A stretch of DNA of 64,000 nt from assembly GCF_012848475.1 (NCBI RefSeq), contig NZ_CP051666.1, positions 1,639,501 to 1,703,500 on the forward strand. The letters are read 5' to 3'. Source of the stretch: Marinobacterium sp. LSUCC0821 (GTDB lineage Bacteria > Pseudomonadota > Gammaproteobacteria > Pseudomonadales > Balneatricaceae). The notes below the pieces were generated by a model, which saw only the letters and a list, made by a program, of their open reading frames with translations, searched no databases and was not told the DNA's origin. The translations under genes and the position numbers were made by a program. Shown in pieces: positions 1-64,000 of this stretch (positions are counted from its first letter, which is position 1; each line of letters starts with the position of its first letter).

Positions 1-287
1 AAATCGCATCATCAGGTGCAACTGAAGTTGAATATCGCGCTGCGACGCTAGACCTTATCGGCCACGATAAACCAGGCATCGTCCGCGACATCTCAAACAC
101 CCTGGCGCAGATGGGTGTAAACCTAGCGAAACTTACAACAGAGATCACTCCAGGTTCGATGTCTAGCGAACTACTGTTCAAAGCCCAGGGCCAACTTCAG
201 ATCCCAACCACTACTGATATCCACGACCTACAAGATGCGATCGAGCGCTTAGCATCAGATTTGATGGTCGATATTGAGATTGAGTAA
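1..287 (+). CDS. ACT-domain regulatory protein, GcvR-like (C-terminal part)
   Basis: The reading frame is open from the left edge (first whole codon at 3) to TAA at 285-287, giving 94 visible residues. They form an ACT domain: a beta strand (ATLDLIGHDKPGIV), a helix, a strand beginning GVNLAKL and a C-terminal helix. The GHDKPGIVRDIS stretch is typical of tandem-ACT proteins of the GcvR type, which bind small ligands, often amino acids, and act on regulator partners. The N-terminal half lies outside the window, so the exact subfamily cannot be fixed. A bidirectional terminator follows and argH converges from the other side. Confidence 0.7.
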   Translation, partial: IASSGATEVEYRAATLDLIGHDKPGIVRDISNTLAQMGVNLAKLTTEITPGSMSSELLFKAQGQLQIPTTTDIHDLQDAIERLASDLMVDIEIE

Positions 288-304
288 CTCGACCTGCTAG
301 ATAC

Positions 305-332
305 AAAAAAGGCTGCATGATGCAGCCTTTTT
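305..332. terminator. Bidirectional rho-independent terminator
   Basis: A GGCTGCAT/ATGCAGCC stem is flanked by an A-tract on the left and a T-tract on the right, so it can end transcription from both sides. It separates the convergent ACT-domain gene and argH. Confidence 0.9.
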
Positions 333-346
333 GCGCTTTCCTGAGC

Positions 347-1744
347 TTATTCAGCGCGTTCCGCTAAGAGAGCATGACCGCGTTCGATAGCTGCGCGTAC
401 CTGGTTTGGTGCGGTACCACCGATGTGGTCACGTGCTGCAACTGAACCTTCAAGGGTGAGTACTTCAAAGACGTCATCATGGATTTGATCAGAGAACTGT
501 TGCAACTCTTCAAGCGTCATATCAGAAAGATCTTTGCCTGTTTTGATGCCGTACGCCACAGACAAACCTACGATCTCATGCGCATCACGGAAGGCTACAC
601 CAGCACGAACTAGGTAGTCGGCAAGGTCAGTCGCTGTTGAGAAACCGCGACGAGCCGCTTCACGCATCACATCTGGTCGAGACTCAATTGCCGGCACCAT
701 GTCACCAAAGGCACGTAGACAGCCCTGTACAGTGTCCACCGCATCGAATAGAGGCTCTTTATCTTCCTGGTTATCTTTGTTGTAAGCCAACGGCTGAGAT
801 TTCATCAGCGTTAACAGAGCAATCAAGTGACCGTAGACACGACCCGACTTACCACGCACTAGCTCTGGCACATCTGGATTCTTCTTCTGCGGCATGATTG
901 ATGAGCCGGTACAGAAGCGGTCTGGAAGGTTGATGAAGTTAAACTGAGCAGATGTCCATAGAACCAACTCTTCAGACATACGCGTCATGTGCATTAGAAG
1001 CACACTTGCTGCCGCACAGAACTCAATCGCGAAGTCACGGTCTGAAACTGCATCCAACGAGTTGCCCGCCGGCATCGAGAAGTTCAGTAGCTCTGCTGTG
1101 TAGTGACGATCGATAGGGTAAGTGGTACCCGCAAGGGCAGCAGCACCTAGCGGCATAACATTGACACGCTTACGGCAATCAGCGAATCGCTCGTAGTCAC
1201 GCGTTAGCATCTCAAACCACGCCATTAGGTGGTGACCAAAGGTTACAGGCTGGGCAGTTTGAAGGTGAGTAAAGCCAGGCATGATGGTATCAGCGTTGCG
1301 ACTAGCCAAATCAAGAAGGCCAGCTTGCAGACGAGAGATTTCTAATAGAATCTGGTCAATCTCATCACGCATGTAGAGACGAATATCAGTGGCTACCTGG
1401 TCATTACGCGAGCGACCTGTGTGGAGCTTTTTACCGGTAATACCGATCTTCTTAGTCAGTGCAGCTTCAATGTTCATGTGCACATCTTCAAGCGCAACAG
1501 ACCACTCAAACTCACCGCGTTCAATCTCAATACGAATTTCGCCAAGACCACGAATAATCGCATTACGCTCATCTTCAGTCAGCACACCCACTTTCGCCAA
1601 CATGCGAGCATGGGCGATAGAGCCCTGAATATCCTGGCGGTAGAGGCGCTGATCAAAGTCTACAGACGCGGTGAATCGGGCAACAAATGCATCCGTTGCT
1701 TCACTGAAGCGGCCACCCCACTGCTGATTAGTCTTTTCACTCAT
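347..1744 (-). CDS. argH: Argininosuccinate lyase
   Basis: Cleaves argininosuccinate to arginine and fumarate, the last step of arginine synthesis, in the cytoplasm. The 465-residue protein has the fumarase/aspartase superfamily signatures: HTGRSRNDQ at residues 108-116, the conserved His of PGFTHLQ near 160, and the mobile catalytic loop [11 protein letters not shown] near 280-290. The ATG at 1744 is chosen because AGAGGT lies 7-8 bases upstream and the family starts near here; the frame is open a further 9 codons upstream without family similarity. It diverges from hemC, as in Pseudomonas. The length is normal and no key residue is missing. Confidence 0.97.
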
Positions 1745-1901
1745 GCTCTCTACCTCTTCCGAATTCGGCACATCGACCTGGTCGATTTAAAATTTTAAGG
1801 CGCGATTATATCAATCCTCGCGTGTCTGAATAACCCATCATTTCATACATTTCTGATACACTAGCCGGATTATTATGATTTAGATCGGTTTTGGAGATTT
1901 C

Positions 1902-2834
1902 ATGTCCCGCAAACTCCGCATTGCGACCCGTCAGAGCCTACTTGCCCTATGGCAGGCTGAATTTGTAAAAGCGAGCTTGGAATCGCTTCACAAAGACCTC
2001 GAAGTTGAGCTTGTTACCATGGTTACTCGTGGTGACAAGATCCTTGATACCCCACTTGCTAAGATCGGTGGCAAAGGTCTTTTTGTTAAAGAGCTTGAAG
2101 TAGCCATGCTAGAAGGGCGTGCGGATATCGCTGTGCACTCGATGAAAGATGTTCCGATGGAGTTTCCGGAGGGTCTGGGGCTTGCAGTCGTTTGTGAGCG
2201 TGAAACACCGACAGATGCTTTTGTAAGCAACACCTACAACCATTTTGATGAACTACCAGAAGGCGCAGTGGTTGGCACATCCTCACTCCGTCGCGAAGTT
2301 CAGCTGCGCGAGCGTCGCCCAGACCTAGTTATCAAAACCCTTCGCGGTAACGTGCAGACGCGCTTAGGCAAACTGGATGCGGGCGAATATGACGCAATTA
2401 TTCTGGCATCGGCTGGCCTCATTCGTCTTGAGTTGAAAGATCGCATTAAGCACCAGATCTTATCTACTGACAGCCTACCTGCTGGCGGCCAAGGCGCTGT
2501 TGGTATTGAGTGTCGTATGGATGACCAAGAGACGCTTGCTCTACTTGCGCCACTTAACCATGCTGAGACTGCTGCACGCGTTGCTGCAGAACGTGCCATG
2601 AACCGACACCTTGAGGGTGGTTGCCAAGTTCCGATTGGCTGTTATGCAGAGCTAGAGGGCGATGAGCTTTGGCTGCGTGGTCTAGTAGGCCGTCCTGATG
2701 GCACACTCGTGCTCCGAGATGAGATTCGCGGCTCAAGCAAAGATGCCGAGAAGATCGGCATCGAGCTGGCTGAAAGGCTTTTAGACGCAGGTGCTGCCGC
2801 AATTCTAGAGCAGGTGTATGCCGAGCGCGGCTAA
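1902..2834 (+). CDS. hemC: Hydroxymethylbilane synthase (porphobilinogen deaminase)
   Basis: Joins four porphobilinogen units into hydroxymethylbilane in tetrapyrrole synthesis. The 310-residue protein carries the dipyrromethane-cofactor signature EGGCQVPIG with the attachment Cys at 241, the catalytic Asp in MKDVP near residue 83, and the substrate-binding arginines of TSSLRR and [16 protein letters not shown] ribosome site lies upstream of the ATG. It is the first gene of the hemC-hemD-hemX-hemY operon; its stop overlaps the hemD start by 17 bases, which suggests translational coupling. Confidence 0.97.
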
Positions 2835-3588
2835 TCCGACCATTCTGGCTACCCGTCCAGCAGCAATGCTAGACGGGCTGGCCACCGCATTAGAAAAAGC
2901 TGGTTACTCCCCAGTTCGCTTCCCCCTACTTGAGATCATCGAGGAGGAGTTAGAGCGATCTAGCGACCCTACTCTTCGTACCAAGCTACTTAATTTAGAT
3001 CTTTATTCATACGTCATTTTTATCAGCCGAAACGCAGCTCGCATCGGCATAGATATGATTGATCAGCTATGGCCTCAACTCCCTATCGGCGTTACCTGGC
3101 TGACCATAGGTAAAGGAACTGCAGAGGAGCTAGTACCGTTTGATGTGCCAGTTACCGTGAATAGTGGTTTAGACTCTGAGGCACTGTTAGCACTGCCAGC
3201 GCTGCAAGATGTGCACGGCGAACGTGTACTCATTTTGAAGGGCGAAGGTGGCAGAGAGCAGTTAGAGCAGACTCTTAGCGAGCGCGGCGCCCAGGTTGAA
3301 ACCTTGAATCTCTATCAACGTTCTCTACCTAACTACTCAGAACAAGATCTAGCTCAACTTAGCGACGCTAACCCATCCGCTATACTCATTAGTAGCGGCG
3401 AAGCCCTAGAGAACCTAGCCGAGCTTGCCGATCAGTTGGGCATGTTTGCGAACACCCCGATTGTAGTTCCTAGCAAAAGAGTTGCAGAAATTGGTGCAGA
3501 GCTAGGATTTATCGATATTATTGTGGCAAAGGGTGCTGACGATCTCTCGATGATCGACGCACTGAACCAGCGTTTTAAAAAGGACTGA
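2818..3588 (+). CDS. hemD: Uroporphyrinogen-III synthase
   Basis: Closes and inverts ring D of hydroxymethylbilane to form uroporphyrinogen III, directly after HemC. The family is poorly conserved. The 256-residue length, the two-lobed pattern, the N-terminal TRPA segment, FISRNAA near residues 62-68, and an [11 protein letters not shown]...LYQRS block are typical. The start lies inside hemC and only 4 bases separate its stop from hemX, so the genes are co-transcribed. Confidence 0.93.
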
Positions 3589-3592
3589 CGCG

Positions 3593-4780
3593 ATGAGCGA
3601 GACCGATAAGCCAAACGGACATCAACAGAACAACGATATAGTGGATGCCGAAGTTATCGAAAGCAGTGTTGAGGATATAAAACCGACACCCGCTGAAGCA
3701 CCTACAGAAACTGTAAAACCGGATACAACAACAGCTAAACAAAGCGGCTCCAAAATTGCCATCGCGGCTGTTCTTATCTCTTTAATCGCCATTGCAGGGG
3801 TTACCGGTGCCGGCTACTGGGGCAAGCTGCAACTCGCAGAGCTGAACACGGCTATCGATAAAAAACTCTCGAGCCAGCAACTTGCAGCTACTGCTGCATT
3901 GACGGATTCACAAACTGCGCTGGCCGAGCTCAACGAGAGCTTCCAGCAAATTCAGGCTGAAAAAGCATCACAAACGGTTGAGATTGCTGCGCTTCAAGAG
4001 CGCCTAAGCGATGCTATCAAACAAGTTGAAGCGGGCCGCAATAGAAGTGAAAACGATTGGCGCCTAGCAGAAGCTGAATACCTACTTCGCCTTGCTAATC
4101 AGCGTGTATTGATGGAGAAGCGTGCAGAAGGCGCCCTCGCACTGTTAAAAAACACAGACCAGATTATCAAAGAGCTGGATGATGTTAGCCTCTATGCGTT
4201 GCGTCAGGCGCTAGCTAGCGACATCGCAAAACTCGAAGCACTCCCTAAGCTTGATGTTGAAGGGACCTATTTGCGCCTAACAGCACTGATCGAGCAGACC
4301 AAAGATCTGCCAACACTGAGTCTAGAGCAGCAACGTCAGTTGCCAGAGCTTCTCAATGAAATGACCAGTAACACTGTTACACCAGAGACCCAAGCAGCCA
4401 TCACCTCTGGCTTTGCTAAAGCGCTAGCTAAACTGGAATCACTGGTCGTCATTCAACAGCACGACAAACCGGTAGAGCCGATTCTCTCTCCCGATCAAGG
4501 TCACTACCTTCGCCAGAACATTCAACTACTGCTCGAACAGGGCCAGCTTGCACTTCTGCGCCAACAGTCTGACATTTACAAAAACAGTCTAACCCGCGCA
4601 CAAACGCTGCTTGAACAGTACTTCGACAAAACCAACACCAATACCGCTGCACTGCTTCGGGCATTGAGCCAGCTATCAAAACTGGAGGTCGCACCTACTA
4701 TCCCTGATATTTCAGGCTCACTAAAGCAGTTGCAATCACACATGAAAGAGATGGCAAAGCTACGCGCGGAGGCTAACTAA
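3593..4780 (+). CDS. hemX: HemX family membrane protein (non-catalytic)
   Basis: A 395-residue single-pass protein. Residues 1-53 are acidic and rich in Thr and Pro, residues 54-76 form one hydrophobic transmembrane helix, and the rest is a mostly helical, coiled-coil-prone HemX domain. Older annotations call it a uroporphyrinogen-III C-methyltransferase, but no methyltransferase glycine motif is visible and the role is unproven; a scaffold for haem synthesis at the inner membrane is the usual guess. It lies between hemD and hemY and its TAA shares one base with the hemY ATG. Confidence 0.88.
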   Translation: MSETDKPNGHQQNNDIVDAEVIESSVEDIKPTPAEAPTETVKPDTTTAKQSGSKIAIAAVLISLIAIAGVTGAGYWGKLQLAELNTAIDKKLSSQQLAATAALTDSQTALAELNESFQQIQAEKASQTVEIAALQERLSDAIKQVEAGRNRSENDWRLAEAEYLLRLANQRVLMEKRAEGALALLKNTDQIIKELDDVSLYALRQALASDIAKLEALPKLDVEGTYLRLTALIEQTKDLPTLSLEQQRQLPELLNEMTSNTVTPETQAAITSGFAKALAKLESLVVIQQHDKPVEPILSPDQGHYLRQNIQLLLEQGQLALLRQQSDIYKNSLTRAQTLLEQYFDKTNTNTAALLRALSQLSKLEVAPTIPDISGSLKQLQSHMKEMAKLRAEAN

Positions 4781-6009
4781 TGAAACGCTTCCTGCTACTG
4801 CTTGCCGCCCTGCTGCTAATTGGCGCCTGGGTTGGCCAGGCGATGATGGAAGACAGCGGCTATGTCCTTATCGCCTACAAAACCACCAGTATTGAAACCA
4901 GCATTTGGGTGCTACTGATCGCGATTACCGTTCTGTTTGCCCTACTCCATTGGAGCTTCAATCTACTCTCTAATTGGAAGTCACCAGCAGAACGCCTACG
5001 TCGCTGGTCTGAAGCACGCAGCGATCGCAAATCCGGTGAAAAGATTATTGCCGCACTTGAAGCAGAGGTTTCGGGCGACCTTTGGAAGGCGCGCAGATTA
5101 TTCCTGCAGGCTGCAGAGCAGAGCCGTGCACCCGCGCTACTGTTTCGCCAGGCCGCACGCTTAGCTGCAGATCAGGGCGACCTAAAAGAGGCTAATCGAA
5201 TTTTGCTAAAGGCGAGCAAATCAGTGCCTGATGCAGAGGATGCCTACCTACTTGAGATGGCCCGTATGGATCTTAAAGCGGGACAGCATGAAAAAGCCCA
5301 GGAGATGCTTCGCAAGCTACAGAAGCATCATGGCAACTCCACTGCTGTTAACCGTGAGCTTGTCACTCTATTCGCTGCTCAGCACCAATGGAACGACATG
5401 TTGCCACTGCTACCAGAACTCAGTAAGCGCAACGCTATAGCTCCAGAAGACTTAAAAGCACTTCGTCGGGATGCAGCTATCGCTAAACTAGAAGCGATGG
5501 ATGAGCCTTCGCTAGATTCGCTTAACGAAGTTTGGGGCGCACTAAGTTACGATGCGCAGAAAGATAAGGTTGTTCGCCGCCATTACATTAGTCAGCTAAC
5601 GCAGCTTGGTGATACAGCTTCGGCACTGACTCAGCTGCAGAAGTGGATTGCGTCAGATTGGGATGAAGATCTAGTCATTCGCTTTGGTGAACTGCGAGGG
5701 GAAAACCCAGAGCAACAATTAACCCTAGCCAAAGGCTGGAGCAAAGCGCACCCTGACAATGCCGCACTTGAGCTTACACTGGCTCGTCTATCTCGTCGTG
5801 TTGAACTTTGGGGCGCAGCTATAGGTCACTATAAACAGAGCTTAGCTGTCAGTGCCCACGCCCAGACCTTGCTAGAACTTGCAGAACTTCTGATGCAACT
5901 TGGTGAGAACCAACAAGCAACCGAGCTTCTAAAAAGCAAAAATTCGCCTCTTAAATTACCGGTACCGAGTGATTTAGATCGCGAGACCCGTAAACATCTA
6001 AACCATTAA
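4780..6009 (+). CDS. hemY: HemY, TPR-containing inner-membrane protein
   Basis: A 409-residue protein with two N-terminal transmembrane helices (about residues 3-22 and 42-63) and a long cytoplasmic region of tetratricopeptide-like helical pairs, for example the repeats around [18 protein letters not shown]. It is the proteobacterial HemY_N family, unrelated to the Bacillus protoporphyrinogen oxidase also called HemY. Position in the operon ties it to haem synthesis; the biochemical role is not settled. Its start overlaps the hemX stop by one base. Confidence 0.92.
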
Positions 6010-6029
6010 CACTATTTGAGGATTTAAAA

Positions 6030-6530
6030 GTGATTGAGCGTTTCGTTGAACGTTTAATGTATGCAACCCGCTGGATTCTGGCGCCTATCTATCTTGGCTT
6101 GAGCTTAGCTCTAGTTGCCTTAGCAGTTAAATTTTTCCAAGAAATTTGGCATCTTCTTGCACATGTTACTGAAGTGCCTGAAGCGGATATCGTGTTAGTT
6201 GTACTATCGCTGATAGATATTGCCCTAGTATCAGGGTTAATCGTTATGGTGATGTTTACCAGTTACGAGAACTTTGTCTCGCGCATGGATATTCATGAGG
6301 ACACCGAGAAATTAGACTGGCTCGGTACGCTGGATACCAACTCACTTAAGAACAAAGTGGCCGCATCTATCGTAGCGATCTCTTCAATTCACCTATTGAA
6401 GATCTTCATGAATGCAGCAAGTATCGATAACGAAAAACTGCTCTGGTACGTCGTTATCCATCTCACCTTCGTCATCTCAGCTTTTGCCATGGGTTATCTC
6501 GATAAGATGACTCACAAAAAAGCACATTAA
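6030..6530 (+). CDS. UPF0114 / YqhA family inner-membrane protein
   Basis: A 166-residue membrane protein with hydrophobic segments near residues 12-34, 52-74, 105-125 and 135-157. The signatures ([28 protein letters not shown] and a SIHLLKIF helix) match the YqhA/UPF0114 family of unknown function. It starts at GTG with GAGG 8 bases upstream. It follows hemY by 20 bases and ends at a strong terminator, so it probably reads through from the hem operon; a functional link to haem is not shown. Confidence 0.85.
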
Positions 6531-6534
6531 AATC

Positions 6535-6569
6535 AAAAAGAAGGGAAGCCAAACGCTTCCCTTCTTTTT
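6535..6569. terminator. Bidirectional terminator after the hem operon
   Basis: A perfect 15-bp stem (AAAAAGAAGGGAAGC pairing with its complement) around a 5-base loop, with A and T tracts outside. It serves the yqhA-like gene on the plus strand and the zinc-ribbon gene on the minus strand. Confidence 0.92.
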
Positions 6570-6583
6570 AAGAATAACTCAGT

Positions 6584-6883
6584 TTACTTCTCCATCAAGG
6601 TGTAGCACATGAAACGCTTTTGGTAGAGCGTAAATAAAATAAGCGTGATCAATCCGATTCCAACTTCAATTGAATTGGGTGCTCTACCCTGCATCGGCAA
6701 TGCGACTACTAGATAAATAACAAATAGGAAAAACGGCAGTGTCAGGATCTGATTTTTACCCGATACGGATAATCCAGATCCACAGGAGGTACAGCGACAA
6801 GCACTACCAATAGGTTTGTCCATGGTAGTTAACGTTTTTTTCTTATCGCAAACAGGGCACCAGCCCAGAAACATTTTCGACAT
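6584..6883 (-). CDS. Small zinc-ribbon membrane protein, unknown function
   Basis: A 99-residue protein that I do not recognise. Cys9 and Cys12 (CPVC) with Cys29, Cys31 and Cys34 (CRCTSC) form a probable zinc ribbon in the first 35 residues. Two hydrophobic segments follow (about 47-63 and 72-88), so the ribbon is likely cytoplasmic on a two-pass anchor. The layout recalls PqiA-like zinc-ribbon membrane proteins but is far shorter. The ribosome site is weak (GGCGGT) and a start at the second Met (6874) is possible. It is single, with its own terminator. Confidence 0.65.
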   Translation of the reverse strand: MSKMFLGWCPVCDKKKTLTTMDKPIGSACRCTSCGSGLSVSGKNQILTLPFFLFVIYLVVALPMQGRAPNSIEVGIGLITLILFTLYQKRFMCYTLMEK

Positions 6884-6975
6884 ATTTATCGACCGCCAGA
6901 AAAATAAGAAGTTGTTAATTAAGCATCATTACGAGTGATTTGCTATTAACGATCGATAGATTTCAAATTTTGGAC

Positions 6976-7007
6976 AAAAAAATAGCGCCAAATGGCGCTA
7001 TTTTTTT
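6976..7007. terminator. Terminator after the DUF3563 gene
   Basis: A TAGCGCCA/TGGCGCTA stem with a 2-base loop, extended by A7/T7 tracts. It lies just downstream of the minus-strand 49-residue gene and could act in both directions. Confidence 0.88.
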
Positions 7008-7023
7008 ATGAGGCTAAATTTTC

Positions 7024-7173
7024 TTAGAAGCCTTTAGAAGTTAGTTCGCGCTGACGGCGCTCTAACTCTACAAGGTTTCCCGATTCAGCAAGGTAACGCT
7101 CTGCAGCTGCTTTGCGTGAATCGATGAAGCTTTTCTTGAACATATCTACGATAGTCTGTTTCAGTTTAGTCAT
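7024..7173 (-). CDS. DUF3563-type small basic protein
   Basis: A 49-residue protein (start ATG 7173, AGGAG 8 bases upstream). It begins with an amphipathic lysine-rich helix (TKLKQTIVDMFKKSF) and ends with a charged segment, AERYLAESGNLVELERRQREL, that matches the DUF3563/YjiS-like pattern of small proteins whose role is unknown. An upstream in-frame GTG/ATG would add 19 residues, but they overlap the likely promoter and lack family similarity. It has its own terminator, so it is probably monocistronic. Confidence 0.7.
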   Translation of the reverse strand: MTKLKQTIVDMFKKSFIDSRKAAAERYLAESGNLVELERRQRELTSKGF

Positions 7174-7320
7174 TTTGCGACTCCTAATACTTTGGTCTAT
7201 ATGCAGCCTATTATAGGGACCAATTCTCAAGAGCGTTACTGATCAAATTTCAGACAGTAGATGAATAAATCTAACCATTAGTCTTTCAGGCTTTCTGACA
7301 GCCTGGTCAACAAAAACAAA

Positions 7321-7343
7321 AAAGGGCGCATCAAGCGCCCTTT
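7321..7343. terminator. Terminator of the gts operon
   Basis: A hairpin AAAGGGCGC...GCGCCCTTT lies 17 bases past the stop of the last gts gene. On the minus strand the stem is followed by a T-rich run (from the A-rich stretch at 7310-7323), which fits an intrinsic terminator. Confidence 0.85.
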
Positions 7344-7359
7344 ATTACAAATCTTTCGA

Positions 7360-8454
7360 TTATCGAATACGTTCACCAGTATTAACATCAAAGAATACTG
7401 CCTTAGCCGTATTCACCTGTACATCTGTACCCTTACCTGCCGCGGCACCCGCTTTAGGTGAGAAACGAGCATGAACATCGACACCATTCCACTGGCCAAT
7501 CGCCATAGTGTCTGCACCCATAGGCTCTACAACATCAAAGTCCATCTGCAGACGGTGTACCCAGTGCATATCCTCTTCTGGCTTAGGCTCAGTAATCATC
7601 TCTGGACGAATACCCAGCATAACTTTAGAAGCTGAGCAAGACTCTAGCGCATCAATACATGGCACGTTCAGCTGGTGCTTATGACCTGCACACTCTATCT
7701 CCACAGAGCCATTTACCACTTCGACTTCAATAAAGTTCATTGGTGGGGAACCCATGAAACCAGCTACGAATAGGTTGGCCGGATCATTGTAGATCTCATC
7801 AGGCGTACCTAACTGTTGAACAATGCCATCTTTCATAACAGCAATGCGATCAGCCAGAGTCATCGCTTCAATCTGGTCATGTGTCACATAAACGATGGTT
7901 GTGCCCAAACGTTTGTGTAGCTTTTTGATCTCGGTACGCATTTCAACACGAAGCTTAGCATCCAGGTTAGAAAGCGGCTCATCGAAAAGAAATACTTCAG
8001 GTGAGCGAGCTAGCGCGCGACCCATAGCAACACGTTGACGCTGACCACCTGATAGCTGGCTCGGTTTACGATCTAGAAGATGATCGATCTGAAGAAGTTT
8101 TGAAACTTCATTCACAACGCGATCACGTTCAGACTTATCGACCTTACGCATCTCAAGACCAAAGGAGATGTTACGCGCCACATTCATTGTTGGGTAAAGT
8201 GCGTATGACTGGAACACCATCGCGATATCGCGGTCTTTAGGTGACACATCCGTTACGTCACGACCCGCCAATTCAAGCTTACCGCTGGTAGCATCTTCCA
8301 GACCGGCAATGATATTCATCAGAGTCGATTTACCACAACCTGAAGGACCCACTAGGATGATGAATTCACCCTCTTTGATATCGATATTAATACCCTTAAG
8401 GATCTGTGTTTCACCAAATGACTTGGTGACATTTTCAATTAACAAAGAACCCAT
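7360..8454 (-). CDS. gtsD: Sugar ABC transporter ATP-binding protein (MalK/GtsD type)
   Basis: The ATPase that drives the importer encoded just upstream. In 364 residues it has Walker A GPSGCGKST (36-44), Q-loop FQSYALYP, signature LSGGQ (134-138), Walker B VFLFDEP (154-160), a switch His in VTHDQ and a C-terminal TOBE/MalK regulatory region, as in CUT1 sugar transporters. Order SBP-permease-permease-ATPase next to a GltR/GtrS pair matches the Pseudomonas glucose/mannose importer GtsABCD. The stop of gtsC lies 6 bases ahead of its start codon. The sugar is inferred from context. Confidence 0.85.
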   Translation of the reverse strand: MGSLLIENVTKSFGETQILKGINIDIKEGEFIILVGPSGCGKSTLMNIIAGLEDATSGKLELAGRDVTDVSPKDRDIAMVFQSYALYPTMNVARNISFGLEMRKVDKSERDRVVNEVSKLLQIDHLLDRKPSQLSGGQRQRVAMGRALARSPEVFLFDEPLSNLDAKLRVEMRTEIKKLHKRLGTTIVYVTHDQIEAMTLADRIAVMKDGIVQQLGTPDEIYNDPANLFVAGFMGSPPMNFIEVEVVNGSVEIECAGHKHQLNVPCIDALESCSASKVMLGIRPEMITEPKPEEDMHWVHRLQMDFDVVEPMGADTMAIGQWNGVDVHARFSPKAGAAAGKGTDVQVNTAKAVFFDVNTGERIR

Positions 8455-8459
8455 AATTC

Positions 8460-9323
8460 TTATCCTTTCACTGCGCCGGCGGTTAAGCCGCGTACGAAAT
8501 ATTTACCAGCAAGTACATACACCAGAAGCGTTGGTAGCGCCGCAATAACTGCTGCAGCCATATCTACGTTGTACTCTTTACCGCCCATTGAAGTGTTAAC
8601 TAGGTTGTTTAGCGCAACTGTAATTGGCTGCGTACCAGGACCTGAGTAGACGACACCGAAGAGGAAGTCGTTCCAAATTTGTGTGAACTGCCAAATGATT
8701 GTCACTGTGAAAATCGGTACCGAAATCGGCAGGAAGATGTGACGAAAGATCTGGAAGAAGCTAGCACCATCCAACTGCGCAGCCTTAACTAGCTCAGTTG
8801 GCACAGAAACGTAGAAGTTACGGAAAAATAGCGTCGTAAATGCAACACCATAGATCACGTGTACAAGCACCAATCCCGTTACTGTGTTTGCCAACCCTAA
8901 CTCAGCTAGGAGTCGAGCCATCGGAAGCAGGATAACCTGAAATGGAATGAAGCAACCAAACAGCAACATACCAAACATCAAATCACTACCACGGAAACGC
9001 CACTTCGACAGCACGTAACCGTTAAGGGCACCAATAACAGTTGAGATAATTACTGCCGGAACAACGATCTTCACACTGTTCATGAAGAAAGGCGCAAGAC
9101 CCTGACATTCAGAGCCAGTACATGCACTGCTCCACGCTTTAATCCAAGCATAAAGCGTTGGATCCTGAGGCAGCGCCAATAGGTTACCGCTTCGAATCTC
9201 TTCGATATCTTTAAATGAGGTCGTTAGCATCACGTATAGCGGCGCTAGATACAAAATCGCAAACGCTGCTAGACATGCATAGATGATAAAACGACCGAAA
9301 CTGAATGAACGATTAGTGACCAT
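8460..9323 (-). CDS. gtsC: Sugar ABC transporter permease (MalG/GtsC type)
   Basis: An inner-membrane permease of 287 residues with six predicted helices and the EAA loop (VKAAQLDGASFFQIFRHIFLPI) that contacts the ATPase. The ATG at 9323 is chosen because GAGGTGG lies 6-9 bases upstream; an upstream in-frame start at 9377 would lie deep in gtsB. It overlaps the end of gtsB by 11 bases. It works with GtsB as the channel of the glucose-type importer. Confidence 0.85.
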   Translation of the reverse strand: MVTNRSFSFGRFIIYACLAAFAILYLAPLYVMLTTSFKDIEEIRSGNLLALPQDPTLYAWIKAWSSACTGSECQGLAPFFMNSVKIVVPAVIISTVIGALNGYVLSKWRFRGSDLMFGMLLFGCFIPFQVILLPMARLLAELGLANTVTGLVLVHVIYGVAFTTLFFRNFYVSVPTELVKAAQLDGASFFQIFRHIFLPISVPIFTVTIIWQFTQIWNDFLFGVVYSGPGTQPITVALNNLVNTSMGGKEYNVDMAAAVIAALPTLLVYVLAGKYFVRGLTAGAVKG

Positions 9324-10212
9324 TTTTTCCACCTCGCAGTTCTGAATAGAGGTAAGGCACGATAATGGCCAACACACCCATCAACATAATCATGGCACTT
9401 GCAGCACCCACACCCATCTGAGCACGGTTAAATGCAAAGGTGTACATGAAGTTGGCAGGTAGATCTGATGCATAACCTGGACCACCACCGGTCAACGCCT
9501 GCACCAAATCGAAACTCTTAATAGCGATGTGAGACAAGATCACGATCGCACTAAAAAACACTGGGCGGAGAATTGGTAGAATGACGTACCAGTAAGCTTT
9601 TATCTTACTAGCTCCATCGATCTCTGCTGCTTTAATCAAGCTATCATCGACGCCACGTAGACCCGCTAGGAACATCGCCATGACAAAGCCACTCGACTGC
9701 CATACAGCAGCTATAACGATGGTGTAAATCGCCATATCTTGATCAACCAACCAGCGGAACTCGAAGGTCTCAAAGCCCAAGTCACGGACAAACTTCTCAA
9801 GACCCAAACCTGGGTTAAGAATCCATTTCCATGCTGTACCTGTCACAACAAAAGAGACAGCCATCGGGTAGAGATAGATGGTACGTAACGCACCCTCAAC
9901 ACGAATTTTTTGATCCAGTAAAACTGCAATCAAAAGCCCTAAGATGAGCGACACTGCGATAAACAGCACACCAAAAACTACAAGGTTACTTAACGACACA
10001 TCCCAACGTGGGTTCTCAAATAGACGAACATATTGGTCAAAGCCTACAAAGTCCCACTGAGGGAGCATGCGACTCTTAGTGAACGATAAGGCGCCAGTCC
10101 AGATCATAAAGCCATACATACATACCAGCATCGCCGCAGTGGTTGGTGCTAGTACAATTTTTGGCAATAGGGTCTCTAGAGTCATTGGCTTTTTTGCCTT
10201 TGACACAGACAT
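9313..10212 (-). CDS. gtsB: Sugar ABC transporter permease (MalF/GtsB type)
   Basis: A 299-residue inner-membrane permease with a binding-protein-dependent transport domain and the EAA motif LIKAAEIDGASKIKAYWYVILP at about residues 196-217. It pairs with GtsC. Between it and the binding-protein gene sits a GC-rich hairpin that probably lowers permease expression relative to the binding protein. Length and helix pattern are normal for CUT1 permeases. Confidence 0.85.
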   Translation of the reverse strand: MSVSKAKKPMTLETLLPKIVLAPTTAAMLVCMYGFMIWTGALSFTKSRMLPQWDFVGFDQYVRLFENPRWDVSLSNLVVFGVLFIAVSLILGLLIAVLLDQKIRVEGALRTIYLYPMAVSFVVTGTAWKWILNPGLGLEKFVRDLGFETFEFRWLVDQDMAIYTIVIAAVWQSSGFVMAMFLAGLRGVDDSLIKAAEIDGASKIKAYWYVILPILRPVFFSAIVILSHIAIKSFDLVQALTGGGPGYASDLPANFMYTFAFNRAQMGVGAASAMIMLMGVLAIIVPYLYSELRGGKNGH

Positions 10213-10234
10213 GGTAATTCTCCTGAGAAAAAGA

Positions 10235-10259
10235 AAGGGGCTCCAGAATAGAGCCCCTT
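10235..10259 (-). terminator. Intra-operon attenuating hairpin between gtsA and gtsB
   Basis: A perfect 9-bp stem (AAGGGGCTC with GAGCCCCTT, 7-base loop). On the minus strand it is followed by TTTCTTTTTCTC, a broken U-tract, so it should end part of the transcripts after gtsA and may also protect the gtsA 3' end. Confidence 0.7.
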
Positions 10260-10266
10260 AACTGCA

Positions 10267-11514
10267 TTACATTGCTGATTGAACAGCCGCAACTAGCTGA
10301 GCTTTACCTTCAGCTGCAGTTTGTTTTGAATTGAAGTAGTTTGTTGCTACGTCGTAGATCGCACCAGAAACTGCTTCAGATACAGCCATACCGTGCGCGA
10401 AGCTTGGTACTAGGCCGCCTGTCTGAGCGCTTGCAACGAATGCATCCATAGATGCGTGTGCACAGCTATCAAACTCGTCACGAGCCATACCTAGACGCGC
10501 TGGGATAGAACCTTTGTTCAGGTTGAATACTTTCTGGAAGTCCTGACCAAGGATCTGCTTAGCCATCTCCTGCTGCGCTTTCTGTGTTTCAGCATCAGAC
10601 TGCTGGAAGAAAGCGAACGAGTCGATGTTGAACGTGAATGAACCTGAAGTGCTTGGTGCAGCTACACAAGCGAAATCTACGCCTGGAGTTTTGCCAGCAG
10701 CTGTGAATTCACCCTTCGCCCAGTCACCCATGATCTGCATTGCTGCTTCACCATTGATAACCATTGAAGTAGCAACGTTCCAGTCACGACCTGGAGAGTT
10801 AGCATCTACGAACTGGCGTAGTTCACCGAAAACACGGAAAACTTCTTCTGTTGTTTTGCTGTTAAGTGCATCTGCATCTAGTTCTACGAATGCTTTCTGG
10901 TAGTACTCAGGACCGCCTACACCAAGAACAACTGCTTCGAATACAGTCGCATCCTGCCAAGCCTGACCACCGTGAGCTAGCGCGATGAAACCAGCATCCT
11001 GAACTTTCTTAGCCTGAACTAGGAAATCATCCCAAGTTGTTGGGATAGTTGCATTCGCTTTCTTGAATACTTCTGGGTTAGCCCACAGCCAGTTTACGCG
11101 GTGAACGTTTACTGGAGCTGCTACATATTTACCTTCGTGTTTCATTACATTTGAAACAACACCTGGTAGTACGCCATCCCAGTTCTGAGCTTTAGCTACA
11201 GAGTTGATATCCGCTAGGAAACCTAGATCACCCCACTCCTGGATAGATGGGCCTTTGATCTGTGCTGCAGTTGGTGGGTTACCAGATACTGCGCGAGATT
11301 TAAGAACAGTCATTGCGTTCTCACCGCCACCACCAGCTACCGCGAAGTCTTTCCAGCCGATACCAGCTTCAGTTAGCTTCTCTTTAAGGTAAGCAACAGA
11401 CTTAGCTTCGCCACCACTTGTCCAGTAGTGAAGTACTTCTACTTCAGCAGCATTTGCAGTCATTGATGATAGAGATGCGGCTGCAACACAAACCGCTAGA
11501 GTACGTTTTAACAT
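10267..11514 (-). CDS. gtsA: Sugar ABC transporter substrate-binding protein (GtsA type)
   Basis: A 415-residue periplasmic binding protein. The Sec signal peptide spans about residues 1-22 (MLKRTLAVCVAAASLSSMTANA, cleaved before AEVEVLHYW). The mature start VEVLHYWTSGGEAKSVAYL and the interior GGQAWQDATVFEAV are typical of CUT1 glucose/mannose-binding proteins of Pseudomonas. It is the first gene of the importer operon and lies 62 bases after gtrS. Glucose as ligand is inferred from similarity in layout and the neighbouring regulators, not shown directly. Confidence 0.86.
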   Translation of the reverse strand: MLKRTLAVCVAAASLSSMTANAAEVEVLHYWTSGGEAKSVAYLKEKLTEAGIGWKDFAVAGGGGENAMTVLKSRAVSGNPPTAAQIKGPSIQEWGDLGFLADINSVAKAQNWDGVLPGVVSNVMKHEGKYVAAPVNVHRVNWLWANPEVFKKANATIPTTWDDFLVQAKKVQDAGFIALAHGGQAWQDATVFEAVVLGVGGPEYYQKAFVELDADALNSKTTEEVFRVFGELRQFVDANSPGRDWNVATSMVINGEAAMQIMGDWAKGEFTAAGKTPGVDFACVAAPSTSGSFTFNIDSFAFFQQSDAETQKAQQEMAKQILGQDFQKVFNLNKGSIPARLGMARDEFDSCAHASMDAFVASAQTGGLVPSFAHGMAVSEAVSGAIYDVATNYFNSKQTAAEGKAQLVAAVQSAM

Positions 11515-11534
11515 CGAATATTCCTCTTATTGTT

Positions 11535-11568
11535 TTGGTTATCGATTGAACCGAAGCCAATATACCAA
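11535..11568. promoter_or_regulatory. Possible operator upstream of gtsA
   Basis: The 62-base gap between gtrS and gtsA holds an imperfect dyad with TTGGT at 11535-11539 and ACCAA at 11564-11568. A response-regulator site is expected here if GltR controls the transporter, but the match is only to symmetry, not to a known consensus. Confidence 0.25.
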
Positions 11569-11576
11569 TCTGAGGC

Positions 11577-13067
11577 TTACGAAGACTGACCTTCTGTTAC
11601 AAAGTGTGACAAAGGGAATCGAATCTCAACAATCAAACCACCACCCGGACGATCTAAAAGCAGAGTATCAGCCCCGTGAAGCTGGGCAATAGACTTCACA
11701 ATCCCCATGCCGAGCCCGACATGAATAGAGCTTGGCTGTTTATCTATACGATAGAAGGGCTCGAAAACGCGCTGTTTCATAGCATCACTTAGACCAGGCC
11801 CACGATCACACACCTGAACTACCAGCTCGTTGGTGTCAGCCGCGATCTCACCATAGATCTCAACGCCACGCCCATAGTGCAGCGCATTATCGATCAGGTT
11901 GGTAAAGAGTCGCTCCAAAGAGAGTCGACGCCCCTCAATTTCAAACTTAGCCGGGAGACTAGCCTCACAGGGCAGCCCCTCAATTTTTGCACTGGCTAAA
12001 CAGCCTTGAATCAGTCTATTGAGATCTACCGTTTCAATATTCTCGTGAATGGCAGCATCTTTAATCATCTGCAGAGAGGCTTTAACCAACATCTCGAGAT
12101 TTTCGAGGTCACCCACCAGCCCATCACGAATATGATCATCATCGATCATCTCTGCTCGAAGTCGCGCACGTGTTAGCGGGGTTTTAAGATCGTGAGAAAT
12201 CGAAGCGAAGAGTCTCTCCCTATCTGCTATGAACTTCTCAATACGCTGAGCCATCTGGTTAAAGGCTTTTATTGTTGAACGCATCTCACGCGTCCCCTCG
12301 ACGGGAATTAGCGAAGGCGTTTTACCTCGACCTAGGGCATCAGCCTCTTTAGCCAAGCGGCGTAGCGGCTTAACAATCCCAATCACCATCAGGGTCACGA
12401 GCACCATCGTGGTGAGTGTAACGAGTGTCAGCGATAAAATACGCTCACTTGAGAGGATGGGTGAACTCAGCACCTCACCCTCCGGAAATACAGTAGCAAG
12501 GTAGATCCATTCACCATCCTTCAATGGGAGCTGTACAACTACGACTGGGCTATTATCACCCGGATCGAGGAGAGCAAAACGCTGCCATTTCTTAGGTAGT
12601 TCAACCATCAGGTTGTTGGTTGATAGAATCCTTAAATCACTGAATCCCACAAACTCAACAGCAATATTGTCGGGCTCTGTTTTGATTTGATCGGCAACAT
12701 TACTTGAAATACGTTCTCCAACCTCAGTCTGTAATGAATTCACTGGAAGCGTTTTCAGATTGATACGGTCAGGGTTAACAGAGACGAAGAAGCGCGTACC
12801 ACCCATATCCCTGAGCTGATCCAGCACGATATGGCGATACTCTTTAGGTAGGCGTGAAAAGAACTGTATGGTTTGCCCTATACGAGCCCCCATGACATCA
12901 GAGATCTCTTCAAGACGATGGCGTTCTGATGCTTGGAACTGCTGCGACCAGATGACTGTACTGACAACCTGAGCAAAGATGATGCCGAAAAGCAGCATCA
13001 ATGACATGCGTGCGATGATCGATTTAGGAAGTACCTTATCCCGCAGTGAGGAACAGAAGCCAATCAT
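11577..13067 (-). CDS. gtrS: Sensor histidine kinase, GtrS/GltS-like
   Basis: A 496-residue membrane sensor kinase. It has TM1 at about residues 22-40, a periplasmic sensor region 41-208, TM2 at about 212-231, HAMP, a HisKA domain with phospho-acceptor His292 in SHDLKTPLTR, then a HATPase with N-box NLIDNALHYG and G-boxes DRGPGL and GLGMGI. Its ATG overlaps the TGA of the response regulator (ATGA). In Pseudomonas the equivalent GtrS senses 2-ketogluconate/6-phosphogluconate and acts with GltR on glucose uptake; that role is inferred from the adjacent gts operon. Confidence 0.85.
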   Translation of the reverse strand: MIGFCSSLRDKVLPKSIIARMSLMLLFGIIFAQVVSTVIWSQQFQASERHRLEEISDVMGARIGQTIQFFSRLPKEYRHIVLDQLRDMGGTRFFVSVNPDRINLKTLPVNSLQTEVGERISSNVADQIKTEPDNIAVEFVGFSDLRILSTNNLMVELPKKWQRFALLDPGDNSPVVVVQLPLKDGEWIYLATVFPEGEVLSSPILSSERILSLTLVTLTTMVLVTLMVIGIVKPLRRLAKEADALGRGKTPSLIPVEGTREMRSTIKAFNQMAQRIEKFIADRERLFASISHDLKTPLTRARLRAEMIDDDHIRDGLVGDLENLEMLVKASLQMIKDAAIHENIETVDLNRLIQGCLASAKIEGLPCEASLPAKFEIEGRRLSLERLFTNLIDNALHYGRGVEIYGEIAADTNELVVQVCDRGPGLSDAMKQRVFEPFYRIDKQPSSIHVGLGMGIVKSIAQLHGADTLLLDRPGGGLIVEIRFPLSHFVTEGQSS

Positions 13068-13738
13068 GCCAATACCAGTTGATAACCCTTGCCACGAATC
13101 GACTTGATTGGGTCGTCATTTGAGACAGCAGATAACTTAGTCCGCAATCGACTCACTTGAGTATCGATTGAACGATCATAAGGGGCACTAGGATGGCCCT
13201 TTAATTGAATACTTAATTGATCACGCGAAACAATCTCGCCACGGTGTTCGACCAGTACTTTCAAGAGGTCGAACTCCGCGCCTGTAAGCGTTAATTCGGT
13301 ACCAGCAAAGTGAGCTGTACGAGCAACTGAATCAAGCACTAGCGGAGCTTCACAGTTAGATTCTTGTGGCGCAGCAATTGGAGCAGCACGACGTAACAAC
13401 GCTTTTACGCGCGCTAAAAGCTCTCTTGGATTAAAGGGCTTACCCATATAGTCATCGGCACCCAGCTCTAATCCTAGGATTCGATCCACATCATCACTTG
13501 CTGCTGTAAGCATAATAATCGGCACTGATGAGCTGTTACGAACCTGTCTACAGAGCGCCAAGCCATCCATACCCGGAAGTGTGACATCCAAAATCAACAG
13601 CTCGTTATCGACAACGCCAGCCTCTAACAAGGCTTCGGAAGATTCATAGGCACGCACCTCAAAACCATTTTTAGTCAAATAGTCAGAGAGCAGAGTACGA
13701 ATCTCATTGTCATCATCCACTAAAACTAATCTGTGCAA
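13064..13738 (-). CDS. gltR: OmpR-family response regulator, GltR-like
   Basis: A 224-residue regulator with a receiver domain (acidic pair DDD at residues 8-10, phospho-acceptor Asp51 in LILDVTLPGMDG, conserved Lys in MGKPFNPRELL) and a C-terminal winged helix ending SIRGKGYQLV, the usual OmpR/PhoB ending. It is the first gene of the kinase pair and shares ATGA with gtrS. The probable target is the gtsABCD operon just downstream. Confidence 0.88.
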   Translation of the reverse strand: MHRLVLVDDDNEIRTLLSDYLTKNGFEVRAYESSEALLEAGVVDNELLILDVTLPGMDGLALCRQVRNSSSVPIIMLTAASDDVDRILGLELGADDYMGKPFNPRELLARVKALLRRAAPIAAPQESNCEAPLVLDSVARTAHFAGTELTLTGAEFDLLKVLVEHRGEIVSRDQLSIQLKGHPSAPYDRSIDTQVSRLRTKLSAVSNDDPIKSIRGKGYQLVLA

Positions 13739-13790
13739 ACTGATGCTCTCTTGTTTTTGTTATTGAAGTAATGCTTTCTAGAGAACTATA

Positions 13791-14525
13791 TCAACGACGT
13801 GGCGCGTAGGCGAACACGTCTGATTTCATCTGGGTCTCGTTAAAACCCTGCGTTTCAAAAGCGTCGAGTAGCGCGTAGACCATTGCGGGCGAACCACAGG
13901 CAAAAACTAGTGCTTTGCTTAGGTCAGCAAAATCTTCACACATAGCGGTTGGCAGCAAACCTGTACGTCCGCTCCACCCTTCGCTCTTCTCTGGCTCACT
14001 AACAACAGGCACAAAGTGCACATTGGCGTGATGTTCCGCCCAGCTAGCAGGGAGTGACTCGAGGTACATGTCCTCTTCAACGCGCGCGCCCCAGTAGACG
14101 TGAATAGGATTTTTCACCTGGTTCGCTAGAAGGTGCTCTACGATACTTTTCACCTGAGAGAAACCGGTGCTTGCTGCGGCGAAAAGAAGTGGCTGATCGA
14201 CAGTAAGAGAAGCGATATCGATTGTGCAATTGCCCATAGGCAACTCAACTTCAACAGTTGGCTGATGCAACAAGTGCTGCACAATTGAGTCATTAAACTC
14301 ACTCTCTGGCATGTGACGGATATGCAGTTCGATTTCGCGACCCGCTTCGGGAGCCGAGGCGATTGAAAACGAAGCCTTCTTGCCATCAGGTAGACAGATA
14401 TCTAAATACTGACCCGCCGCAAACTCCGTTGCAGAACTATCAGTTGCTGGCAGCAATAGACGTACACGATAGACATCGCGATTCAGTTTATCGGCAGCCA
14501 ATATAGTGGTTACTTTCCTTGCCAC
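13791..14525 (-). CDS. NAD(P)H-flavin reductase-like oxidoreductase (FAD and NAD domains)
   Basis: A 244-residue ferredoxin-reductase-type protein. An N-terminal FAD barrel carries the flavin loop GQYLDICLPDGKKASFSIAS, and a C-terminal NAD(P) domain has FAAASTGFSQVKS and the CGSPAMVYALLDAF motif. It resembles Fre/LuxG and the C-terminal two thirds of the CDP-6-deoxy-glucoseen-reductase-like proteins usually found beside ubiD in pseudomonads. The start is GTG (14525) with GGAG 8 bases ahead. It lies in the same frame as the ferredoxin gene, separated by TGA and one codon. The usual GGTGF loop reads ASTGF here. Confidence 0.8.
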   Translation of the reverse strand: MARKVTTILAADKLNRDVYRVRLLLPATDSSATEFAAGQYLDICLPDGKKASFSIASAPEAGREIELHIRHMPESEFNDSIVQHLLHQPTVEVELPMGNCTIDIASLTVDQPLLFAAASTGFSQVKSIVEHLLANQVKNPIHVYWGARVEEDMYLESLPASWAEHHANVHFVPVVSEPEKSEGWSGRTGLLPTAMCEDFADLSKALVFACGSPAMVYALLDAFETQGFNETQMKSDVFAYAPRR

Positions 14526-14528
14526 AAT

Positions 14529-14825
14529 TCATACTCCAGGTAACAAACAGCGTATAACACGTAATTTAATATTCGAGCGTGGGTAGCTCGTACAGAGCAG
14601 CAAGCGACACTCGCCCTGCCCTGCATCCCAATCCACTCTTGGGTAGCGTTGCCACGCTTGCCCAGTCAGAAGATCCGCTTCACAAATTTCACAAACACCG
14701 TTCCGGCACGCTTTGCGTTGCACGAAACCTGACTCAGTCAGCACCTCTAATAAAGTTTGATTGGGCGCGCAGTGCAGTTGCTTTGCTACGCCCTCAACCT
14801 CAACCAGAAAATGGCTGCTAGTCAT
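14529..14825 (-). CDS. Plant-type [2Fe-2S] ferredoxin domain protein
   Basis: A 98-residue protein with the chloroplast-type cluster motif [10 protein letters not shown] (Cys-x4-Cys-x2-Cys) near residues 38-46 and the fourth Cys in [10 protein letters not shown] near 77. It supplies an electron-transfer module. The ATG at 14825 overlaps the ubiD stop (ATGACTAG), and AGGA lies 5 bases upstream. In related genomes this domain is fused to the following reductase; here an in-frame TGA at 14529-14531 ends it, so the two may form a two-subunit enzyme. Coupling to UbiD is suggested only by the overlap. Confidence 0.82.
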
Positions 14826-16296
14826 CAATTCCTAACTCAGACCAGATCTCATCAACGCGATCTTTAACAGTCTGGTCCATCGTAATGGGAACGCCCCATT
14901 CACGATCAGTCTCACCCTGCCACTTGTTGGTTGCATCCAAGCCCATCTTCGAACCCAGTCCTGATACAGGTGAGGCGAAATCAAGGTAGTCGATTGGGGT
15001 ATTCTCGATCATAACGGTATCGCGTGCAGGGTCCATGCGTGTGGTAATAGCCCAAATCACATCCTGCCAATCGCGCGCATTCACATCATCATCCACAACA
15101 ATGACAAACTTAGTGTACATAAACTGACGCAGGAATGACCAAACACCCAACATGACACGTTTAGCATGACCCGGATATTGTTTCTTCATGCTCACAACCG
15201 CCATGCGGTATGAGCAACCCTCTGGCGGCAGGTAGAAATCAACAATCTCTGGAAACTGCTTCTGCAGAATCGGTACAAACACTTCATTGAGTGCCACACC
15301 CAAGATAGCAGGCTCATCAGGTGGTCTACCGGTGTAGGTACTGTGATAGATCGCATCTTTACGCATGGTAATGCGCTCAACAGTAAAGACAGGAAAACTA
15401 TCAACCTCATTGTAGTAACCAGTGTGGTCACCAAAGGGGCCTTCGTCGGCCAACTCATCAGGATAGATGAAGCCTTCTAGGACAATTTCAGCGCTGGCAG
15501 GCACTTGCAGATCACTGCCAATACACTCTGTCACTTCCGTTTTCCCGCCACGCAATAGACCTGCAAAGGCGTACTCAGAGAGTGTATCTGGCACAGGTGT
15601 TACGGCACCTAAAATAGTGGCTGGGTCAGCACCAAGGGCTACCGCGACTGGATAGGGCTTGCCTGGATTCTGCTGTTTAAACTCTAGGAAATCCAATGCA
15701 CCGCCACGATGCGATAACCAGCGCATGATCAGCTTATTAGGTGCAATTAATTGCTGGCGGTAGATGCCAAGATTTTGGCGCGACTTATTGGGTCCACGGG
15801 TAATAACCAATGGCCAAGTCACTAGCGGTGCAGCATCACCCGGCCAACAGGTTTGAATTGGTAGCTTGGTAAGATCAACCTGATCTCCTTCAAGAACCAG
15901 CTCCTGACAGGGCGCATTACGGACCACCTTAGGGCCCATGTTTAACACCTGTTTGTAGAGCGGCAGCTTGCTTAGAGCATCTTTAAAGCCTTTAGGTGGC
16001 TCAGGTTCTTTAAGTTGCGCCAGCAGCTTGCCCACTTCACGCAGCGCTTCAACAGACTCTTCGCCCATGCCTAATGCAACACGCTCCGGGGTACCGAAGA
16101 GGTTGCCTAAAACCGGCATATCGTAGCCAACGGGATTTTCAAATAGCAGCGCCGGACCGCCCGCTTTAAGCATGCGATCACAGATCTCGGTCATCTCAAG
16201 ATTGGGATCAACAGGATATGAGATACGTTTAAGTTCACCGCGCGCTTCTAGCATCGCGATGAAATCTCTAAGATCTTTATACTTTGGCGTAGCCAT
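14818..16296 (-). CDS. ubiD: 3-polyprenyl-4-hydroxybenzoate decarboxylase
   Basis: Prenylated-FMN-dependent decarboxylase of ubiquinone synthesis. The 492-residue length equals the family norm. Family blocks are present: the N-terminal [39 protein letters not shown]...[10 protein letters not shown] (containing the conserved acidic residues), and [14 protein letters not shown]. It is the first gene of a three-gene minus-strand unit, overlapping the ferredoxin start. Activity would need UbiX-made prenyl-FMN, encoded elsewhere. Confidence 0.95.
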
Positions 16297-16315
16297 CAGT
16301 TACCTCAGTAGACAA

Positions 16316-16339
16316 TAAAAAGGGCGGTACACACCGCCC
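16316..16339 (-). terminator. Rho gene terminator
   Basis: A GGGCGGT/ACCGCCC stem with a 4-base loop. On the minus strand it is followed by TTTTTATTG, a good U-tract. It separates rho from ubiD, which is on the same strand. Confidence 0.85.
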
Positions 16340-16356
16340 CATTTACGCAAGTCAGG

Positions 16357-17616
16357 TTACTTACGTTTCATCGACATAAAGAATTCATCATTGGTTTTGA
16401 AGTCTTTCAACTTATCAATAACAAACTCAGTTGCGGCAGCATCTTCCATTGGATCTAACAGCTTACGCAGAATCCACATGCGTTGGAGCTCATCTTCAGT
16501 CGTCAATAGATCTTCACGACGAGTACCAGAGCGACGAATATTGATTGCAGGGAAGACACGCTTCTCAGCGACACGACGGTCTAGGTGTACCTCAGCGTTA
16601 CCGGTACCTTTGAACTCTTCGAAGATAACTTCATCCATCTTAGAGCCAGTATCAACAAGTGCAGTCGCGATGATAGTCAAGCTACCACCCTCTTCGATGT
16701 TACGTGCAGCACCGAAGAAACGTTTTGGACGCTCTAGTGCATGCGCATCGACACCACCTGTTAGAACCTTACCAGATGAAGGTACAACTGTGTTGTAAGC
16801 ACGTGCAAGACGCGTGATAGAGTCGAGAAGAATGACAACATCTTTCTTGTGTTCTGTCAGACGCTTAGCCTTCTCAAGCACCATCTCAGCAACCTGAACG
16901 TGACGCGCTGGCGGCTCATCGAAGGTTGACGCTACAACTTCACCGCGCACGGTACGTTGCATGTCGGTTACCTCTTCAGGACGCTCATCGATAAGAAGAA
17001 CGATCAGGTAACACTCTGGGTTGTTACGTGTGATGCTGTTTGCAATATTCTGCAGCATCAACGTTTTACCCGCTTTAGGTGGTGATACAACAAGTGCACG
17101 CTGACCTTTACCGATTGGGGTTACTAGGTCGAGTACACGTGCTGTGATGTCTTCAGTAGAACCGTTACCAATCTCCATACGCATACGTTTGTGTGCGAAT
17201 AGCGGTGTAAGGTTCTCAAATAGGATCTTGTTCTTCGCATTTTCAGGTGCGTCAAAGTTGATCTCAGAAACTTTCAACAGGGCAAAGTAGCGTTCGCTAT
17301 CTTTAGGTGGACGAATCTTGCCAGAAATAGTGTCGCCAGTGCGAAGGTTAAAACGACGAATTTGGCTTGGTGAAACGTAGATATCATCTGGGCCAGCTAG
17401 GTAAGAAGAGTCAGCTGAACGCAGGAAGCCAAAGCCATCCTGAAGGATCTCAAGGACGCCGTCACCGTAAATATCTTCTCCGCTACGCGCGTGCTTTTTA
17501 AGGATAGAGAAAATTACGTCTTGTTTGCGCGAGCGCGCTAGGTTTTCTAGGCCCATCTCTGCTGCAAGGTCGAGCAGTTCAGGCATGCTTTTAAGTTTTA
17601 ATTCGGTAAGATTCAT
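16357..17616 (-). CDS. rho: Transcription termination factor Rho
   Basis: The hexameric RNA helicase that ends transcription at rho-dependent sites. At 419 residues it matches the E. coli length. Visible parts are the N-terminal helical SAP-like domain, the RNA-binding RNP1 motif DGFGFLR (60-66), Walker A PPKAGKT (179-185), Walker [17 protein letters not shown] with the Q-loop region following, and the R-loop [23 protein letters not shown] segment. It lies downstream of trxA on the same strand, the usual order, but with its own promoter-like sequence. Confidence 0.98.
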
Positions 17617-17719
17617 CGTTTTATTAGATTATCGCCGGACACGAGAAAACTCGTTTGGCTGGAAGGTTTGAAAATTAGAAGAAGGTATTTGGGCTGGTCA
17701 GGTTTTAACCAACATCGAC

Positions 17720-17748
17720 ACTATATATGCGAGATACTGAGGTGTCTA
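17720..17748 (-). promoter_or_regulatory. Sigma-70-type promoter for rho
   Basis: On the minus strand TAGACA (17743-17748) and TATAGT (17720-17725) are separated by exactly 17 bases, ahead of rho by about 100 bases. The long leader this implies fits the known autoregulation of rho by attenuation in other bacteria. Confidence 0.5.
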
Positions 17749-17762
17749 TAGACCGATAGAAC

Positions 17763-17789
17763 AAAAAGGCGGGATAAACCCGCCTTTTT
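17763..17789. terminator. trxA terminator
   Basis: AAAAAGGCGGG and CCCGCCTTTTT form an 11-bp stem around a 5-base loop directly downstream of trxA, so trxA and rho are transcribed separately or with strong attenuation between them. Confidence 0.9.
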
Positions 17790-17798
17790 TATGATTTT

Positions 17799-18125
17799 TT
17801 AGATATTTGCATCAACAAATGCAGTGAGCTGCGATTTAGAGAGTGCACCCACCTTAGTCGCTTCAACGTTACCGCCTTTGAAGATCATAAGAGTTGGGAT
17901 ACCACGAATACCAAACTTAGGTGCAGTTTCGCTGTTCTCATCGATATTCAGCTTACACACTTTAAGACGACCAGCGTACTCCTGTGCAACCTCTTCAAGT
18001 ACAGGGGCAATCATCTTACAAGGACCACACCACTCAGCCCAGTAGTCAACCAACACAGGACCGTCTGCTTTTAGTACATCTTCTTCAAAGCTTGCGTCAG
18101 ATACGTTGTGAATGTTTTCGCTCAT
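17799..18125 (-). CDS. trxA: Thioredoxin 1
   Basis: A 108-residue thioredoxin with the active site WCGPC (Cys33 and Cys36) and the cis-proline loop RGIPTL. It reduces disulfides of cytoplasmic proteins. The ATG at 18125 is chosen because GGAGAG lies upstream and the family starts here; an upstream ATG would add ten unrelated residues. Rho lies downstream on the same strand, as in enterics and pseudomonads. Confidence 0.97.
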
Positions 18126-18266
18126 TCGTTCATCTCTCCAGATGTGCAGTAGCACTAATTATTTTCAAGCAACAGCTCGATTGCATTTCATGTATCCCGA
18201 TAATAGCATCAGCACCAACAGATTGGGAATCAACCAACCCAATTACTGACCTTTTTTGGAGGCTAA

Positions 18267-19214
18267 GTGCCAACTATATTAAAACACCTTGAAACCATCC
18301 TAAGAGATAGTGCCAAGGTCTCTATCAGCCTGCTCAAGATTCTGATACCTGCCATTATAGTGGTACGCCTCTTAGATCTGATTGGAGCAGCAGAACTTCT
18401 CGCATCAACACTCGGCGCACCTCTCGAACTGTTAGGGCTACCAGCAATCGCTGGTTTAATTTGGGCGACAACAATCGTTACCAATATCTATGCAGGCCTC
18501 ATCGTACTCTTCACCTTTCCAGAGGCATGGACGCTTGGACAGATTACAACCCTGGGCGTATTAATGCTTGGAGCCCACAACTTTATCGTTGAACTTTCTG
18601 TTGCATACAAAGGGCGATGTCGAATCCTACCGATGTTTTTAATACGCATTTTAGGCGGTTACGGCCTTGCAGCTATTCTTAGCTATATCTACGCCGACAT
18701 GCCAGAGATGCAGACACCGGTCGCTTGGAACTGGACACCAGAAGCCGTTGATAACAGTTGGAGTGGTTGGCTTAGTTCTCAGATTGAAATGCTGTTCTGG
18801 ACACAGGTGGTTATCCTCGGACTGGTTGCAATGCTGCACATTGCGAAAATCAGAGGCTTCGAACGACTTCTAGAGAAGCTACTCAAACCTGTGCTTAGAG
18901 TTATCGGCATACGTGAAAACGCACTACCAATGAGCCTGATTGGCATGACGCTAGGCCTTGCTTATGGTGGCGGACTGCTCATTCGTGAAGCGGAAAAAGG
19001 GACTTTGGCACCACGCGACATCTTCGCCTCTTTCGCACTTTTAGGGCTCTGTCACAGCCTAATTGAGGATACCCTACTGATATCCCTGACTGGAGCAGAA
19101 CTGAGCGGGATTCTCTGGGCAAGACTGGCTTGGGCGCTGCTTTTGATCGCGATAATCACCCGAATCCTGCCGCGCATTCCTGATGCCTGGCTACAGCGCC
19201 ATCTGGTCCGATAG
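18267..19214 (+). CDS. GATE (nucleoside recognition) domain membrane protein
   Basis: A 315-residue integral membrane protein with about eight hydrophobic segments and two related halves, including GLIWATTIVTNIYAGLIVLF near residues 62-81 and LGLAYGGGLLIREAEKG near 226-242. The glycine-rich gate motifs match the nucleoside-recognition/GATE family (SpmA/SpmB/FeoB-gate-like), whose substrates are mostly unknown. The start is GTG with GGAGG 4 bases upstream. It diverges from trxA and is single. Confidence 0.75.
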   Translation: MPTILKHLETILRDSAKVSISLLKILIPAIIVVRLLDLIGAAELLASTLGAPLELLGLPAIAGLIWATTIVTNIYAGLIVLFTFPEAWTLGQITTLGVLMLGAHNFIVELSVAYKGRCRILPMFLIRILGGYGLAAILSYIYADMPEMQTPVAWNWTPEAVDNSWSGWLSSQIEMLFWTQVVILGLVAMLHIAKIRGFERLLEKLLKPVLRVIGIRENALPMSLIGMTLGLAYGGGLLIREAEKGTLAPRDIFASFALLGLCHSLIEDTLLISLTGAELSGILWARLAWALLLIAIITRILPRIPDAWLQRHLVR

Positions 19215-19229
19215 AAAAATGCGAGCAAT

Positions 19230-19257
19230 AAAAAAGCGACCCGAGGGTCGCTTTTTT
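19230..19257. terminator. Bidirectional terminator
   Basis: AAAAAAGCGACC pairs with GGTCGCTTTTTT around a CGAG loop. It serves the GATE-domain gene and the convergent pckA. Confidence 0.92.
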
Positions 19258-19275
19258 CGTCTCTAGTGAGAGTGA

Positions 19276-20823
19276 TTATAACTGAGGACCAGCAGCAACA
19301 ATCTTCTCATCAACGCCATCGAACTTAGTGAAGTTGTTGACGAACTGAGAGATTAGATTAGCAGCGGTAGCATCGTAATCTTCGCCATTTGCCCAAGTGT
19401 TGCGTGGCACTAGTAGCTTGCTGTCGACACCATGAACTTCTGTTGGAACTTCAAGATTTAGACCAGGGATATTAGTTGTTGCAACATCTTTCAGGTAACC
19501 ATTCTGGATCGCACTAATAATTGCACGAGTCGTAGGAATGCTGAAACGATCGCCTGTACCGTAGCTACCGCCAGTCCAACCTGTATTCACTAGGTAAACA
19601 CGCGAACCAAAATCTTCGATACGTTTAATCAGAAGATCTGCGTACTCGCTTGGTGGACGTGGGAAGAACGGCGCACCAAAACATGTAGAGAAGGTCGACT
19701 TAATGCCGCCACCAGAACCCATCTCAGTAGAACCAACAAGCGCGGTGTAACCAGATAGGAAGTGATATGCAGCTGCCTCTTTGCTCAGGATAGAGACAGG
19801 AGGAAGAACGCCCGTTAAGTCACAGGTGAGGAAGATAATGTTATCTGGCTCGCCACCCTGGTTAGTCGCAGAACGCTTCTCAACATGATCGAGAGGGTAT
19901 GCACAACGGCCGTTTTCAGTCAGTGACGTATCGTTGTAATCAGCAGTACGACACTCATCCAACGTTACGTTCTCAACGATTGCGCCAAAACGGATAGCAT
20001 CCCAAATGATAGGTTCGTTTTTCTGGCTAAGATTGATTGTTTTAGCGTAACAACCACCCTCTAGGTTAAAGACAGAACCCTTGCCCCAGCCGTGCTCATC
20101 ATCACCGATCAAGTAACGAGATGGGTCTGCTGAAAGCGTTGTTTTACCTGTACCCGATAGACCGAAGAAAAGAGTCGTTGAACCATCTTCACCGATATTT
20201 GCAGAACAGTGCATAGGTAGCACGTCACGCTCAGGTAGAAGGAAGTTCTGCACAGAGAACATCGCCTTTTTCATCTCACCAGCGTAACGCATGCCAGCTA
20301 GAAGAACTTTACGTTGTGCGAAGTTTAGAATGACACAGCCATCAGAGTTAGTGCCGTCACGCTCAGGATCACATTCGAAACCTGCAGCGTTGATGATTTG
20401 CCACTCCTCTTTACCCTTAGGATTGTACTCACAAGGGCGGATGAAAAGGTTGAGACCAAAAAGATTCTGCCATGCAGTCTCTGTAGTCATCTGAACCGCT
20501 AGGTAGTTGTTAGCATCTGCACCAACATGAACCTCAGAGGTGTAAGACTCTTTTTCAGAGATGTAGGCTTCAACACGTGACCAAAGTGCGTCAAATTTAT
20601 CAGCATCGAAAGGACGGTTGATAGGACCCCAAGAGATTGCATCAGCAGTGCTAGGCTCCTGCACGATGAATCGATCCATTGGCGAGCGACCTGTGCGCTT
20701 ACCCGTGGTCACAACCAAAGCACCTGTATCAGCGAGCGTACCCTCGCCGCGACGAATTGCCGCTTCAATCAACTCCGCAGGAGTTAGATTCTTATGGTTC
20801 AACGAACCCATGTCTGTAGACAT
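19276..20823 (-). CDS. pckA: Phosphoenolpyruvate carboxykinase (ATP)
   Basis: Converts oxaloacetate to PEP for gluconeogenesis. The 515-residue protein has the kinase-1a loop GLSGTGKTT (221-229), the metal/nucleotide motif GDDEHGW (240-246), [12 protein letters not shown] near 44-55 and FEGSFG-region equivalents. ATG 20823 is preferred (AGGGA 7-8 bases upstream) over an in-frame TTG one codon earlier. It follows hslO at 189 bases, the same order as in E. coli, with two stem-loops in the leader. Its presence fits growth on organic acids, in line with the dctBD pair in this window. Confidence 0.97.
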
Positions 20824-20950
20824 CAATGTTCCCTTTGGGGCTACTGCCCTCTAATTTCTGTAGGCCTTGCCAGACATCCGAAGATTCTGACTGCGAAAAC
20901 TAATAGTTTTTATATGGCTAGTGCGTTTAAACGACTGGCTCTTATTGTTA

Positions 20951-21005
20951 TGTGGGATCAAGTAATTATCCCACAACCTATTAGGAGGACATAGAGCCTC
21001 CTAAT
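20951..21005. promoter_or_regulatory. Two tandem stem-loops between hslO and pckA
   Basis: Stem 1 is TGTGGGAT (20951-20958) with ATCCCACA (20968-20975). Stem 2 is ATTAGGAGG (20980-20988) with CCTCCTAAT (20997-21005). Neither is followed by a U-tract, so they are not standard terminators. They could stabilise the hslO 3' end or act in the pckA leader. Confidence 0.5.
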
Positions 21006-21011
21006 TAGATA

Positions 21012-21890
21012 TTAGTGTAATGAAGTGTTCTCGCTTAACGCTCCATCATTGTGAAACAGCGCTTTGATATCAGCAGAATCAAAGCTGTAAACCTTATTAC
21101 AGAAGTGACAAGCTGTTTCAACAGCACCGCCCTGCTCTTCTGCTACTTGTAGCAGCTCCTCTTCGCTCATCATCTGCAACGCATTAGCACTGCGCTGGCG
21201 TGAACATGGGCAGTGGAACTTCACCGGATCAGACTCAATCAAACGAACCTGTTCTTCATGGAAAAGACGGTAAAGAATAGTCTCATTATCAAGCTCTAGT
21301 AGCTCTTCTGCCGTCAGTGTGCTGGCAAGTGTAGCGATATGTTCCCAATCTGAGTCGCCGCTCTGTGCTGCTGGCAACACCTGCACCAACATACCTGCAG
21401 CCTTAGTTGCAGATGCAGCAAGATGAATCTGCGTTGGTAGCTGTTCAGACTGTTTGAAGTAGCTCTCTAGACACTCAGCAAGTGTCGCGCCCTCCATAGG
21501 CACAACACCCTGATAACGCTGCCCGCCATCTGGCTCGATAGTGAGCGCCATACGGCCATTCTCAAATAGCTGATCAAAACGATCTTCAGGCACAGCGTGC
21601 CCCTCTTCAAAACGAGCAACAGCACGCACCTGCTGATTGTGATCGACCTCGGCCATCAGAAGACGAAGATCGCCTTCACCCTGAGCCTGAAGTGAGATAC
21701 GCCCTTCAATCTTAAGGTTCGAACCCAGCAGCGCTACAGCTGCAAGTAGTTCACCTAGAAGTTTTTGAATAGAGGCTGGGTAGTTGGCGTGCTCAGTCGC
21801 TTCAAGAAAACTCTTATCTAGACCAACCATCACAGCGCGAACATCTGCGCCATCAAAAAGGAGACGTTGAATTTGATCTGAAGAGCTCAT
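21012..21890 (-). CDS. hslO: Hsp33 redox-regulated chaperone
   Basis: A 292-residue cytoplasmic holdase switched on by oxidation. The C-terminal zinc module is intact: CPCSRQR near residue 227 and CHFCNKVY near 260 (Cys-x-Cys and Cys-x2-Cys). The N-terminal domain starts SDQIQRLLFDGADVRA, typical of the family. It lies downstream of hslR on the same strand, as in E. coli. Confidence 0.96.
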   Translation of the reverse strand: MSSSDQIQRLLFDGADVRAVMVGLDKSFLEATEHANYPASIQKLLGELLAAVALLGSNLKIEGRISLQAQGEGDLRLLMAEVDHNQQVRAVARFEEGHAVPEDRFDQLFENGRMALTIEPDGGQRYQGVVPMEGATLAECLESYFKQSEQLPTQIHLAASATKAAGMLVQVLPAAQSGDSDWEHIATLASTLTAEELLELDNETILYRLFHEEQVRLIESDPVKFHCPCSRQRSANALQMMSEEELLQVAEEQGGAVETACHFCNKVYSFDSADIKALFHNDGALSENTSLH

Positions 21891-21946
21891 TGAAAACCTA
21901 CTGAATGAATTGAGGGTGCATATTCTACCCTGTTTGAAATGATTTT

Positions 21947-22327
21947 TTAATCTCGAAGGTAGCCCTTAACACGCAACAATTCACGGCGGCTCTTTTTGTT
22001 TGGACGCGAGTCTGGTCCAGAGCCCAACTGCTTGCGCATCTCCGCAGCAGTTTCACGTTTATTCTGGCTCTGCTCAGTCTCTTTATAGAGTTTTTGTGCT
22101 TCGGGCGCGCCGCGACGTTGGTCAGATAAAGCGATCACTTCGATCTCTTTCTCGTCATACCCTTGGCGAATTTGAAGGTGCGCACCAATCTCTACAGACT
22201 TGCTGCACTTGGCTCGCTGACCGTTATAGTGCACCTTGCCACCCTCGATCATCTCTTTTGCTAAACCACGAGTCTTATAAAAACGCGCAGCCCAAAGCCA
22301 CTTATCTAAACGAACACCTTCACTCAT
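21947..22327 (-). CDS. hslR: Hsp15, ribosome-associated S4-domain protein
   Basis: A 126-residue protein with an N-terminal S4 RNA-binding domain (VRLDKWLWAARFYKTR and GGKVHYNGQRAK) and a basic C-terminal tail ending in RRELLRVKGYLRD. The family binds free 50S subunits carrying nascent chains after heat shock. Its ATG overlaps the yrfG stop (ATGA), so the two are translationally coupled. Confidence 0.95.
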   Translation of the reverse strand: MSEGVRLDKWLWAARFYKTRGLAKEMIEGGKVHYNGQRAKCSKSVEIGAHLQIRQGYDEKEIEVIALSDQRRGAPEAQKLYKETEQSQNKRETAAEMRKQLGSGPDSRPNKKSRRELLRVKGYLRD

Positions 22328-22986
22328 TGGTGAACCATTACCTCATTAAAATCATTGATCGACATAAAATCGCAATCACTCATATCACGGGGCGGAAGCT
22401 TCAGATCGGGCTGATCAATCGTCAGCAGATGCTTAATGCCAAAGTCATGCGCCGATTGCAGCACTGGCAGACTATCATCTACCATTAACGTTCTTTGCGG
22501 ATCAAATGGCTCATGCGTCATGAGCGTTTCCCAAAATAGCTGAGACTCTTTTGGGTAGCCATAATCGTGCGAGCTAATAACGCCCTGCACCTCATCAGCC
22601 AGATTTGTCCTAGAAAACTTAAGATCAACACCGGCACGATGAGAGTTAGTCACAATAAGAACTCGCTTACCGCTCTTTCTAAGCCACGCCAAAAATTCAG
22701 GAACGGAGTGGCGATAAGCGATCTTATCCGCAACCTCCTTTTTCAACTCGGCAATCGGTAGCTGGAACCTTTCACTCCAGTAGTCAAAACAGTACCAATT
22801 CAGTGTGCCCTGCTCTTCCATGATATTGGAGATAATATGCTGCTTCGCCGCCTCGACATCGATCTTATTAATCTCAGCATAACGCACCGGGAGAAACTCT
22901 AACCAAAAATACGAATCGAAATGGAGATCCAGCAAAGTACCATCCATATCCAAGAAGACAGTATCGATCTCTTGCCATTGAAGCAT
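22324..22986 (-). CDS. yrfG: HAD-family hydrolase, GMP/IMP nucleotidase YrfG-like
   Basis: A 220-residue HAD phosphatase with motif I FLDMDGTLLDL (nucleophile Asp13, general acid Asp15), motif II IVTNSHRAG, and motif IV MVDDSLPVL. E. coli YrfG dephosphorylates GMP and IMP; the substrate is inferred from order (nudE, yrfG, hslR, hslO, pckA) and similarity in length. It diverges from nudE. Confidence 0.88.
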   Translation of the reverse strand: MLQWQEIDTVFLDMDGTLLDLHFDSYFWLEFLPVRYAEINKIDVEAAKQHIISNIMEEQGTLNWYCFDYWSERFQLPIAELKKEVADKIAYRHSVPEFLAWLRKSGKRVLIVTNSHRAGVDLKFSRTNLADEVQGVISSHDYGYPKESQLFWETLMTHEPFDPQRTLMVDDSLPVLQSAHDFGIKHLLTIDQPDLKLPPRDMSDCDFMSINDFNEVMVHQ

Positions 22987-23027
22987 AATCAGGGAACACT
23001 CTTGTTAAACATTCATTGGATCCCAGT

Positions 23028-23576
23028 ATGCCCACCAAACCAGAAATTTTGAAGGTAAGTCGACCTGAGAAGAGTCGTCTATTTCATGTTGAGCAGCTGG
23101 ATCTAAAATTTAGCAACGGTGCCGAGCGTCAATTTGAACGGCTAGTAACTCCGGCACTGGGGGCCGTCATGGTCGTTGCCATAGATGATCAGCAGCGTAT
23201 GGTCCTAATTCGTGAGTACGCCGCGGGTCTTGATGAATACGTACTCACCTTCCCAAAAGGATTAGTCGATCCCGGAGAAACAGTGAGTGAAGCTGCAAAC
23301 CGCGAACTTCAAGAGGAGGCAGGCTTTGGTGCAAAACACCTAAACCCTATTAAGACGATGAGTGCTGCCCCCAACTACATGGGCCACATGCTAGACGTTG
23401 TAATTGCACAAGATCTCTACGAGAGCAGACTCGAAGGGGATGAACCAGAGCCTTTGGAGGTGGTGCTAATCCCGCTAACAGAGGTAGAGCGCCTAGCCAT
23501 GGATCCTGAATTTCACGAGGGCAGAGCCATCGCCGCTATGTTCATTGCACGACAATGGCTTGCTAACAATAGCTAA
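23028..23576 (+). CDS. nudE: ADP compounds hydrolase NudE
   Basis: A 182-residue Nudix hydrolase acting on ADP-ribose, NADH and Ap3A in E. coli. The Nudix box is complete: GLVDPGETVSEAANRELQEE followed by AGF. The N-terminal EILKVSRPEKSRLFHVEQLDLKF aligns with the NudE pattern. ATG 23028 is chosen; an in-frame TTG four codons upstream is less likely. The ribosome site is weak (GGA, 7-base spacing). Confidence 0.93.
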   Translation: MPTKPEILKVSRPEKSRLFHVEQLDLKFSNGAERQFERLVTPALGAVMVVAIDDQQRMVLIREYAAGLDEYVLTFPKGLVDPGETVSEAANRELQEEAGFGAKHLNPIKTMSAAPNYMGHMLDVVIAQDLYESRLEGDEPEPLEVVLIPLTEVERLAMDPEFHEGRAIAAMFIARQWLANNS

Positions 23577-23584
23577 ATAGCCGC

Positions 23585-23866
23585 TTATTCCGCAGCCTTA
23601 CACGCCAGAGTTCCAGCCGCTATCGTGCGCTCCACCTTAGCTGCAAATGCTTCATCACTCATGTTGTGAGTCATAATTTTACGCACTTCAAGATCATCAA
23701 AACGTTCATGCACGTAATCTGTTAAACAAGCACAACGCGCCTCTGTTGCGCCCGATGCAATACAGCCCTGCAAAAAAGGCTCATAGGTTTTCGAACCGAA
23801 ATAGTTCACACGAACAAGATAGATAGCACCAAAAACAACCGCCACCCAGAGAAGTACTTTTGACAT
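23585..23866 (-). CDS. Small Cys-containing membrane-anchored protein, unknown
   Basis: A 93-residue protein I do not recognise. Residues 3-20 form one hydrophobic helix, either an anchor or a signal peptide. The rest is polar with four cysteines (35, 45, 47, 89), which could form two disulfides if exported. It ends 8 bases from the nudE stop on the opposite strand. No operon partner is seen. Codon use looks like its neighbours, and the frame has a clean ATG. Confidence 0.6.
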   Translation of the reverse strand: MSKVLLWVAVVFGAIYLVRVNYFGSKTYEPFLQGCIASGATEARCACLTDYVHERFDDLEVRKIMTHNMSDEAFAAKVERTIAAGTLACKAAE

Positions 23867-24093
23867 CGATACGCCTTGTAATCAGAAGTTAAGTCACCAT
23901 TGTAAGGATATGGGCAGAGTGATCCAACAATCTTTAGTTGCAGTATCACTCGAACCAAACTGAAAGCGCTAAAGACATTACTTTTTGTACCGTTTATTGA
24001 GTTACAAAGGGTGTTATGATTGCGCGACTGATTTATGAGTGGTTGTAATAACAGCCCCTCAAACTTTTAAAACTCAAGAACATGGAGTGAATA

Positions 24094-24678
24094 ATGAGCT
24101 TTGAACTACCTGCTCTGCCATACGCAAAAGACGCTCTAGAGCCACACATCTCTGCTGAGACTCTAGACTTCCACCACGGCAAACACCACAACACTTACGT
24201 TGTTAAGCTAAACGGCCTAGTACCTGGTACTGAGTTCGAAGGTAAATCTCTAGAAGAGATCATCAAAACTGCTCCAGCAGGTGGCGTATTTAACAACGCT
24301 GCGCAGGTTTGGAACCACACGTTCTACTGGAACTGTCTATCACCAAACGGTGGCGGTGCACCAACTGGCGCGATTGCTGATGCGATCAACGCTAAATGGG
24401 GCTCATTCGACAAGTTCAAAGAAGAACTTAACGACAAAGCAGTTAACAACTTCGGTTCTTCATGGACTTGGTTGGTTAAAAACGCTGACGGTTCACTAGA
24501 GATCGTTAACACTAGTAACGCAGGCACTCCAATGACTAACGGTCAGACTGCAATCCTAACTGTTGACCTTTGGGAACACGCTTACTACATCGATTACCGT
24601 AACGTGCGTCCAGACTACCTAAACGGTTTCTGGTCACTAGTTAACTGGGAATTTGCAAACGCTAACCTAGCGGCTTAA
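24094..24678 (+). CDS. sodB: Iron superoxide dismutase
   Basis: Cytoplasmic Fe-type SOD, 194 residues. Metal ligands are His27, His75, Asp158 and His162. The Gln in NNAAQVWNHTFYWN near residue 71 is the marker of Fe rather than Mn enzymes. A GGAG-type ribosome site (ATGGAGTGAATA) precedes the ATG. It is a single gene behind a 227-base intergenic region with a strong terminator. Codons are strongly biased, as expected of a highly expressed gene. Confidence 0.97.
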   Translation: MSFELPALPYAKDALEPHISAETLDFHHGKHHNTYVVKLNGLVPGTEFEGKSLEEIIKTAPAGGVFNNAAQVWNHTFYWNCLSPNGGGAPTGAIADAINAKWGSFDKFKEELNDKAVNNFGSSWTWLVKNADGSLEIVNTSNAGTPMTNGQTAILTVDLWEHAYYIDYRNVRPDYLNGFWSLVNWEFANANLAA

Positions 24679-24690
24679 TTGCAACGATCT

Positions 24691-24720
24691 AAAAAAGCCC
24701 ATCCTTTGATGGGCTTTTTT
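24691..24720. terminator. Bidirectional terminator of sodB and tesA
   Basis: AAAAAAGCCCATC pairs with GATGGGCTTTTTT around a 4-base loop. It lies between the convergent sodB and tesA. Confidence 0.93.
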
Positions 24721-24724
24721 GTCT

Positions 24725-25342
24725 CTACCGAATTACATCTGCAAGCACCTGCCACACAGTACCCAGGATCTTCGGTTGCGCCTCTGCCGTTGGATGTAGC
24801 CCATCAGCCTGCATTAAAGACCAGTTATCAGCCACTCCCTCTAGCAAAAAGGGTACCAGTGGAGCTTCAAATGTTTCCGCAAGCTTAGGAAAGAGGTTAA
24901 AAAAATTGTCGGTATACCGTGGGCCGTAGTTAGGGGGCAAACGAATGCCAACCACGACTAACTGGGCACCACTCGCCTGCACAGTCTCAGCCAATTTTGC
25001 GAGATTGGCTTCAATGATTTGCAACGGCATACCCCGTAAACCATCGTTAGCCCCCAACTCCAAAACTACCCACTGGGGCTCATGTAAATCCAGTAGATCC
25101 GGCAAACGAGCAAGACCCCCTGATGTTGTTTCACCACTGACACTCGCGTTAACCACCTCAAAAGCGAGTCCCTCTTCTTGAACTCGTTGTGCAAGAAGAT
25201 CGACCCAACCCTGGCCTGGCTCCAAGCCATAGCCGGCAGAGAGACTGTCACCAAACACCATGACTCCCGACGCTTGAACCGAGTAAGGAGAGAGCGCAAT
25301 AAACGCAGATAAAAGCAGCGCTTTAAAACTAAAATTGAACAT
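24725..25342 (-). CDS. tesA: Periplasmic lysophospholipase/thioesterase I
   Basis: A 205-residue SGNH/GDSL esterase. It has a signal peptide (about residues 1-25), the nucleophile block VFGDSLSAGYG (Ser33), LELGANDGLRG (block III) and DGLHP (block V with the Asp-His pair). E. coli TesA acts on acyl-CoA, lysophospholipids and esters. It diverges from ybbA-ybbP, the same arrangement as in E. coli. ATG 25342 is preferred over the preceding in-frame TTG. Confidence 0.93.
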   Translation of the reverse strand: MFNFSFKALLLSAFIALSPYSVQASGVMVFGDSLSAGYGLEPGQGWVDLLAQRVQEEGLAFEVVNASVSGETTSGGLARLPDLLDLHEPQWVVLELGANDGLRGMPLQIIEANLAKLAETVQASGAQLVVVGIRLPPNYGPRYTDNFFNLFPKLAETFEAPLVPFLLEGVADNWSLMQADGLHPTAEAQPKILGTVWQVLADVIR

Positions 25343-25463
25343 CAACCTAACCTGATTTTTTTAAATTCACGTACACTAAAAAGTGACTAATATCTGATAC
25401 CGATTAAGGTTCATGTTAGATCAGCGTGGCAGGATATCCCATCACTTTTAATTAGGAGTCATT

Positions 25464-26147
25464 ATGAACAACCCTCGCGTCCTACTTGAGGCGAAGAAGC
25501 TAGCCAAGCAATTCAATCAAGGTGAGCGAAAAGTTGAACTCTTTAATGACCTAAACCTCAAGATTCATGCGGGCGAAACGGTAGCCATCATTGGTAAATC
25601 AGGAGCCGGCAAGTCAACGCTTCTAAGCCTTTTGGCTGGGCTCGATACCGCCTCAAGTGGCACCGTGGAATTTGCCGGCGAAGGGCTAGAGACTCTGAGC
25701 GATGCTGAGCGAGCAAAACTGCGCGCGGAGAAGATTGCCTTTATTTTTCAATCCTTCCATCTGCTGCCAGAGCTCAACGCGTTGGATAATGTGGCACTTC
25801 CACTCGAAATCAGGCAGCAGGCAGATAGTGAAACGACCGCATCGCATTGGCTCAAAGTTGTCGGTTTAGAGAATCGCCTGGATCACTACCCCTCTGAACT
25901 ATCTGGTGGTGAACAACAGCGCGTTGCAATTGCCCGTGCATTTGCCGGTAACCCAGAGATTCTGTTTGCTGATGAACCGACCGGCAACCTGGATGAGGCG
26001 ACCGGAGCCGCCGTTGTTGAGCAGCTATTTGAACTGAATAAAGCACAGGGTACGACTCTCATTTTGATTACCCACGATCGCGAGTTGGCAGCCAAATGCC
26101 AACGCCGCCTCACTCTGGCTAACGGCTCAATTGAGGAGCTGCTATGA
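25464..26147 (+). CDS. ybbA: ABC transporter ATP-binding protein YbbA (MacB/LolD type)
   Basis: A 227-residue ATPase with Walker A GKSGAGKST (about 43-51), signature LSGGEQQRV and Walker B ILFADEP, followed by GNLDE, typical of the LolD/MacB branch. AGGAG lies 5 bases before the ATG. Its stop overlaps the ybbP start by 4 bases, so they form one unit. The natural substrate is not established; divergence from tesA suggests an envelope-lipid link. Confidence 0.92.
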   Translation: MNNPRVLLEAKKLAKQFNQGERKVELFNDLNLKIHAGETVAIIGKSGAGKSTLLSLLAGLDTASSGTVEFAGEGLETLSDAERAKLRAEKIAFIFQSFHLLPELNALDNVALPLEIRQQADSETTASHWLKVVGLENRLDHYPSELSGGEQQRVAIARAFAGNPEILFADEPTGNLDEATGAAVVEQLFELNKAQGTTLILITHDRELAAKCQRRLTLANGSIEELL

Positions 26148-28618
26148 GCTCAGCTGTAAGCCGAATAGGTTACCGCCAATTTCGAGCGCAACTCCGCACG
26201 GTAGAGTGGCGGGTGCTAATGATAGCTGCCCTTTTGGCCGTGACTCTCACCTCCTTTTTAAGTGTTGTCAGCAATCGCATGGAGGCAGGCCTGCTGCGCG
26301 AAAGTGCTGCAGTTCTGGGATCAGATCTACAGCTGACTTCCAGCCGCCCTATAGAGCCTACTCGAATAGAGCGCGCTAAGGCGTTAGGGTTAACAACAAC
26401 CAGCGTGATTCAGTTTCCAACCATGCTAGGTGCTGGTGACAAAATGCTGCTCTCTTCAGCACGTGTCGTCTCGGCACCCTACCCTCTGCGCGGGGAGATG
26501 GTGACACAACCTGCTTCCTCTCTAAGCTTGCCAGAACCCGGCACCACATGGGTTGAGCCACGCATTCTGTCTCAACTAGGAATCAAGATCGGTGACAGCG
26601 TTCAATTTGGCTATGCCGATCTTAAGGTCACCGCAGAACTACTCAGTTCACCCGATCGTGGCTCAGGCTTTAACTCACTGAACCCTCATATCATCGTTAA
26701 CCATGCCGACCTTGAACGAAGCGCCGTACTGGCACCCGGATCTCGCGCAGCATTTCGACTTTTGATAGCCGGGGACGAGAGCAACGTTGCGAACTATGAA
26801 AAAGAGATACGCGCCACGCTAACCAGTAACGAGCGCATTCTATCGCTTGTTAATGATCAGCCAGTGACAGGTAATGCGTTAGCGACTGGCTTGGGCTATT
26901 TACGCCTAAGCGCAATGACCACCCTACTGCTGGCATCGCTTACTATATTGCTAGCTCTAAGACGCTTTGGGCAGGCTCAATTGAGCAGAAGCGCGCTCTT
27001 AATGAGTCTTGGGATGGCGCCGACTACACTCATCAAACTCTACTTGTGGCAACTGACACTGGCCGCAACCATCATTGCGATTGTCGGTACAACCCTAGGG
27101 ACTGGCTTGGCAGCAGTAGCCAATATGTGGTTGGCAGATCTGCTTCCACAAGCGCTTCCGAGTGCAGACCTCTACAGCTACTTTATTGGTGCTGGATTGG
27201 GCTATGCGATGCTGATTTTGCTAGGCATTCCACCGGTACTTCAGCAAGCAGGCGTATCAGTTGCCCAACTTCTTCGAGCGGATAGCGAGATCAAAACCAC
27301 CCGTTCAGCGTTTGCTATTAACGCACTGAGTTTGACCTTATTAGCGCTGGTGCTACTCGCATTTCTGGGTGCGCCGGTGGCAGCCGCTATCATGCTGGGT
27401 GTTCTAGCTATCAGCGGCATTCTATTTGGCTGGCTTGCCCAATGGTTACTGCACACTCTGGGCCACAAACTCAGCAAACGCATCCGCTTGGGTCGCCTTT
27501 TGCGCATGCGCTTTAAACAGCAGCGTCGTTGGCACCGTCTTCAAGCGGGCGTGATGGTGCTATTGCTTATGCTCATTAGTGTGATGTGGGTTGCGCGTGA
27601 AGATCTTCTGAAAAGCTGGGCAGCACAGTTTCCAGAGGATACGCCAAACTACTTTGCTATCAATATTCAGGATTGGCAGAAACCAGAGCTGGATCAATTC
27701 CTCTCAGAGAGGTCTATCAAGGCTGAACTTTCGCCGATGATTAGGGGGCGTGTTACAGAGCTAAATGACCAACCCATTAAGAGTCAGTTGAACGACGCAC
27801 AACAGGATCACAACTCACTGCGCCGTGAACTTAATTTAACTTACAGCGCCACTCTGCCAGGTCACAACCAGCTCATCCAAGGTAAGTGGTGGAGCAGTGA
27901 CACTAGCCAAGAGATCTCAATTGAGCGTGAGATGTTTGAGGCATTGGGGCTAAAGCTCGGGGATAAATTAGGCTTCGATATTGGCGGGCGCAAGGTTACC
28001 GCTGAGATCACCAGCGTTCGTAGTTTGGAGTGGACCTCTTTTCGCCCTAACTTCTACATCATCTTCTCGCCGGGTGCTCTAACGGCAATGCCGGCGACCT
28101 ACATTACCAGCTTCAATCTGGAAGAGAGTTCACGTCACTATGCAGTAGAGCTGCTTCGTCAATTTCCATCCCTTACATTGATAGACATCGATCAGATGCT
28201 GGAACAGCTATCAGGTTGGCTGACGCGCTTGGCAGAGAGCTCGACTCTAGTCCTCCAGCTGACACTCGGCTCCGGTTTGATTCTTGTGACAGTTACACTG
28301 CTGCAAGCCCTCGATCAGCGACGTATCGAAGTGGCTCTTTTGCAAACCTTAGGTGCTAACGCAAAAGAGACCAAACAGCTCGATCTTTTGGAGTTTGGCC
28401 TACTCGGCTTGGTTTGTGGCTTCCTGGCAGTCTTCAGCGCGGAATCTACTTTGGCCGCGATTCATCACTTCGTTTTGAAGCTTGAACCGACGCTACATGT
28501 AGAGCTCTGGATTGCACTACCTGTTGTCTCAGCACTGCTGTTCATTCTCATCGGCTCGTTACTGCGCTCACCATTAAAAATCGAGCAGTGTTATCAAATA
28601 CTTAAGTCTGGTGGCTGA
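26144..28618 (+). CDS. ybbP: FtsX-type ABC permease YbbP
   Basis: An 824-residue inner-membrane permease. It has an N-terminal helix, a large periplasmic domain (about residues 45-245), clustered helices at about 255-450, a second periplasmic domain, and C-terminal helices near 700-815. Two FtsX domains are present, including GTTLGTGLAAVANMWLADLL and the C-terminal ALLQTLGANAKETKQLDLLE. It partners YbbA. Length agrees with the family at about 800 residues. Confidence 0.9.
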   Translation: MSSAVSRIGYRQFRAQLRTVEWRVLMIAALLAVTLTSFLSVVSNRMEAGLLRESAAVLGSDLQLTSSRPIEPTRIERAKALGLTTTSVIQFPTMLGAGDKMLLSSARVVSAPYPLRGEMVTQPASSLSLPEPGTTWVEPRILSQLGIKIGDSVQFGYADLKVTAELLSSPDRGSGFNSLNPHIIVNHADLERSAVLAPGSRAAFRLLIAGDESNVANYEKEIRATLTSNERILSLVNDQPVTGNALATGLGYLRLSAMTTLLLASLTILLALRRFGQAQLSRSALLMSLGMAPTTLIKLYLWQLTLAATIIAIVGTTLGTGLAAVANMWLADLLPQALPSADLYSYFIGAGLGYAMLILLGIPPVLQQAGVSVAQLLRADSEIKTTRSAFAINALSLTLLALVLLAFLGAPVAAAIMLGVLAISGILFGWLAQWLLHTLGHKLSKRIRLGRLLRMRFKQQRRWHRLQAGVMVLLLMLISVMWVAREDLLKSWAAQFPEDTPNYFAINIQDWQKPELDQFLSERSIKAELSPMIRGRVTELNDQPIKSQLNDAQQDHNSLRRELNLTYSATLPGHNQLIQGKWWSSDTSQEISIEREMFEALGLKLGDKLGFDIGGRKVTAEITSVRSLEWTSFRPNFYIIFSPGALTAMPATYITSFNLEESSRHYAVELLRQFPSLTLIDIDQMLEQLSGWLTRLAESSTLVLQLTLGSGLILVTVTLLQALDQRRIEVALLQTLGANAKETKQLDLLEFGLLGLVCGFLAVFSAESTLAAIHHFVLKLEPTLHVELWIALPVVSALLFILIGSLLRSPLKIEQCYQILKSGG

Positions 28619-28629
28619 TACCTAAGGGT

Positions 28630-28668
28630 TAAATGACACTAATTCCACCTAAGGAGTAGTGTCATTTA
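28630..28668. repeat. Perfect inverted repeat downstream of ybbP
   Basis: TAAATGACACTA (28630-28641) pairs with TAGTGTCATTTA (28657-28668), a 12-bp stem around a 15-base loop. No U-tract follows. The heptamer CCTAAGG occurs just before it (28621-28627) and again inside the loop (28648-28654). It could be a transcript-end stem-loop for ybbP or an operator for the small gene downstream. Confidence 0.6.
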
Positions 28669-28699
28669 GGGAGCAAAGTGTTTAAAATGCGCTCAAAAT

Positions 28700-28713
28700 T
28701 TGATCTAGATCAA
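28700..28713. promoter_or_regulatory. Perfect FNR/ANR/CRP-family palindrome
   Basis: TTGATCTAGATCAA matches the FNR consensus TTGAT-N4-ATCAA at all ten fixed positions and is fully palindromic. It lies 19 bases before the ATG of the 41-residue gene. At that distance a class II activation start would fall inside the gene, so repression or an atypical promoter is more likely. Confidence 0.7.
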
Positions 28714-28732
28714 TCTTTTTGAGGAGCTAAAC

Positions 28733-28858
28733 ATGGCACATCACGACGAAAACTTCCGCGACGGTTCTGGCTGGGGCTGGATTGCAATCAACCTAGTAGC
28801 ACTTGCTTGGATCACTATGCCAGTAAGCATCGCGCTAACTAAAGTTGTTCAGTGGTAA
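28733..28858 (+). CDS. 41-residue single-pass membrane protein behind an FNR box
   Basis: A short gene with GAGGAG 7 bases before the ATG and its own strong terminator. The product starts with a His/Asp-rich polar head (MAHHDENFRDGSGWGW), has one hydrophobic helix (about residues 17-37) containing a Pro, and ends VVQW. I do not recognise the family. Size, single helix and oxygen-type control recall small subunits of respiratory oxidases such as CcoM or CydX, but no similarity to those is evident. It is not a tail of ybbP, because the perfect hairpin and the FNR box intervene. Confidence 0.72.
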   Translation: MAHHDENFRDGSGWGWIAINLVALAWITMPVSIALTKVVQW

Positions 28859-28870
28859 GCGATTACCCAT

Positions 28871-28898
28871 AAAAAAGGAGCCTATTGGCTCCTTTTTT
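28871..28898. terminator. Bidirectional terminator of the small gene and rpiA
   Basis: AAAAAAGGAGCC pairs with GGCTCCTTTTTT around TATT. It follows the 41-residue gene by 12 bases and faces the end of rpiA. Confidence 0.92.
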
Positions 28899-28919
28899 GC
28901 TTATTGGCTAACGCATCGA

Positions 28920-29591
28920 TTAAACCGTAAGTGTCTCGACACCATCAGGGGTTGCCATCAACACTATATCAGCTGGGCGCAAGGCAAAAAGCCCGTTAGT
29001 CACCACACCAACAAGATCGTTCAACTCACGCTCTAACCCTTTAGGGTTTAGAATTTCCATATCGTGCACATCCAAGATGATGTTACCGTTGTCGGTCACA
29101 AAGCCCTGACGATACTCAGGCTGCACGCCTAACTTTGCTAATTCACGCGCAACATAAGAGCGCGCCATCGGAATCACTTCGATCGGTAGTGGGAAAGCAC
29201 CCAACACATCAACCTGTTTGCTCTTATCCACAATACAGACAAACTCTTTCGATGCCGCGGCAACAATCTTCTCACGAGTCAGCGCACCACCACCGCCTTT
29301 AACTAGGTTAAGGTGCGGGTCAAACTCATCCGCGCCATCTACGTAAACCTCGATACCCGATACGCTGTTTAGATCTACAACCTCAATGCCATGCGAGCGC
29401 AGACGCTCTGCTGAAGCTTCCGAACTTGCAACAGCAGCTTCAAACGCACCTTTGTGGGCCGCCAGCGCGTCAATAAAGCAGTTCGCGGTAGAACCGGTGC
29501 CGATACCGATAATCGAATCCGCTTTCAATTTCGGCAGTACATAATCCAAAGCTGCGGCAGCAACCGCTTGCTTCATTTCATCTTGAGTCAT
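28920..29591 (-). CDS. rpiA: Ribose-5-phosphate isomerase A
   Basis: Interconverts ribose-5-phosphate and ribulose-5-phosphate. The 223-residue protein has the family blocks [11 protein letters not shown] near residues 31-41 and [24 protein letters not shown] near 85-108, with the catalytic Asp and Glu/Lys within. It diverges from ilvA, a common gammaproteobacterial arrangement. It links to the xylulokinase branch in the window through the pentose phosphate pathway. Confidence 0.97.
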
Positions 29592-29713
29592 GGTTTAAGC
29601 CTCGAAAAAACAATCCACTAAGTATACGTCATTCGCCCAGTTATGTAGACGCATTGGCAGCGAGTCTATACCATTTGCATCCAATAACTTATTGCAAACA
29701 GCAGCAGATCATC

Positions 29714-31228
29714 ATGCAGCGATACATTCGAAAAATTTTAGAAGCCCAGGTATACGACGTAGCGATCGAGACACCGCTTGAAGAGGCGCGTGGCTTATCA
29801 GAGCGCACAGGCAACCACGTACTCCTCAAACGTGAGGATGAACAGCCAGTCTATTCGTTCAAAATTCGTGGTGCATACAACCGCATGGCGCAGCTTACAC
29901 CAGAAGAGCGTGCGCGCGGCGTCATTACCGCATCTGCAGGTAACCATGCACAGGGTGTTGCCAATGCCGCGCGTTTCCTAGGTGTTAAAGCGACGATCGT
30001 AATGCCGAAGACAACGCCTGACGTGAAGGTAACAAACGTGCGTCGTCTTGGCGGCAAAGCGGTACTTCATGGCGATGCTTTCGATGATGCACGTGTCTAT
30101 GCTGAAAAGTTGATGGAAGAGAAGGGACTCACCTACATTCCACCTTACGACGACCCAGATGTGATTGCCGGACAAGGCACTGTTGCAATGGAGATGCTTC
30201 GCCAACACACCGGCAAGATCGATGCGATCTTTGTACCTGTCGGCGGTGGCGGCCTAATCGCGGGTATCGCAGCGTACGTTAAATACCTGCGTCCAGAGAC
30301 TAAAGTGATCGGCGTTGAGTCTAATGAATCAGCCTGTCTCGCTTTAGCGATGGAGAAGGGACGCCGTGCTATTCTGCCGCAGGTCGGCATCTTTGCAGAC
30401 GGTGTAGCGGTTGCGCAGATCGGTAAATACACCTGGGAGATCTGTAAAGATCACGTCGATGAAGTGATCACAGTGAGCGTCGATGAGATCTGTGCTGCGG
30501 TAAAAGATATCTTTGATGATACCCGTTCAGTAACAGAGCCAGCAGGCGCACTTGCTGTTGCTGGTTTGAAGAAATATGTTGCGCGTGAAAAGTGCGAAGG
30601 CAAAACGCTTATCGCTATCAACTCAGGTGCGAACGTTAACTTTGATCGTCTGCGCCATATTGCAGAGCGCTCTGAACTAGGCGAAAAGCGTGAAATGCTT
30701 ATCGCTGCCCGTATCCCAGAGCGACCAGGCGCTTTTAAAGAGTTCTGCAAGGTACTGGGCAATCGTAACATCACCGAGTTCAACTACCGTTACAGCGACA
30801 GTGATAGCGCAATCGTCTTTGCTGGCGTACAGATTCGCAAAAATAACGATGGTCGTGATGAACTCCTCGCCGAGCTGAATGAAGCACTCGACGAAGTGAC
30901 AGATCTAACTGATAACGAGATGGCAAAACTACATATCCGTTATATGGTTGGTGGACACAAGCCGAGTAGCTGTGGAGATGAAGCGATCTACCGCTTCGAG
31001 TTCCCAGAGCGACCTGGTGCTTTGATGAAGTTCCTAAATACCCTTGGTGGCCGCTGGAATATTTCAATGTTCCACTACCGCAACCACGGCGCTGCTTTTG
31101 GCCGTGTATTAGTGGGTATGGAAGTGCCTAAGAAAGAGCGTGCCGAAGTGCGCAAATACCTAAATGAATTGGGTTACACCTGGTTTGACGAGACCGAAAA
31201 CGAAGCCTATCAACTATTCCTAGGCTAA
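29714..31228 (+). CDS. ilvA: Threonine dehydratase, biosynthetic
   Basis: PLP-dependent deamination of threonine to 2-oxobutyrate, first step to isoleucine. From ATG 29714 the protein has 504 residues, the Pseudomonas length; the frame is open 20 codons upstream without family similarity. The PLP lysine is in VYSFKIRGAYN near residue 50, and the phosphate-binding loop VGGGGLIAGIA near 182. Two C-terminal ACT-like domains (starting ARIPERPGAFKEF and FEFPERPGALMKF) allow isoleucine feedback. The ribosome site is weak. Confidence 0.96.
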   Translation: MQRYIRKILEAQVYDVAIETPLEEARGLSERTGNHVLLKREDEQPVYSFKIRGAYNRMAQLTPEERARGVITASAGNHAQGVANAARFLGVKATIVMPKTTPDVKVTNVRRLGGKAVLHGDAFDDARVYAEKLMEEKGLTYIPPYDDPDVIAGQGTVAMEMLRQHTGKIDAIFVPVGGGGLIAGIAAYVKYLRPETKVIGVESNESACLALAMEKGRRAILPQVGIFADGVAVAQIGKYTWEICKDHVDEVITVSVDEICAAVKDIFDDTRSVTEPAGALAVAGLKKYVAREKCEGKTLIAINSGANVNFDRLRHIAERSELGEKREMLIAARIPERPGAFKEFCKVLGNRNITEFNYRYSDSDSAIVFAGVQIRKNNDGRDELLAELNEALDEVTDLTDNEMAKLHIRYMVGGHKPSSCGDEAIYRFEFPERPGALMKFLNTLGGRWNISMFHYRNHGAAFGRVLVGMEVPKKERAEVRKYLNELGYTWFDETENEAYQLFLG

Positions 31229-31245
31229 GTTAAGCTCTCTCTAAT

Positions 31246-31270
31246 AGCGGGGTTTTATACCCCGCTTTTT
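31246..31270 (+). terminator. ilvA terminator
   Basis: AGCGGGG pairs with CCCCGCT around a 7-base loop and is followed by TTTTTGGTTTT. Confidence 0.88.
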
Positions 31271-31324
31271 GGTTTTACGACCCCATAGTACTGGCAAGGA
31301 CCGCCAGTTTGGAGCTAAAGCGTT

Positions 31325-32317
31325 ATGAACAATCTGTCGTTTTCGCTATTCGTCATCTTTGCCGGATTAAGCTCGGGCTATTCATTGCGTCAGGTTGTTA
31401 ATCAGGGCTACGTTACACTCCCCTTTTCTCTAACTAGCTTGGCGAAGTGGGGGCGAAATATCGGTATCACCGCTATCATTCCACTGGCATTTCTACTCGC
31501 TATTTGGGTCACAAGCCTCTCTGATCATCGACTCTTTTTGATGCCATTTATCGGGCTTGCAACGCTCGTTTTTGGAGGTATCTGCGGTTACCTCATTGGC
31601 GTCTATAACAAGAGCAGTGATCGTGACAAAGCAGTGCTCTTCTGCTCAACCAGCTTCACCAATATCGGAGCTGTGGGCTCCTTAGTCTGCTACCTATTTC
31701 TTGGCGAAGCGGGCTTTGCTCTGGTTACCTTCTACCGATTCTTTGAGGAGGTTTACTACTTCACGGTCGGCTACCCTGTCACACAGATGATTGGCGATGC
31801 CGGGAACCAACGTAAAGAGCCGATACTTCAAATGTTACTACGCATTTTGAAGCAGCCCTTTCTACAGGCAATCCTCTTAGCACTCACCATTGGGGTATCG
31901 CTGAACCTATTGAACGTCGAACGACCTGCGCAACTGGGCGTTGTGAACAACTACCTGATCCCCTGTGGCGCCTTTATTCTGCTCTTCTCAGTTGGGCTGG
32001 GTCTGCGCTTTAGTAGCATTAAAGATTATCTAAAACTCTCGGTTCATGTCGCGACAGTTCGCGCAACGGTTGTGCCACTCTTCGCCGTATCGCTGGCCTG
32101 GGCACTAGGTTTAGGTGAGATAGATAACGGCTTAGCCTTAGGGGTGGTGTTGATACTGAGTGCGATGCCAACCGCGGTGAACGCGATTGTTGCGACCTCA
32201 GTCTATGACTTAGATATCGATTTAGCGAACTCTGCTTGGGCAGTCTCTACCGCCTCTATGGCTATCGTACTGCCCTGTATCTATCTGCTGATCCATCTAC
32301 TCGGGTTTGGAGTTTAA
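31325..32317 (+). CDS. AEC (auxin efflux carrier) family permease
   Basis: A 330-residue membrane protein with about ten hydrophobic segments. The central FCSTSFTNIGAVGSLVCYLFLGE and the C-terminal LILSAMPTAVNAIVATSVYDLD stretch match the two crossing motifs of AEC/PIN-like transporters. Substrates of bacterial members range from malate and malonate to auxin-like compounds and cannot be told here. It stands alone between ilvA and a small convergent gene. Confidence 0.78.
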   Translation: MNNLSFSLFVIFAGLSSGYSLRQVVNQGYVTLPFSLTSLAKWGRNIGITAIIPLAFLLAIWVTSLSDHRLFLMPFIGLATLVFGGICGYLIGVYNKSSDRDKAVLFCSTSFTNIGAVGSLVCYLFLGEAGFALVTFYRFFEEVYYFTVGYPVTQMIGDAGNQRKEPILQMLLRILKQPFLQAILLALTIGVSLNLLNVERPAQLGVVNNYLIPCGAFILLFSVGLGLRFSSIKDYLKLSVHVATVRATVVPLFAVSLAWALGLGEIDNGLALGVVLILSAMPTAVNAIVATSVYDLDIDLANSAWAVSTASMAIVLPCIYLLIHLLGFGV

Positions 32318-32368
32318 TATCCAGCCCATACAAGTAGATGATCTATTTCAGCTAACGCTCTCTGGCGT

Positions 32369-32878
32369 CTATTGCCCCTCTGGAGTCTCTGGAGAGAAAG
32401 CAAACTCTGATTGGGTTAGCGCCTGGATAGAAAAGATCAGCAATGAGACCAGCCCCCAGCTCAGACCCAAGACTACACCAGCATCAATAATGCCGCGCCA
32501 AGGCTGCGGAATTGAGTGCACCAAAATCACCAAGCAGATGATAAAAGCAGTGAGCGAGTAACTGACTATTTTGCGTTTCTTAGTGGTGTGGAAAAAACCC
32601 ATGCAGAAGAGCGGCGCCAACAGCATACGAATCAGGGTTGGGTTATCTCGCAGGTAGCGTGCACGTGCTGCAGCTCGTGGCGAGAAGTTTTGCTGAAAAC
32701 CACGGTAACCCTCAGCAAACCCCATAAATACGAGGCAGGATAAGAGTGCCATCCAGTGACCAAAGCTCAATTCAGCAAAAGGCAGTTCAAACGCCATAGG
32801 TGCAAGGCGATATACAGCGCTGCTAAAGATCAGCACCATACCAATCACACCCCAGAGTGCCGCGATAGATCCGAACAT
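32369..32878 (-). CDS. Small integral membrane protein, unknown function
   Basis: A 169-residue protein with four hydrophobic segments at about residues 4-25, 41-59, 99-116 and 129-153, and a basic loop (RAAARARYLRDN) between the second and third. I do not recognise the family. It precedes nothing on its strand and converges on the AEC gene. The dctBD pair lies upstream on the same strand 50 bases away, so read-through is possible. Confidence 0.55.
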   Translation of the reverse strand: MFGSIAALWGVIGMVLIFSSAVYRLAPMAFELPFAELSFGHWMALLSCLVFMGFAEGYRGFQQNFSPRAAARARYLRDNPTLIRMLLAPLFCMGFFHTTKKRKIVSYSLTAFIICLVILVHSIPQPWRGIIDAGVVLGLSWGLVSLLIFSIQALTQSEFAFSPETPEGQ

Positions 32879-32927
32879 TGATTAATCTCTAATAAAACTG
32901 AGCAGTGAAGTATACGGGAAAGTCAGC

Positions 32928-34292
32928 CTATTTGTAGTCAGCCTTATCCAAACCATATTTACGCATCTTATCGTAGAGCGTTTTTCTAGGCACATTGAGT
33001 GCTACCAGTGTCTCTTTAATGGAGCCAGCATGACGCTCCAACTCATTTTGAATCAGGGTCTTCTCAAAGTTTTCGACGCGCTGCGGTAGGCTTAGATCAG
33101 CCATTTGAGTCGCGAATGCCTGCGGCTCACCATCGAGTGCAAAGGCATCACCGAGAAGTACATAACGCTCGGCAAGATTACGCAGTTCACGGACGTTACC
33201 CTGCCAATCCTGCATCACTAGAGCTTGCATCTGTTCAGGACTAAGTGGTGCTACCTCGCGCCCAAATTGCGAGGATGCAACCAGAGCAAAGTGCTTAAAT
33301 AGCAGAGGAATATCCTCACGACGCTCGCGAAGTGGCGGAATATCGACACGCACAACATTGAGACGGTAGTAGAGATCTTCACGGAAATCGCCGCGTGATG
33401 CTGCCTCACGAAGATCCACCTTCGTCGCCGCTATGACACGCAGGTCCAGATCAATTGTCTTATTCGATCCAAGACGCTCAATCTGCCGCTCTTCCAACAC
33501 ACGCAACAGCTTAACCTGAAGAGCCATCGACATGCTCTCGATCTCATCGAGGAAGAGTGTACCGCCTTGGGCGTGTTCTAACTTGCCGATGCGTCGCGTT
33601 TTGGCATCGGTAAAAGCGCCAGCTTCATGGCCCAAGAGCTCGCTCTCGATCAAATTTTCAGGTACTGCACCACAGTTAATCGCCACAAAATTGGCAGCTC
33701 TGCGATTTGAATTTTCGTGAATATAGCGGGCCAACAGATCCTTACCGGTACCCGTCTCACCATGAATCAAAATGTCCGCTGGGGTATCTGCAACCGCACG
33801 CACCACGTTACGCAGTTGCTGCACACCGGGACTGGTACCAATTAATCGAGGACCCGCCGCATTGTGTTCCGCCAGCTCCTGTCGAAGTGCACGGTTTTCA
33901 AGGGTAAGTGCCCGTTTTTCCGAAGCACGACGACAGACATCTAGCAGCAGATCAGAGGCGAAAGGCTTCTCGATAAAATCGTAGGCCCCTTCGCGAATAG
34001 CGGTCACGGCCATGGAGATATCACCATGCCCGGTGATAATGATCACTGGGATATCTGCATCTAAATCTTTAATCTTTTGCAGCAGCTCGATACCTGTCAT
34101 ACCGGGCATATTGATGTCGGTAACAACAACACCAGGCCAACCAGCTGTTAAGGCTGAAAAAGCAGTTTCAGCGTTTGCATGGGTCTCCAGTTCGTACCCT
34201 TCAAGCTCCAGTGTCTGGCCCGCAGAGTCACGTATATAGGGGTCGTCATCAACCAACATGACCCGCATAGAAACTGCTGTTAATTCTGCCAC
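32928..34292 (-). CDS. dctD: C4-dicarboxylate response regulator, sigma-54 activator
   Basis: A 454-residue NtrC-type regulator. It has a receiver domain with Asp59 in VTDINMPGM, a central AAA+ domain with Walker A GETGTGKD (178-185), Walker B GGTLFLDEIE, and a C-terminal Fis-type helix-turn-helix ending RKTLYDKMRKYGLD. The sigma-54 contact loop reads GAFTDA (225-230) instead of the usual GAFTGA. It starts at GTG (34292) four bases after dctB. Expected targets are TRAP or DctA dicarboxylate transporters, none of which lies in this window. Confidence 0.9.
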   Translation of the reverse strand: MAELTAVSMRVMLVDDDPYIRDSAGQTLELEGYELETHANAETAFSALTAGWPGVVVTDINMPGMTGIELLQKIKDLDADIPVIIITGHGDISMAVTAIREGAYDFIEKPFASDLLLDVCRRASEKRALTLENRALRQELAEHNAAGPRLIGTSPGVQQLRNVVRAVADTPADILIHGETGTGKDLLARYIHENSNRRAANFVAINCGAVPENLIESELLGHEAGAFTDAKTRRIGKLEHAQGGTLFLDEIESMSMALQVKLLRVLEERQIERLGSNKTIDLDLRVIAATKVDLREAASRGDFREDLYYRLNVVRVDIPPLRERREDIPLLFKHFALVASSQFGREVAPLSPEQMQALVMQDWQGNVRELRNLAERYVLLGDAFALDGEPQAFATQMADLSLPQRVENFEKTLIQNELERHAGSIKETLVALNVPRKTLYDKMRKYGLDKADYK

Positions 34293-34296
34293 TCTT

Positions 34297-36543
34297 CTAT
34301 CCTTGCTCTAACTCGATACGAAACTCTGCACCACCTGCAGGATGGTTGTGAGCGCTTAACTCACCCCCTAGAGAGGAGACTATACGCTGTGATATCGATA
34401 GACCCAAACCTAATCCCTGCCCCTGCAGCTTAGTTGTATAAAATGGTGTGAAAACATTGGCAAGAGATTCGGGCTCCAAGCCAGGTCCAGTATCAATGAC
34501 CGAGATAATAAGTCGCTGTTGGTTTTGATATTGATGCTGCGAAACTTTAATTTCTATCTCTTTGCGCTCACTTTGCTCTAGCGCTTGAGCCGCATTATTG
34601 ATGATATTGACCATCACCTGCTCCAAACGCAGCAAGTCCCCTTTAACCCAAAACTGTTCAAGATTATCAGGCCAATGAATAGTGACGCCCTGACGATCAA
34701 GCTGACCATACAGAATCGACATTGCACCATCTTTAAGATCGCGAAGTGAAATGCGCCCCTGAATATCGTCACTCTTGCGAGAAAACTCCTTAAGCGGGTG
34801 AATGATTCTCGCCATACGTTCTGTAAGAGAGGCGATCTCAAGAAGATTTTGATGAACACGCTCTTTCCTATCCATTTCTAGGAATTTATCGGCATTATCG
34901 GCGTAATTACGGATTGCAGTGAGTGGCTGATTCAGCTCATGGTTGATCCCTGCAGACATCTGACCAATGGTTGCCAGCTTCGCAGCTTGAACCAGCTCGT
35001 TCTGTGTCTGATGGTGTTTTTCAACCTCTGCTAGCAACTGCTCGTTGGCTGCTTGCAGGTCCACAGTGCGCTCTTCAACACGAATTTCTAACTCATTCTG
35101 AGCACGCTCTAAGGCTTCAATGTGTTGGCGACGTTCAGTGATATCTACCAAAGTAAGAATCAGCTGGGTCCGCCCTCCTCGCTCCGTATAACTCAGCGCC
35201 AACTCAACCGGAAACTCCGATGAATCGACTCGAATACCATCGACTTCAAGACGCAGATTCTCCTCGCGTGTTGAGATCTCTCGAGTGATGTATTGCTGCA
35301 GAACGGGCCTGTCCGCCTCAGATACTAGATTATAAAAAGGCTGACCCAACATCTGCTCTGGAGAGTAACCAAACATCTGCTGCAAAATCGGATTGAAATA
35401 CTCAATTCGACCATCAGCATCAATCAAAGAGAGACCCGCTTGGGTGTGGTTGATGACCCCTTCAATGCGCTCCTCTTGCTCACGCCTAACCTGCTCCTCA
35501 CGACGGCTGAAAAGCTCGCGCTCGCTGCGAATACGCCTGCGCTGAAACAGCAGAATCGAGACCAGTGCAATCACTACAAAGCCGATGGTTGCAAGCAGCT
35601 GTACAAGCAGAATGCGCTCTTCGACTGGACGAAGGTTGGCAAAGATATGAATCTTTAGATCGGTATCTTCAACGTTAGCTGAATTAGTTAGATATTGATT
35701 AGGATTGAGCTGATCAGTTGCATTTTGGGTTGGATCTTTGGGCTCTAGAAGCGTGATGACTTCTGTACCCAGGGCGGCACGTTCACGGTAGACGATATTC
35801 AGCGAGTTAAGCGCCTGATCGCCATAACGCAAACTATCTACGATACGTTGCATCTGTTCACTATTAAGTGGGCTAAGGGTTTTAAACATCCACTGATTGT
35901 TGGTACTAATTACCACAACGCCGTCATCATCAGAGACCACAACCTCTGTGTTAGGGTCACTCCAACGACCCTCAATCTGATCCAGGTCTATTTTGACGAC
36001 TACCGCGCCTATCACTTTTTCAGCTCGACGCATCGAGAAACTGAAGTAGTAACCACGTTTTTTGGTGGTGCTGCCTAGCGCAAAATAGCGACCAGGCACA
36101 CCCTGCATTGCATCGGTAAAGTAGGGACGAAACGCAAAGTTACGGCCGATAAAGCTGGTATCTTTAAACCAGTTACTTGCCGCCTGCGTTGTACCCGAAG
36201 CATCCATTACGTAAATGTCCAAAGCGTTAACTAACTCTGCTGCCTCTTGCAGGTAGAGGTTAGCCGATGCAATCGTATCTTCGCCCGCGCCTGATACAGC
36301 ATCGAGAAGCAAACGGTGATTCGCCAACAGCTGTGGCAGGCTTCGATAGCGTTCTAGACGCTGCTCTAAGGTCGCCTTGTATCGCACCAGATCATCACTC
36401 ACCTTCTGCTCCAACTCACTCATCGCTTGTTCGCGCGTAGCAAGCGTCGAGTAGATCAGGGTCAGTACGAACAGAGTTAACGTGACAATGACCACTACTG
36501 GGCGGTAGGGTAGAAATGAACGTGCCGAATATGAGTCGGGCAT
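34297..36543 (-). CDS. dctB: C4-dicarboxylate sensor histidine kinase
   Basis: A 748-residue sensor. It has TM1 near residues 14-36, a periplasmic tandem-Cache region about 40-310, TM2 near 317-337, a PAS domain about 367-485, then a HisKA-type H-box INHELNQPLTAIRNYADN and HATPase with N-box INNAAQALEQ and G-boxes DTGPGL and GLGLGLSISQRI. It signals to DctD, encoded next. The extra PAS makes it longer than the 600-630 residues of typical DctB. Confidence 0.88.
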   Translation of the reverse strand: MPDSYSARSFLPYRPVVVIVTLTLFVLTLIYSTLATREQAMSELEQKVSDDLVRYKATLEQRLERYRSLPQLLANHRLLLDAVSGAGEDTIASANLYLQEAAELVNALDIYVMDASGTTQAASNWFKDTSFIGRNFAFRPYFTDAMQGVPGRYFALGSTTKKRGYYFSFSMRRAEKVIGAVVVKIDLDQIEGRWSDPNTEVVVSDDDGVVVISTNNQWMFKTLSPLNSEQMQRIVDSLRYGDQALNSLNIVYRERAALGTEVITLLEPKDPTQNATDQLNPNQYLTNSANVEDTDLKIHIFANLRPVEERILLVQLLATIGFVVIALVSILLFQRRRIRSERELFSRREEQVRREQEERIEGVINHTQAGLSLIDADGRIEYFNPILQQMFGYSPEQMLGQPFYNLVSEADRPVLQQYITREISTREENLRLEVDGIRVDSSEFPVELALSYTERGGRTQLILTLVDITERRQHIEALERAQNELEIRVEERTVDLQAANEQLLAEVEKHHQTQNELVQAAKLATIGQMSAGINHELNQPLTAIRNYADNADKFLEMDRKERVHQNLLEIASLTERMARIIHPLKEFSRKSDDIQGRISLRDLKDGAMSILYGQLDRQGVTIHWPDNLEQFWVKGDLLRLEQVMVNIINNAAQALEQSERKEIEIKVSQHQYQNQQRLIISVIDTGPGLEPESLANVFTPFYTTKLQGQGLGLGLSISQRIVSSLGGELSAHNHPAGGAEFRIELEQG

Positions 36544-36651
36544 AGGGTAAAAGTACCTTTAGATAACTAGGTAGATTTTTTCGCACTGTCGCAGCAGTTG
36601 CAAGCAGTTAAAATCTGACAAAATCGCTCGGTTATTAAATATATGCTCTGC

Positions 36652-36657
36652 TATACT
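36652..36657 (+). promoter_or_regulatory. Possible -10 element for gshA
   Basis: TATACT lies 28 bases before the gshA start in the 142-base divergent gap with dctB. No good -35 hexamer stands at 17 bases, so this is a weak call. Confidence 0.3.
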
Positions 36658-36685
36658 TCCGGCACTTAAGAAAGGAAGCTCATTA

Positions 36686-38251
36686 GTGCTACAGTCAGTT
36701 CAAGAAAATCTGCAGCGCCTTGTTGCCACTGGCAATACGGAACTACTCAAGGGCCTTGGCCATGGAATCGAGAAAGAGGCGCTTCGCGCTGACTCTCAAG
36801 GTGCCATAGTACAGACAGATCACCCTGTAAAATTAGGCTCTGCTCTAACCCATGGTCACATTACCACTGACTACTCTGAAGCACTCCTAGAATTCATCAC
36901 CGGTGTAAGCACCGATGTCTCTGAAAGCCTACGAGAACTCACCGAACTTCACCAGTTTGCCTATCGCAATCTTGGCAATGAAACCCTTTGGGGAGCTAGC
37001 ATGCCATGCAAGATCTCATCAGTAGATGAGATTCGCATTGCTGAATACGGTAGTTCAAATATTGGCAAACTGAAGCACATCTACCGCATCGGTCTAGAGA
37101 GCCGTTATGGCAAGATGATGCAGACCATTGCAGGCATCCACTATAACTTCTCTCTGCCTGAAGCCTTCTGGCCAGTCTGGAAAGGGGTAATGGGCAGTTC
37201 ACTTTCAGACCAAGACTTTGCATCGGATCGCTACTTTGCGCTGATTCGAAACTTCCGTCGTTACAGCTGGCTGCTTCTATACCTTTTTGGCGCATCACCC
37301 GCTGTCGGTAAAGAGTTCCTGAAGGGAGTTAAGCATCAACTTCAGGCACTAGACGACCATACCTTTTACGGCCCTTGGGCAACATCACTTCGTATGAGTG
37401 ACCTCGGTTACTCAAACCGTGCGCAAGAGGGTTTGAATGTCTGCTTTAACCACCTATCGACCTACGCGACCTCGTTAAAGCAGGCGATCAATACACCGCA
37501 TGCACCCTATGCAGCGATGGGAGTGAAAGTTGATGGCAACTACAAGCAGTTAAATAGCAATGTTCTGCAAATTGAGAACGAGTACTACAGTGACATTCGT
37601 CCTAAGCGTGTCACCTACTCTGGTGAAAAGCCCGTTCACGCGCTCATTGAGCGAGGCGTGCAGTATATTGAAGTACGCAATACAGACATTAACCCGCTGC
37701 TACCGATCGGAATCGATCTGGTGCAAGCACGGTTTATGGATGCCTTCCTGCTAACCTGTCTGTTTGCAGGTGAAGAGACTCTATCTCCAGCAGAGTGTGC
37801 TACCGTTGCTCGCAATAAGTCACTAATCGTTAACGAAGGCCGCAAACCCGGTTTAATGCTTGATACACCAGAGGGCGAAGTGACCCGTGAAGCCTTTGCA
37901 ACTGAGATACTAGATCAGGTTGCCCGTGTTGCTGAGATACTCGATACGATCCACAAAACCAATCTCTATTCACGTGCTGTAATCGAGCAGCGTAAAGTGG
38001 TTGCGGACCCTGAACTTACGCCATCTGCGAAGATCATTAATGCACTTAAAGAGAGCGGCCTTTCCTACCATGAATGGACTCTTTCGATGAGCCAGCAGCA
38101 TCAGAAACTGCTTGAGAGTGAACCGCTTAACTCTGAAGTTGAGGCTAATTTGGTAGCACAGAGCAACGCATCACTTGCAGAGCAGCGCGCTGTAGAGGCT
38201 GCAGATACAATCGAGTTTGATGAGTTCCTTGAGGCATACCTCAACGGTTAA
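36686..38251 (+). CDS. gshA: Glutamate-cysteine ligase
   Basis: Joins glutamate and cysteine, the first and rate-limiting step of glutathione synthesis. The 521-residue length fits the gammaproteobacterial type. Seen motifs: GHGIEKEALR near residues 25-34, HGHITTDYSEALLEFIT near 54-70, and QTIAGIHYNFSLPE. It starts at GTG with AAAGGAAG about 8 bases upstream. It is monocistronic, ending at a bidirectional terminator. Confidence 0.95.
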   Translation: MLQSVQENLQRLVATGNTELLKGLGHGIEKEALRADSQGAIVQTDHPVKLGSALTHGHITTDYSEALLEFITGVSTDVSESLRELTELHQFAYRNLGNETLWGASMPCKISSVDEIRIAEYGSSNIGKLKHIYRIGLESRYGKMMQTIAGIHYNFSLPEAFWPVWKGVMGSSLSDQDFASDRYFALIRNFRRYSWLLLYLFGASPAVGKEFLKGVKHQLQALDDHTFYGPWATSLRMSDLGYSNRAQEGLNVCFNHLSTYATSLKQAINTPHAPYAAMGVKVDGNYKQLNSNVLQIENEYYSDIRPKRVTYSGEKPVHALIERGVQYIEVRNTDINPLLPIGIDLVQARFMDAFLLTCLFAGEETLSPAECATVARNKSLIVNEGRKPGLMLDTPEGEVTREAFATEILDQVARVAEILDTIHKTNLYSRAVIEQRKVVADPELTPSAKIINALKESGLSYHEWTLSMSQQHQKLLESEPLNSEVEANLVAQSNASLAEQRAVEAADTIEFDEFLEAYLNG

Positions 38252-38294
38252 TCGCCCTCTCCCTAGTCTCCAATCGGCGGCATAAATCAGACAT

Positions 38295-38323
38295 AAAAAA
38301 ACCGGCTGAATAGCCGGTTTTTT
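38295..38323. terminator. Bidirectional terminator of gshA and the FKBP gene
   Basis: AAAAAACCGGCT pairs with AGCCGGTTTTTT around GAAT, between two convergent genes. Confidence 0.93.
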
Positions 38324-38336
38324 CCTTTGCTTGGAA

Positions 38337-39029
38337 TTAATCTTCAGGATTAACTTTCAGCAGTTCTACTTCAAATACTAGGGTCATGTTTGGACCAATC
38401 AGGCCACCCGCGCCGCCAGGACCGTAAGCCAAATCAGCGGGGATCACTAGACGAGCTTTACCGCCCTCTTTCATCAGTTGCAGACCTTCAGTCCAACCTT
38501 TGATGACACCTGCTAGTGGGAAGGTTACTGGCTCACCACGACCGTATGAGCTATCAAACTCACGACCATCCGTTAGCGTGCCACGGTAGTGAACTTTAAC
38601 GTTGTCTTCAGAGGTAGGGGATGGACCAGTACCCGCTTCTACACTCTCAAACTGAAGACCAGACTCTGTAACCACAACGCCATCTTTTTTAGCGTTATCA
38701 GCAAGGAATTTTTCACCTGCTGCCTGGTTCTCATCAGCAATTGCTTGCTCCTGAGCACGCTGCTGTTCCATCTTCTTAGCCTGGAAGTCCATCATCGTCT
38801 TAGCGATTTCACCTTCAGTCATTGCTGGCGCATTGCCTTCAAAAAGATCCTGAATACCCTGTTTTAGCAGATCGTAGTTTAGGGTGTCGAAGTCCGCTTT
38901 CAGACGCTGACCAAGAACCATACCCAAACCGTAGCTCAATTTATCTTCGTCAGTTGTTATTTCAGCCGCTTGAACGATTGGTGCTGCAATGACTGATGAT
39001 AGCGCAAGCGCCAAAATCGTTTTCTTCAT
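38337..39029 (-). CDS. FKBP-type peptidyl-prolyl isomerase, exported (FkpA/Mip-like)
   Basis: A 230-residue periplasmic folding helper. The signal peptide covers about residues 1-21 (cleaved near VQAAEI). A helical dimerisation domain follows (about 25-120, ending in a long charged helix), then the FKBP catalytic domain about 125-226 with VHYRGTLTDGREFDSSYGRGEPVTF and VIKGWTEGLQLM. It is shorter than E. coli FkpA (270) and closer to Mip/FklB forms. It is single, with a 103-base upstream gap. Confidence 0.9.
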   Translation of the reverse strand: MKKTILALALSSVIAAPIVQAAEITTDEDKLSYGLGMVLGQRLKADFDTLNYDLLKQGIQDLFEGNAPAMTEGEIAKTMMDFQAKKMEQQRAQEQAIADENQAAGEKFLADNAKKDGVVVTESGLQFESVEAGTGPSPTSEDNVKVHYRGTLTDGREFDSSYGRGEPVTFPLAGVIKGWTEGLQLMKEGGKARLVIPADLAYGPGGAGGLIGPNMTLVFEVELLKVNPED

Positions 39030-39132
39030 TTCTACTTCCTTAGTAAATAACCTATAGACGCAGTGTCTCGCGCCGATATGAAAGCAACATTAAAACCGAT
39101 CCAGTTAAAAAGCTAAAGGCGTTAAAGAGGAT

Positions 39133-39615
39133 TTAAAAATTCGCCTTATAGAGGGTCAGCATTTCTGATAACTCACTCTCGTAGTCATCTACACCTACCA
39201 GAACTGCACGTAGGTTAGGCTCTAGCAAATCTGCTTGAGGGTTTGTTTGGCAAGCCTTTAACCACTGATACAACATTGCGAGCTCTAGCCGCTCCATATT
39301 GAGCTCAACCCCCTTAAAATGCGTATAGAGCGACTCTAAATCTGGATACTCTTCCAGCTGCGGCTTAAGGGCCATGCGCTGCATTCTGATTGGCAGAATC
39401 TGTTGATGCCACTGCTCGATCTCATCTGGAATAGATCCCGGCCAACGAATTCCATGCTTTGCAGCCCAAATTGCTGCGAGCATTTGATTCACACGGGCCC
39501 CTCTGCTCTGCAATGCAAGCATAGGCTTTGAAAGCTCAGCATAGACGACCAAAGCAAAGTCCCATAACGGGCTCTTTAAATCCAAACCTGAGGGTAACAA
39601 TTGATATCCTTCCAT
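39133..39615 (-). CDS. TIGR02444 family protein
   Basis: A 160-residue soluble protein whose N-terminal SPLWDFALVVYAELSKPMLALQS pattern and WAAKHG stretch match the TIGR02444 family. Function is unknown. In Pseudomonas and related genera it sits next to the yheS-like ABC-F gene, as here (divergent, 50 bases apart). The helical, Trp-rich sequence suggests a compact all-alpha fold. Confidence 0.75.
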   Translation of the reverse strand: MEGYQLLPSGLDLKSPLWDFALVVYAELSKPMLALQSRGARVNQMLAAIWAAKHGIRWPGSIPDEIEQWHQQILPIRMQRMALKPQLEEYPDLESLYTHFKGVELNMERLELAMLYQWLKACQTNPQADLLEPNLRAVLVGVDDYESELSEMLTLYKANF

Positions 39616-39665
39616 ACATTCAACAGGGGTAAATCGCCCCGCTGCTATGATACTATCCGCGCACT

Positions 39666-41570
39666 ATGATACGACTAGATAGCCTAACCTTACAGCGTGG
39701 CGCGCAGCGCCTAATCGATCACGCCGACTTGAACCTTCACTACGGTTGGAAGGTTGCACTTATTGGTGCCAATGGTGCGGGTAAATCGAGTCTATTCAAA
39801 CTGATTCTTGGTGAGTTGTCACAAGATACTGGTGACATAACAACACCCCCTCGCCACAAGATCGCACACATGGCGCAAGAGGTTCCAAGTACTGACCGCC
39901 GGGCTATCGATTATGTTTTGGATGGCGATTTAGAACTGCGTGAACTCCAAGCTAAGCTAGCCAAGGCTGAAGCTGAGCACAGCACTCATATCGGTGAGTT
40001 ACATGCGCAGATCGAGGCTATAGATGGTTATCGGGCAGAGTCGAGAGCGTTTACACTTCTGAACGGGTTAGGATTCTCAAACACAGATGCGACCAAACCT
40101 GTAAACACCTTCTCGGGTGGTTGGCGAATCCGTCTCAATCTTGCCAAAGCGTTGATGAGCCGCTCAGACCTGCTACTGCTAGATGAGCCGACCAACCACT
40201 TAGATCTGGATGCCACTATCTGGCTAGAGCAATGGTTAAACGCCTATCCCGGGACCCTTATTTTAATCTCGCACGACCGTTCATTTATCGACGCAACTGC
40301 TGACCAGGTAGTTCATCTATATCAGCAAAAACTGACACTCTATAAGGGCAATTACAGCGCCTTTGAACGTATGCGTGCTGAACGCCTAGCACAACAGCAA
40401 GCGGCATTTGATAAGCAACAAGAACGTATTGCCCACATCGAGAGCTTCGTAAGACGTTTTAAAGCGAAAGCGAGTAAAGCTAAGCAGGCCCAAAGCCGAA
40501 TCAAAGACCTAGAGCGCATGGAGATGATCTCTGCTGCGCACATCGATTCACCCTTTAGCTTCCGCTTTGATGCGTCTGATAAAATCTCATCGCCCCTGCT
40601 CAATATCTACAATGCGGATCTTGGCTACGGCGCAGAGAGTAAGATTCTAAATGGAGTTTCACTGACTCTAGTGCCAGGTCAGCGCATTGGCCTTTTAGGC
40701 CGCAACGGTGCCGGCAAATCGACACTGGTGAAAAGCTTAGTGGGCGACCTTGCTCTAATATCAGGTGAGCGGGCCACTGGTGAACATTTAAAGATTGGTT
40801 ACTTTGCTCAGCACCAACTCGAAGCACTCGATATGAATGCCTCTGTGCTACTTCATCTGCAACGTATAGCACCTAAAGCGAGCGAAGCTGAGTTACGCTC
40901 CTTTGCAGGTTCCTTTGGCTTTAGCGGGGACGATGCTTTAGAAACGATTGGCCGCTTTTCCGGTGGTGAGAAGGCACGCCTTGCACTTGCGCTAATAGCT
41001 TGGCACAAACCCAACCTACTCCTTCTCGATGAGCCGACCAACCATCTGGACTTAGAGGTTCGTCACGCCCTGACTCTGGCGCTGCAAGGGTTCGAAGGCT
41101 CGATCATTCTGGTATCGCACGACCGTCACCTTCTTGCCAACACCGTAGACCAGTTCCTACTCGTTGCTGAAGGGAAAGTGACAGAGTTCGATGGTGACCT
41201 GGATGACTACCACCAGTGGCTCGCAAGCCAACGCCAAAACCAAAACGCGCCAGCGATCGAATCTGAAAGCAGATCTCAATCAGCTGCAGATCGTAGAGAG
41301 CAGAAGCGCTTAGAGGCGGAGAAACGAGCTAAACTCAGCCCGCTGCGCAAAAAAATTGAGAAGCTCGAAAAAGAGATGCATAGCAGCAGCGAAAAACTCG
41401 GTGAACTAGAAACCCTTCTTTCCGATACCGACCTCTACTCTGAAACACGTAAAGATGAACTTAAGTCTCTGCTTGCCAAGCAAGGTGAGTTGAAATCCAA
41501 GCTGGAAGAGATTGAACTCGAATGGCTGGATGCTCAAGAGGAGCTTGAGACCTTAGAGCAGTCACTTTAA
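39666..41570 (+). CDS. yheS: ABC-F ATPase YheS-like
   Basis: A 634-residue soluble protein with two ABC domains joined by a charged linker: Walker A GANGAGKSS and GRNGAGKST, signatures FSGGWRIRL and FSGGEKARL, Walker B LLLLDEPTNHLDL in both halves. A coiled coil lies at the C terminus (about 545-632). No membrane domain is present, so it belongs to the ABC-F ribosome-associated ATPases; E. coli YheS helps stalled translation. It diverges from the TIGR02444 gene. Confidence 0.92.
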   Translation: MIRLDSLTLQRGAQRLIDHADLNLHYGWKVALIGANGAGKSSLFKLILGELSQDTGDITTPPRHKIAHMAQEVPSTDRRAIDYVLDGDLELRELQAKLAKAEAEHSTHIGELHAQIEAIDGYRAESRAFTLLNGLGFSNTDATKPVNTFSGGWRIRLNLAKALMSRSDLLLLDEPTNHLDLDATIWLEQWLNAYPGTLILISHDRSFIDATADQVVHLYQQKLTLYKGNYSAFERMRAERLAQQQAAFDKQQERIAHIESFVRRFKAKASKAKQAQSRIKDLERMEMISAAHIDSPFSFRFDASDKISSPLLNIYNADLGYGAESKILNGVSLTLVPGQRIGLLGRNGAGKSTLVKSLVGDLALISGERATGEHLKIGYFAQHQLEALDMNASVLLHLQRIAPKASEAELRSFAGSFGFSGDDALETIGRFSGGEKARLALALIAWHKPNLLLLDEPTNHLDLEVRHALTLALQGFEGSIILVSHDRHLLANTVDQFLLVAEGKVTEFDGDLDDYHQWLASQRQNQNAPAIESESRSQSAADRREQKRLEAEKRAKLSPLRKKIEKLEKEMHSSSEKLGELETLLSDTDLYSETRKDELKSLLAKQGELKSKLEEIELEWLDAQEELETLEQSL

Positions 41571-41586
41571 CTACTAGGAAACCTGC

Positions 41587-42708
41587 TTAATTACTTACAA
41601 ATCGGCGTTGTGCTCGTGAAATAGCAACGAGAGCAACACCAAATATCAAAGAAGCCAACAGGCCACCCCAAAGTGCAATCAGGGTCATTGATATAACGAT
41701 CAGGATCTTAGAGGGCTTAATCGCCTTAAGTTGAACTGGATCAGCAAGATGCCAGGCAGCATAGAGAACCAGCACGACTACCACCTCAAGCGGGATAGCC
41801 GCTAAGATCGCAACAGCCTGCGGACCCATTAGGGCAGCCAGCAATAGACAAACCAATCCAAATATCGCAATAGACCAACCAGTGCGAGAACCCTGTGCGT
41901 AGTGTGCAGACAGACCACCTGCACCATGACACATGGGTATAGCGCCAATAGGTGCCAACACAATATTGGCTATACCACTCGTAAATGCGAGGCGCTTTTC
42001 GGTGACGGGCTTAGCGTCATCTGGAAAGTACTCTTGAGCAATAACGGCCGTCAGGATAAGTGCGTTCGTCAGGGTTAATGCCAACTGCGGCAAAAATGAA
42101 AGTTCCAGGGCTGAACCATAGGAATAGAGTGAAGGCAGGTTCAAAGCAGGTAGAGCTATCAGCGAATTTGACTCAACGAACTCAACACTCTGCCCCAAGA
42201 AGATCCAACCAACCAATAGCACCAACAACAGACCAACAGGACGCAGGGGTGTGTATTGCAAGCCAATCAAAAGCACTAACAGAAGCGCAACCGCGATCAA
42301 CGAAATATTCCCCATCCCCAGGGCATTCACAATCAACGTGATCGCAAGTGCAGCACGCATGCCATGCAGTACGGTTTTAGGAATCTGCGACTTAATCCAA
42401 TCGATAGTGTTGGTCTGCCCAAGCAGAATTAATGTGATGCCTAGCAAGATACCAGTCGCAGCAAGAACATCAGGCCCAATCAGGCCAGCTATACCCATTG
42501 CCGCGGTCGCCTTCATCGGCTGGATTGGAATCGGACGACGGTAAAAGAGTGCCGTAACAAGAGCGAAAATGCCGAAACCATACAGGAGGCCGATAGGGCT
42601 GACCCCTCCGAGCATAATCAGGCCAATTGCCAACGGGAGAAATGTTCCCAAATCAGCAAAAGCGGCAGAGGCCTCTGTTAACCATTTACGCACAATCGTC
42701 GACACCAA
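41587..42708 (-). CDS. MOT1-like molybdate/sulfate transporter
   Basis: A 373-residue membrane protein with about ten helices in two MFS_MOT1 repeats. The family motifs are present: PIQPMKATAAMGIAGL near residues 60-75 and MCHGAGGLSAHYAQGSRTG near 262-280. Eukaryotic and bacterial MOT1 members import molybdate; sulfate is an alternative. It diverges from tupB, so the cell may have one carrier for molybdate and an ABC importer for tungstate. The first codon is uncertain: TTG at 42708 with GTG alternatives and no clear ribosome site. Confidence 0.82.
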   Translation of the reverse strand: MVSTIVRKWLTEASAAFADLGTFLPLAIGLIMLGGVSPIGLLYGFGIFALVTALFYRRPIPIQPMKATAAMGIAGLIGPDVLAATGILLGITLILLGQTNTIDWIKSQIPKTVLHGMRAALAITLIVNALGMGNISLIAVALLLVLLIGLQYTPLRPVGLLLVLLVGWIFLGQSVEFVESNSLIALPALNLPSLYSYGSALELSFLPQLALTLTNALILTAVIAQEYFPDDAKPVTEKRLAFTSGIANIVLAPIGAIPMCHGAGGLSAHYAQGSRTGWSIAIFGLVCLLLAALMGPQAVAILAAIPLEVVVVLVLYAAWHLADPVQLKAIKPSKILIVISMTLIALWGGLLASLIFGVALVAISRAQRRFVSN

Positions 42709-42714
42709 TAGTGT

Positions 42715-42753
42715 TGTTTAGAGAGATGATATTCTTTTTATAGAGAGTTGCAA
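42715..42753. promoter_or_regulatory. Putative Mo/W operator: TGTTTAGAGAG and TAGAGAGTTGCAA
   Basis: Two TAGAGAG copies 22 bases apart (42719 and 42741), about two helical turns, between the MOT1-like gene and tupB. The longer forms TGTTTAGAGAG (42715-42725) and TAGAGAGTTGCAA (42741-42753) both recur before moeA and the regulator gene. A further dyad ATTCTT/AAGAAT lies at 42753-42776. Confidence 0.55.
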
Positions 42754-42812
42754 TTCTTCGGCAAACGTTCAAGAATGCGTAAAAATTACAAAAATGAAAA
42801 AAATGCAGTCTT

Positions 42813-43514
42813 ATGCTACTTAATGCCTTCTCCGAAGCGTTCGCACTCATTCTCTCTTGGAACGCAGATTTAGGTGAGATACTTGGCCTATCTATTCAGG
42901 TCAGCCTAACAGCGCTATTGATTTCTATACTGCTAGGGCTCCCTCTCGGCACGCTACTGGCTATCGGTAAATTCCCTGGCAAACAGGGGCTTGTTACCGT
43001 TGTAAACTCACTCATGGCCCTACCCCCAGTGGTTGTTGGCCTACTTGTCTACCTGCTCCTATCTCGCTCAGGACCACTTGGCGTCCTAGGCTTACTCTAT
43101 ACCCCAGAGGCGATGGTGATCGCGCAGGTGATTCTTATTACGCCAATCATTGCTGCACTATCACATCAAACGATGGAGGAGCTCCATTTAGAGTATCGCG
43201 AACTATTCTCAAGCCTTCAGGTCACCACGTTTAGAGCGATTCCTGTCTATCTTTGGGATGCCCGTTATTCTCTTGTAACCGCTGTGCTAGCTGGTTTTGG
43301 ACGCGCCACCTCTGAAGTAGGTGCAGTGATTATTGTTGGGGGCAACATAGACCACCTGACCAGAGTAATGACCACAACCATTGCCCTTGAGACAGCCAAA
43401 GGGGAGCTGGCGATGGCGCTTGCGCTGGGTATTATCCTGGTTGGCCTGGCGCTTATTGTGAACGCGAGTGTGATGATGGTTCGTAATTTTGCGAGAAGGA
43501 ATGCGTATGCCTAA
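42813..43514 (+). CDS. tupB: Tungstate ABC transporter permease TupB-like
   Basis: A 233-residue permease with five to six helices and the binding-protein-dependent domain: GRATSEVGAVIIVGGNIDHLTR near residues 166-187 is diagnostic of the TupB/WtpB group. It forms the membrane channel for TupA-delivered oxyanion. The ribosome site is poor, but a TGA six codons upstream limits the start. It overlaps tupC by 8 bases. Confidence 0.9.
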   Translation: MLLNAFSEAFALILSWNADLGEILGLSIQVSLTALLISILLGLPLGTLLAIGKFPGKQGLVTVVNSLMALPPVVVGLLVYLLLSRSGPLGVLGLLYTPEAMVIAQVILITPIIAALSHQTMEELHLEYRELFSSLQVTTFRAIPVYLWDARYSLVTAVLAGFGRATSEVGAVIIVGGNIDHLTRVMTTTIALETAKGELAMALALGIILVGLALIVNASVMMVRNFARRNAYA

Positions 43515-44214
43515 CGCAAATACCGCACCGTTCTCGGTCAAAAACCTATCACTTAAAATCGGTGACAAAATACTACTGAGCGAGATTAATCTAACCTCTT
43601 CAACCACTGGTATCTCTCTGATCATGGGTGCCAATGGCGCAGGTAAGAGCCTTCTTTTACGCTCCCTTCATGGTCTATTAGAGATCAGCAGTGGCGAGAT
43701 ACATTTCTCGGGCAGCGCACTAGAAGAGAGCCGAGTTAAGCAAGCGATGGTATTTCAGAAACCGGTTCTGCTTCGACGATCTACTCTCCAGAACCTAAAG
43801 TTTGCAGCACCCGAAGGGACCGACGACAAAACCCTTTTTGAATATCTAGCGCTAGTTCATCTGGATGGCAAAGCGAACTCCCCCGCTCGTATGCTCTCAG
43901 GTGGCGAGCAGCAACGCTTAGCTCTAGCCAGAGCATTGATTACCCAGCCAGAAGTTTTGCTCTTAGATGAGCCTACAGCAAGCCTAGACCCCGCTTCAGT
44001 TTTGATCATTGAGAAACTGATCAAAAGCGCTTCAGAGAAAGGGGTCAAAGTGATCTTTGTTTCACATGATATTGGCCAAGCTAAACGCCTAGCATCAGAC
44101 GTTATCTTCCTGCACAAAGGGGAAGTAACGGAGCATGCAGAGGCCAATACTTTTTTTACACACCCCGAATCCAAAGAGGCAAAAGCCTACCTGGCCGGGG
44201 AACTTTTAATATAA
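43507..44214 (+). CDS. tupC: Tungstate ABC transporter ATP-binding protein TupC-like
   Basis: A 235-residue ATPase with Walker A GANGAGKS near residues 37-44, signature LSGGEQQRL and Walker B VLLLDEP, then ASLDPAS and switch His in VSHD. The ATG at 43507 is chosen for the AAGGA six bases upstream; earlier in-frame starts lie inside tupB. It drives import through TupB. Confidence 0.9.
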   Translation: MPNANTAPFSVKNLSLKIGDKILLSEINLTSSTTGISLIMGANGAGKSLLLRSLHGLLEISSGEIHFSGSALEESRVKQAMVFQKPVLLRRSTLQNLKFAAPEGTDDKTLFEYLALVHLDGKANSPARMLSGGEQQRLALARALITQPEVLLLDEPTASLDPASVLIIEKLIKSASEKGVKVIFVSHDIGQAKRLASDVIFLHKGEVTEHAEANTFFTHPESKEAKAYLAGELLI

Positions 44215-44234
44215 ACAAAAACAGGAACACAACG

Positions 44235-45053
44235 ATGAACGGATTCAAATCCTTTAAAAAGACCGCACTTGCACTATCTGTTTCACTGATAGCTGGAGCT
44301 GCATCGGCAGAATCTATTATTGTTCAGTCGACCACTTCAACTAAAAACTCTGGTCTCTATGACTACCTACTTCCTCTAGTGGAAGCTGACACCGGAGTGC
44401 AGGTGAATGTTGTTGCTGTAGGTACAGGACAAGCGATCAAAAACGCGGAACGCTGTGACGGCGATGTACTGCTTGTGCATGCAAAAGCGTCTGAAGAGAA
44501 GTTTGTGAACAGTGGCTATGGTGTCAGCCGCAGCGATTTGATGTACAACGACTTCGTCATTGTTGGCCCTGCTAACGATCCTGCAGGCGTACATGGATCT
44601 AACAATGTTTCCGAATCACTCGAGAAGATTGCGGGCAAAGAGGCGCTATTCGCTTCACGCGGTGATGACTCTGGTACACACAAGGCAGAGCGCAAACTTT
44701 GGAAACTCACCAAAGTTGATCCAACGGCGAGCTCAGGCAAATGGTACCGCGAAACCGGTTCTGGCATGGGTGCAACGCTGAACACAGCAGTCGGTATGGG
44801 TGCGTACGCAATGACCGACCGTGCAACTTGGACAAAACACGGTAACAAAGGGGATTACATGATTCAGGTCGAGGGTGATAACCGCCTTTTCAACCAGTAT
44901 GGTGTGATTCTAGTAAACCCAGCGAAGTGTCCATCTGTTAAAGCAGAAGCAGGACAGAAGTTCATTGACTGGTTGATATCAGATAAGGGCCAGAAAGCGA
45001 TTGCAAGCTACCAGGTTGCTGGCAAGCAGCTATTCTTCCCTAACGCGAAATAA
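44235..45053 (+). CDS. tupA: Tungstate-binding periplasmic protein TupA-like
   Basis: A 272-residue binding protein. A signal peptide ends near residue 25 (AGAASA/ESI). The oxyanion-binding motif TTSTKNSGL near residues 32-40 is the TupA hallmark, with GTGQA and SRGDDSGTH further on. TupA proteins bind tungstate far better than molybdate, so this importer is probably for tungsten. It is the last of three genes with the order permease-ATPase-binding protein, the reverse of the common A-B-C order. Confidence 0.92.
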   Translation: MNGFKSFKKTALALSVSLIAGAASAESIIVQSTTSTKNSGLYDYLLPLVEADTGVQVNVVAVGTGQAIKNAERCDGDVLLVHAKASEEKFVNSGYGVSRSDLMYNDFVIVGPANDPAGVHGSNNVSESLEKIAGKEALFASRGDDSGTHKAERKLWKLTKVDPTASSGKWYRETGSGMGATLNTAVGMGAYAMTDRATWTKHGNKGDYMIQVEGDNRLFNQYGVILVNPAKCPSVKAEAGQKFIDWLISDKGQKAIASYQVAGKQLFFPNAK

Positions 45054-45068
45054 ATCTCAGGTGAATTT

Positions 45069-45095
45069 CGTTGCTAACGGGCTCCGTTAGCAACG
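45069..45095. terminator. Perfect 12-bp hairpin between tupA and the regulator gene
   Basis: CGTTGCTAACGG pairs with CCGTTAGCAACG around a GCT triloop. The stop codon of the convergent regulator gene (45074-45076) lies within the stem. There is no U-tract on either side, so it may be a rho-helped end or an RNA-stability element. Confidence 0.65.
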
Positions 45096-45940
45096 ACTCT
45101 ACCCGTCTCTGAAACATCATATCCGATGTAACGCGCCGCCTCGGCTTGGAAGGCTTCACTCTTAGTGAAGTTAAGAAGCGCCTGCATTGCAGGCTCAAAG
45201 TAGGCGTGGCGATCAATGATCAAATCATACGACTCTTCACACACCGGAATGAAATCGAGCTTGTAGCGCTCAGCAAAACAGCGCAGACCGAAGGCAACAT
45301 CTGCCTGATCCTCTAGAATAGCTAGGGCCGCTTCTGTTTCAGTGCGTGCTTCACGAACAACCTTGAGCTTATCTAACGCGATACCCGCATCTGCAAGGTA
45401 ACGTTCAAATACATGCTGCGAACCAGCAGCCGCTTGGCGAGTCACCAGACGCTTGCCTGGAATATCAGAGAAACCCTCAATTCCGGAACCCGGCTTCACA
45501 ACTAAGCCACGTTCACGCTTTGCCCAATGAACTAAAACACTGGCCGTGTTTGCCAGTGACTCTTGAAAGGCTTCGGTGTTCCAACCAGAGCGATCAGAGT
45601 TTTCAAGGTGGATAGCACAAGCGATACCCTCATGCTGTTTATAGCGTGTTAAGCCATCGAAACTTCCACTTAGCAAGGTCGGTAAGCCAGAACCTGAGGC
45701 ACTTAGAGCCCACTCCAAAACAGGGTCGTGAGATCCGAGCACAACAAACTTTGGCTGATTGCCAGCCTCTGTAACCACACCCTTCTCTTGCATCCACTGG
45801 CGAATCTCAGCCTTTGGAAAAAGCAGCTTGCCCGTCGCCTTAGCACAAGGGATAGCATTGCGAGCGGCAAGGTCATAAACCTTACGCTCTTTAATTCTGA
45901 GAAGTTCGGCAACCTCTTTGGTCGTTAGAAACTCTGACAT
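45074..45940 (-). CDS. HTH plus PBP_like regulator of the Mo/W cluster
   Basis: A 288-residue one-component regulator. An N-terminal excisionase/MerR-type helix-turn-helix (LTTKEVAELLRIKERKVYDLAARNAIP, residues 4-30) is followed by a substrate-binding-protein-like domain about 65-280, the HTH_17 plus PBP_like arrangement. The second domain would bind an anion or pterin ligand and tune DNA binding. ATG 45940 is chosen (GAGAG upstream; the family motif begins 3 residues in). It converges on tupA and diverges from moeA, and its own 5' region holds the cluster repeat. Confidence 0.85.
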   Translation of the reverse strand: MSEFLTTKEVAELLRIKERKVYDLAARNAIPCAKATGKLLFPKAEIRQWMQEKGVVTEAGNQPKFVVLGSHDPVLEWALSASGSGLPTLLSGSFDGLTRYKQHEGIACAIHLENSDRSGWNTEAFQESLANTASVLVHWAKRERGLVVKPGSGIEGFSDIPGKRLVTRQAAAGSQHVFERYLADAGIALDKLKVVREARTETEAALAILEDQADVAFGLRCFAERYKLDFIPVCEESYDLIIDRHAYFEPAMQALLNFTKSEAFQAEAARYIGYDVSETGRVVANGAR

Positions 45941-45943
45941 AAC

Positions 45944-46009
45944 GCTCTCTTTTAAGTGTTTAGAGAGCATACAACACAGACGCTTTATTAGGCTAGCTAG
46001 AGAGTGCAA
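45944..46009. promoter_or_regulatory. Putative Mo/W operator before the regulator gene and moeA
   Basis: The 125-base divergent region holds GCTCTCT (45944-45950) facing AGAGAGC (45962-45968), TGTTTAGAGAG (45957-45967) and TAGAGAGTGCAAC (45998-46010). The last two match the elements before tupB, the second with one base fewer. The first lies 17-27 bases from the regulator's ATG, which fits autoregulation. Confidence 0.55.
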
Positions 46010-46065
46010 CTGTGCGTTAGTATTTGGTGGTAAAACCTTAGCTTTATCAATTTATTAGGTGACAG

Positions 46066-47313
46066 ATGAAACCCTTACGAAACGACTGCTTCGCACTTCC
46101 GCCAGGTGTCAATTGGACACCGGTTGAGGAGGCACTGACACGTCTTCGTGAGCGTATACACTGCGTTGTTGGTATCGAATCCAATGTTCCGTTAGCGCAG
46201 GCCAGTGGCCGCATTCTAGCGCGAGACATCACAGCGCCTCGGGCACATCCACCTAGCACCAACTCAGCTGTCGATGGCTATGCATTCGCAGGCCCTCTAA
46301 CTGAAGTCCCTGCGGCAATGCCGATAGTCGATGGACGCAGTGCTGCGGGTGTTCCTTATCAAGGCTCAGTTCCTCCTGGCCATGCAATACGTATTCTCAC
46401 TGGCGCAGTCGTGCCCGAGGGTGTTGATACCGTCGTTCTCGATGAGGACTCGGAGGTCGTAGATGGACTGCTGCACCTAAACGGAACGCTGAAAGCGGGT
46501 GCTAATACCCGCCTCACTGGTGAAGATATCCAGGTCGACGATGTCATCGTTACCGCAGGTACAAAAATCAGTGCAACCCACATTTCCGTAATGGCGAGTG
46601 TTGGAATCACCGAGCTTGATCTATATAAACCGCTTCGCGTGGGCGTTCTATCAACCGGCGATGAGGTAAAACCAGTAGGCTCCACTGTGACTGATTGGCA
46701 AATATATGATGCCAACAGACCTATGCTTACCGCGCTCGTTGCTCAACTCGGCTATGAGGTGATCGATCTGGGTCATGTTCTTGATCGCGCAGAAGATGTC
46801 GAAGCTGCACTGACAAGCGGTGCTGAGCGCTGTGACCTAATCCTCACCAGTGGTGGCATTTCCGCCGGTGATGAGGATCACGTCTCTAAAACTTTAAAGG
46901 CGCAGGGTGAGATTAGTAATTGGCGTATCGCTATCAAACCAGGCCGTCCACTTGCACTTGCAATGTACAAGGGCACACCGGTGGTTGGTTTGCCTGGCAA
47001 CCCAGTCGCAGCTTGGGTTTGCACCCTACGCTTTGCAGCCCCTGCAATGGCGCTATTAGCCGGAGGCGAATGGTTTGAACCACTAGGCTTTATGGTGCCA
47101 GCTAACTTCCAGAAAAATAAGAAGCCAGGTCGCAGTGAGCTATTACGCGCTCGAATTCGCGATGGCAAAGCAGAAGTGTTTAGTTCAGAAGGCTCCGGCC
47201 GAGTGACAGGTCTTGCCTGGTCAGAGGGGCTTGTTGATCTGGACGAAACTGCACAACAGATCGAACCCGGCACCCCGGTCAAATTCATCCCCTACTCAAG
47301 CTTCGGGCTGTAA
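46066..47313 (+). CDS. moeA: Molybdopterin molybdenumtransferase
   Basis: Inserts molybdenum (or tungsten) into adenylylated molybdopterin to form the active cofactor. The 415-residue protein has NSAVDGYAF near residues 65-73, LSTGDEVKPVG in the MoCF domain, SGGISAGDEDHV, and KPGRPLALAMYKGTPVVGLPGNPVA. A ribosome site AGGT lies 6 bases before ATG 46066. It shares its promoter region with the cluster regulator, so cofactor insertion and metal uptake are probably co-regulated. Confidence 0.95.
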   Translation: MKPLRNDCFALPPGVNWTPVEEALTRLRERIHCVVGIESNVPLAQASGRILARDITAPRAHPPSTNSAVDGYAFAGPLTEVPAAMPIVDGRSAAGVPYQGSVPPGHAIRILTGAVVPEGVDTVVLDEDSEVVDGLLHLNGTLKAGANTRLTGEDIQVDDVIVTAGTKISATHISVMASVGITELDLYKPLRVGVLSTGDEVKPVGSTVTDWQIYDANRPMLTALVAQLGYEVIDLGHVLDRAEDVEAALTSGAERCDLILTSGGISAGDEDHVSKTLKAQGEISNWRIAIKPGRPLALAMYKGTPVVGLPGNPVAAWVCTLRFAAPAMALLAGGEWFEPLGFMVPANFQKNKKPGRSELLRARIRDGKAEVFSSEGSGRVTGLAWSEGLVDLDETAQQIEPGTPVKFIPYSSFGL

Positions 47314-47321
47314 AAAAGCAA

Positions 47322-47341
47322 AAAGCCGCAAGTGCGGCTTT
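47322..47341. terminator. Bidirectional terminator of moeA and mrp
   Basis: AAAGCCGC pairs with GCGGCTTT around AAGT, with A-rich flanks on the left side. It lies between convergent genes. Confidence 0.85.
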
Positions 47342-47360
47342 AAGTTCTTGGTTTTAGCTA

Positions 47361-48206
47361 TTAAGCCTTAGCATTTACGTATAAATCAGATGCGACTAAC
47401 TGGTCAGCGATACGCACGAATGCTTGAGCTTGTGGGCTATCAGGTTTAGAGACCATCACTGGTAAACCGCCGTCAGATCCGATACGGATATCGAGATCCA
47501 GTGGCACTTCGCCTAAGAAAGGCGCACCCAGCTTCTCAGCTTCCGCTTTTGCACCACCAGAACCAAATGGGTGGTGCTCTTTGCCACAGCCATCACAAAC
47601 GAATGAGGCCATGTTCTCGACAATCCCAAATAGAGGCACGCTCATCTGCTTAAACATATCGATACCACGGCGGGCATCAATGAGGGCGATATCCTGTGGT
47701 GTAGAGACCACAACAGCGCCAGCAATATGGAACTTCTGACTTAGGGTAAGCTGCACATCACCGGTACCTGGTGGCAGGTCGACAAGCAACACATCCAACT
47801 CACCCCACTGCACCTGTTTTACCATCTGCTCCAGGGCGCTCATCAACATAGGTCCGCGCCAAATAAGCGCTTCATCTTCGGGCATCATTAAGCCAAGCGA
47901 GATGAGGGTAACACCGTGTTTATGAAGAGGAATAATGGTCTCGCCGTCTGGGCTGGCCGGACGACTATTTACACCAAACATGCGTGGCTGACTTGGACCA
48001 TAAGCATCCGCGTCTAGAAGGCCTACCTTGAGGCCTTTCTGTGCTAGAGCAACAGCAAGGTTGGCAGAAACAGTCGACTTACCTACTCCACCCTTACCAG
48101 AGGCGATAGCGATGATTCGATCTATCCCTTTAGGGTTTTTATCCTGAGGTTTGGGAGCATCGCTTCCAATAATTGTGCTCTTACCTACCTCAACATACTG
48201 TTCCAT
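47361..48206 (-). CDS. mrp: Mrp/ApbC-type P-loop ATPase, short form
   Basis: A 281-residue iron-sulfur carrier ATPase with the deviant Walker A GKGGVGKST (37-45), Walker B VLLVDLPPGTGDVQL and the C-terminal CDGCGKEHHPFG with the Cys-x2-Cys that binds a bridging cluster. The N-terminal DUF59/MIP18-like domain of E. coli Mrp (369 residues) is missing; only a 29-residue tail precedes the ATPase. AAGGAG stands six bases before the ATG and overlaps the end of the inverted-repeat element, so the short form is the real start. Confidence 0.9.
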   Translation of the reverse strand: MEQYVEVGKSTIIGSDAPKPQDKNPKGIDRIIAIASGKGGVGKSTVSANLAVALAQKGLKVGLLDADAYGPSQPRMFGVNSRPASPDGETIIPLHKHGVTLISLGLMMPEDEALIWRGPMLMSALEQMVKQVQWGELDVLLVDLPPGTGDVQLTLSQKFHIAGAVVVSTPQDIALIDARRGIDMFKQMSVPLFGIVENMASFVCDGCGKEHHPFGSGGAKAEAEKLGAPFLGEVPLDLDIRIGSDGGLPVMVSKPDSPQAQAFVRIADQLVASDLYVNAKA

Positions 48207-48220
48207 CTACCACTCCTTAG

Positions 48221-48491
48221 TTAAGGAATCTGCGAACAAGTCCATAATATCTCAGCGGGATCTGAAGCTTTCAGATACAAGGCGAATTGCGCAACTAATG
48301 GCCTTAGTCCTTAGTAAGCAATTCAACGCAGTAGCAGGAGGTTTCAGATCTCGCCCTGCGGGGCCTTCAGTCATATCCATCATCTGTGTTGTGACGTCTC
48401 GACTTAGCCCGCTAGGCCTTCGACGACAAGCCTTGATGTTAAATATGACTGTAGGCCTGAGATGTCATGGACTTATTCGTAGATTCCTTAA
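48221..48491. mobile_element. 271-bp element with 35-bp terminal inverted repeats
   Basis: The left end (48221-48255, beginning TTAAGGAATCT) and the right end (48457-48491, ending AGATTCCTTAA) are inverted copies that match at 31 of 35 positions; the four differences are all transitions. Inside are further hairpins: ATCTGAA/TTCAGAT just after the left end, GAATTGC/GCAATTC, and CAGTCATAT/ATATGACTG. No transposase is encoded; a 117-codon open frame across it looks incidental. TTAA at both ends could be the target duplication. This is the pattern of a MITE-like non-autonomous element. I do not recognise the parent insertion sequence. Confidence 0.78.
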
Positions 48492-48500
48492 TTATTTTTG

Positions 48501-50624
48501 TTAAGTTCGTGTCACGCGATTCACCTGACGGATCGCACGTAGTTTTTTCATGATTCGGGCAAGATGGACACGGTTCGCGACCATTAACTCGATCGTTACT
48601 GCATTCATTTGGCCATCTTTTTCACCAGATAGAATCTGTCTCACGTTACCCTCAGCAGAGGCAACTGCAGTCGCTAACTGAGCAATAATGCCGCGCTGTG
48701 ATTCAACCTGAAGTTCAAGTACCACGCCATACTCTTCATCTGAAGTATCTGCCCATTCGATGAAGATATCGCGATTACCCTCATCACGCTTAGCATTCAT
48801 GTTGCGACACTCGGCGCGGTGTACAACTAGCCCACGGCCTGCTGAGATCTTACCAACGATAGAATCACCAGGAATTGGGTGACAGCAGCGAGCAAAGTGC
48901 ATCACCATGCCCTCTGCACCACGAATAACAAGCGCCTTACCATCTACACCCTTATCAGAGTTCTCATCTTCGCTGTTATCACCAGGGCGGAGGTGTCTCG
49001 CAACCACGTAGGCCATGCGATTACCCAGGCCAATATCTTGGAGCAACTCATCAAAGTTTTTGAAGTTGTTATCTTCAAGCATCTTCTGCAGTTTAACTTG
49101 GTCAACCTGCTCATCATTGATATCAAATTGCGCCAGATATTGATTCAACAGACGACGTCCGAGCTCAACTGACTCATGCATCTGCTGGTTCTTCAGGAAG
49201 TGACGAATACTGGTTCGCGCTTTACCGGTCACAACAAAGTTGAGCCACGCCATATTAGGCTGTGCACGAGGTGTAGTAATAATCTCTACTGTCTGGCCTG
49301 TTTTTAGTGGCTCAGAGAGTGGCGAGAGGTGGCGATCAATACGACAAGAGATACAAGAGTTACCCACATCGGTATGCACTGCATAAGCGAAATCTACAGG
49401 CGTTGCACCCTGCGGAAGCTCAAGAATGCGCCCCTTAGGCGTGAATACGTAGACCTCATCCGGGAATAGCTCTTTCTTCACGCTATCGATGAACTCCATC
49501 GAGTCACCTGCAGCCTGCTGCATCTCCAACAAGCCTTGCAGCCATTTACGCGCGCGGCTGTATGAGCCAACAGCCGTACTACCATCACCGGTTGACTTGT
49601 AGTGGCTATGCTCTGCGATACCCTGCGCAGCCACCGCGTCCATCTCTTTAGTGCGAATCTGTACTTCGATAGTGAAGTTACGTGCACCGAATAGATCGGT
49701 GTGCAGTGACTGGTAGCCGTTCGCCTTTGGAATGGCGATATAGTCCTTAAATCGACCCGGCACCGGCTTGAATAGGTTGTGTACAGCACCTAGCACTCGG
49801 TAACACTCATCAACAGTGTTGGTGACTATACGGAATGCAAATACATCCATAATGCTGGCGAAGCTGCGACTCTCACGCTTCATCTTCATATAGATGGAGT
49901 AGAGGTGCTTTTCTCGTCCGGTCACACTACCAGGCAGCCCCTCTTGCTTGAGACGGTTCTCGATAGCGGTTTGGATCTCGGTGATCACATCACGACGCTG
50001 TCCACGCGCTTGGACCACAGCTCGGCGAATAAACTTGGCACGCATGGGATGCGCGGCTTTAAATGCTAGATCTTCTAGCTCCACCTGAACATCGCGCATA
50101 CCTAAGCGAGCGGCAATTGGGGCGTAGATATCTAAGGTCTCTTTGGCAATACGGCGCTGTTTATCAGGGCGCATCGCACCTAGGGTACGCATGTTGTGAA
50201 GACGGTCGGCGAGCTTAACAATGATGACGCGGATATCTTCCGCCATCGCTAGAACCATCTTCTGGAAGTTTTCAGCCTGTGCTTCTGCCTTTGACTCAAA
50301 CTCAAGGTGAGTCAGCTTAGAGACACCGTCCACCACCTTCGCAACCTGATCACCAAACTGGCTCTCGATACCGTCGTAATTGATTTCAGTATCTTCGATG
50401 ACATCATGCAACATCGCTGCGATTAGACAGTCATGGTCCATGTGCATTTCAGCCAAAACTGAAGCAACGGCGAGAGGGTGAGTAACGTAGGGTTCGCCAG
50501 ACTTACGACGCTGGCCGTCATGCGCTTGTGCAGCGTAAAAATAAGCGCGCCTAACCTTCTGGATTTGAGTTGGATCCAGATATTCGGTTAGGCGTTCAGA
50601 AAGTGCGTCTATCGATGGCATCAT
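48501..50624 (-). CDS. spoT: Bifunctional (p)ppGpp synthase/hydrolase SpoT
   Basis: A 707-residue stringent-response enzyme. The N-terminal HD hydrolase domain is intact (HDGQRRKSGEPYVTHP near residues 35-50, MLHDVIEDT near 71-79). The synthetase domain follows (about 235-345), then TGS (about 388-450), a helical linker, a zinc-finger-like segment with HFARCCHPIPGD, and a C-terminal ACT. The conserved HD motif identifies SpoT rather than RelA. It follows rpoZ and gmk on the same strand, the usual order. Confidence 0.97.
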   Translation of the reverse strand: MMPSIDALSERLTEYLDPTQIQKVRRAYFYAAQAHDGQRRKSGEPYVTHPLAVASVLAEMHMDHDCLIAAMLHDVIEDTEINYDGIESQFGDQVAKVVDGVSKLTHLEFESKAEAQAENFQKMVLAMAEDIRVIIVKLADRLHNMRTLGAMRPDKQRRIAKETLDIYAPIAARLGMRDVQVELEDLAFKAAHPMRAKFIRRAVVQARGQRRDVITEIQTAIENRLKQEGLPGSVTGREKHLYSIYMKMKRESRSFASIMDVFAFRIVTNTVDECYRVLGAVHNLFKPVPGRFKDYIAIPKANGYQSLHTDLFGARNFTIEVQIRTKEMDAVAAQGIAEHSHYKSTGDGSTAVGSYSRARKWLQGLLEMQQAAGDSMEFIDSVKKELFPDEVYVFTPKGRILELPQGATPVDFAYAVHTDVGNSCISCRIDRHLSPLSEPLKTGQTVEIITTPRAQPNMAWLNFVVTGKARTSIRHFLKNQQMHESVELGRRLLNQYLAQFDINDEQVDQVKLQKMLEDNNFKNFDELLQDIGLGNRMAYVVARHLRPGDNSEDENSDKGVDGKALVIRGAEGMVMHFARCCHPIPGDSIVGKISAGRGLVVHRAECRNMNAKRDEGNRDIFIEWADTSDEEYGVVLELQVESQRGIIAQLATAVASAEGNVRQILSGEKDGQMNAVTIELMVANRVHLARIMKKLRAIRQVNRVTRT

Positions 50625-50685
50625 AAAAGCTTAACAAACAGTATGTTAAGAATGATGCCCGAGTTTATCGCAGGTTGGAAGCGCT

Positions 50686-50713
50686 CTAAGAGTTTGTTTT
50701 AAACAAACTTTAG
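50686..50713. terminator. Hairpin after rpoZ
   Basis: CTAA and AGTTTGTTT pair with AAACAAACT and TTAG across one mismatch. On the minus strand it lies 16 bases past the rpoZ stop. It is AT-rich and could be a terminator or an attenuator ahead of spoT. Confidence 0.55.
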
Positions 50714-50728
50714 AAATGTTCCGGGCTC

Positions 50729-50941
50729 TTAGTCGAGCTGTGGCTCATCCATTACTGAACGAGTTGTAAGACCTTCAGCAATTTCACGTAGCGCAACTAC
50801 TGTAGGCTTATCATTTTCCCAATCTACCTTAGGATCCTGACCACCAGTCGCGATCTGACGTGCACGTTTAGATGCAACCATCACAAGTTCAAAACGGTTA
50901 TCAAGATTATCGAGGCAATCTTCAACTGTTACACGTGCCAT
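50729..50941 (-). CDS. rpoZ: RNA polymerase omega subunit
   Basis: A 70-residue protein with the conserved [29 protein letters not shown] start and the ALREIAEGL helix. It aids assembly of the beta-prime subunit and (p)ppGpp binding by RNA polymerase. It is shorter than the 91 residues of E. coli because the C-terminal tail is reduced, a known range of variation. It lies between gmk and spoT. Confidence 0.96.
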
Positions 50942-51006
50942 ATTTAACCTCTTCGGGGTGTTCTATCGTTAACGAACGGGCGATTGTACAGACTTTAGGC
51001 AATAAC

Positions 51007-51642
<636 letters not shown>

Positions 51643-51665
51643 TCAAGCAGCAAATGATACAGCAT

Positions 51666-52589
51666 TTAGTAACGAAGTTTACCGTTGCGACGAAACTCGC
51701 TAGGCGTCATGCCGCGCACTTCCATAAAGCGACGGTTGAAGTTGGCAACGTTGTTAAAGCCAACGTTATAACAGATGGTCGAGATGTACTGCTCCGTCTC
51801 GAGCAGCAACTGACTCGCCTTATTGATACGGATACGGTTCACGAAATCAGTAAAGGTGTTGCCGGTCGCTTTTCGGAAATAACGTGAGAAGCGAGACTCA
51901 CTCATACCGAACTTCTCCGCAACCTCAGCCATACTAAACGGCGAGGCAAAGTTTTCTGTAACGTAGTCAACAATCTCACTGATTTGATCGAGGCGCTTCT
52001 GATTGTCACGGCTCTGCATCTGAACAGAAGAGAGCAAACGATAGTTTTGATGCTGCGACAACATCGCTAGCAGTTCTGTAAATAACGCCATGCGTTGCAG
52101 GCCGCTACTCACTTTAATTCGGTCCATCAACGCTTCAACATCTGAGCTAATACCGTAAAACTCGATACCATTAGCGGCACGTTCTAGGAAGGGTAAAACC
52201 TGACGTAATTCAGGAATCAGCTCAGCTGCTTTGTGAAGGGGTTCAGGGTTAAATTGCAGCACTTTATCGCGAATTGAGACCTTTTCACCCTCATCTGGAT
52301 AATCGGTAGAGATCCAATTGTGAGGAAGGTGCGGCCCCGTCATTACCAACTGACCAGGTTGGAAGTTGCCGATGTAGTCACCCACAAACACCTTGCCAAA
52401 GGTTGAAGTGATTAAGTGAAGCTCAAACTCTTCATGAAAGTGCCAACGTATAAGTGGGTGTGGCGCGCCATGCTCAAGAAAACGGATAAACCCCTCTTCC
52501 AACTTCTCCTCGTAACCAAGGTCTGGATGACGGTTAAATTCACTCTCTCGTTCTGGCGGCCTTGGGCTCGTTTCGTTATGTTTATACAT
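51666..52589 (-). CDS. mtlR: AraC-family regulator MtlR-like
   Basis: A 307-residue activator with an N-terminal cupin-type ligand domain (WHFHEEFELHLITSTFGKVFVGDY near residues 48-71) and a C-terminal double helix-turn-helix (MAEVAEKFGMSESRFSRYFRKATG and ISTICYNVGFNNVANFNRRFMEVRGMTPSEFR). It resembles the Pseudomonas mannitol activator MtlR. It follows the mtlEFGKD operon on the same strand, with a hairpin between, and probably controls the 270-base divergent region at 58244-58513. Confidence 0.87.
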   Translation of the reverse strand: MYKHNETSPRPPERESEFNRHPDLGYEEKLEEGFIRFLEHGAPHPLIRWHFHEEFELHLITSTFGKVFVGDYIGNFQPGQLVMTGPHLPHNWISTDYPDEGEKVSIRDKVLQFNPEPLHKAAELIPELRQVLPFLERAANGIEFYGISSDVEALMDRIKVSSGLQRMALFTELLAMLSQHQNYRLLSSVQMQSRDNQKRLDQISEIVDYVTENFASPFSMAEVAEKFGMSESRFSRYFRKATGNTFTDFVNRIRINKASQLLLETEQYISTICYNVGFNNVANFNRRFMEVRGMTPSEFRRNGKLRY

Positions 52590-52647
52590 GGCTTGGCACT
52601 GTTCTTAAATTATTGTTTTTCTTGATCAGGTATCCCTGTAAGTATCT

Positions 52648-52670
52648 AGGGAGCGCATTGATCGCTCCCT
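52648..52670. terminator. Hairpin between mtlD and mtlR
   Basis: AGGGAGCG pairs with CGCTCCCT around a 7-base loop. On the minus strand no U-tract follows, so it may reduce rather than stop read-through into mtlR. Confidence 0.6.
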
Positions 52671-52679
52671 ATTTTATAG

Positions 52680-54068
52680 TCACTTAGCGCGACGAGCGAT
52701 AAATTCTTCAACTCTGGCAAATGCACGACGCATCGCAGCCAGAAGCTGATCATTACCGGCCAACTCATTAAAGAGCAAACGTTCTGCAACAAACGCTGCC
52801 ACAGGGTCAGCTGCAGAAACAATCGCTTTTGCAGAGGCGGGATCCATCAACTGATCTTCATATGGGAATGGAATCTCACCACGCTGTTCACGCTGTAAAA
52901 AAGCGAGAAACAGAGCAGGCAGCATAGCCACTGAATCAAGCGACAATCCACGGGCTATACCATCACGAATGGTTGGCAGTATGAAGCCCGGAATTTTAGA
53001 GTAGCCATCCATCGCCACACGGCCATTGGTGTCTTGAATGTTAGGGTTCGAAAAACGATCCAACACCACGTCACGGTATTTCGCCAAATCAAGAGGACAG
53101 TCTGGCAGCGCCGGTATCACATTGTCTGTGACATAGTCGTAGCCCAACTTGCAGATCTCAGTATCCTGAGTACCCTCATGAATGTAGCTCATGCCTGCAA
53201 GTGTTCCAGCCCAAGCAATACAGCTATGAGTTGCATTGAGACAGCGAATTTTCGCCTCTTCATATGCGCTAACGTCTTGAACCATTTCAGCACCGACCTT
53301 CTCCCATGCAGGACGCCCAGCAATAAAATGATCTTCAATTACCCACTGTATGAACGACTCGCCCATCAATGCTGCAGGATCGTCTACTCCGGTTGCCGCT
53401 TTCACACGTGTCGCAACTTCTGCTGTCGGACGCGGCGTAATGCGATCAACCATCGCATTCGGTGCAGAGGTATTCTCTTTCACCCAATCGAGAAGGTCAG
53501 ATTGATTACGTAACTCAAGGAACTGAACAAAACCTTTGAAGAAACGCTCACCGTTTGATCTAAGATTGTCACAGTTCATAAGGGTAAGAGGGCCTGCACC
53601 CGCCAGTCGACGTGCATCAAGCAATTTAGCTAGCGCACCGTACAAGGTTGCAACCGTCTTCCCTTTAAGATCGGTAACGAGGTCTGCATAGCTCTGATCC
53701 AATTGATCATGAGCATCAAGGTAATAACCTGCCTCAGTTACTGTAAACGAAATAATACGAGTATTAGGGTTTACAGCTACCGCAGTTAAACCGGCAAGAT
53801 CAGCATCCCATGAGATAACGTTCTTGATCGCTTCAATTCGCTTGTATTCACGCTCTCCTTGAGGAGTGACAGTTTCCAAAGTGTAGGCGCCACCCTGGGC
53901 TTGAAGCGCAGCGATGAGCTCCAACATGTCTGGTCGGATATTACCGCCAGCCAGCTCCCAGCTAGTATCACCTTCATCGTGCAACCACTGCATATAGAGC
54001 GCTTGGTGGGCACGATGAAACGAGCCCAAACCAAGATGCAGATTAACCAACGCGCTATTCTGACTCAT
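52680..54068 (-). CDS. mtlD: Mannitol/polyol 2-dehydrogenase
   Basis: A 462-residue NAD-dependent long-chain dehydrogenase of the mannitol/fructuronate family. The N-terminal LGLGSFHRAHQALYM nucleotide-binding block, TVTEAGYYLD near 108-117, NCDNLRSNG, and the catalytic-lysine region KIRCLNATHS are visible. Pseudomonas homologues oxidise mannitol to fructose and also D-arabitol and sorbitol. It closes the transporter operon 9 bases after mtlK. Confidence 0.9.
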   Translation of the reverse strand: MSQNSALVNLHLGLGSFHRAHQALYMQWLHDEGDTSWELAGGNIRPDMLELIAALQAQGGAYTLETVTPQGEREYKRIEAIKNVISWDADLAGLTAVAVNPNTRIISFTVTEAGYYLDAHDQLDQSYADLVTDLKGKTVATLYGALAKLLDARRLAGAGPLTLMNCDNLRSNGERFFKGFVQFLELRNQSDLLDWVKENTSAPNAMVDRITPRPTAEVATRVKAATGVDDPAALMGESFIQWVIEDHFIAGRPAWEKVGAEMVQDVSAYEEAKIRCLNATHSCIAWAGTLAGMSYIHEGTQDTEICKLGYDYVTDNVIPALPDCPLDLAKYRDVVLDRFSNPNIQDTNGRVAMDGYSKIPGFILPTIRDGIARGLSLDSVAMLPALFLAFLQREQRGEIPFPYEDQLMDPASAKAIVSAADPVAAFVAERLLFNELAGNDQLLAAMRRAFARVEEFIARRAK

Positions 54069-54077
54069 ACACTTTCC

Positions 54078-55091
54078 TTAGCGAATAGCTTCGCCCTTCA
54101 CATCAAATTGATGCAGAAGAGAGGCGTCATAATTAATAGAAACTGTTTCACGAACTTTGATAGTCGGCTGCTGATACTGACGAACAATCACCTTCTCTCC
54201 AGTACCAGTTAGGCACACGTGAATAAGTGTTTCGTTACCTAAAGCTTCGATCAATTCAACCTGTCCATTAATAGAACCTGTACCTGACTCGACAATAGAG
54301 AGGTGCTCTGGACGCACACCTATATCAACGGCATCAGCTGAGATACCGCTAAAGTAACTTGCTGGCAGAAGGTTCATCTGTGGCTGACCAATAAACTGAG
54401 CAACAAATTTGTTGGCAGGTGCTTCATATAACTCCATTGGAGTTCCAACCTGTTCAATTACACCAGCTTGAAGCACGACAACTCGATCTGCTAGCGTCAT
54501 CGCCTCAACCTGATCGTGAGTTACGTAGATACTTGTCGCATTCAAGTCACGGTGCAATTCAGCAATTTCCACACGCGTTTGGCCACGTAGCGCCGCATCT
54601 AGGTTTGAGAGCGGCTCATCGAATAGGAATACCTTAGGTGAGCGAACAATCGCACGACCTATAGCAACACGCTGGCGTTGACCACCCGACAACTCCTTAG
54701 GGGTGCGCTTGAGGTAAGGGGTTAGGTTCAATGTCTCTGCTGCCTTAGCCACTTTTTGATCAATCACGGACTGTTCTTCGCCTTTGATTCGAAGTGCGAA
54801 AGACATGTTCTCCTCCACGGTCATGTGTGGGTAGAGCGCGTAAGACTGGAAAACCATCGCCAAATCACGTTTTGAAGGAGCAAGATCTGTGATCTCATTT
54901 CCATCTAAAACTAGGTCGCCATCATTGATCTCTTCAAGACCAGCAATCATGCGAAGCAGCGTTGACTTACCACAGCCAGATGGTCCCACGAAGACAATGA
55001 ACTCGCCTTTATTGATCGTCAGGTTTACACCCTTAATTGCGTGAACGTCGCCGTAGTACTTATCGACGTTTTTTAATTCTAAATATGACAT
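54078..55091 (-). CDS. mtlK: Polyol ABC transporter ATP-binding protein MtlK-like
   Basis: A 337-residue ATPase with Walker A GPSGCGKST, signature LSGGQRQRV, Walker B VFLFDEP and a C-terminal TOBE region. The ATG at 55091 is chosen (GGAG 9 bases upstream, family start MSYLELKNV); an earlier in-frame start would overlap mtlG further. It is shorter than GtsD in this window because the regulatory tail is reduced. It powers MtlF/MtlG. Confidence 0.88.
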   Translation of the reverse strand: MSYLELKNVDKYYGDVHAIKGVNLTINKGEFIVFVGPSGCGKSTLLRMIAGLEEINDGDLVLDGNEITDLAPSKRDLAMVFQSYALYPHMTVEENMSFALRIKGEEQSVIDQKVAKAAETLNLTPYLKRTPKELSGGQRQRVAIGRAIVRSPKVFLFDEPLSNLDAALRGQTRVEIAELHRDLNATSIYVTHDQVEAMTLADRVVVLQAGVIEQVGTPMELYEAPANKFVAQFIGQPQMNLLPASYFSGISADAVDIGVRPEHLSIVESGTGSINGQVELIEALGNETLIHVCLTGTGEKVIVRQYQQPTIKVRETVSINYDASLLHQFDVKGEAIR

Positions 55092-55110
55092 GTTTAAAAA
55101 CTCCAAATAC

Positions 55111-55941
55111 TTACTTAACGGCGCCGAATGTGAGGCCTTGAACGAGCTGTTTCTGAGAGAACCAACCAATCACAACAATTGGTGCAATAGCCATTAGCGA
55201 TGCAGCAGAAAGCTTCGCCCAGAACAAGCCTTCAGGGCTTGAGTAACTCACCATCATGGTTGCCAATGTACCTGCATCGGCTGCACCTAAGTTCAGCGCC
55301 CAAAAAGCTTCATTCCAAGCAAGTACCAAACAAAGAAGACCTGTAGAGGCAAGACCACCAATACCTAGCGGAAGTAATACATGGCGGAACTCCTGCCAAA
55401 CCGATGCACCATCCATTCGAGCAGCTTCTAAGATCTCATGTGGAATATCTTTGAAGTAGGTGTAGAGCATCCAAACCATGATCGGCAGGTTCATCATTGT
55501 AAAGATGACAACCAAAATGGTTTTTGTGTCCAACAAACCTAAGGTCTGTGCAATGACATAGATTGGAAGTAACGCACCTACCGCCGGCATAAACTTAGTT
55601 GAAAGCATCCAAAGCAGTAGACCGTTGGTCCCCTTCGTTGGTGCAAATGCCATGCTGTAAGCTGCCGGTGCTGCAATAAGAAGACCCAATGCCGTTGATA
55701 AAACTGAGGTCACGACCGAGTTCCAAGCAAAACTCACATAATCGGAGCGCTCATTAACGATATGAAAGTTCTCAAGCGTTGGCTCGAAAGCCCACAAACT
55801 AGGAACGGCTATCGCCTGTAGTTCAGTTTTAAATGCTGTAAAACCCATAAAGATCAGTGGGAAGAACAGAAGTAACGCAATACCCCAAGCCGCTGAAGTT
55901 CGGACCATCAAAGCTGGAGTGAATTTAGATTTCTTAGCCAT
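55111..55941 (-). CDS. mtlG: Polyol ABC transporter permease MtlG-like
   Basis: A 276-residue six-helix permease with the EAA loop EILEAARMDGASVWQEFRHVLLPLGIGG near residues 169-196 and a C-terminal RGL-type ending QGLTFGAVK typical of the MalG branch. It starts 4 bases after mtlF ends. It pairs with MtlF. Confidence 0.88.
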   Translation of the reverse strand: MAKKSKFTPALMVRTSAAWGIALLLFFPLIFMGFTAFKTELQAIAVPSLWAFEPTLENFHIVNERSDYVSFAWNSVVTSVLSTALGLLIAAPAAYSMAFAPTKGTNGLLLWMLSTKFMPAVGALLPIYVIAQTLGLLDTKTILVVIFTMMNLPIMVWMLYTYFKDIPHEILEAARMDGASVWQEFRHVLLPLGIGGLASTGLLCLVLAWNEAFWALNLGAADAGTLATMMVSYSSPEGLFWAKLSAASLMAIAPIVVIGWFSQKQLVQGLTFGAVK

Positions 55942-55945
55942 CGTC

Positions 55946-56830
55946 TTACTTCTCCAGGTTTTTGCCGATAATACGGATCAAGAATATCGCCACAATATTT
56001 GCAAGGATGATTGCAAACACCGCACCTGCCGAAGCCACACCAATATCAAAAGATTGCAACGCTTCGTTAAATATCAAATAAGCAAGGTTGGTACTTTGAG
56101 TACCTGGGCCACCGTTCGTTGTTGTAAAGATCTCTGCAAAGACTGATAGAAGGAAAATAACTTCAATCATGATGACTACAGAAATTGGACGCGCTAGATG
56201 TGGTAGGTACATGTAACGAAACTTCTGCCAGTAGTTGGCACCATCCATTTCAGCAGCTTCAAGCTGCTCGCGGTCCATAGACTGAAGCGACGTCATCAAA
56301 ATCAGACATGCAAATGGCAACCACTGCCAACTGATCATCAGGATCACAGAGAATAGTGGTAGATCCTGAAGCCAGTTGATTGGCGTTAGTCCAAAGAAGG
56401 TCCACACCTGTGCCAAAACACCATAAATTGGGTTCATCATCATGTGTTTCCACAACAGTGCATTCACTGTTGGCATGACAAAGAACGGGGAAATTAGTAG
56501 CAGACGCACAACGCCGCGGCCTGGGAATGACTCGTTTATTAGTAGCGCGATCGCAAGTCCACCAATCACCGTGATAGCCACAGTTGAGGCAAGTAGGACT
56601 AATGTATTCCAGATAGCATCTGTGAAAGCAGGATTGGTCACCATGAACTCATAGTTCATCCAACCAGCAAAACCACCTACATCGGGCTGCATCAAATTAT
56701 AGAAAATCGACGAAAAGTATATCGTCAACCCAAGCGGCACGATCATCCAAATAAAGAGTGTGATCACAGCTGGGCTAAGCAACAGGCGTGGCATAAAACG
56801 ACTGCTTCGGGATTGCGCTGACATAACCAA
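55946..56830 (-). CDS. mtlF: Polyol ABC transporter permease MtlF-like
   Basis: A 294-residue permease with six helices and the EAA motif QLEAAEMDGANYWQKFRYMYLPHLARP near residues 185-211. It is the MalF-side partner of MtlG. A pair of stem-loops lies between it and the upstream binding-protein gene, which should lower its expression relative to MtlE. Confidence 0.88.
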   Translation of the reverse strand: MVMSAQSRSSRFMPRLLLSPAVITLFIWMIVPLGLTIYFSSIFYNLMQPDVGGFAGWMNYEFMVTNPAFTDAIWNTLVLLASTVAITVIGGLAIALLINESFPGRGVVRLLLISPFFVMPTVNALLWKHMMMNPIYGVLAQVWTFFGLTPINWLQDLPLFSVILMISWQWLPFACLILMTSLQSMDREQLEAAEMDGANYWQKFRYMYLPHLARPISVVIMIEVIFLLSVFAEIFTTTNGGPGTQSTNLAYLIFNEALQSFDIGVASAGAVFAIILANIVAIFLIRIIGKNLEK

Positions 56831-56856
56831 ATACCGAAATTAATTCAGAGGGAGAA

Positions 56857-56886
56857 CACCCCCGCCAAACATAGCTGACGGGGGTG
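56857..56886. terminator. Intra-operon hairpin 1 between mtlE and mtlF
   Basis: CACCCCCG pairs with CGGGGGTG around a 14-base loop. On the minus strand it is followed by TTCTCCC, not a true U-tract. It probably stabilises the mtlE message. Confidence 0.6.
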
Positions 56887-56895
56887 ATATTTCTA

Positions 56896-56913
56896 AGTGA
56901 GGCGTACCTCACT
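56896..56913. repeat. Intra-operon hairpin 2 between mtlE and mtlF
   Basis: AGTGAGG pairs with CCTCACT around CGTA, just after the mtlE stop and before the larger hairpin. Confidence 0.5.
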
Positions 56914-56926
56914 CACGTACTACAGA

Positions 56927-58243
56927 TTAGTAGTAACGTGCTTTACGCATTTCGCGATCAGCAGCTTTCTGTGCTGCATCAAGCGCTTCTTCTACGCTCT
57001 TATCACCTGCAAGAGCAGCTGCCATCTGCTGGCCAAACGCTGTACCGATAGCCTGGAACTCAGGAATCGCTGCGAACTGTACGCCAGTGTATGGAGTTTT
57101 CTCGAAGGTAGAGTCGTATGGGTTAGCACTCTTGATAGCGTCCATCTCAGCGCTTGCGAAGTTAGCAGCTGCCTGGAACTTCTCGTTAGCGTAAGTAGAT
57201 GAACGAGTACCTGTTGGTACGCGACCCCAACCATTAGTTTCACCAACTAGGTTGATGTAGTCCTTAGAAGTTGACCACTCTAGGAACTTCATCGCAGCTT
57301 CTTTCTTCTCAGATGAAGCTGGGATACCTAGTGCCCAAGCCCATAGCCAGTTTGCACCGCGCTTGGTTTTCTGAACTGGAGCCTGTGCGTAAGCGATCTT
57401 GTCAGCAACTTTAGACTGCGCTGGGTCAGATACGAACGATGCAGCGATAGTTGCATCAATCCATGCACCACACTTGCCTTCGTTGATAAGAGCTAAGATT
57501 TCGTTGAAGCTGTTTGCAGACGACCCTGGAGGCGCGTACTTAGTCATTAGATCGATGTAGAAGTTCATTGCAGCATTCCACTCAGCAGAGTCTAGCTGAG
57601 GCTTCCAGTTTTCATCGAACCAACGAGCACCGAAGGTGTTTGCCATAGTGGTTAGGAAAGCAGCGTTATCACCCCAACCTGGTTTACCACGTAGACATAC
57701 GCCATAAACACCATTTTCTGGATCATGCATTGCTGCAATCGCTTGTTCCATATCAGCCCAAGTTGGGTTGTATGGAAGAGTAATACCCGCTTTATCAGTT
57801 AGGTCTTTACGGTACATAACCATTGAAGACTCACCGTAGAAAGGTGCAGCGTATAGGTTTCCGTTGTGAGATAGACCACCACGCATTGCAGGTAGGATAT
57901 CGTTCACATCGTAAGAAGCGCTGAAGTTAAGAGGAGCCAACCAGCCCTTCTCACCCCAAATTGGAGCTTCGTACATACCGATAGTCATGATGTCGAACTG
58001 ACCGCCTTTAGTCGCGATATCAGTAGTAACACGCTGACGTAGAACACCCTCTTCTAGGGTAACCCACTTAACTTTGATGCCAGTCTCTTCTTCAAACTTA
58101 GGAGAGAGCTTCTGCATCTCGATCATGTGACCGTTGTTTACTGTTGCGATAACAAGTTCAGTACCGCCGTGTGAACCAGCGAATGCTTGGCTTGATAGCA
58201 TTACGGCACCAGCAACGGCAGCCGAGAGCATTTTAACTTTCAT
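56927..58243 (-). CDS. mtlE: Polyol-binding periplasmic protein MtlE-like
   Basis: A 438-residue CUT1 binding protein with a signal peptide ending near residue 22 (SSQAFA/GSHGG). The mature start ELVIATVNNGHMIEMQKLSPKFEEETGIKVKW and the internal GMYEAPIWGEKGWLAPL are close to sorbitol/mannitol-binding proteins (SmoE/MtlE). It is the first gene of mtlEFGKD. The true ligand could be mannitol, sorbitol or D-arabitol. Confidence 0.9.
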   Translation of the reverse strand: MKVKMLSAAVAGAVMLSSQAFAGSHGGTELVIATVNNGHMIEMQKLSPKFEEETGIKVKWVTLEEGVLRQRVTTDIATKGGQFDIMTIGMYEAPIWGEKGWLAPLNFSASYDVNDILPAMRGGLSHNGNLYAAPFYGESSMVMYRKDLTDKAGITLPYNPTWADMEQAIAAMHDPENGVYGVCLRGKPGWGDNAAFLTTMANTFGARWFDENWKPQLDSAEWNAAMNFYIDLMTKYAPPGSSANSFNEILALINEGKCGAWIDATIAASFVSDPAQSKVADKIAYAQAPVQKTKRGANWLWAWALGIPASSEKKEAAMKFLEWSTSKDYINLVGETNGWGRVPTGTRSSTYANEKFQAAANFASAEMDAIKSANPYDSTFEKTPYTGVQFAAIPEFQAIGTAFGQQMAAALAGDKSVEEALDAAQKAADREMRKARYY

Positions 58244-58278
58244 GTTGGACTCCTGTCGGATTTATTTTTATCTGACAC

Positions 58279-58316
58279 CACCGGTACTTTAATTCATAGA
58301 TGAATCGATACTGGTG
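58279..58316. promoter_or_regulatory. Dyad upstream of mtlE, candidate MtlR site
   Basis: Arms CACCGGTA (58279-58286) and TACTGGTG (58309-58316) match at 7 of 8 pairs, with a perfect inner pair ATTCAT/ATGAAT (58292-58305). It lies 36-73 bases upstream of mtlE and could be an operator or a leader stem. Confidence 0.45.
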
Positions 58317-58391
58317 AGCATCTGTGCAACAGAGTAGCATTAGATTTTCTATACATCTTATACAGAAAAATTCATTGATGGTACTTTCTTG

Positions 58392-58424
58392 CATATTTAT
58401 TACGCACATGCAGTAATAATTGCA
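58392..58424. promoter_or_regulatory. Second dyad in the mtlE/xylB divergent region
   Basis: TTATTAC (58397-58403) and GTAATAA (58413-58419) are perfect inverted repeats around a 9-base centre, and both are flanked on the outside by GCA. It sits midway between the divergent genes. The rest of the 270-base region is AT-rich with no coding potential. Confidence 0.45.
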
Positions 58425-58513
58425 TTAAAGTGTTAACTTGATCGTAATATTAGAAACAAATCATCAATATTCTGTTTCACTTAAGAAAAACAATAAGATA
58501 GCGGAGACTCACC

Positions 58514-59962
58514 GTGTTCCTAGGACTCGATCTTGGCACCTCAGGTGTTAAAGCACTTCTAATTAATCGCCAACAGGGCATTATCGACAGCAAAAATTCA
58601 GCAATTACTGTTTCTCGCCCTCACCCAGGCTGGTCTGAACAGGACCCTGCAGATTGGATAAGTGCCTGTGAGTCAGCCATGGACCAACTCAAGGCGGCAC
58701 AACCCGAAGCCTTCTCTCAGATAAAAGCGATCTCATTTTCTGGTCAGATGCACGGTGCTACGCTGCTTGATGAGAATGGCCAGCCACTTAGACCTGCAAT
58801 CCTTTGGAATGACACCCGCAGCTACCAAGAGGCTGCTGAACTCGATGCAATGCCAGCGTTTCGCGAGCTGTCTGGCAATATTGTTTTTCCTGGTTTTACT
58901 GCACCTAAACTGGTGTGGGTCGCACGACATGAACCTGAGGTCTTTGCTAAAACAGCGAAGGTAGTACTGCCTAAGGACTACATCGCGTTTTGGCTAAGCG
59001 GTGAATATATATCTGAAATGTCTGATGCAGCTGGCACAAGCTGGCTCAATGTCGCTGATCGCTGCTGGTCTGAAGAGCTTCTTGCACTCTCTGGTATGCG
59101 GTTAGATCAAATGCCTCGTCTAGTTGAAGGATCAGATGCTGCTGGCACTATTAGGGCTGAACTAGCCAATCGCTGGGGGCTCAGCAAGGATGTCATTATT
59201 GGTGGCGGCGCAGGTGATAATGCAGCATCTGCAATCGGCATGGGGGTTGTATCTGAAGGTCAAGCCTTCCTGTCACTGGGAACATCGGGGGTTATATTCG
59301 CTGCAACCGATGGATTCAAACCACTGCCAGCCAGTGCAGTACATGCATTTTGCCACGCCATTCCAAATACCTGGCACCAGATGGGAGTCATACTATCGGC
59401 CACCGACGCACTCAACTGGTATGCCAATCTCACAGGGTGTTCTGCAGCTGAGTTAGATGCTGAGTTGCCAACCGCTGCAAATGAACCGGCATCGGTGCGT
59501 TTTCTCCCCTATCTATCTGGGGAAAGAACACCCCATAACGATGCGCAAATACGCGGCGTTTTTGTAGGACTAGAACATGAGTCTGATAGAGCAACGCTTA
59601 CCCAAGCCATTATGGAAGGTGTTGCTTTCGCTATTCGTGACAATCTAGAAGCGCTCAATCAAGCGGGCGCACAAGTGGATGAAATTATCGCCGTGGGCGG
59701 TGGTTCACGTTCCAACTTTTGGATTCAAACCCTCTCTAACGTCCTGAACAAGAGTATCTTAATTCCCGCCGATGGTGATTTTGGTGCTGCATTTGGTGCA
59801 GCACGACTAGCTCTTTTAGCTGCTGAAGATGTTGATCCTATCTCTGTACTTACAACACCACATATTGAAAGACGAATAGAGCCTAATCAGGCTACAGTAT
59901 CGCTCTACGAACAGGCGTATCAGCACTACCGCAAAATCTACCCTGCGCTTAAAGATCTCTAA
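58514..59962 (+). CDS. xylB: Xylulokinase
   Basis: A 482-residue FGGY sugar kinase. Seen are the N-terminal phosphate-binding LGLDLGTSGVKALL, SFSGQMHGATLLD (substrate loop with Met-His-Gly), ILWNDTRS, and GGGAGDNAASAIGMG. These fit D-xylulokinase. In Pseudomonas fluorescens the mannitol operon contains the equivalent mtlY. Start is GTG with GGAG 7 bases upstream. It phosphorylates the xylulose that MtlD or the SDR below could make from D-arabitol. Confidence 0.93.
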   Translation: MFLGLDLGTSGVKALLINRQQGIIDSKNSAITVSRPHPGWSEQDPADWISACESAMDQLKAAQPEAFSQIKAISFSGQMHGATLLDENGQPLRPAILWNDTRSYQEAAELDAMPAFRELSGNIVFPGFTAPKLVWVARHEPEVFAKTAKVVLPKDYIAFWLSGEYISEMSDAAGTSWLNVADRCWSEELLALSGMRLDQMPRLVEGSDAAGTIRAELANRWGLSKDVIIGGGAGDNAASAIGMGVVSEGQAFLSLGTSGVIFAATDGFKPLPASAVHAFCHAIPNTWHQMGVILSATDALNWYANLTGCSAAELDAELPTAANEPASVRFLPYLSGERTPHNDAQIRGVFVGLEHESDRATLTQAIMEGVAFAIRDNLEALNQAGAQVDEIIAVGGGSRSNFWIQTLSNVLNKSILIPADGDFGAAFGAARLALLAAEDVDPISVLTTPHIERRIEPNQATVSLYEQAYQHYRKIYPALKDL

Positions 59963-59985
59963 TAACTCATAAAAAGGAGCCATCT

Positions 59986-60711
59986 ATGGGACAACTCGAT
60001 GGAAAGTTTGCTGCAGTAACAGGCTCAGCGTCTGGCATTGGTTATGCCAGCGCAAGTGCCATGCATGATGAGGGTGCGACCGTCATCTTTATAGATCGGG
60101 ACGAAGCTCGACTGACTGAGATCTGTCATGAGTTTGGCGAACGCGCCATTCCATTGGTCACTGATCTTTTAGATCGTGCTACCTGTGCTCAGCTAATGCA
60201 TAGAATCCTGGATCTCGTACCTAACCTAGATATCTTCCACGCAAATGCGGGCCTTTATGTCGGTGGCGACCTTGTTGATGCAGAGCTTGATGCAATCGAT
60301 CGCGTGATGGAGTTGAACGTCAACGTGGTGATGAAAAACGTGCGCTCTATTCTCCCACATATGATTGAGCGCGGTACTGGCGACATCATCGTGACGAGCT
60401 CACTTGCCGCGCACTACCCTACACCTTGGGAGCCCGTCTACGCCTCGTCTAAATGGGCGATCGACTGTTTTGTGCAAACCACCCGACGTCAGGTGTTTAA
60501 GCACGGACTACGAGTAGGTTCAATCTCACCCGGTCCAGTCATCACTGGACTGCTGAAAGACTGGCCGCAGGATAAGCTGGAAGAGGCGAAAGCTAATGGC
60601 AGCTTGGTTGAAGCGGAAGAGATCGCAAATGTGATCATATTCATGCTAACTCGTCCAAGGCACATGACTATTCGTGATGTTGTGATGATGCCAACCAACT
60701 TTGATCTTTAA
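59986..60711 (+). CDS. Short-chain dehydrogenase, polyol-type
   Basis: A 241-residue classical SDR: cofactor loop TGSASGIG (12-19), NAG at 87-89, catalytic Ser near 139, Tyr152 and Lys156 in YASSK. Asp37 after the second strand suggests NAD preference. The pattern resembles ribitol/sorbitol dehydrogenases. AGGAG lies 7 bases before ATG. It follows xylB by 23 bases, so a role in polyol oxidation is likely but the substrate is not shown. Confidence 0.85.
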   Translation: MGQLDGKFAAVTGSASGIGYASASAMHDEGATVIFIDRDEARLTEICHEFGERAIPLVTDLLDRATCAQLMHRILDLVPNLDIFHANAGLYVGGDLVDAELDAIDRVMELNVNVVMKNVRSILPHMIERGTGDIIVTSSLAAHYPTPWEPVYASSKWAIDCFVQTTRRQVFKHGLRVGSISPGPVITGLLKDWPQDKLEEAKANGSLVEAEEIANVIIFMLTRPRHMTIRDVVMMPTNFDL

Positions 60712-60804
60712 CCAAATGAATATTGCCCGCCCTAAACTAGAGCGCTTGTGTTAACGTAAGTCACTGATTAGAAGCATGACATTAGGTTGAATTGAGAAGT
60801 TAAT

Positions 60805-61857
60805 ATGCAATACACGACGTTAGGAACAAACGGGTTATCTGTCTCAAGAATCTGTCTAGGCACCATGACTTGGGGCAAGCAGAATTCTCAAGCTGAGGCT
60901 GATGAACAGATAGAACATGCGCTATCGGTTGGCATCAATTTTTTTGATACAGCAGAGATGTATGCGGTACCGCCAACGGCAGAGACCTACGGCAAAACTG
61001 AAGAGATTATTGGCAACTGGCTTGCGCGCAATCCATCACGCCGCGGCGAGATGATTATCGCTACCAAAATCGCGGGCGTTGGCCTCCCTTGGGTACGAGA
61101 CGGTGGACCTATTACAGGTCAGGCAGTTATTGATGCAGTCGATAACTCATTGAAGCGACTTCAGACGGACTACATAGATTTGTACCAGTTACACTGGCCG
61201 AACCGCACCTCACCTCACTTCGGAAAGCACACTCCCAACTTCTATAAGTTCAGTGATATTAACGCGGCTGAGCATGAAGCACAGATGCTGGATATCTTGC
61301 AGGGTATAGATAGCTGCATTAAAGCTGGCAAGATTCGCCACTTTGGTTTGTCAGACGATACTCCATGGGGCATTAACACCTACCTAAAATTGAGTCGCCA
61401 ACACAATCTTCCAAGGCCCGTCTCTATTCAAAATGAGTTCAGCCTTTTGCATGCAAAAGATTGGCCCTACCTGATAGAGAACTGCCTACATGAGGATATC
61501 GCCTACCTGCCTTGGTCGCCATTGGCATCAGGTATGCTGTCGGGTAAATATGCGAACGGTGAAATGCCGGAAGGTAGCCGCTGGAGTATTTCAAATCTAG
61601 CAACCCTTCATCGCAATACGCCTCAAGCGCATGAAGCAGTAGCAGAGTATGTAAAGCTTGCTGAGCGCTTTGGCTATACGCCATCGCAACTAGCACTTGC
61701 ATGGTGTGATCAGGTGGATGGTGTCACTTCCACCATTATTGGTGCGACCTCTATGGCGCAGCTTCTTGAGAACATCGCTGCGTTTGATATGCCTCTATCT
61801 GAGGAGTTACAAACAGAGGTTGCTGCATTATTCAAACGCTACCCGCAGCCGTTTTAA
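60805..61857 (+). CDS. Aldo/keto reductase, Tas-like
   Basis: A 350-residue AKR barrel protein. The catalytic tetrad is Asp48, Tyr53, Lys88 and His130, with the AEMYAVPP loop that marks the Tas (YgdS) group. It ends GATSMAQLLENIAAFD. It follows the SDR by 93 bases; it may belong to the polyol unit or be independent. Substrate unknown; NADPH dependence is usual in the family. Confidence 0.85.
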   Translation: MQYTTLGTNGLSVSRICLGTMTWGKQNSQAEADEQIEHALSVGINFFDTAEMYAVPPTAETYGKTEEIIGNWLARNPSRRGEMIIATKIAGVGLPWVRDGGPITGQAVIDAVDNSLKRLQTDYIDLYQLHWPNRTSPHFGKHTPNFYKFSDINAAEHEAQMLDILQGIDSCIKAGKIRHFGLSDDTPWGINTYLKLSRQHNLPRPVSIQNEFSLLHAKDWPYLIENCLHEDIAYLPWSPLASGMLSGKYANGEMPEGSRWSISNLATLHRNTPQAHEAVAEYVKLAERFGYTPSQLALAWCDQVDGVTSTIIGATSMAQLLENIAAFDMPLSEELQTEVAALFKRYPQPF

Positions 61858-61868
61858 TTTAATGATCA

Positions 61869-61927
61869 CTTCGCCTTTCAGGCTAGCTCTACAAAACCAC
61901 TGCGTAGATCTAGCCAAAAAGGCGAAG
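61869..61927. terminator. Long composite hairpin between convergent genes
   Basis: Three nested pairings: CTTCGCCTTT/AAAGGCGAAG (outer), GGCTAG/CTAGCC (middle) and TCTAC/GTAGA (inner). It stands between the aldo/keto reductase gene and the convergent RND gene, with only short T or A runs, and could stop transcription from both sides. Confidence 0.6.
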
Positions 61928-61938
61928 CGATTCATATC

Positions 61939-64000
61939 CTAGCTTTCAGCCAATCGTTTAGCCGCTCGACGCATCGATAGACGATAAATCAGCGGTATTA
62001 CAAACAACGTCAGCACTGAAGAGAAGCCTAAGCCCCAAACAATCGAGGTCGCCACTGGTCCCCAGATCAGCGACTTACCGCCAAGACCCGCCGCTAGCGA
62101 GAAGAGACCCGCCATCGTAGTTAACGTAGTGATAAGAACTGGGATCACTCGACGACGTGACGCATAGAGTGTCGCGTGCATCAGACTCATACCATTACCG
62201 ATGCGGTCATTCGCGGCTGAGATAAGGACTATTGCAGCGTTAACAGCAATGCCCGCGAGGGCTACAACACCATACATGGTGTATAGGCTCAATGGGTTCT
62301 GCGTCACAATTAAGCCCAATACAACACCCGTAAAGGCTAGAGGAACTGTCGCTAGAATCATCAATGGCTGCCAGTAGCTGCGGAATTGCGTTCCCAGAAT
62401 CAGGTACATCAAACCAACACCCACTAGGAACAGGATTGCAATTGAATCCATACTCTCTTTGATATCATCCAGTTCGCCTGAGAAGTCGAGATCAATTGCC
62501 GGATACTGCTCTTCATACTCTTTCCAACGTTCCAGCAAGAAAGCATTCGCCTGCACTGTATCCATACCGCCAGAGCGAAGATCAGCTTCAAGCGTGATAG
62601 CTCGGCGGAAGTTGTAGTGGCGTATATTACCCAGCGACTGCTTACGCTCTTCGATCACCAGCTCAGACAGCGGAATCGCACCACCAGCAGGGACTGGGAT
62701 ACGGTAACTCAGCAGCCGTTCCAGTGAAGGTAGCGAGTCTGGATTAGCCCTGACACGAACATCCAAACGCTCACCAGAATCACGCATGCTAGCAACAACT
62801 TCACCATCAACCAGGAGTCGAAGAGTTCGACGAACATCCGCTGGATTCAGCCCACTTCGATTGATGGCATCACTGTCGAGTTCGAGACTCAATTCATAGC
62901 GGCCACGAGCGGCATCATCTTCGACATCAACAAAGTCTTCATGGCTGTTGAGGATCTCAATCAGAATGTTAGTGGCGTCACGGATCTCTTGGTAATCATC
63001 GCCACGCACTTTCACCGATATAGGCTTAGAGGCAGGCGGGCCACCCGATAGGCGAAGGAAAGAGATACGTATTGGACCTGCAACATCACCTATATCCTCG
63101 CGAACTGCATCCGTCATCTCTTCGACGGTTCTTAGGTCCGGAGTTTTAGGATTTAACCCAACCAGTATTTGACCATACTGCTCACCAATACGTGGTTCGG
63201 TTTCAGTAAACATTTGACCGGCATAGCTGGCAATTGCTCGCACCTCGCCCTCGCGTACATTCTGACGTACACGTGCTTCAACCCGCGAGACCGCCTCCAT
63301 CGTTTTCTCAACAGGGGTCGCTGCCGGCATTTCAACGTTTACATAAAAGAGGCGCACAGGATCCGCTGCGAAGAAGTCCATCTTGATGTAGCCATTACCC
63401 AGAGCACCAATGGCGCCAATTAAAGGCAATACAGCAATAATTAGAGACAATACTGGGCGGCGAAAAGCTTTGATTAGTAACCGAACGTAGGTAATTTGCA
63501 TTCGATGCGTTAGAGATTCCCTAATGCGCTGAATACGACTGGGCTTTTCAAAACCTACCTTCGCCGCCAAGATGTGTGCTGGCAGCATCCAAAAAGCTTC
63601 AATCAAGCTGATCGCCAATGCGATCGATACGACCATTGGAATCACTTTCATAAACTTGCCCAAGATTCCCGGCAAAAGCATCAAGGGTAAGAAAGCAGCA
63701 ATGGTGGTTAATACTGCCGCCGTAACCGGAGCGGCCACCTCTTTAATCGATCCCTGTACGGCAGCGATGCCTGAAAAGCCCCGCTGCAGTCGATAGTAGA
63801 TCGATTCAACGACAACAACAGCATCATCCACCAGCATCCCCAACACAATCACGACACCAAGAAGTACGGTCACATTGAGTGTTTCGCCCAGGCCTGCCAA
63901 TACCCAAAAGGTCGCCGCCAAAATAAATGGAATACCGATAGCCGTAAGCATTGAGATGCGTGTACCGAGGAAAAACCAAGCAACGACCAACACGAGAATA
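61939..64000 (-). CDS. RND-family efflux permease (C-terminal part, cut by edge)
   Basis: The frame is open to the right edge, so the N-terminal part is missing; about 686 residues remain. They start near TM3 and include TM4 with the proton-relay pair Asp-Asp in GMLVDDAVVVVESI, the second periplasmic porter region about 205-520, and TM7-12 ending LFVIPLIYRLSMRR. The GTP/GVVALAGIAVNAAIVLI stretch matches TM10. The type is the AcrB/CusA superfamily HAE-like group. Substrates cannot be told. The membrane-fusion partner would lie beyond the edge. Confidence 0.9.
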   Translation of the reverse strand, partial: ILVLVVAWFFLGTRISMLTAIGIPFILAATFWVLAGLGETLNVTVLLGVVIVLGMLVDDAVVVVESIYYRLQRGFSGIAAVQGSIKEVAAPVTAAVLTTIAAFLPLMLLPGILGKFMKVIPMVVSIALAISLIEAFWMLPAHILAAKVGFEKPSRIQRIRESLTHRMQITYVRLLIKAFRRPVLSLIIAVLPLIGAIGALGNGYIKMDFFAADPVRLFYVNVEMPAATPVEKTMEAVSRVEARVRQNVREGEVRAIASYAGQMFTETEPRIGEQYGQILVGLNPKTPDLRTVEEMTDAVREDIGDVAGPIRISFLRLSGGPPASKPISVKVRGDDYQEIRDATNILIEILNSHEDFVDVEDDAARGRYELSLELDSDAINRSGLNPADVRRTLRLLVDGEVVASMRDSGERLDVRVRANPDSLPSLERLLSYRIPVPAGGAIPLSELVIEERKQSLGNIRHYNFRRAITLEADLRSGGMDTVQANAFLLERWKEYEEQYPAIDLDFSGELDDIKESMDSIAILFLVGVGLMYLILGTQFRSYWQPLMILATVPLAFTGVVLGLIVTQNPLSLYTMYGVVALAGIAVNAAIVLISAANDRIGNGMSLMHATLYASRRRVIPVLITTLTTMAGLFSLAAGLGGKSLIWGPVATSIVWGLGFSSVLTLFVIPLIYRLSMRRAAKRLAES

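Follow-up and report, generated by a model that had tools for sequence, protein, structure and literature searches.

Within the window, by which we mean the whole 64-kb stretch of DNA that was analysed, a tupBCA-like operon lies between a MOT1-like carrier gene and a regulator gene, with moeA beyond the latter. The carrier gene (41587..42708, minus strand) matches PF16983 with 131.6 bits (cut-off 30). The tupB-like ABC permease gene (42813..43514, plus strand) matches NF038017 above its cut-off and NF041773 with 170 bits (E 5.2e-50; cut-off 320), the tupC-like ATPase gene (43507..44214, plus strand, ATG start chosen) matches PF00005 and NF041774 (125 bits, cut-off 400), and the gene for a tupA-like tungstate-binding protein (44235..45053, plus strand) matches PF12849 and NF041772 (236 bits, cut-off 400). 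The curated equivalog models for TupA, TupB and TupC all match below their cut-offs, and the rank of each model for its own protein is first for TupA, second for TupB and third for TupC. The regulator gene (45074..45940, minus strand, ATG start) encodes 288 amino acids, and moeA (46066..47313, plus strand) matches PF03453, PF00994 and PF03454 over their cut-offs. The regulator is linked to genes for the Mo cofactor and, in some relatives, to formate dehydrogenase as well.

The regulator has an N-terminal excisionase-type HTH (HTH_17; PF12728, 52.1 bits, cut-off 27; TIGR01764, 38.2 bits, cut-off 28.8) and a C-terminal PBP_like domain (PF12727, 152.3 bits, cut-off 27), which takes a PBP-type fold in the predicted model (mean pLDDT 92.4). 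Since this combination is the TaoR/TupR-family architecture, the regulator belongs to a class that is already described. Phosphate, molybdate and tungstate binding proteins are among the nearest solved folds of the PBP domain, and LysR effector domains and glutamate-binding proteins stand at tied Z (14.8-17.2, 50 rows), so the fold neighbours single out no oxyanion. A PDB sequence search with the regulator gave one weak match (E 0.0073).

The association of this HTH-PBP regulator with tungstate import, suggested in the earlier note, holds across relatives. A full-length homologue is present in 20 of 115, and all 20 possess tupA, against 11 of the other 95 genomes. Of the 80 orthologous regulator loci, 63 have tupA inside the flanking sequence that was fetched.

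The same note had proposed that a repeated AGAGAG motif ties tungstate import, the MOT1-like carrier, moeA and the regulator gene into one regulon. The repeats themselves are in the sequence. The 11-mer TGTTTAGAGAG is present at 42715..42725, abutting the likely -10 of the MOT1-like gene, and at 45957..45967, overlapping by 2 bp the -10-like TATGCT of the regulator (45966-45971, minus strand), and the second repeats TAGAGAGTTGCAA (from 42741) and TAGAGAGTGCAAC (from 45998) are also found. GCTCTCT (45944..45950) does face AGAGAGC (45962-45968) beside the regulator ATG; on the minus strand, which is the coding strand, it reads AGAGAGC and may be a Shine-Dalgarno-like stretch, and AGAGA likewise precedes the regulator ATG in the same-genus loci L066 and L067. 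Read leftward, both 11-mer copies lie at the starts of leftward genes (MOT1-like and regulator). Some 11-mer is common to the two intergenic regions in 1.0% of 20,000 mononucleotide shuffles, and for this one pair the description as unlikely by chance stands at about the 1% level. Against a scan of the whole window it is not striking, because an exact 11-mer is common to 9 of the 561 possible pairings of intergenic regions (34 regions; the gene picking used a TTG regulator start, and the regulator-moeA region was left out).

The 2.36-Mb genome has five exact copies of TGTTTAGAGAG and none of the reversed pattern, and the remaining three copies lie within open reading frames, one near the frame's start. 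Allowing up to two mismatches gives 873 copies, against 635 with the pattern reversed, and most of these are noise. Among orthologous promoters (150 bp each where available) the 11-mer is absent from 55 tup upstreams, 25 of the 80 loci having given no tupB upstream, and from 80 regulator upstreams; TAGAGAG occurs in none of the 55 (expected 0.94) and one of the 80 (expected 1.18). The genome copies and the absence from orthologues led to its rejection as a regulon motif. As it is not conserved, it is unlikely to be the operator, and the two copies most likely resemble each other by chance, at the points where two leftward transcripts begin.

A different sequence is conserved in front of tupB. 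The half-site CGGAAATTATGCA(G/A) is common to 49 of 56 regulator-linked tupBCA upstreams from alpha- and gammaproteobacteria at a threshold of at least 12 bits, where seven miss and three of 56 reversed upstreams pass; among five upstreams left out of training, three pass. Motif discovery on the 56 upstreams at width 14 gave a log-likelihood of 382.6 against 51.1 for a shuffled run that used fewer starts. Once the 20 nt beside the start codon had been trimmed off, the values were 269.4 and, for shuffled sequence under matched settings, 48.9. In the 915 kb of the 80 loci that trained the matrix, 55 of 60 matches of at least 17 bits fall in the stretch from 400 bp upstream of the tupB start to 30 bp inside it, and the reversed sequence has none. 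With the loci split by hand from record titles (L133, 'Marine bacterium', taken as gamma; MAGs possibly misnamed), a gamma-trained matrix finds the half-site in 29 of 37 alpha upstreams at 12 bits or better (one reversed) and in 1 of 37 regulator upstreams of the same loci. The alpha-trained matrix, which slid coding-side to where the conserved first tupB codons contribute, passes only 10 of 19 gamma upstreams.

Two arrangements of the half-sites occur, inverted pairs at 28-31 bp and direct repeats at 17-19 bp. A descriptive search at a low 9-bit threshold gave a pair in 28 of the 56 upstreams, the best pairs being 16 inverted, 9 direct and 3 outside both classes. A strict inverted form, an insensitive pattern that fits 4 of the 56 upstreams, was found in none of 194 genomes of the order or 398 of the phylum. 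G071 has a 46% regulator and no match of at least 11 bits before tupB. In G089, a genome without a regulator match, a 17.8-bit match falls within the tupB gene. A motif search on regulator upstreams at width 14 was weak (log-likelihood 110.7, lambda 0.6, a figure with no shuffled control behind it).

All 53 aligned regulators of the clade, from alpha and gamma loci with the motif, have the same HTH segment, IKERKVYD (alignment of 52 of 76 usable orthologues plus the window). Fifteen homologues at 32-36% identity have NEKK at this position, and their tup upstreams contain no match over 10.5 bits.

In the window, the proposed operator consists of half-site 1, CGTAAAAATTACAA (42778..42791, plus strand, 11.3 bits), and half-site 2, TGAAAAAAATGCAG (42795..42808, plus strand, 14.2 bits), a direct repeat 17 bp from it, both scored with a matrix trained without the window and L066-L069. 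Across both strands of the 64 kb, no match of this held-out matrix scores higher than half-site 2, and half-site 1 is tied second, equalled by a site inside tupC (11.3 bits). When the last 20 nt before the start codon are cut away ahead of training, which included the window, half-site 1 becomes the best match of this tupB upstream (14.0). Half-site 1 is aligned in L066 and L067, whose best held-out matches are also in the tupB promoter; in L068 and L069 (LSUCC0096 and a relative), where the regulator is present, this matrix finds no site of at least 11 bits. At 14.2 and 11.3 bits, the window's own half-sites are degenerate.

The link to the tupB promoter drawn in the earlier note is thus retained, with a conserved operator candidate other than the AGAGAG motif. 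The idea of one motif that also ties moeA and the regulator gene is not, since the half-site is carried by 4 of 81 regulator upstreams (at least 12 bits) and the window has no match of at least 13 bits outside the tupB promoter (the reversed window gives one), and so there is no evidence that either gene shares it.

The palindromic TTGCAA (42748..42753), invariant in all five aligned upstreams, may serve as a -35 common to tupB (rightward) and the MOT1-like gene (leftward), with spacings of 17 and 16 compared in all five. The putative -10 of tupB, AAGAAT (42771..42776, plus strand), would be weak; the four relatives read AAAAAT, AAAAAT, ACAATT and ACAATT at this place, and a promoter scan did not report it. 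TATCAT (42726..42731, minus strand) is the proposed -10 of the MOT1-like gene, where the scan found one against a mean of 0.6 in shuffles and the four relatives, with an identical spacing, read TAAACT, TAAGAT, TACCAT and TACCAT. Both half-sites would fall on the proposed tupB transcription start.

Three other explanations bear on these sites. The AGAGAG repeats could be a newly evolved, lineage-specific operator of the regulator for tupB, the MOT1-like gene, moeA and its own gene, as the exact 11-mer in both intergenic regions, at a shuffle frequency of 1.0%, and TTTAGAGAG before the regulator start of L067 might suggest. This is very unlikely: the motif is absent from L066, L067 and all 55 orthologous tup upstreams, although the regulators of L066 and L067 share 70% identity with that of the window and have the same IKERKVYD. 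The copies in the window coincide with probable -10 boxes and a stretch resembling a Shine-Dalgarno sequence, and the three other genomic copies are inside open reading frames. The inverted arms 28-31 bp apart often extend to the tupB start codon, and an RNA hairpin over that codon, instead of a DNA operator, could account for them; such a hairpin is impossible in the 9 of 28 loci that carry direct repeats, among them the window, L066 and L067. This reading is highly improbable.

The half-site could also be bound by another factor, such as a different metal or redox regulator, with the HTH-PBP protein a mere neighbour. Its rarity at the regulator's own promoter and its absence at 14 bits or better from the formate dehydrogenase regions L160-L163 (L162 ends at a contig end) are in keeping with this. 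Against it, alpha and gamma loci with the motif all have an identical HTH segment in their regulators, and the site is missing upstream of the tup operons examined in genomes without a full-length regulator homologue. Ten of the 11 such tupA genomes were looked at (G100 and a second TupA copy of G065 left out). G065 and G089 (TupA 57-64%) have no site of at least 11 bits upstream of tupB, and the half-site is also absent from eight tupA-first operons, a weak control because in seven of them a single open frame of 77-89 codons takes up most of the 300 nt before tupA, which is hardly promoter DNA. With regulator-free controls few and mostly coding, the assignment of the regulator as binder rests on co-occurrence. 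Another binder is unlikely, roughly a one-in-five prospect.

The regulator is most likely a TaoR-family, oxyanion-responsive repressor of tupBCA, a role inferred for its ligand, binding and sign alike. We consider it reasonably probable that the protein acts as a TaoR-family transcription factor at the two direct half-sites, just downstream of the putative TTGCAA-N17-AAGAAT promoter and on the proposed tupBCA transcription start. With cytoplasmic tungstate (or molybdate) in its PBP domain, the regulator would most likely block tupBCA, so that import would proceed only when the metal is scarce. An effect on the MOT1-like gene, whose transcription would diverge from this TTGCAA, is also possible. 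More tentatively, and with somewhat less than even confidence, TaoR-like tupBCA regulators of alpha- and gammaproteobacteria may use one half-site, CGGAAATTATGCA, whose copies can be arranged in either of two interchangeable ways, inverted with a spacing of about three helical turns or direct with one of less than two. Such a site would form a modular operator recognised by an excisionase-type HTH and positioned over the start of transcription or translation. The regulators of a sister clade, about one-third identical, would use different HTH residues and lie beside sigma-54-type tup promoters.

An unconserved repeat is thus replaced by a conserved operator candidate for proteobacterial tungstate import, and the half-site gives a sequence-level clue to the way in which TaoR-like regulators may bind DNA in bacteria other than Desulfovibrio. 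Since tungstate serves formate dehydrogenases in some bacteria, the tup switch may bear on C1 metabolism.

ModE resembles the role proposed here as an oxyanion-binding regulator of a Mo importer, and differs in its HTH and TOBE domains (PMC11980592). Neither a ModE-type HTH nor TOBE was found in the regulator, whose profile matches at E 0.001 or better include no ModE or TOBE model. The MoeA-PBP fusion (PRK14498 / NF011068) matches regulator residues 60-284 with its C-terminal part (positions 414-645; 137 of 534 bits, below cut-off), and the regulator has the HTH instead of a MoeA part.

TaoR and DVU3193 are presumably one protein. The TaoR family paper, Rajeev et al. 2019 (Environ Microbiol 21:784), reportedly footprinted binding sites and is said also to have predicted targets in other Proteobacteria; the remark in the earlier note on the lack of a described operator for this regulator class does not take account of it. 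DVU3193 of Desulfovibrio vulgaris is named tupR and tied to control of tungstate uptake by tupABC (PMC10102598). The TaoR family has the HTH_17 plus PBP-like architecture and TaoR regulates a tungsten aldehyde oxidoreductase (PMC11980592). The regulator described here shares the architecture of the TaoR/TupR family (DVU3193; Rajeev et al. 2019), and is linked to Mo-cofactor genes and in some cases formate dehydrogenase, where TaoR has the oxidoreductase as its target. Like the TaoR family, it is associated with tungstate/molybdate transport, with tupA at 63 of 80 loci.

The half-site CTGCATAATTTCCG, which reads CGGAAATTATGCAG and near its ends accepts A or C and T or G, is conserved, sited before tupB and nearly restricted to tup upstreams in the loci examined. 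Unsupervised discovery in 56 tup upstreams, the window's included, gave this motif a score of 382.6, against 51.1 for shuffled sequence. Many of the sites run into the tupB start codon, and the first codons there are conserved, so the search was repeated with the final 20 nt removed. This again recovered the motif (269.4 versus 48.9), and at 12 bits or more its matrix finds 38 of the 56 tup upstreams, none of the reversed ones and 4 of 81 regulator upstreams. Across 80 loci (915,184 bases), the same that had trained the matrix, 55 of 60 matches of at least 17 bits fall between 400 bp upstream of the tupB start and 30 bp inside it, and the reversed sequence has none. A matrix trained on the 19 gamma upstreams, the window among them, finds 29 of 37 alpha upstreams, with 1 reversed and 1/37 regulator upstreams; the alpha-trained matrix, which slid towards the coding side, finds 10/19 gamma upstreams. 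Of the 56 upstreams, 28 contain a pair of half-sites; the best pair is an inverted one spaced 28-31 bp in 16 loci and a direct repeat spaced 17-19 bp in 9.

In the window, the cluster runs MOT1-like gene (minus), tupB-tupC-tupA (plus), HTH-PBP regulator (minus) and moeA (plus), within a single-contig genome of 2,360,824 bases (99.25% complete); Tup models match the tupBCA products, but under their curated cut-offs. A held-out matrix (51 upstreams, excluding the window, the same-genus loci L066 and L067, and L068 and L069 from LSUCC0096 and a relative) matches best, over both strands of the 64 kb, at 42795-42808 (14.2 bits), followed at 11.3 bits by 43794 inside tupC and by 42778-42791, which forms a direct repeat with the top match at a spacing of 17 bp. 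The top match also lies before tupB in L066 and L067, and L068 and L069 have none of at least 11 bits. When the five upstreams are aligned, TTGCAAT is invariant at 42748-42754 and the double half-site region is well kept. The palindromic TTGCAA is separated by 17 nt from AAGAAT on the tupB side and by 16 nt from TATCAT on the side of the MOT1-like gene; at these positions four relatives have hexamers that look like -10 boxes, some more closely than others. These are putative promoter boxes of the two genes; if the hexamers are -10 boxes, the half-sites would cover the tupB transcription start.

The earlier note had proposed a regulon of tup, the MOT1-like gene, moeA and the regulator from an 11-mer, TGTTTAGAGAG, at 42715-42725 and 45957-45967, and made its conservation before orthologous clusters one measure. 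The repeats that it quoted are exact, and an 11-mer shared by the two intergenic regions arises in 1.0% of 20,000 shuffles; 9 of 561 intergenic-region pairs in the window have a common 11-mer. The genome holds five copies (reversed control, 0), the three beyond the cluster all within open reading frames. In the best 80 of 218 orthologous loci, the 11-mer is absent from all 55 tupB and all 80 regulator upstreams besides the window's, the tup promoters of L066 and L067 included, and on this ground it was rejected as a regulon motif. TAGAGAG occurs in 0/55 and 1/80, not above shuffle expectation. Each copy sits at the start of one of the leftward genes. One adjoins TATCAT, a hexamer that makes a promoter-like pair with the TTGCAA 16 nt away (one found by the promoter scan, shuffle mean 0.6), and similar hexamers occur in four relatives; the other overlaps TATGCT, which belongs to a TGTTGTATSCT block shared with L066 and L067. 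The note's second repeat, TAGAGAGTTGCAA, owes its conserved portion to TTGCAA, and the inverted GCTCTCT reads on the coding strand as a Shine-Dalgarno-like stretch before the regulator ATG, with AGAGA present in L066 and L067 too. Because the half-site was not found at the window's moeA or regulator gene either, the four-gene regulon is unsupported. The divergent MOT1-like gene may be affected, since it shares its intergenic region with tupB.

The half-site co-occurs with one regulator clade. TupA is found at 1e-40 or better in 20/20 relatives with a full-length regulator homologue versus 11/95 others (115 relatives). IKERKVYD is invariant in all 53 regulators aligned; NEKK stands there in 15 homologues at 32-36%, whose tup upstreams hold no half-site match above 10.5 bits. 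Controls with no full-length homologue are thin: two genomes have no site upstream of tupB (one, G089, has a 17.8-bit match inside the gene), and eight tupA-first operons have none, the upstream being mostly open frame in seven.

A sigma-54-type box, loosely GGCA..TTGC, was seen in 14/15 tupA upstreams of genomes with a 32-36% homologue (L166-L172, L174, L175, L177, L178, L181-L184; tupA-first operons, same taxonomic family) and in 2/8 of genomes with no full-length homologue, seven of these upstreams being mostly coding. The boxes of L178 (GGCC) and L184 (GGAC) match poorly, and that of L168 is 240 bp out.

The regulator frame is open 5' as far as a TTG at 46009 (45074-46009), and comparison with orthologues favours the ATG at 45940 as the start. 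In L066 (3575-3733) and L067 (5838-6000), fdhD is divergent from the regulator and heads fdhD-mobA-mobB-moeA; in the window (45941-46065) it is moeA, as if fdhD, mobA and mobB had been lost or moved. A second PBP_like protein (373 aa, ModE/LysR-type HTH; G000:C1:2004551-2005672, L146:1387-2508, L163:2552-3673) is divergent from genes resembling, by eye, an NAD-dependent formate dehydrogenase operon. The formate dehydrogenases of genomes G004 and G005 are 83-84% alike to the G084 query (L160, L161, L162), which lies close to the regulator; the gene is about 11-12 kb from it on the same contig in G004 and on another contig in G005. In G000, tup and the regulator are kept, and the only match, weak and incomplete, falls at its other formate dehydrogenase.

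The regulator carries HTH_17 and PBP_like domains, with an excisionase-domain model above its cut-off, and its structure model is confident (mean pLDDT 92.4). Its nearest solved folds, among the 50 matches listed (Z 17.2 to 14.8, rmsd 2.8-3.8, about 180-210 residues), include proteins that bind phosphate, molybdate and tungstate, and LysR effector domains and glutamate-binding proteins tie with these; the predicted PBP-type fold is common and no proof of ligand. The regulator may bind the half-site before tupB, under the control of oxyanion binding to its PBP domain. The effect would be repression of tupBCA under metal sufficiency, by analogy with the behaviour of TaoR in Desulfovibrio.

The candidate half-site operator may already be listed in Rajeev et al. 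2019. Passages citing that work present TaoR, which combines HTH and PBP-like domains, as a characterised regulator (PMC11980592) and name DVU3193 tupR, tied to tupABC (PMC10102598). Because of these descriptions and Rajeev et al. 2019, the regulator is assigned to the already described TaoR-type class as a further member rather than to a new one.
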